From positions 1 through 20,138 of IMG/VR virus record IMGVR_UViG_3300042881_005502: 20,138 nucleotides of DNA. One strand, 5' to 3'. The position numbers and the translations under genes are program-made. Positions 1-20,138 of this stretch are shown one piece after another. A model generated the notes under the pieces. The model saw only the letters and a list, made by a program, of their open reading frames with translations. It did no database searches and was not told the origin of the DNA. Source of the stretch: a virus. Numbering within the stretch: position 1 is the stretch's first letter; every line of letters begins with the position of its first letter.

Positions 1-122
1 GTTCCGTCATTTCCATTCCAGGAAACTCCTGGCTCCCAGCCTTCTGCGTGTTTTCTTTTTGGTTTTCGTGAAGATTCGATATCTTGCTGAACCGCAAGTA
101 TCTTATTAAGTTCCTCACTCAC
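1..122 (-). CDS. Unrecognised phage protein, N-terminal part only (cut by left edge)
   Basis: An open frame of 40 codons starts at a GTG whose bases overlap the stop codon of the preceding HTH gene (GTGA, 4-nt overlap), the usual sign of translational coupling. It reads VSEELNKILAVQQDIESSRK, then a basic stretch, then HAEGWEPGVSWNGNDGT, and leaves the window without a stop. The overlap, the coupling and the protein-like composition support a real gene. The short W-x-P-G-V-x-W-x-G stretch resembles the start of proteins that follow small HTH genes in actinophages, but the catalytic part is outside the window, so I give no function. Confidence 0.7.
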   Translation of the reverse strand, partial: MSEELNKILAVQQDIESSRKPKRKHAEGWEPGVSWNGNDG

Positions 123-361
123 TTTGCGCACCCGCATTCGTTCCTGCGATGCCTAGACATCGTGTGTGGTCGTACCTGATGGCCCTTCTCTGAGAGCCAC
201 CTGCAGATCGCAACGATCATGATGGATTCGTCTTTCATTGCTTCAGACATTGCCTGCTGCTCGTCTTTCCCAAGCTTCTTATAGGCAATTCCAGCGCCGC
301 AGAGTGGACCCTTCTTTGCCGAGTCCGCCCGCATTTGATTAACCATTTCTTGTACGGACAT
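119..361 (-). CDS. Small helix-turn-helix DNA-binding protein with C-terminal Cys motif
   Basis: This 80-residue protein has the layout of a common small phage HTH protein. A central helical part (LGKDEQQAMSEAMKDES) leads into IVAICRWLSEKGHQVRPHT, which looks like the helix-turn-helix, then a basic recognition-like stretch SRHRRNEC and the end CGCAK. It probably binds DNA as a regulator or small packaging-type protein; which one cannot be told here. I chose the ATG at 361 rather than the in-frame ATG at 373 because GGAGGT lies between them, ideally spaced for the 361 start. It is the first gene of a unit driven by the promoter at 408-436 and is coupled to the gene leaving the left edge. Confidence 0.75.
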   Translation of the reverse strand: MSVQEMVNQMRADSAKKGPLCGAGIAYKKLGKDEQQAMSEAMKDESIMIVAICRWLSEKGHQVRPHTMSRHRRNECGCAK

Positions 362-407
362 CTGTACCTCCATTTATATGCACGCGGTGACTACCACGCG
401 TTCAGCC

Positions 408-436
408 AGCATAACACTTATACGGAAAGTTTTCAA
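408..436 (-). promoter_or_regulatory. Sigma70-type promoter for the leftmost two genes
   Basis: On the minus strand, TTGAAA (431-436) and TATGCT (408-413) are separated by exactly 17 nt. Transcription would start near 401, giving a leader of about 40 nt with GGAGGT just before the ATG at 361. It lies downstream of the hairpin that closes the lysis unit, so a new transcript starts here. Confidence 0.65.
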
Positions 437-448
437 CATAGATGTGGA

Positions 449-474
449 AATCCCCCCGCCTAAGCGGGGGGATT
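449..474 (-). terminator. GC-rich hairpin, probable terminator of the lysis unit
   Basis: An 11-bp perfect stem (AATCCCCCCGC paired with GCGGGGGGATT) closes a 4-nt loop. It begins 5 nt after the stop codon of the Lys-rich peptide gene. The following bases (TTTCCACATC on the minus strand) are only weakly U-rich, so it may be an inefficient or Rho-assisted terminator, or a 3'-end stabiliser. Confidence 0.65.
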
Positions 475-479
475 CCTTG

Positions 480-605
480 CTACTTCGAGAAGAGTCTCGA
501 CAAGAGGCTCTTCTTAGCCTTTGGCTTCGCCGCCTTTGGCGCTGCCTTCTTAGCCTTTGGCGCTACCTTTTTAGCAGGCTTCTTTGCCTTGGTGCTTGCT
601 GCCAT
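480..605 (-). CDS. 41-residue Lys/Ala/Pro-rich basic peptide (histone H1-like composition)
   Basis: This is a short gene with a strong ribosome site (AAGGAG, 9 nt before ATG). The product starts MAASTKAKKPAKKVAPKAKK, continues with more AAPKAAKPKAKK-type repeats and ends SLLSRLFSK. About a third of the residues are Lys and there are almost no acidic residues. The composition matches histone H1 tails and the C-terminal tails of actinobacterial HupB-like proteins; the last nine residues could form a short amphipathic helix. It follows the holin, has its own candidate promoter (648-677), and a hairpin follows its stop. DNA or RNA binding is the simplest guess; a cationic membrane-active lysis peptide is the alternative. 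Short repetitive frames can be spurious, but promoter, ribosome site and hairpin together make a gene likely. Confidence 0.7.
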   Translation of the reverse strand: MAASTKAKKPAKKVAPKAKKAAPKAAKPKAKKSLLSRLFSK

Positions 606-647
606 TTCACATACTCCTTGCTACGTCGGCTATTTGCCGCGTAACGG

Positions 648-677
648 AGTATATCACGGCTTGCGGGTGTCGTCCAA
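648..677 (-). promoter_or_regulatory. Candidate promoter for the basic peptide gene
   Basis: On the minus strand TTGGAC (672-677) and TATACT (648-653) are 18 nt apart and overlap the end of the holin gene. The predicted start near 641 leaves a 35-nt leader carrying AAGGAG. The -10 is good and the -35 fair; no experimental support. Confidence 0.45.
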
Positions 678-1043
678 CTCGTCTGGATCGTAGGCTTCGT
701 TGGCAAGGCTTCCTGCAAGCTCGTCAGCAATGCCGTCCCCGTCCGTGTCGATGGCGGAGCCAGCAATGTGGGCCGTGGAGGCCTTATCTGCGGCAACGGC
801 CTTAGCCTTGCCGACGCCAAACTTGCCGTCTTCTGGGTTTAGGGCGCGGACAATGACCTGCAGGCAGGCAGCAAGGCCAGCCGAAATAACCGTCCTAAAG
901 TCCCCGCCGCTAATGTCGAGAAGCGGGATTCCAAGGCCAAGGGCTACCGCGATCGAGGTCGCGATAAAGGCACGGGCTGCCTCAAGGAGCATCTCGTCAA
1001 TTCCGGTGTTGTCTTTAATCCAAACAAGAGCGCTCTTAATCAT
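654..1043 (-). CDS. Holin-like membrane protein with C-terminal calcium-loop motif
   Basis: This 129-residue protein follows the endolysin by 13 nt, with TAGGAG before its ATG. Residues about 23-43 (ARAFIATSIAVALGLGIPLL) and about 50-66 (RTVISAGLAACLQVIVRAL) are hydrophobic and would make two membrane helices separated by a short ISGGDF turn. The sequence R-A-L-N-P-E-D-G-K-F-G after the second helix is typical of actinophage holins beside endolysins. The tail is hydrophilic and carries DTDGDGIADEL, a perfect EF-hand/dockerin-type Asp loop. Family knowledge: holins open the inner membrane to release or activate the endolysin. The calcium loop is not a usual holin part. It could alternatively be an anti-holin, but position and topology favour holin. 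Confidence 0.75.
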   Translation of the reverse strand: MIKSALVWIKDNTGIDEMLLEAARAFIATSIAVALGLGIPLLDISGGDFRTVISAGLAACLQVIVRALNPEDGKFGVGKAKAVAADKASTAHIAGSAIDTDGDGIADELAGSLANEAYDPDELDDTRKP

Positions 1044-1056
1044 TTAATATCTCCTA

Positions 1057-1677
1057 CTACTTCTCGATGATGATGACGTGCTTGAAGGGCGGAGCGTTGT
1101 GCTCGCCCGACACGCGCTTTGAGTCCGCAATAGCCTTGAGCTGCGCCTCTGTCACATTGACGCCGAATTGCTCCTTGCCCTTGCCTGATCGCGTTGGGCA
1201 TGCCCACATCCAGCCCTCAACAGGGTCCCAGGCGGCTGCAGTCATGTGCCCATAGCCGCTGGTGATATGGGTCTTGTCCTTCTTGGACCAGTACCTTGCC
1301 CAGCCAGCGTGCCAGGCGCTTACCTCAACCTCTTTTGGGTAGCCGATTGGCTGCTGGACCCAAACAATCAGGGATGCGCCCTTCTTGCAGCTGTTCACAA
1401 CGTCGGTCCAGTCCTTGGCCCATCTGGCCTTTGCGCCAAGCACTTTAGCCGTCTTTATAAGGTCGCCAAGCGAAGACCCGTTATCCGAGACCCCCTGCTT
1501 GTCCTTATGCCCGGTCGCCTTCTCCTTGGCGGCAATTCCCTGCGCCGCAGAGAAATCCTTTCCAGGGGCGTACTGGAATACCCACGATACCGCTGCGGCA
1601 ACGCTTGAGGGGCCGCAATCGTCAAGAATGCCACCCTTTTCCTCATGGTCAAGCTGAGACTTTACCTTGAACTTCAT
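1057..1677 (-). CDS. C39-like cysteine peptidase, probable endolysin
   Basis: This 206-residue protein has the signature of papain-fold C39-like peptidases. LDDCGPSSVAAAVSWVF has the putative nucleophile Cys21 at the start of a helix; GYGHMTAAAWDP supplies His144 and Asp151. No signal peptide or membrane segment is visible, so export would rely on the holin encoded just downstream. Known context: actinophage lysins (LysA types) often begin with such a peptidase domain that cuts peptidoglycan cross-bridges. Here the whole protein is one domain, with no recognisable amidase, muramidase or wall-binding part. The start is supported by AGGGGG 6 nt before ATG. Alternatives are a tail-associated peptidase or a protein-processing protease, but the holin neighbour makes lysis the best reading. 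Confidence 0.75.
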   Translation of the reverse strand: MKFKVKSQLDHEEKGGILDDCGPSSVAAAVSWVFQYAPGKDFSAAQGIAAKEKATGHKDKQGVSDNGSSLGDLIKTAKVLGAKARWAKDWTDVVNSCKKGASLIVWVQQPIGYPKEVEVSAWHAGWARYWSKKDKTHITSGYGHMTAAAWDPVEGWMWACPTRSGKGKEQFGVNVTEAQLKAIADSKRVSGEHNAPPFKHVIIIEK

Positions 1678-1695
1678 GAAAACCCCCTAACTAGA

Positions 1696-1709
1696 ACCTC
1701 ATTTGAGGT
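1696..1709. promoter_or_regulatory. 14-bp palindrome upstream of the lysis genes
   Basis: ACCTCATTTGAGGT is a dyad with 6-bp arms and a 2-bp centre. It sits in the 64-nt gap between the hub/fibre gene and the endolysin, 18 nt before the endolysin start. Its size suits an operator; too small a loop for an RNA hairpin. No well-placed promoter is seen with it. Confidence 0.35.
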
Positions 1710-1741
1710 AATGTCATTTTACCAGGGAGTATGGGCTGTTT

Positions 1742-4700
1742 CTAGCCTTCAAGTTCTGCGACACGAGCCTCAAGAGCTTCAATTTTTACAATAGCCTTCT
1801 GAAGGGAGACCATCGCCAGCATATATACATTATGCCAATTTACCGTCTCAACATCGCCAGAATCCGATTCTGGCGTATTAATTGCATCTGGAAAAGTGCC
1901 AATAAGGTCGTCAATCAGCAGGCCGTGTTGGATTTCGCTATCAACATGGTGAAGATCTGGCCACTGAGATCGCATTGCATCAGCATCCCACTTGAATTTT
2001 ACAAAATTTAGAGACTTAAATACATCAATTTCTAGAGGCGTACTTGCAATTTCCTTTTTGAACCTTGCCCACGAGGTCCCTGTTGAACGCCTAATTTGAT
2101 GACCCCCAGTAATGGCAACCCACATTGCCATGTTGTTAATTTGACCAGTTCCGCTTGTTGTTCCAAGCGCGCTTGCCTGAAGTGTTCCAACCGTAGTGGT
2201 GTCAGGAATAACCACTGAGCCGCCAACAATGTTGTTGTCGATAGTTAAGGTTGTGCCGTCATGATCAATTGTGGCTAGGATGCTATTTGCTTCAGTTCTA
2301 AAAGTAAGAGCTGGATCCTCTGCTCCGAGTGCGTCAATAAAAACGTCCGCACCGTTTGCAATGATGTTCCCATTTGAAGTGAAGTTCGCAGAAGTAGTGA
2401 CAGTCCCAGTGCTGTCAACTGAAAAAACAGTACCTGGAGACCCCCCTGCAGTCCCGTTAAATACCTGAAACGTTCCATCGGAGGTAAACCCGAATCGTGC
2501 GGTGAAGGCAGTTGCGGTAGGCGCACCCTCGTCGTAGTGCCCAGCGCGAAATGCCGTCCCAGCATTCACGGCAATTTCTCCGTATGTATTATTTTGATTT
2601 GCAAGGATAGATGGCTTCGTTCCGGAGTTGGCAACAATAAGGTTATTAAGTGTTGCGCCCGTTGCCGTCATTAACCCAGCGCTGCTCACCCTGAATGGAG
2701 CAGATGAAGCGGTTGCATTCCCCGCAAAAAACGGGAATGTTCCTGGCGCCATTCCAACCGAGTTTCCAGAAGAACCGGCGGTCAGCGAGGACGCATTGAT
2801 GGTAAATCCGCCGATTGTTCCGCCACTAGCAGTTATTGAGCCAGTAAAAGTTCCGGAGGTTGCAGTAATTGCCCCGCTGATTGTAGCGCTTGTTGCTGTT
2901 ATGGCCCCCGTATTACTTACCGTAAAGTTTGTGGATGTTATTGCATTTGTCCCACTGTTGACCAGAGAAGCCCCATATGGGGAGACCTCTGTTTCGGCAA
3001 CAGTTGCACTAGTTCCTACGGTGTAGGAGAACTTGGTGGCGGTTGGGGCTGGGCTCGCAAGGATTGTAAATGTCCCGTCAAATGGAGCGCCGATATTTGT
3101 TATCTTTACGCTATTTCCTGAGGAGTACCCGTGAGAAATTGTTGTCGTAAGCGTTGCCGTTGTTCCCGATTGCGCCTTGAAGGATACGTCTCTAAGGTTT
3201 CCAGCTCCAAACCTTGAGTCAATGACAAGCGCGCCCGACTTTATAACAGAGGCATCTAGCCCGGCAGCAGAGATAAGGCCCGCGGTGATGCTGTTGGCAA
3301 CAATATCAGATGAGCCAACTGCGTTAACCCACGTTGATCCGTCAGACCTTCTTAGGCCAGGCGGCGTACCGCCAAGATGGTAAACAAATGTTCCGGATGG
3401 ATATGACGCGCTTGGAATCGTTGGCAGTGTTGCAGAACTAATAATTTCAATAGCCTTAAGACTTGCTGCCAATTTTTCTGCGGTGATTGATCCGTCCGCA
3501 ACCGTAACTGTCGGCTCATTCGGTGCAATCGGTTCAGTTGTTTCGCTAAAATCACTGGCGGTTAAGTCCGATGATAAGGATCTAACTTTATACCTATACT
3601 GAAGAGAAGCAACAAGGCCGGAATCATTAACGTATGTGGCTTTTGTGTTTTGAACCGTTCTAAATTCGGTGAATAGGTAATAAACATATCCCTCCGCGCT
3701 GGTGGAGGCTATGGTGCCACTAGTAACAGATGAATACGTAAAGCTTGTTGTAGTTGTGCTGGAAACAGTCCACTGGCCCTCAAGGCCGCTAAGGCTTGTC
3801 TGGGTTGGATCAAGATCAACCCTGATCGTATCTCCGTTTACCAGACCGTGCGCTGCCGAGGTCGTAACAGTGACAGTTGAGCCGGATCTTGAGACTTCTG
3901 ATATTACCTTGAAGATTGCATCCTGTCGCTGCACTTCAAACGATGAAAGCTTCTTGTTAATTTCCTTCCCCTCGTCAAACGACCACGCAAGCGAGATCAT
4001 CTTGTCGTTGGAAGAAACCGTAAGGTCAGAAGGGCTGTCTGGAATGTCTGGAACTGGATTTACTGCCTCTAGTTCTTTTATCTTCTCGCTTAGTCTGATG
4101 AACGCGCTTCTCTGCAGCCTTACGTCGCCACCAACAGTGATGGTATATACAATGTCCATGCCGACCATCTCTGCCGCAACCGACTTGACAATGAGTGGCT
4201 TGGCAACCCCAAGGGTTTCCCAGATAAATGGAATAATTTGTCCGACTTCTGGGACTGGATACTCGTTGCCGTCTGCGTCCCACGGGCGCATTTTAAACGT
4301 GTACGACTCTATTGGCAGGCCGTTTTCTTTCCAATACCCAGCTGCCGAAAGCTCTGCGTCTGCAAGTGTTTCCACTCGGTCGTCTGTAATTGCTGCTTCA
4401 ACAATTTTTCCGTTTGTTGCCCAGACACCAGGAACAAAGTCGTAGTCAACGTACTGAACCGGATTTCCGCTTATGTCTGTAAGCGCAACCTTGTTGCCGC
4501 TTGAGTCTTTTGTCCTAAATACCGCATAGAGATGGAGCCTGTTTGCTGTGTTGCCTGACTCTACTGGGCTTGTTGGAATTTCCATTTCATAAATAGGAAC
4601 CGCGTAGCTAGTAGGATCTTCAGTCTCACCATACCCAAGCGATCCAGTAAGCTCGATTGCGCTCCAGTCGGTGAATGCGGCCGACCCAGTCTGAGAGCTG

Positions 4701-6586
4701 GTGCATTGACCCTCCAGTCCAAAGTATGCTGCATTTGCAGGGGCCTGTATAATTTTCCAAATTCTGTGCCATGTCTGTAGTGGGTCTCCAGGAATATTTC
4801 CAAGTTGGTCTGAATGTATCTGCGTCCCCGAAGAGTTGTACCAAAGAACGTACGCCCCGAGCCTGCCCTGATGTGCGCTTACCTTGCCACGAACTGAAAA
4901 AAAGTACTTTTTCCCAGGAACAGTTGTTGGCCTGCTGGCTGAATCTGTTGTTATAGTTGTGTTTGATGTGCTTGAAAGAACGCTATACCCAGCCCCGTAC
5001 GGGCCACTAGTGGATGCCTGGAGGGTAAACCCGGATGCGGTTGTCCATCCGTTTAAATTGCCATCATAAAGGCCGTTAACCACCAGCTCTTTTGGTGTTT
5101 TCGGGCCATAGTGAAGTCTGGTTGAGTAGTTTCCAGATCCATCTATTGACCCCTTATCAACCCAGTACTCTGCGCCCGTCTTCTCGGAAATGTAATCGAG
5201 TATCTGCCTAATGGTCCTGCCGCCGTATTGCTCTGCGTTTGGCGTATCGCTTTCCTGGAAATATGGACTGAACCGATATTGCGTGTCAACGGCCTGCACA
5301 TAGCTTGAAATATTGAGCCCAATATCTGTTACCCACGAGCTATCGAACAGGCCCCCAAAGACAGAAATTGGATAAAGCCACGACCTGACATTATCTGGGC
5401 CTATACCAATCCTCCAGTTTGCCCCGGCAACGGTATAGATCTCGCCGTCGGACCATCCCCTTGCAGATGATGTCGTCAGCGCAGTCGGTGACTCGACCGT
5501 ACTGTATGACTGGATGATTGCAGCGCCTCCAGAGGTTAAATATGAATTTGTTGTAGTCGCAGAACCGTCTTCTCCAGTTTTTGCGTATCTAATCGTTGTG
5601 GAAGACGGAACGCTTGTAATTATTGCAAAATCTTCTTGACCGACAGAAAATCCAGGAGTTTGAGGTATTGTGACAATAATTGGGTCCCCGGCAGACAGCC
5701 CGTGAGCCGTTGCCGTAGTGATTTCGACAACGTTAGAGGTTCTGCTTGCAGCAGTAATTGCTATAGAACCAGTCAGTACGTTAAGCGTTTTTGCAAGATA
5801 TTCAGTTGTGCTAGATCCAGTTCCAGCAGTTTTTGTTACGTAAATCCTTACGCTGTTTGCTGATCCCGGGCTTTTCCATTTTACTTTTAGCTTTTGAGTA
5901 CCTGTGCCAGCAGTAAGAGCAAGAGATGAAACCTTAGTGACTGGTCCGTACTGTGGCGTCGATCCGTCTCTTCCGGTGAGCGTAGAGCTTCTTGCCTGAG
6001 CTCTGACTTCATATGTTCCATCAGAAAGGCTGCCCCCAGTAGATTCAGATAGAAGCGAGAGTCCGTCAATTTGACCGACAAGCTGCGGGAGAGAGGCTGC
6101 CGATGTGTACGTCGTAGTTCCGCCATAAATGATGTCAATATCCCTAGAGTCTCTCGGGGCGTAGTAATCAGCAACGATGTGCTCTTCAAGGATTGCTGTA
6201 TTGTCCGCGCACTCAACGGTCTGGACAATTGTGCTGCCCTCGCGCTGACTTGACACGCGGGTGATGATCCCAGCGAAAAGCAATGTGTCTGGGTTTGTAG
6301 ATGTATCGATGATCCTGACTTCTGCGCGGTTTGGTATTTCAATGAGGAACGACTCGTCAAGAATCGCAGCGTTTAGCCTGTCTGTGAATGTGGCCCCCGA
6401 ATAGCTGCTAATCGTGTTCTGAGACTTCGGGAGAATGGTCCAAACAGGAATATTTGCGTTGGCGCTTGTTCCTTCGCTGTTAGACTCCCAGGTTAGGCTC
6501 TCGTAGTTAACGCGGTGGCTAATGTCATAGAAGGCTGGCGTCTGTCCCTCGTACTTCAGCTTGACGTAAATCCTTACCGTTGCCAC
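1742..6586 (-). CDS. Tail tip hub / fibre fusion protein with S74-type C-terminal chaperone
   Basis: This 1,614-residue structural protein starts at a GTG one base after the tape-measure stop (TAAGTG) with GGGAGA before it. Residues 1-160 resemble a baseplate hub/distal-tail start, with the phrase LLFAGIITRV. About 498-650 is a jelly-roll carbohydrate-binding-like segment (NGNLNGW-type start, then a WHR..APANAAYFGLEG core). About 850-1023 is an FN3 domain (PDSPSDLTVSS to YRYKVRSLS). E1_FCCH-like modules lie near 276-359, 893-966 and 1136-1206. About 1210-1450 is repetitive beta-fibre (GAITATSATISGAITATSG). The end is an intramolecular chaperone: SWARFKKEI with Ser1505 and Lys1510 spaced as in the S74 dyad, then a leucine/alanine coiled coil (KIEALEARVAELEG). 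It likely binds the host surface at the tail tip and self-cleaves before Ser1505. Confidence 0.88.
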   Translation of the reverse strand: MATVRIYVKLKYEGQTPAFYDISHRVNYESLTWESNSEGTSANANIPVWTILPKSQNTISSYSGATFTDRLNAAILDESFLIEIPNRAEVRIIDTSTNPDTLLFAGIITRVSSQREGSTIVQTVECADNTAILEEHIVADYYAPRDSRDIDIIYGGTTTYTSAASLPQLVGQIDGLSLLSESTGGSLSDGTYEVRAQARSSTLTGRDGSTPQYGPVTKVSSLALTAGTGTQKLKVKWKSPGSANSVRIYVTKTAGTGSSTTEYLAKTLNVLTGSIAITAASRTSNVVEITTATAHGLSAGDPIIVTIPQTPGFSVGQEDFAIITSVPSSTTIRYAKTGEDGSATTTNSYLTSGGAAIIQSYSTVESPTALTTSSARGWSDGEIYTVAGANWRIGIGPDNVRSWLYPISVFGGLFDSSWVTDIGLNISSYVQAVDTQYRFSPYFQESDTPNAEQYGGRTIRQILDYISEKTGAEYWVDKGSIDGSGNYSTRLHYGPKTPKELVVNGLYDGNLNGWTTASGFTLQASTSGPYGAGYSVLSSTSNTTITTDSASRPTTVPGKKYFFSVRGKVSAHQGRLGAYVLWYNSSGTQIHSDQLGNIPGDPLQTWHRIWKIIQAPANAAYFGLEGQCTSSQTGSAAFTDWSAIELTGSLGYGETEDPTSYAVPIYEMEIPTSPVESGNTANRLHLYAVFRTKDSSGNKVALTDISGNPVQYVDYDFVPGVWATNGKIVEAAITDDRVETLADAELSAAGYWKENGLPIESYTFKMRPWDADGNEYPVPEVGQIIPFIWETLGVAKPLIVKSVAAEMVGMDIVYTITVGGDVRLQRSAFIRLSEKIKELEAVNPVPDIPDSPSDLTVSSNDKMISLAWSFDEGKEINKKLSSFEVQRQDAIFKVISEVSRSGSTVTVTTSAAHGLVNGDTIRVDLDPTQTSLSGLEGQWTVSSTTTTSFTYSSVTSGTIASTSAEGYVYYLFTEFRTVQNTKATYVNDSGLVASLQYRYKVRSLSSDLTASDFSETTEPIAPNEPTVTVADGSITAEKLAASLKAIEIISSATLPTIPSASYPSGTFVYHLGGTPPGLRRSDGSTWVNAVGSSDIVANSITAGLISAAGLDASVIKSGALVIDSRFGAGNLRDVSFKAQSGTTATLTTTISHGYSSGNSVKITNIGAPFDGTFTILASPAPTATKFSYTVGTSATVAETEVSPYGASLVNSGTNAITSTNFTVSNTGAITATSATISGAITATSGTFTGSITASGGTIGGFTINASSLTAGSSGNSVGMAPGTFPFFAGNATASSAPFRVSSAGLMTATGATLNNLIVANSGTKPSILANQNNTYGEIAVNAGTAFRAGHYDEGAPTATAFTARFGFTSDGTFQVFNGTAGGSPGTVFSVDSTGTVTTSANFTSNGNIIANGADVFIDALGAEDPALTFRTEANSILATIDHDGTTLTIDNNIVGGSVVIPDTTTVGTLQASALGTTSGTGQINNMAMWVAITGGHQIRRSTGTSWARFKKEIASTPLEIDVFKSLNFVKFKWDADAMRSQWPDLHHVDSEIQHGLLIDDLIGTFPDAINTPESDSGDVETVNWHNVYMLAMVSLQKAIVKIEALEARVAELEG
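2028..2074 (-). other. Predicted S74 self-cleavage and chaperone active site
   Basis: The canonical S74 motif is S-D-x-R-x-K-x-x-I, cleaved just before the Ser. Here it reads S-W-A-R-F-K-K-E-I. Ser (1505), Arg (1508), Lys (1510) and Ile (1513) align; the Asp after Ser is Trp. Cleavage would release the last 110 residues after folding of the fibre trimer. Family knowledge: endosialidase-type C-terminal chaperones use this Ser-Lys pair. Confidence 0.7.
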
Positions 6587-9500
6587 TTATATTCTCCCTA
6601 CGCCGGACGACCTCAATAGCGATCGCTGTGCCCTTGAGACCTCTTCCGCCAGCTTGCGAATATCCTGATCGTTTCTTACAGTTGGGTTGTTAATAATAAC
6701 ACTTGCATTGACGGCGCCGCCTGACGAGTGGCCAGCGGCAGATATTCCGTTGATTGGACGGTATGTCCTTGGGAATACCCTCGCCACGCCAAATGGGGTC
6801 ACTTGCATAACCTCTGTTCCAGCCTCTCCTACCTTAAACGTACCAGGACCCATGACTGTGCCGCCGCTTGCCATTCCGGCAACTGGGTTTTTATTTCCGT
6901 AAGGGAAGAATATTTGATCGATGGCTTTCTTCCCCGCATTGAATTGCTTCATGACGGCAATTGGGTCATTTGTTTTCTGTGACCTTGTAAATAGGTCGTA
7001 CATATTTCCACCGTAGCTGAAAGAGGCCAGGGCTCTAGAAATTGCCATTGGCCACCCAACCTGCTGGGAGAAGGTAAGATTTTTTGGCATTTGCGCGTTC
7101 TGCAGGACCTTCATCATGTTGGCGAAGCGGATCGCAACGTTCTTCTTTTGAGCGTCGGCTACTGCCTTTTTCATTGCCGCAATTTCTGCTGGGTCCATAC
7201 CCCAACCGCGCCAATTGTCGCCTGCTCTTCCTCCCGGCATTGTCGACCAGTCACCAGGCGGGCGAGATGGTCCAGGCGGGGCATCAGTACCTGGATCTTC
7301 TTCTTCGGTCCCGTCACTCTTGCCATCGCCAACATCCTTGATTGCCTTCGCAAGCTGCTTTATCTTCTTAAGGAGTTTTTCAAGCTTGTTTCCAAGCTTT
7401 TCAAACTTGTCAATAATTGTGTCCCATGTTCCAAGGAACGAATCACCAAATTCAGCAGCATCTGCATCAAGGTTAGCGTCAAGAACTCCCATTTCTTCCC
7501 ATGAGGCGGTGTACAGCTCTTTAATCTTTTCAATTGCTTCTGATCCTGAAATTTTACCAGCCTCAAGGAGTGCCATGATTTTTGCCATGCCCTCCTGGAA
7601 CTTCATCCTAAGCGCCTCAAACTTTTCATCTATCTCTTTCAAGCCATCCTTTACCGGAGTGCTCATCATGGCTTCATCAAGAGCAATTTGCTTCCTTTCA
7701 AGTGATGCCTTCTTGACGGCCTCTGTTTTAGCCTCTTCTGCCTCCCTCATTCTTGCCGCAGCTTCTAGCGGGTCAATAGACGCGTCATACTGAGACAGTC
7801 TTGCCATCTCAATATTTCTATTTGCCTCTCGAAGCGACTTTTCAATCTCAAGCAGGCGGTTTTTCTTTTCTTGCTCCTCGATTTCTTTTCTAAGAGCAAG
7901 CAGGTTCCACGTAGTTCCCTCAACTATTACTTCCTGGGTCGCAAGGAATGCATCTTTGGCCTTTTCAAGCTCCTCTGCAAACTTCTTCTCAAAGACGGCC
8001 ATGATCCTATTTTGAAGCGCAGACTGAACCAGGCCGAATCTTGTTTGTAGCCAGCTAAGCTTGTTGTTTGCTGCCTCTAGGGCGGTGTTAAGCCCTTCCA
8101 CCTCTCCTGCCGTCCCGCCAATGAGTAGGTTGAACGCCGCAGCGGCATCCCCAGACATTCCGAATTTAGTAGAAAGTGTTTGAAGCAGCTGATTAAGCTG
8201 GTCAACGCTTGTAATAGTACCTTGCTGAACAATTGAGTTAATAATATCTGCCTGCGCAAACAATTGAGCTTTTTCGTAGAGCTCTTTATTCGCCACTTGT
8301 CCAGTTTTTCCATATATTGGCGCAGTTCCCGTCGGCGCCTCATTCATAAACTTGTTTTCATAGTATTTTTGAACTGCTGGCTTAAGCATGTCAAGCGCTT
8401 CAAGCGGTTTAGTAAGATCTGAAATCTGTAGACCGGAAGCAATTTGCCTTATTGCAGATTCTGGGGTAAGCGTGTCTTCGCCGGTAGCGGATTTTAATGC
8501 AGCGGCAACATCTTCCACCGTAACCATTATTTGGTCAGAAATAGATCCAAACTCTTGAAATGTTAGCTTATTATCTTTTAGGGCGTTGTTCCATAGTTGT
8601 GTCTTTATATCTGCTTCAGTAAGGTCTTGAACAATCTCTGATGTTTCTTGCTTAATTCCTATCAATGTTGCAAGCGCGTCGCCAAGTCCAGAGCCCAAAA
8701 GCCCGCCACCAATTGCTCCAACTAGTGTTCCGACAGGCCCAAAGATTGAGCCAGCAGCAGCACCTCCAAGTGCGCCGCCGAGGAATCCACCGCCGCCCCT
8801 CATTACGGCCCTTGTTGGATCTACGCCAGCAGCAAGATCTGCACCGACCCCAAGAAGAGAGAAAAAACCACCAATTTTGCCCATCGACTTCAAGCCGCTT
8901 GTAAGTACGCCCTTACCAATCTGGAGCCCGCTAAGGCCACTTGCAGCTCTTGCGTTTAGGCCAAGGCCCTGGGCTGCAGTGGCCCTGAACCGAGCCGCGG
9001 CCGTTCCGGCAACTCCAAGTTTTGCCCACTGACTTCCAGCAAATGCGGGGCCAGAGAAGAACGTTCCGCCAGCCGCTACGCTTGCAAGGGCCTGCGGGAG
9101 TCTTGCAATCGCCCCAACAAACTTCTGAACTCCTGAAAGGAACCCCTTTGCGCCAGCAACGAGTCCGCTTGCTGCAATCTTTGTATCTTTTGCCGCATCG
9201 GCCATTCTTACGCCAACTGCAGTTCCAGATGTTGATGCGGTAATTTTTGCCGTATTAATGCTGGCTTTTACAATTGCACCCAGCTCACCACCACGAGCAA
9301 CTGCAGCCTTTGCCTCAGAGGCATTCTTTGCTGTTCCAACAATGGATTTTAGCTTGTCAGCAAATACCGCAAGTGCATTGTCTCCCTGAGCCCTTGTAAG
9401 CGCACGGCTGGCCACGGCCCTTTCGATAACCGACTTGGCCGCCGTGGTTTGCGCCCTGACAACCCCAGCAACGCTTTTTGCCTTTTGGGTTGACTTGAAG

Positions 9501-12500
9501 GCCTGCTGGAACATGTCCTGCCTTGCAACAGTTCCGCCCATTCCCGCGGTTGCCCCGCCGATAAATCTTTGATAGCTGCCAAGCAATCCACCACTTGCAG
9601 CCTTTATCATATTTCCTTGAGGATCAAACTTTGGACCAGACCCAAGCACGAGACCCTTGGCAAGCTTACCGGCAAACACTGCAGCAAGGGCGACGCCAGC
9701 AATATTTGAAACAACCGGCACCTTATTAAGCGCTTCAAGTATCAAGTTTAATACCTTCAGGAACGCATTGAGCACAGGAAGCGCAAGGTTAATGGTGCTT
9801 ATGAGTGTCGCAGAGAACACCCCGGACATACCTTTTGCAACCTCCGCAAGAAGCGGAAGGATGTTTGATCTTATGTTTGCAACGATGCCTTGCATTGGGC
9901 CAACAAACTCATTAACAACGTCCCTTACGCCAAAGTCGTTGTTATCGTAGAAGCGAGAAAGCAAACCAATTGCGGCAATAGCTCCAGAAATTGCAATAAG
10001 CATTGGATTAGCGTTGAAGGCCATTGAAAGAACTTTGATCGCCGCCGCCGCCACGACCGCAGACCTGACCATCTTGTTTCTCATCATCTCGGCAATTGCG
10101 TTTACGCCGTCCCCGAATATGGCAAGAATGTTTCCTGCTTCACCGAATGTGGAAGAGAAGCCTACAAATTTGCTAATAAGTTCGGTGACACCTTGTACAA
10201 ATTTAGAAATAATTGTTGATATATCGTTTAGCGATGAGCCAAGCGCAGGAAGAACCTCAGCAAAGCTCGCCGCAAAGTCTGCGGACATTTTTCTTGCAGC
10301 TCTTGACTGGAAGAACAAGCCAACGTCGTACATGACGTCGCGGATGCCCTCGTATATTGGCTTTGTGATGAGGGCGACCATGTATTGGCTTGTGTCCTGA
10401 AGTGTCGACAGCGCACCCTTGAAGGTCTTAGACAGCTTCTCCATTCCGCCTCGGAACTGTGCGGCCATTTCGGCAAGAATTGCGCGGGCGGCAGCACCGC
10501 CCTCAATTTTTCCTCTCTTAGAGAGGGTTCGCATTGCCTGAACTGGTCCCTGGCTAAGAATCAGGTTTACTGTCTCCTGAACAATAGACCGCGCACCGGC
10601 AAGGGCCTTAATTTCTACCCCGCTTCTCTTAATTCCTTCGACGCCATATTTAGTTGCAAACTTTGTTACCCTGTTTGCTGCAGTGTTAAGGAGGTTGAGC
10701 ATTCTTGCTCCGTCGTCGCCGCGCAGAGACCCCTTATCAATCACCTGCCCAAGGTACTTAACCGACGCCTCGCCAGTCTTAACCATGTCCTTGATAACTG
10801 CCTTGGAGAGGAGCTCGTAACCAGCGATACCGGCGTTGGCCAGCTGCATCATGTCGTTTTGGTAGACGCGTCCTGATTGCTTCATCTGACCGAGTGCGTA
10901 TGTAATTCGGTTTAGCTTGTCGTCTTCACCTCCGAGCGCTGCTACTGCGTCTCCGATTGCTTGCAGATTCGGCATGATTTCTTCTGTTTCGAAACCGAAC
11001 GCGCGCATTCTTCGGGCTGATTCAACAAGCTCAGGGAATCTAAACGGCGTAATGTTGGCAAACTGTTGAATTGACGATACAAGTACGTTTGCCTGATCTT
11101 CTGCCTTTCCAATGTCAATGGACATTGCGCCCATGGCAACCTGTTCGTTTTCAAACAGCGTCTGGAAGGCAACGGTTGAGTTTTCAAGCTGGGCATTGAA
11201 TCCAATGATTCCGCCCTGAAGGTGGGCAAGCAGCGCGCCAACTCCTTGGCTGATCTGGCCAACGATCTGCTGGCTAAAACCGAACTTGATCTGGTCTAGG
11301 AACCTACCGAGTATTCCTTCTGTCTTTTGTGTAAATCTGTTTATATTTTGCTCTTGCTCTCTTAGGTCTTGAGAGCCGGGCAGAGAGTATCCAATCAGCC
11401 TTTGTGTGCCACCACCGCCACCAGCACCGCCACCCCCACCGCCCTTGCCGCCAACTGCCGCAACTGCCCCAGCCCTCCCAGCCTGGTTTGTAATTGCTGC
11501 AGCAAGGCCCTTAGCAGAAATCTTTCCGCCAGAAACTGCCTTAAGCTCCGCCATCATTTCTGAAATGCCGCGGACAGATGCCTTTATGTCATTGAGCTTC
11601 TTTTGCGAAACTGGGGCGATAGACTGAAGCGCACCAAACATGTCCGCAACGCCACGAGCAGAGTTTCTGATGTTTTCAATATTCTTTCCACCGATTGGTG
11701 GAATTGGTCCCTGGTCTCCAGACGGAGAAACTGCAGTGCGTCGCCTTCCGCCACCCCTCCCTCCTCCACCGCCACCAGCTGCAGGGGCAACTGTAACGAC
11801 AGCAGCCTGTTCTACTTTTGTTGCTGCTGCTCTCGTTCTCCCAGTGCCCTTAGCAGCTTTCGCAACGGCATCCGATGCTGCTTCGGCAATGGTTTCAGCT
11901 GCTTTTTCAACCTTTGGCTTTGTTGCCGCCGCAGCTTTTGACTCTCTTGCAACCGCCCTTTCCCCCCTTGCGCGTTCGTCTGGCCTAACGCCCTTTGCAA
12001 GGTCTGCAGCCGCTTTCGCAAGAGCTTGAACTGCTGCCTCAAGATTGGCAGACGCTGCAGAACCGGTTGTGGCTTGGCCAATATGGGGAGCAACGACTTT
12101 TTGCAACATTGCTGCCTCAGCAGTTCCAAGCAACCCATATTTTGCCCCTTCACCGGAAAGCAGAACTGCAAGTCTTTCTATTTTTCCGTAAGCGCCCCTA
12201 GCACGGAATTTTGTACCACCAATTTTTGGAACTCGATCGTAAATTGTTGCGTATTTTGCAAATTTTGATACTGTAATAGATTCATATTTTTTTGTTGCTT
12301 TTTCTGCAATAGACTTAAGCCGCCTGCCCTCAGCAGTCCCTTCAAACATATTATTCTGCGTTAGTCGTATAGTGCCTTCTCGTTTTTCTAGATTTCGTAC
12401 ATGCCTGTCTTTTAGATCTTTATTTCTTTCCAAAGCATACAATTCATTATTTAATTGCTTAATTTTGTTTCTATCTTGCTTTTTTTGCGGATCTAGCTTA

Positions 12501-15157
12501 GCAATCCTCTCTCGTATCGGCCCTGATTTTGCTTTCCACTCCTTATGGGCATCTTGAGCCGCTAGTCGTGCTTGTCCAATTTGAGGTGAAAGAGCATCTA
12601 GTTCTTTTCCAAGAGCTTTATATTTTGGATCGTTTTCCCAGAATGTTTTCTTCGCGCTCCAGAATTTCTCGCGGGCTTCATCCCGATCAATAAGTGCCTT
12701 AGATTTTGCTTCGGCAAATTTTTGCACTGCCCGGCTTTCATCTTTAAATCCATCACTTTCAAGCCATTTTCCAGGAAGATTACGCTTAGCCACTGATGGG
12801 TCACCAAAGCTGTTCATAAACTCTGGATTTTGCGCAAGCCAACCTAGGGCATCTTGATCGTATCCACGGGTCGCAAGAATTCCCTTGTAAGAGGCTTTTT
12901 CAATTTGTTTTCTGTTTCCCTCTACAAATGTTCCAGCCGGGCCTCCAAGCGATCTATAAAGAAGCTCATATGATCCAATAGTGTCGTTGTATATTCTTCC
13001 TGCTCTAAGTGCAGCTTGATAGTTTTCAAAGGTTGGCCTTCCGTTTACAGCCAAAACTGCATTATGGTAATTGTCCCAGATTGTATTTGCGTTTTTGAAT
13101 ACAAGATCTTTTTCTGCTTTTAAAGCACTAGAGATCACTAGTGCCCTTGCGCCTGGTGTTGCTTTTATGCCCTGCGCCCTGTTTATTGTTGCTTCGCCAG
13201 ATAAAAGAACGTCTGCGTGTGTAATGCCTGCAGGATTTCTCTTTAGTGCGCTATAAAATTTTCTTGTTTGCTTTTTATATGCGTCAACCCTGCCTATCAT
13301 CTTTGCTTTTATCCTGGACGCAATCTCCTCATCGGAAAGTATTGACATTGGCCTTCTGTACTGTATTGAACCTGCCTTCAATACTTTTGAGCTTCTTTCC
13401 AGAACTGAGGCAAGACCCCTTGCCTCTGAATCGCCAGTAAGAGCGCGCACGGCAAGCTGGCGCTCTTTGTCTGATCCAGTTAGCTTTCTTACAGCGCCCT
13501 TAGCGTCGTTGACGCTAGAAACAAATTTTATAAGCTCCTGACCGCTTGCGCCAAGAGTCATTCCAACGGCAAGCAAAACCTGATTCTTTGCTGGTTTTGG
13601 AAGAGATGTCCAGGCGGGGGACTTAAATACTTTTTGTAGCTCTTTGAAGTATCCTATTCTTTCCTGAAGGTTTTCGTATGTTCCTGCTTTTATCAGCGTT
13701 TTATGGCCAACAGCGCCCTGTTTTTGTGCATCTTTGTATGAAGACTCAACGTCATCTCTAAACTGTTTAAATGCATCAAGAACATTTTGAGGGGCTTCGC
13801 CTTTATGAGTATTTCTACCCATCAAGCTCTCAAGTGGTCCGTGTATCTTCTTGGCAAGATTTTCTATTTTTGCGGATTTTGCTGCTTTCTTTGCCTCTCG
13901 AATCCCGGCTGCTTTTTCATGCCTTGCGAGTCTCTCTCTTTTTGCCGCTGCTCCCTTTGGGGCATTTACAAACGCAGAAAGAATTGCACCAACAAGACCA
14001 TCTTTTGCATTCAGTGCAAGTTCAGAGGCAAATTTTTCTATTGCTTTTTCGCTTTCTCCAACATGTATTGGAGCCCTGGCAGAAACAAACATTTTAGAAC
14101 TAGAAAGCTTACCAGCAGATGATCTTCCCTTTACTTTTGCCCTTTTGATTTGCCCGGCCCTTGACCTGGCAAGCGCCGTTGCAATGGCCTTTGACGCAGA
14201 GGCCTTTGGGTCTTTTCTAAGAATTTCTTCCGTTTCTCTTAATAGAACTGGAAGGTCTTTTTGAATAAGACTTTTAATTTCTCCTGGAATTTTTGACGCA
14301 TTTGGACCTGAAAATATTTTTCTTATGTTTGTTGGTCTTCCATTGGCATCAAACCTTATACCCTCTGATGATGCCCCTGCGATCAAAGAAATAACCTGAG
14401 CTGCAGCCTCAAGCCCAGCAAATCCTCTTTGTGATATTAGTCTTTCTAGCGACCTGTTAAGACCTCTTGATATAAATTCTGTTTTCCCAAGGGGTCCCCT
14501 ACCAAATGCCCCAAGAAAAGCGTTTCTTTGAGCTGCATTTCCCCTGATTTTCATTGCGCCCATTGCTTCGGACAAAAGTCGATCTATCGTTTTCTGTGGA
14601 TTTAGTTTTATTTTTCCACGAACAGTTTTGTGTTTTCCTTTCAAAAGGTCATTTGCAACAGTTGCCGCAATGGCTTCCGCTGATGATTTTCTTCTTCCAG
14701 CCGCAGCTGCTGATGCCCTCTTTCTGACAAGAGCTTCTTCCAGGGCAAACCGCACGTCAGCGATTGCACTCCTTGATCCAGGAATAGTTCCATCAATTAT
14801 TCTCGCTTTGTCCAATGCCAAAAGGAGACGCCTCATTCTTGGCGATCCTGGTGTTATATATCGATCAATCCTTTTCCCAGTTAGCAAGTCATGGGCAATT
14901 CTTTCTTGAATTGCTCTTGGCAATATTGAAAACACCGAATCAAATTCTGCTAGTCCCTTTGGCGCATTCCCAAATGAAGATTCACCGGACTCTGGATCTT
15001 TCCAAGGTGAAGAAAAGATGCGTCTTTCTTCTATAAGATCGCGAAGCGATTTGTAGTATGAGGCGTACTCATCTGATTCGTCTGAAATTTTTGCTATTTC
15101 AGACCAATTTTCTAGGAGATCATTAAATTCTTTGTCCCCGGTAACTGTTTTGGCCAT
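6587..15157 (-). CDS. Tape measure protein, very long, with basic N-terminal extension
   Basis: This 2,856-residue protein sets tail length and threads the tail tube. It starts directly after the chaperone stop (TAAATG), with AAGGAG 10 nt upstream. Residues 1-1230 are basic, helical and Ala/Lys/Arg-rich, with no recognised domain. Glycine linkers (GGGGGGRGGG near 1130, and another near 1245) separate them from the classical part. Residues about 1320-1450 match the tape-measure domain (AQLENSTVAFQTLFENE ... QLANAGIAGYELL). Hydrophobic helices lie near 1700-1735 and 1815-1840, a glycine zipper near 2105-2160 (GGGFLGGALGGAAAGSIFG), and a charged coiled coil near 2360-2500. The C-terminus has the familiar ASGGTVMGPGTFKVGEAGTE phrase. 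At about 0.15 nm per residue the tail would be near 430 nm, or near 240 nm if the extension is not part of the ruler. Confidence 0.93.
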   Translation of the reverse strand: MAKTVTGDKEFNDLLENWSEIAKISDESDEYASYYKSLRDLIEERRIFSSPWKDPESGESSFGNAPKGLAEFDSVFSILPRAIQERIAHDLLTGKRIDRYITPGSPRMRRLLLALDKARIIDGTIPGSRSAIADVRFALEEALVRKRASAAAAGRRKSSAEAIAATVANDLLKGKHKTVRGKIKLNPQKTIDRLLSEAMGAMKIRGNAAQRNAFLGAFGRGPLGKTEFISRGLNRSLERLISQRGFAGLEAAAQVISLIAGASSEGIRFDANGRPTNIRKIFSGPNASKIPGEIKSLIQKDLPVLLRETEEILRKDPKASASKAIATALARSRAGQIKRAKVKGRSSAGKLSSSKMFVSARAPIHVGESEKAIEKFASELALNAKDGLVGAILSAFVNAPKGAAAKRERLARHEKAAGIREAKKAAKSAKIENLAKKIHGPLESLMGRNTHKGEAPQNVLDAFKQFRDDVESSYKDAQKQGAVGHKTLIKAGTYENLQERIGYFKELQKVFKSPAWTSLPKPAKNQVLLAVGMTLGASGQELIKFVSSVNDAKGAVRKLTGSDKERQLAVRALTGDSEARGLASVLERSSKVLKAGSIQYRRPMSILSDEEIASRIKAKMIGRVDAYKKQTRKFYSALKRNPAGITHADVLLSGEATINRAQGIKATPGARALVISSALKAEKDLVFKNANTIWDNYHNAVLAVNGRPTFENYQAALRAGRIYNDTIGSYELLYRSLGGPAGTFVEGNRKQIEKASYKGILATRGYDQDALGWLAQNPEFMNSFGDPSVAKRNLPGKWLESDGFKDESRAVQKFAEAKSKALIDRDEAREKFWSAKKTFWENDPKYKALGKELDALSPQIGQARLAAQDAHKEWKAKSGPIRERIAKLDPQKKQDRNKIKQLNNELYALERNKDLKDRHVRNLEKREGTIRLTQNNMFEGTAEGRRLKSIAEKATKKYESITVSKFAKYATIYDRVPKIGGTKFRARGAYGKIERLAVLLSGEGAKYGLLGTAEAAMLQKVVAPHIGQATTGSAASANLEAAVQALAKAAADLAKGVRPDERARGERAVARESKAAAATKPKVEKAAETIAEAASDAVAKAAKGTGRTRAAATKVEQAAVVTVAPAAGGGGGGRGGGRRRTAVSPSGDQGPIPPIGGKNIENIRNSARGVADMFGALQSIAPVSQKKLNDIKASVRGISEMMAELKAVSGGKISAKGLAAAITNQAGRAGAVAAVGGKGGGGGGAGGGGGTQRLIGYSLPGSQDLREQEQNINRFTQKTEGILGRFLDQIKFGFSQQIVGQISQGVGALLAHLQGGIIGFNAQLENSTVAFQTLFENEQVAMGAMSIDIGKAEDQANVLVSSIQQFANITPFRFPELVESARRMRAFGFETEEIMPNLQAIGDAVAALGGEDDKLNRITYALGQMKQSGRVYQNDMMQLANAGIAGYELLSKAVIKDMVKTGEASVKYLGQVIDKGSLRGDDGARMLNLLNTAANRVTKFATKYGVEGIKRSGVEIKALAGARSIVQETVNLILSQGPVQAMRTLSKRGKIEGGAAARAILAEMAAQFRGGMEKLSKTFKGALSTLQDTSQYMVALITKPIYEGIRDVMYDVGLFFQSRAARKMSADFAASFAEVLPALGSSLNDISTIISKFVQGVTELISKFVGFSSTFGEAGNILAIFGDGVNAIAEMMRNKMVRSAVVAAAAIKVLSMAFNANPMLIAISGAIAAIGLLSRFYDNNDFGVRDVVNEFVGPMQGIVANIRSNILPLLAEVAKGMSGVFSATLISTINLALPVLNAFLKVLNLILEALNKVPVVSNIAGVALAAVFAGKLAKGLVLGSGPKFDPQGNMIKAASGGLLGSYQRFIGGATAGMGGTVARQDMFQQAFKSTQKAKSVAGVVRAQTTAAKSVIERAVASRALTRAQGDNALAVFADKLKSIVGTAKNASEAKAAVARGGELGAIVKASINTAKITASTSGTAVGVRMADAAKDTKIAASGLVAGAKGFLSGVQKFVGAIARLPQALASVAAGGTFFSGPAFAGSQWAKLGVAGTAAARFRATAAQGLGLNARAASGLSGLQIGKGVLTSGLKSMGKIGGFFSLLGVGADLAAGVDPTRAVMRGGGGFLGGALGGAAAGSIFGPVGTLVGAIGGGLLGSGLGDALATLIGIKQETSEIVQDLTEADIKTQLWNNALKDNKLTFQEFGSISDQIMVTVEDVAAALKSATGEDTLTPESAIRQIASGLQISDLTKPLEALDMLKPAVQKYYENKFMNEAPTGTAPIYGKTGQVANKELYEKAQLFAQADIINSIVQQGTITSVDQLNQLLQTLSTKFGMSGDAAAAFNLLIGGTAGEVEGLNTALEAANNKLSWLQTRFGLVQSALQNRIMAVFEKKFAEELEKAKDAFLATQEVIVEGTTWNLLALRKEIEEQEKKNRLLEIEKSLREANRNIEMARLSQYDASIDPLEAAARMREAEEAKTEAVKKASLERKQIALDEAMMSTPVKDGLKEIDEKFEALRMKFQEGMAKIMALLEAGKISGSEAIEKIKELYTASWEEMGVLDANLDADAAEFGDSFLGTWDTIIDKFEKLGNKLEKLLKKIKQLAKAIKDVGDGKSDGTEEEDPGTDAPPGPSRPPGDWSTMPGGRAGDNWRGWGMDPAEIAAMKKAVADAQKKNVAIRFANMMKVLQNAQMPKNLTFSQQVGWPMAISRALASFSYGGNMYDLFTRSQKTNDPIAVMKQFNAGKKAIDQIFFPYGNKNPVAGMASGGTVMGPGTFKVGEAGTEVMQVTPFGVARVFPRTYRPINGISAAGHSSGGAVNASVIINNPTVRNDQDIRKLAEEVSRAQRSLLRSSGVGRI

Positions 15158-15487
15158 TTACTCTTTCTCCTTGGCCCGCTCTCGCATTTTTGAAATGCGA
15201 TCACGTACAAGCTTCTGCTTGGCTTCTGGAGAACCAAACTGCATAACCAGGGCGTCAATAGACGATTCCTTGTCGGGAGCGCTGAGGATTCTCTTTCCGC
15301 CAGCTGCCCTGTCGTCGGACTTGGACTTGAACTTCTTGTCTCGCTCTTCCATGTATCGGCTGAACGAGGCGATTTGGGGAAGGGTCATACGCATGAAGTC
15401 ACTCGGCGTGTAGCCAAATGCATCAGCGTACGATCCCATAATTACACCCCAGTCAATATCAGACCAGCCTACGCCCGACTTGGAGCT
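15158..15487 (-). CDS. Tail assembly chaperone, frameshift-only part (T-like, read as G-T fusion)
   Basis: This frame is entered by a -1 slip at 15487-15493 and has no stop between the slip and its end. The full fusion would be 94 codons of the G-like frame followed by 109 residues of this one, 203 residues in all. After the slip it reads SSKSGVGWSDIDWGVIMGSY, then DAFGYTPSDFMRMTLPQIASF, which has the W-x-D-I-x-W plus GYTP..F..MTLPQ pattern of actinophage T-like chaperones. The rest is highly charged and Lys/Arg-rich. Such fusions bind the tape measure and recruit tail-tube subunits; they are absent from the virion. An ATG at 15439 could start a 93-residue shorter form alone (GGGGTG lies upstream), but the frameshift explains the upstream coding sense better. 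Confidence 0.85.
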   Translation of the reverse strand, partial: SSKSGVGWSDIDWGVIMGSYADAFGYTPSDFMRMTLPQIASFSRYMEERDKKFKSKSDDRAAGGKRILSAPDKESSIDALVMQFGSPEAKQKLVRDRISKMRERAKEKE

Positions 15488-15768
15488 TTTCCCACTTGCT
15501 CACCATCGGTGGCTTCCTCTGGGAGAAGTCCGCTGTCGCGAAGGACCTTGGTCACTGTTTCCTGCATGCTCTTGATGTCAAATCGCTCGCCCACTTCGCG
15601 CTCGTCCACTTCTGGCTCGTTCTTGCGAATCGCAAGCCAGAGCACGTAGCGAAGAACGGTGAACTTGTTAAAGTCGACCTGATCAATGGCGCCATACCGC
15701 TCTTCGAGGTCCGCCAGATCATTAAGGCTTAGTGCCTTCTTTGGGCTAATTTCCACTAGGTTTGCCAT
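15469..15768 (-). CDS. Tail assembly chaperone (G-like, unshifted product)
   Basis: This 99-residue acidic protein starts MANLVEISPKKALSLNDLAD and has a helical middle (FTVLRYVLWLAIRKNEPE) and an acidic linker ending in the slippery site. It lies between the major tail gene and the tape measure, where siphophages place the G chaperone. The ATG at 15768 was chosen because GGAGAGG lies just upstream; the frame stays open to 15870, but that would place the start inside the terminator hairpin. Most ribosomes should stop at 15469 and a minority shift into the T-like frame. Confidence 0.88.
   Translation of the reverse strand: MANLVEISPKKALSLNDLADLEERYGAIDQVDFNKFTVLRYVLWLAIRKNEPEVDEREVGERFDIKSMQETVTKVLRDSGLLPEEATDGEQVGKAPSRA
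15487..15493 (-). promoter_or_regulatory. Programmed -1 frameshift slippery site GGGAAAA
   Basis: The minus-strand heptamer is read G GGA AAA in the G-like frame, the exact X XXY YYZ form needed for a -1 slip to GGG AAA. The new frame continues without a stop into the T-like chaperone. The unshifted frame ends six codons later at 15469. Confidence 0.85.
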
Positions 15769-15792
15769 TTTCCTCTCCTGTCTTTGTCCAGT

Positions 15793-15809
15793 CACGGCAA
15801 GTCGCCGTG
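15793..15809 (-). other. Inverted repeat in the leader of the chaperone/tape-measure transcript
   Basis: CACGGC and GCCGTG flank a 5-nt loop. The repeat begins almost exactly at the start expected from the -10 TATGAT at 15815-15820, so it could form a 5'-end hairpin protecting the mRNA or modulating translation. Confidence 0.35.
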
Positions 15810-15814
15810 TGGAC

Positions 15815-15820
15815 ATCATA
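15815..15820 (-). promoter_or_regulatory. Candidate -10 element restarting transcription before the chaperone gene
   Basis: TATGAT matches the sigma70 -10 at five of six bases and lies 47 nt before the ATG at 15768 and about 24 nt after the terminator U-tract. No convincing -35 lies 16-18 nt upstream. If used, it would uncouple the chaperones, tape measure and fibre from the major tail protein level. Confidence 0.35.
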
Positions 15821-15843
15821 GCGCAACCAGCGCCATGTTTATT

Positions 15844-15884
15844 TATAAAACAAAGAACCCCCAAGGGCAAGCCTTGGGGGTTCT
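15844..15884 (-). terminator. Rho-independent terminator after the major tail gene
   Basis: On the minus strand a perfect 13-bp stem (AGAACCCCCAAGG with its complement) closes a 5-nt loop and is followed by the U-rich TTGTTTTAT. It lies 24 nt after the major tail stop. A smaller stem (CGGGC/GCCCG, 15887-15899) sits between. This would boost the tail-tube transcript relative to downstream genes. Confidence 0.88.
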
Positions 15885-15907
15885 GTCGGGCAAAGCCCGG
15901 AGCTTAA

Positions 15908-16459
15908 TTAGCTCTCGATTTCGACGCGAATGATCTGATCCGTCGTGCTGAGAGTCGTGTCGACAATGGCATTGAAATCAATGTCCATCGTCGAGATGGC
16001 TTCACGCATGAACGGGAAGTTCAGAGCGGTCGAGAATGCCTTGAAGAGGTGAACGATCACCTTCTTGTCGGGGTCATCCGTTCGGGCATGCACGAACTTG
16101 ACATACATAGCCGATGGCTTGTCGTCGTATTCCGTCGTGAAGACGTTGTGCGTACCGGTAATTCCGTTCGTGCCGGTTGAGAGCGTCGTCTTGGCCGCAG
16201 TAAAGAAGCGGGCAAGGTTCTCGAAGTTAATCTCAACTGAACGAGCCGAAGCCGTGACGTTGCCGCCGTAGTAACCGCGGGCGATCACGAAGTTTGACTG
16301 GCCGCGGAACTCTGCTTCCTGGAACTCGACACGGAACTCAACGTCGCCACCGACTTCGCCGATGGTGTAGAGCGTCGTGTAAGTTGCAGGGAGATCAGCG
16401 GGATTGGCCCCAGCGACCCAAGGCGCAACCGAAAGTGTGCCTGATCCTAGTGTCAGCAT
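15908..16459 (-). CDS. Major tail protein (tail tube subunit)
   Basis: This 183-residue beta-rich protein (TYTTLYTIGEVGGDVEFRVE, ARSVEINFENLARFF, IRVEIES) has the size and strand pattern of siphophage tube subunits. The GEVGGDVEFRVEFQEAEF stretch is like the early strand and long loop of such proteins. It lies between the tail terminator gene and the chaperone frameshift pair, the standard place. GAGGAG lies about 9 nt before the ATG. A strong terminator directly follows the gene, fitting a protein needed in hundreds of copies. Subunits stack as hexameric rings around the tape measure. I rely on gene order and fold-like features more than on a specific sequence signature. Confidence 0.85.
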   Translation of the reverse strand: MLTLGSGTLSVAPWVAGANPADLPATYTTLYTIGEVGGDVEFRVEFQEAEFRGQSNFVIARGYYGGNVTASARSVEINFENLARFFTAAKTTLSTGTNGITGTHNVFTTEYDDKPSAMYVKFVHARTDDPDKKVIVHLFKAFSTALNFPFMREAISTMDIDFNAIVDTTLSTTDQIIRVEIES

Positions 16460-16472
16460 GCTGTTTTACTCC

Positions 16473-16868
16473 TCATATAACTATCATGTTGTACCGAAGG
16501 CGCCTTCGATACTCCAATGTCGCTTCATCATACTCATCTCGCTCAGCGACTTTTTTGACGAGATGGACCTTAATCCCCGATCCGGCAAAGCTCTTGATGT
16601 TGAGCAGGGTATCGATTCGGTTAGAAATATTTCCAAGCTCAGTTGCTCCGGCGGTCGAAACCACCATCACCTCTACGCTCGGCTTGTTAATCCTAAAGCC
16701 GACTTCGGTTTCCCCGCCCTCAACCGAGATCTTCACGGCTGGCAAGGCAGTTCGAACTGTTGCGGTGATCGGGTATATCTTCTTATCGCCGCCTGTTCCG
16801 CCCAGCAAAGACTGCAAAGTTTCGTCGTTGCCAAGCTTGCTAAACAGCGTTTCATAGATTCCGTTCAC
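16473..16868 (-). CDS. Tail terminator / tail completion protein
   Basis: This 131-residue protein begins MNGIYETLFSKLGNDETLQS, has a middle LPAVKISVEGGETEVGF and ends RRRLRYNMIVI. The pattern of an N-terminal helix, short-range strands and a helix with NRIDTLL matches the tail terminator family that caps the finished tail tube and joins it to the head. It directly precedes the major tail gene (13 nt). The start is a GTG at 16868 with no Shine-Dalgarno; a -10 element lies 7 nt upstream, so the mRNA probably begins at the start codon. Without a homology search the family call rests on position, size and pattern. Confidence 0.75.
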   Translation of the reverse strand: MNGIYETLFSKLGNDETLQSLLGGTGGDKKIYPITATVRTALPAVKISVEGGETEVGFRINKPSVEVMVVSTAGATELGNISNRIDTLLNIKSFAGSGIKVHLVKKVAERDEYDEATLEYRRRLRYNMIVI

Positions 16869-16873
16869 AAAGA

Positions 16874-16889
16874 AGATAGTACGCTATCT
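16874..16889. promoter_or_regulatory. 16-bp palindrome over the tail-module -10 element
   Basis: AGATAGTACGCTATCT has two 6-bp arms around TACG and covers the -10 hexamer (16876-16881). A repressor or activator bound here would block or control start of the tail transcript. The gene for a helix-turn-helix protein ends only 27 nt away. Confidence 0.45.
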
Positions 16890-16903
16890 GACACTTTTCT
16901 CAA
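16876..16903 (-). promoter_or_regulatory. Promoter of the tail module, predicted leaderless
   Basis: TTGAGA (16898-16903) and TACTAT (16876-16881) are 16 nt apart on the minus strand. The -10 ends 7 nt before the GTG at 16868, so RNA synthesis should begin at or next to the start codon. Absence of a ribosome site fits. Confidence 0.55.
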
Positions 16904-16915
16904 GTATGACTGCTT

Positions 16916-17371
16916 CTACGGCAGTTCAGGCACCCCTTGGTGGTCTTCTTCGTCCCACCCCATGGTGATTGATTTCGGATGTAGCGGAAGCGGGCTAAAC
17001 GGTCGCAATGGGCAATCGCTAATCCTGCAGAATCTGTCCCCGAGCGCGCATCCTCCGCACATCTTGTCGATGACCTTTTGTCTTGCGTGCATTCCCGCCG
17101 CAATAGACCCGTCCTTTGGGGCAACGGTGCTGCTCATGTAGTCAGCGCCGTCTTCAATCTCTATTCCAGCGGCCTTGATTGCTTTTACGGGGATTTTCCT
17201 TGTCCCTGCAGCCCAGTGGGCAATCGAAGACTCGCTGTATCCAATGATCTTCGACCACTTCTTGGCAAACTCCGTTAACGTTAAACCTTCCGACTCCCTC
17301 TCGAGCTTCATCTGAAAATCGAGAATCGGTCCACCTGGTGCAAGAAACTTCCAAAACTGGGAATCCTTCAT
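16916..17371 (-). CDS. Helix-turn-helix protein with C-terminal CPLxPF Cys cluster
   Basis: This 151-residue protein has an HTH-like segment at about 30-68: LTLTEFAKKWSKIIGYSESS, then IAHWAAGTRKIPVKAI, as in Xre/Cro-type DNA-binding domains. Residues 105-120 form C-x2-C-x6-C-x4-C followed by PLRPF. This is a variant of the CPLxPFR motif seen at the end of many phage proteins, likely a metal site. I chose the ATG at 17371 because AGAAAGGAG lies just upstream; an in-frame start at 17461 exists but overlaps the HNH gene. It may regulate the late genes: the palindrome over the tail promoter lies just downstream. That target is inference. Confidence 0.7.
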   Translation of the reverse strand: MKDSQFWKFLAPGGPILDFQMKLERESEGLTLTEFAKKWSKIIGYSESSIAHWAAGTRKIPVKAIKAAGIEIEDGADYMSSTVAPKDGSIAAGMHARQKVIDKMCGGCALGDRFCRISDCPLRPFSPLPLHPKSITMGWDEEDHQGVPELP

Positions 17372-17394
17372 ATGTGCTCCTTTCTGGAGCGATT

Positions 17395-17859
17395 CTACGA
17401 GGTTCCTCTTGTGGTTGTCAAATTTACGACCGGGTCCATCCTGCCGCCGTAATATTTGCAAGTCCTACATTCCCTGTCACCATTCTTGCGCCAGTAGGTA
17501 TTTTCCCATGAGTATTCATGGCCATGCTTGCAGTGGGTGTTTCTAAGCTTCCCAGCGTCGCCACGACGCGTGTTCATTCTTGGGGTCACAACCTCAAGGT
17601 GCTCAAGGTTGACGCACTTTCTATTTCGGCAAAGGTGGTCGATCTGAAGGCCGCTTGGCACTCCGCCGTTCTTGTGCTCGTAGTGCCATTTGTGGGCATT
17701 GATCTTGCGGCCCTTGTCGTCCTTGAAGGCTCCGTATCCGGAGGGATCAAGCGCGCCAGTCCACTCTAGGCAGCCTGAATCAACCTTGTTCACATACCTC
17801 ATGAATCTTACATAAGGATCTGTCTTAGGTCTTCCGCGCTTTACTTCTTTCTCTTCCAT
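17395..17859 (-). CDS. HNH endonuclease (homing-type)
   Basis: This 154-residue protein carries a clear HNH core: LQIDHLCRNRKCVNLEHLEV with Asp74-His75, Asn84 and His87 as the expected metal and catalytic residues, and MNTRRG after it. Before the core is CLEWTGALDPSGYGAF and a W-H-Y helix, as in HNH_3-like phage enzymes. After it, C-x3-H (110-114) and C-x2-C (131-134) form a zinc ribbon (CKHGHEYSWENTYWR...CRTC). Such free-standing nucleases nick or cut DNA and spread themselves between phages; some help packaging. It stands between the membrane-gene operon and the HTH gene, with its own leaderless-looking promoter, which suggests independent insertion. Confidence 0.9.
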   Translation of the reverse strand: MEEKEVKRGRPKTDPYVRFMRYVNKVDSGCLEWTGALDPSGYGAFKDDKGRKINAHKWHYEHKNGGVPSGLQIDHLCRNRKCVNLEHLEVVTPRMNTRRGDAGKLRNTHCKHGHEYSWENTYWRKNGDRECRTCKYYGGRMDPVVNLTTTRGTS

Positions 17860-17871
17860 GATGACATCATA
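17858..17871 (-). promoter_or_regulatory. Leaderless-type -10 and palindrome at the HNH start codon
   Basis: TATGAT (17866-17871) ends 6 nt before the ATG at 17859, and no ribosome site is obvious, so the mRNA probably starts at the ATG. ATGATGTCATCAT (17858-17870) is a perfect odd palindrome spanning from the -10 to the start codon. No good -35 is present. Confidence 0.45.
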
Positions 17872-17907
17872 TCACCACAGTCAAGTATTTTTGTTCTACA
17901 ACGAGAA

Positions 17908-18111
17908 CTATCCCCTAAGTCGGAGCGGCATCGTGACCAGCCAGATCAGCGTTAGCCAACCAAGAACACTGCCAACGAAGTTTCTTGTCTCGCCATCCGG
18001 AAGGACAATCCAACCAATGAGAAGGCCAAAGATTGTCCAGGACTGGCTTACAAGATCATTTGCAACCGCAATAAGATTATCCTTGTTCAAGAAGCTAAAG
18101 ATATTACGCAT
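17908..18111 (-). CDS. Small membrane protein, last gene of the exported/membrane operon
   Basis: This 67-residue protein has a polar N-terminus ([20 protein letters not shown]), then two hydrophobic segments: [15 protein letters not shown] (about 24-38) and [20 protein letters not shown] (about 44-63), ending with basic LRLRG. Two membrane helices joined by a short DGETR turn are the likely topology. The gene overlaps the preceding PT-rich gene by 8 nt, with GGGGGAGAA before its ATG, so the two are translated together. It could be a second holin, an accessory lysis protein, or a membrane partner of the exported protein. No family is recognised. Confidence 0.75.
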
Positions 18112-19342
18112 TATTGATTCTCCCCCGTGGGCCTCTAGTAGCGGAAGACGCAGCGGCCACGGCTGACTGCGCTACCTGGGTGATGACCACCGCAGCAACA
18201 ATTGTCGGAGCAGCCTCTTTTCGCTCCGATTCACTAATATCTTTTCCTAGGTTTGCGACTGGCGCAAGCGCTGCTCCAACTGCCTCCCCAACTGCTTCCG
18301 CAGCAGCTCCAACTGCCTCGCTAACGGCTTCTGCAGCAGCTCCAACAGCTTCGCCAACAGCCTCTGCGGCCTCACCAACTGCGCCAGCTACATCTGGCAG
18401 AGCGGGCTGTGTTGGCTCAGGAGAAGGAACAGGAGAGGGATCAGGAGAAGGGGCCACTGATGGCGAAGGGGCGGACGACGGCTCGGTCGACGGTTCGGGT
18501 GAGGAAGTCGGCTCTGGGGTTGGCTCATTTGTTGCCTCCGGGCTTGGAGTCGGCACAATGGTCGGCTCTGGTGTTGGGGTTGATACTGGGTACGGTGGCG
18601 GCTCGGTCGGATCTGGGCTTGGCGTTGGAAGAGGAGTTGGGGATGGCTCTACAGAAGGCTCTGGCGTGGGCGTAGGAGCCACGGTAGGGCTCGGAGTTGG
18701 TGGCTCTGGGGTGGGAGAAGGGGTTGGCTCCGGAGTTGGCTCTGGGGTCGGTTCTGGGGTTGGCGTAGGTGTCGGCTCTGGCGTGGGCTCAGGCGTTGGC
18801 TCTGTGGTCGGAGTAGGGGTTGGCTCTGGGGTTGGCGACGGTGTTGGCTCTGGGGCAGGAGGTCCAACAACCCAAGAAGTGTTAGTGATTGTTAATGTTC
18901 CAGAACCACAGCAGGAATCAAGTGAGAGGACGCGAAACCCAAAGGCGCCGCCAGCGGTTACATACACCTCAATTGTTCCGCTTGCAGATCGTGTGTTATT
19001 TGCAAGATCGGTCCAGAGATCGGAAAGCAAAACCTGCGGTCGATCAAAGTACGCGTTATCAGTCGTTATAAAGGACCATGAGAAAGATACAGTCTCGCCA
19101 AGAGATGAGTTTGTTGTGATTCCAGTTACGGTGTTCGCCCACGGCTGTCCCGGCAGCACGTTGTTGCTGCCATCAATGACAATTGTTCCCTCGGTAAGAG
19201 TTATGACTCCGTTTGCGTCGACCTGTTGATCCCACTGATCGGTATCGTCAAGGGCGTACACGGGCGAGGTTAAATAGCCAAAGGTTAGGGCGCTTACAAT
19301 CAGCCAGATGATTGCAGCAGCTACAAACTGCTTCTGGGTCAT
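18104..19342 (-). CDS. Exported Pro-Thr-Glu-repeat protein with Ala-rich helical repeats
   Basis: This 412-residue protein is unrecognised as a family. Residues 1-30 are a signal peptide (basic start, hydrophobic core [20 protein letters not shown] cleavage site). Residues about 31-157 are beta-rich, with a Cys pair ([14 protein letters not shown]). About 160-312 is a PTPEP/PSPEP linker like wall-spanning segments of surface proteins. About 320-357 is a tandem 11-residue repeat ([11 protein letters not shown]). The end holds a hydrophobic stretch ([20 protein letters not shown]) and basic GPRGRINNA. This suits a globular head displayed outside, a stalk through the wall and a membrane anchor, but the C-terminal helix is weakly hydrophobic. 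The start overlaps the upstream stop (ATGA). Possible roles are blocking superinfection, altering the cell surface or assisting lysis; all are inference. Confidence 0.85.
18272..18378 (-). repeat. Tandem 33-bp repeats coding 11-residue Ala-rich units
   Basis: Three near-identical units encode [11 protein letters not shown] (one with S for G), followed by a degenerate fourth ([11 protein letters not shown]). The 11-residue period with Glu at fixed positions predicts an amphipathic or coiled helix. Synonymous differences between copies show they are not very recent duplications. Confidence 0.8.
18412..18862 (-). repeat. Low-complexity PTPEP/PSPEP coding repeat
   Basis: About 150 residues of alternating Pro with Thr, Ser and Glu, encoded by imperfect 6- to 15-bp units. 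It forms an extended, rigid, acidic linker. The strand asymmetry produces a long meaningless open frame on the opposite strand. Confidence 0.9.
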
Positions 19343-19524
19343 TTTCCCTGCCCGGAAAGCCAGGCCATAACCCCACTGATACCAGTGAGCCCAAGAATTC
19401 CAATAACAAACTTTGCAAGGCGGAATGCGCCGCGTGTTTCGGCCATCTCTACGCGCATAGCGGAAAGTTCTTCTTCAATCTTGTCAAGGCGGTCAATAAT
19501 TTGCTGAACGTTGTTCGCAGTCAC
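19339..19524 (-). CDS. Coiled-coil plus single-TM protein (XhlA-like layout)
   Basis: This 61-residue protein has an N-terminal heptad region ([20 protein letters not shown]) followed by a hydrophobic helix ([20 protein letters not shown]) and a short basic end. This is the layout of XhlA-type hemolysin/holin-accessory proteins in phages, where the coil sits in the cytoplasm and the helix in the membrane. The start is GTG at 19524 with GAGGTG upstream; the only nearby ATG is followed by an immediate stop. It is the first gene after the promoter at 19563-19591 and overlaps the exported-protein gene by ATGA. Role in lysis or in anchoring a complex is inferred, not shown. Confidence 0.75.
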
Positions 19525-19562
19525 ATCGGCACCTCATACTGTGGGGATGCATTGATCTTCGC

Positions 19563-19591
19563 ACTATATTATGTGCTCACTGCAAGCGCAA
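19563..19591 (-). promoter_or_regulatory. Promoter of the exported/membrane operon
   Basis: TTGCGC (19586-19591) and TATAGT (19563-19568) are 17 nt apart on the minus strand. Start near 19556 gives a leader of about 32 nt with GAGGTG before the GTG at 19524. The -10 is strong; GCAC/GTGC arms flank it (19561-19576). Confidence 0.6.
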
Positions 19592-19596
19592 GTAAT

Positions 19597-19767
19597 TTAC
19601 CCTCTACGCGCCCAGCCTTCGCCCTTGTAAAAAACATTTGCAGAAGAAAAAACCATGCTCATTTCTTTCCCGCACGGTTTATGTATCTTCTTACTATCAT
19701 CTGACATCGGGTGTATAAGCTCAACCTTCTTGTTGCACTTATCGCAGAAATATTCGTATACTGGCAT
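19597..19767 (-). CDS. FmdB-like small zinc-ribbon protein
   Basis: This 56-residue protein starts MPVYEYFCDKCNKKVELIHP, the diagnostic start of the FmdB family (MPxYEYxCxxC), and later has MVFSSANVFYKGEGWA, matching the family's VFS..FFKGxG region. Cys8 and Cys11 form the first zinc pair. The second pair, usually CPxCG, is HKPCG here, so His31 and Cys34 would complete a CCHC site. FmdB-type proteins are small putative regulators; their biochemical role in phages is unknown. GGGGGG lies about 7 nt before the ATG. The upstream partial gene ends 25 nt away, so both may share a transcript; the operon promoter to its left starts afresh. Confidence 0.85.
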   Translation of the reverse strand: MPVYEYFCDKCNKKVELIHPMSDDSKKIHKPCGKEMSMVFSSANVFYKGEGWARRG

Positions 19768-19792
19768 ATTAATACCCCCCGAATAATTGAGA

Positions 19793-20138
19793 CTATTTTC
19801 CTAGATTGGCATATTGCCCAGGAAAATCAAATGCGGTTTTACCTGTCTTAAAGCTTACACCACTATACTTTGAAAAGGCAGAGATCTTGGCTTGGTTTTC
19901 TGGATTATTGAGATAAGACTCAAAAGATGAGGTTATGGCGGCCCTCCAGGCAACTGCAGCTTTTTCTATTTGATCAGAATCTAACTCTGGCCATTTTTCT
20001 GGATTTCTTAGTGTCTCCTCATCCTCCTCCCCCGATAAGGTGTAACCGGCATGAAACGCGGAGGACATTATGAGATTTCCCAACCCAGACCGAAACCCTC
20101 GCCCAGTGTTTGTCTCATCAATCTGATAATAGTGATAA
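19793..20138 (-). CDS. Unrecognised protein, C-terminal 114 residues (cut by right edge)
   Basis: The frame is open from the right edge to the stop at 19793. It begins YHYYQIDETNTGRGFRSG, continues LGNLIMSSAFHAGYTLSGEE, then an acidic segment and helices (SDQIEKAAVAWRAAITSSFE), ending TAFDFPGQYANLGK. A possible TTG or ATG start near 20068-20083 is inside the frame, but the upstream residues look like normal protein, so I read this as the end of a larger gene. No family is recognised; it lies upstream of the FmdB-like gene on the same strand. No signal peptide, membrane helix or metal motif is visible in this part. Confidence 0.6.
   Translation of the reverse strand, partial: YHYYQIDETNTGRGFRSGLGNLIMSSAFHAGYTLSGEEDEETLRNPEKWPELDSDQIEKAAVAWRAAITSSFESYLNNPENQAKISAFSKYSGVSFKTGKTAFDFPGQYANLGK

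Follow-up and report, generated by a model that had tools for sequence, protein, structure and literature searches.

An extended basic N-terminal module in a phage tape measure protein, and variable N-termini in its relatives

The tape measure protein (TMP) encoded on a 20,138-base virus record from IMG/VR, the whole of which is referred to here as the window, carries an N-terminal extension of about 1,240 amino acids beyond its cultured relatives. Residues 1 to about 1130 are best read, with a probability of roughly one half, as a variable TMP module that would lie in the tail lumen, lengthen the tail and be ejected just ahead of the DNA. The extension has a base composition of its own, has homologues that diverge fast and are under purifying selection in related phages, and belongs to a group whose TMP N-termini are variable. 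The gene and its neighbours are as follows:

6587-15157, minus strand: TMP gene, an open reading frame (ORF) with matches to PF20155, PHROG 12798 and PHROG 9959, downstream of lambda-like chaperone ORFs
10358-11377, minus strand: conserved TMP core, aa 1261-1600, with TMP_3 at aa 1350-1480 (Pfam; 76 IMG/VR loci; 159 cultured-phage records)
15158-15439, minus strand: probably the GT portion of the tail assembly chaperone (-1 frame open from about 15493)
15469-15870, minus strand: probably the G tail assembly chaperone, listed with 133 aa (match to the PHROG 2115 tail protein at E 4.7e-6)

The TMP gene is uninterrupted and encodes 2,856 aa. Its ATG overlaps the stop codon of the upstream ORF (TAAATG) and is preceded by a purine-rich AAGGAG. 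The TMP_3 family (PF20155) was matched with 42.8 bits against a cut-off of 41, and PHROG 12798 (TMP) was matched from aa 1266, which corresponds to profile position 16 (E 1.5e-17). The gene order is that of a TMP, with the two chaperone-like ORFs upstream and a 1,614-aa tail-like ORF downstream, and four hydrophobic stretches are found in the pore-forming part (aa 1696-1830), with none in aa 1-1260. Contig L003 is a second copy of the region with 4 mismatches in 11,450 bases. The two chaperone-like ORFs, which we take to resemble the lambda G/GT pair, span 15158-15870 on the minus strand. Ahead of its stop codon the 133-aa ORF contains an in-frame GTG GGA AAA (near 15493), a slip site beyond which the -1 frame stays open into the second ORF. 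The tail-like protein (1742-6586, minus strand) has a weak C-terminal match to Peptidase_S74 (13.3 bits, cut-off 22). Also on the minus strand are a 412-aa ORF (18104-19342) with a long Pro/Thr/Glu/Ser repeat tract and a GC content of up to 0.64, and, near the tail genes, a 154-aa ORF (17395-17859) that resembles an HNH endonuclease by its motif.

Cultured phages such as Arthrobacter phage Yang and Riemerella phage CRP19 have only the core in common with the window, at 21-38% identity among the matches listed. A search with the core matched 159 cultured-phage records, eight of which, all annotated, were opened to determine the distance from the TMP start to the matching region. This distance was 50-329 residues in all eight (Yang about 80, CRP19 53, Blastoid 50, Bacteroides p00 52, Lily 152, Riverbug 101, Vibrio 1.159.O 81 and C3_41T2LP 329), whereas it is about 1,310 in the window TMP. 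The corresponding points in the window TMP lie at aa 1308-1364, which, together with the position of TMP_3, agrees with the original prediction that the recognisable tape measure domain begins near residue 1320. A search of 50,697 phage records with the N-terminal 1,226 aa remained empty up to E 10, and the module matched no family in Pfam or NCBIfam at E 0.01, in PHROG at E 0.05, or in the PDB.

Within and next to the extension, four features were delimited:

11768-15157, minus strand: AT-rich basic N-terminal module, aa 1-1130 (GC3, net charge, sliding identity)
13958-14602, minus strand: best conserved block, aa 186-400 (GRGPL..K, FD..G.PTN.R), found only in this phage group (alignment A9)
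12278-12700, minus strand: predicted long coiled coil, about aa 820-960 (AlphaFold2, pLDDT 53-86 per 10-residue block)
11408-11776, minus strand: junction of two glycine runs around a short segment conserved in lineages L004, L006 and L010

The glycine runs, at aa 1128-1137 and aa 1239-1250, are the two linkers that had been noticed earlier. The helical nature claimed for the extension rests on an AlphaFold2 model of aa 1-1150 that is mostly helical with almost no strands, has a mean pLDDT of 45 and is confident only in the coiled coil. The block at aa 186-400 is sharply conserved and rich in G, D, N and P. Neither HExxH nor DxDxD was found in the N-terminal part by a motif scan. A P23-45-type RNA polymerase was set aside for lack of DxDxD, and a kinase was rejected, as the lone DRHxxN (DRHVRN, aa 917) lies inside the predicted coiled coil with no ID motif after it. 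A DKDYD carried by L005-L009 and L011 at residue 3, hence at the extreme N-terminus, was taken as chance.

The base composition of the module differs from that of the remaining protein. In windows over about 12.0-15.25 kb the GC content is 0.39-0.45, which bears out the low GC reported for 12.2-15.1 kb. The downstream part is not evenly richer in GC (0.438 at 8,251-8,750; GC3 0.34 over aa 2101-2300), and the shift sits near aa 1020-1130 rather than at aa 1230. A check of codon use confirmed the contrast: GC3 of aa 1-1130 was 326/1109 = 0.294, against 0.471 expected for identical amino acids with the codon use of the downstream part (z -12.3). The same test gave 0.411 against 0.456 in L006 (z -4.0), 0.382 against 0.403 in L010 (z -2.0) and z values of -1.7 to -6.3 in six sequences of the L012-L025 lineages; 12 sequences from other groups were mostly near zero, with L034 (-6.3), L028 (-2.3) and L045 (+6.3) as exceptions. 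The window thus departs furthest in base composition, and a milder dip is common among the nearest groups.

The description of the module as rich in Ala, Lys and Arg over about 1,230 residues applies to the basic residues (Lys/Arg 18.0% versus 10.9%); Ala is hardly enriched (15.1% versus 13.8%) except in aa 1021-1130, where it reaches 33.6%. The net charge is +76 over aa 1-1130 and +18 over aa 1261-2856, and residues 1-60 are acidic. Basic N-termini are also found in L006, L010, L012, L020, L023, L024 and L025 (+5.5 to +10 per 100 aa), and acidic ones in another group (L034 -115, L036 -39).

Homologous N-termini are present in the L005-L011 lineages, and L004 has the 3' part. In three lineages with a homologous N-terminus the core is 67-75% identical and the N-terminus far more divergent. 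Before aa 1000 the module is 13-43% identical, per 100 aa, to L006, L009 and L010; over aa 1301-1600 the corresponding values are 59-88% when L004, L006 and L010 are compared and 59-85% for L006 and L010. The N-termini of L006 and L009 gave a dN/dS of 0.14, and those of L006 and L005 0.15; the homologous module is therefore under purifying selection in these relatives. Between L006 and L009, 63 of the 77 N-terminal differences fall within one tract of about 750 bases; in L006 compared with both L009 and L005, the tract of differences lies about 1,500-750 bases ahead of the core. Such a tract between near-identical phages is probably due to allele exchange. Quartet tests of aa 700-1130 and of aa 1261-2856 both favoured a tree pairing the window with L006 and L004 with L010, a second tree being unrejected for the latter segment. 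The N-terminal tree is compatible with that of the remaining protein, and the expected partner switch of L004 was not significant. In L010 an extra C-terminal stretch with HEIGH (aa 2895) lies between matches to window residues up to 2816 and from 2726, and because of this stretch the C-terminal side of the TMP is seen to accept inserts as well. Scans with A2, L006, L010 and A9 returned only further contigs of already known lineages.

A scan of IMG/VR with the core returned 76 loci, the 5' end of the TMP being complete in 60; counts of loci are not independent because many near-duplicates (e.g. L006, L007, L008 and L011) are included. Among these 76 loci the N-termini range from 52 to 2,979 aa and form 11 BLAST groups. 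At least 300 residues precede the core match in 58 of the 60 complete loci and at least 1,000 in 42. The shortest N-termini, those of L070 and L074, have only 52 and 66 residues before the core, which can thus stand alone. A profile comparison of ten groups linked, over short stretches, the L026, L038 and L042 groups at their ends and L068 with L026 in the first 91 residues of the latter, and the L028 and L055 groups were alike over the first 100 or so residues. Since these first 100 residues are common to the L028/L045 and L055 groups, the alignments suggest that the extra part was inserted behind a common N-terminus and not added at the front. The window's group was linked to none of the others in this comparison, the best value (80.6% over 24 residues, with L042) being taken as chance. 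Kinship with the L012-L023 group, in which an FD..G.P stretch is similarly placed, was set aside at a profile comparison probability of 0.2%.

Enzyme-like matches were found in the N-termini of more distant relatives. A Pfam scan of 30 of the 77 available N-termini, the window included, gave matches at E 0.01 to ddrB-like ParB in six and to PI3_PI4_kinase in three. Scanned singly, L057 and L071 were above the ParB cut-off and L055 and L065 below it, and for PI3_PI4_kinase L045 was above the cut-off and L047, which is truncated, below. HExxH occurs in 26 of the 60 complete N-termini, whereas shuffled sequences give an expectation of 0.34, and these belong to three groups, one of which adds two DRHxxN/ID motifs and another a ddrB-like ParB domain. 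DRHxxN followed by ID was found in two copies in seven loci and in one copy in an eighth. The double copies occur in L045 (in the regions of aa 700 and 1900), L044, L047, L049, L051, L072 and L073, together with two HExxH motifs, and the single copy in L046; the TMPs with double copies are giant multi-domain proteins, complete ones being about 5,400 aa long. Pfam matches aside, we take HExxH to be metallopeptidase-like and DRHxxN/ID to be kinase-like. The kinase-like reading of L045 draws on its Pfam match and the repeated motifs; an AlphaFold2 model of the segment had a mean pLDDT of 34. Sequence searches of the PDB returned no relative for this part of L045 or for the L012 and L055 groups, and searches of cultured phages with the N-termini of L045 (kinase-like part), L055, L034 and L012 returned nothing at E 0.01. 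A DNA ligase match in L034 was weak (16.5 bits, cut-off 26.2) and was set aside. The enzyme-like groups are 35-47% identical to the window in the best core segment. In the groups nearest to the window (L004-L025, 50-75% identity) the N-termini have no enzyme-like matches.

From these observations, a module that is real and constrained would be coupled to an ordinary TMP core through a glycine-rich hinge. Because the C-terminal helix of the lambda TMP has been located at the tail tip (PMC10721106), the N-terminus is placed on the side of the head, and it should be the last part to exit. The module would thus most likely be head-proximal in the tail lumen, where it would contribute to tail length, and it would exit after the pore-forming part, directly before the DNA. 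As a module delivered by the virion, it would have the membrane or the host cytoplasm as its site of action, where it would probably bind DNA or a host protein. The proposal of a delivered domain is made by analogy with the motifs of relatives and with Thermus phage P23-45; the window's own module bears no such motif, nor a recognisable effector domain in Pfam, NCBIfam, PHROG or the HExxH scan. More tentatively, and with somewhat less than even odds, the TMP of this whole uncultured group may be a delivery platform whose N-terminal modules (putatively metallopeptidase-like, kinase-like, ParB-like and others) are interchangeable, the window's being of a previously undescribed class, basic and mostly helical, that would serve as a ruler and enter the cell before the DNA.

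It is also conceivable, albeit unlikely, that the extension is a plain ruler, an extended helical segment in the tube that only lengthens the tail. At 0.15 nm for each residue, arithmetic gives a tail of about 430 nm with the extension and about 240 nm without it. The mostly helical model with its coiled coil points this way, as does phage TP901-1, in which N-terminal duplication or deletion in the TMP alters tail length proportionally (PMC5099701). Phage P74-26, whose tail is nearly 1 um long (PMC10034513), is related to P23-45 with its 5,002-aa polymerase-bearing TMP (PMC10770324), which indicates that fused parts probably count as length. A ruler function is compatible with all of this without being exclusive, but a pure ruler leaves the G/D/N/P-rich block and the basic charge unaccounted for, and the HExxH, kinase-like and ParB-like matches at the same place in relatives would be superfluous to it. 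The charge would fit a head-proximal plug that holds the leading end of the DNA or recruits many tail assembly chaperones, the more so as several relatives are basic too. A plug is nevertheless improbable, given the acidic N-termini of L034 and L036 and the failure of profile searches to find a known DNA-binding family in the module.

The module was also considered as a foreign segment that recently entered this phage lineage and retained the composition of its donor, in line with the acquired extension of the original prediction. The GC3 deficit speaks for this, and the tract between L006 and L009/L005 suggests that exchange occurs there. But homologous N-termini exist in L005-L011 and L004, including L006 and L010 where the GC3 shift is weak, and the quartet trees of the N-terminal part and the core are without conflict (the second tree for the core part being unrejected). 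Recent acquisition was accordingly dropped as the leading reading and is very improbable. Full-length homologues of uniform composition had been named as evidence against acquisition, and they were found in part: the homologues exist, and GC3 is nearly uniform in L006 and L010. An artefact (a wrong start codon, an assembly chimera or decaying filler) can scarcely be credited, as L003 repeats the segment, the stop and start codons overlap and relatives are under purifying selection; no points in its favour were found. A module carried in the tail and ejected ahead of the DNA remains the preferred reading.

Several known systems resemble this arrangement in part. Sle1-type effectors of contractile injection systems (CIS) likewise combine a TMP-like scaffold with a functional part that can be exchanged and is loaded in a tail-like tube (PMC13277306). 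In that system the variable part is C-terminal and a DUF4157 protein is the partner, whereas the window's variable part is N-terminal and lies inside a phage tail gene cluster. No DUF4157 match was found among the six window ORFs scanned (Pfam, E 1) in this record, which is a fragment. The polyvalent proteins described from phages and conjugative elements combine ddrB-like ParB and HExxH metallopeptidase themes and are predicted to be delivered with the DNA; the text of that paper does not contain the term 'tape measure' (PMC5512222). The TMP N-termini of the window's relatives are alike in matching ddrB-like ParB and bearing HExxH, while no polyvalent domain was matched in the module of the window itself.

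The closest precedent is P23-45, whose gp96 is a 5,002-aa TMP with a virion RNA polymerase as its N-terminal part, suggested by its authors to act at the pore during DNA entry (PMC10770324). Titles and the starts of abstracts in the open-licence PubMed Central literature revealed no TMP with a kinase-like or ParB-like N-terminus. The kind is already known from P23-45; a TMP family with many unrelated N-terminal modules was not found in that literature. If the modules are indeed exchangeable effectors, the tail too, and not the head alone, would be a route for proteins of first-minute takeover or anti-defence, and the phage group amounts to a natural experiment on whether folded cargo is counted by the ruler. 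Compared with P23-45, the window's module lacks DxDxD and any detectable sequence relation, and is mostly helical in a poor model. Both are giant siphophage TMPs with a module of about 1,000 residues ahead of the tape measure part, and the polymerase fusion of P23-45 would, if TMPs of this group do carry exchangeable effectors, be one instance of a wider habit.
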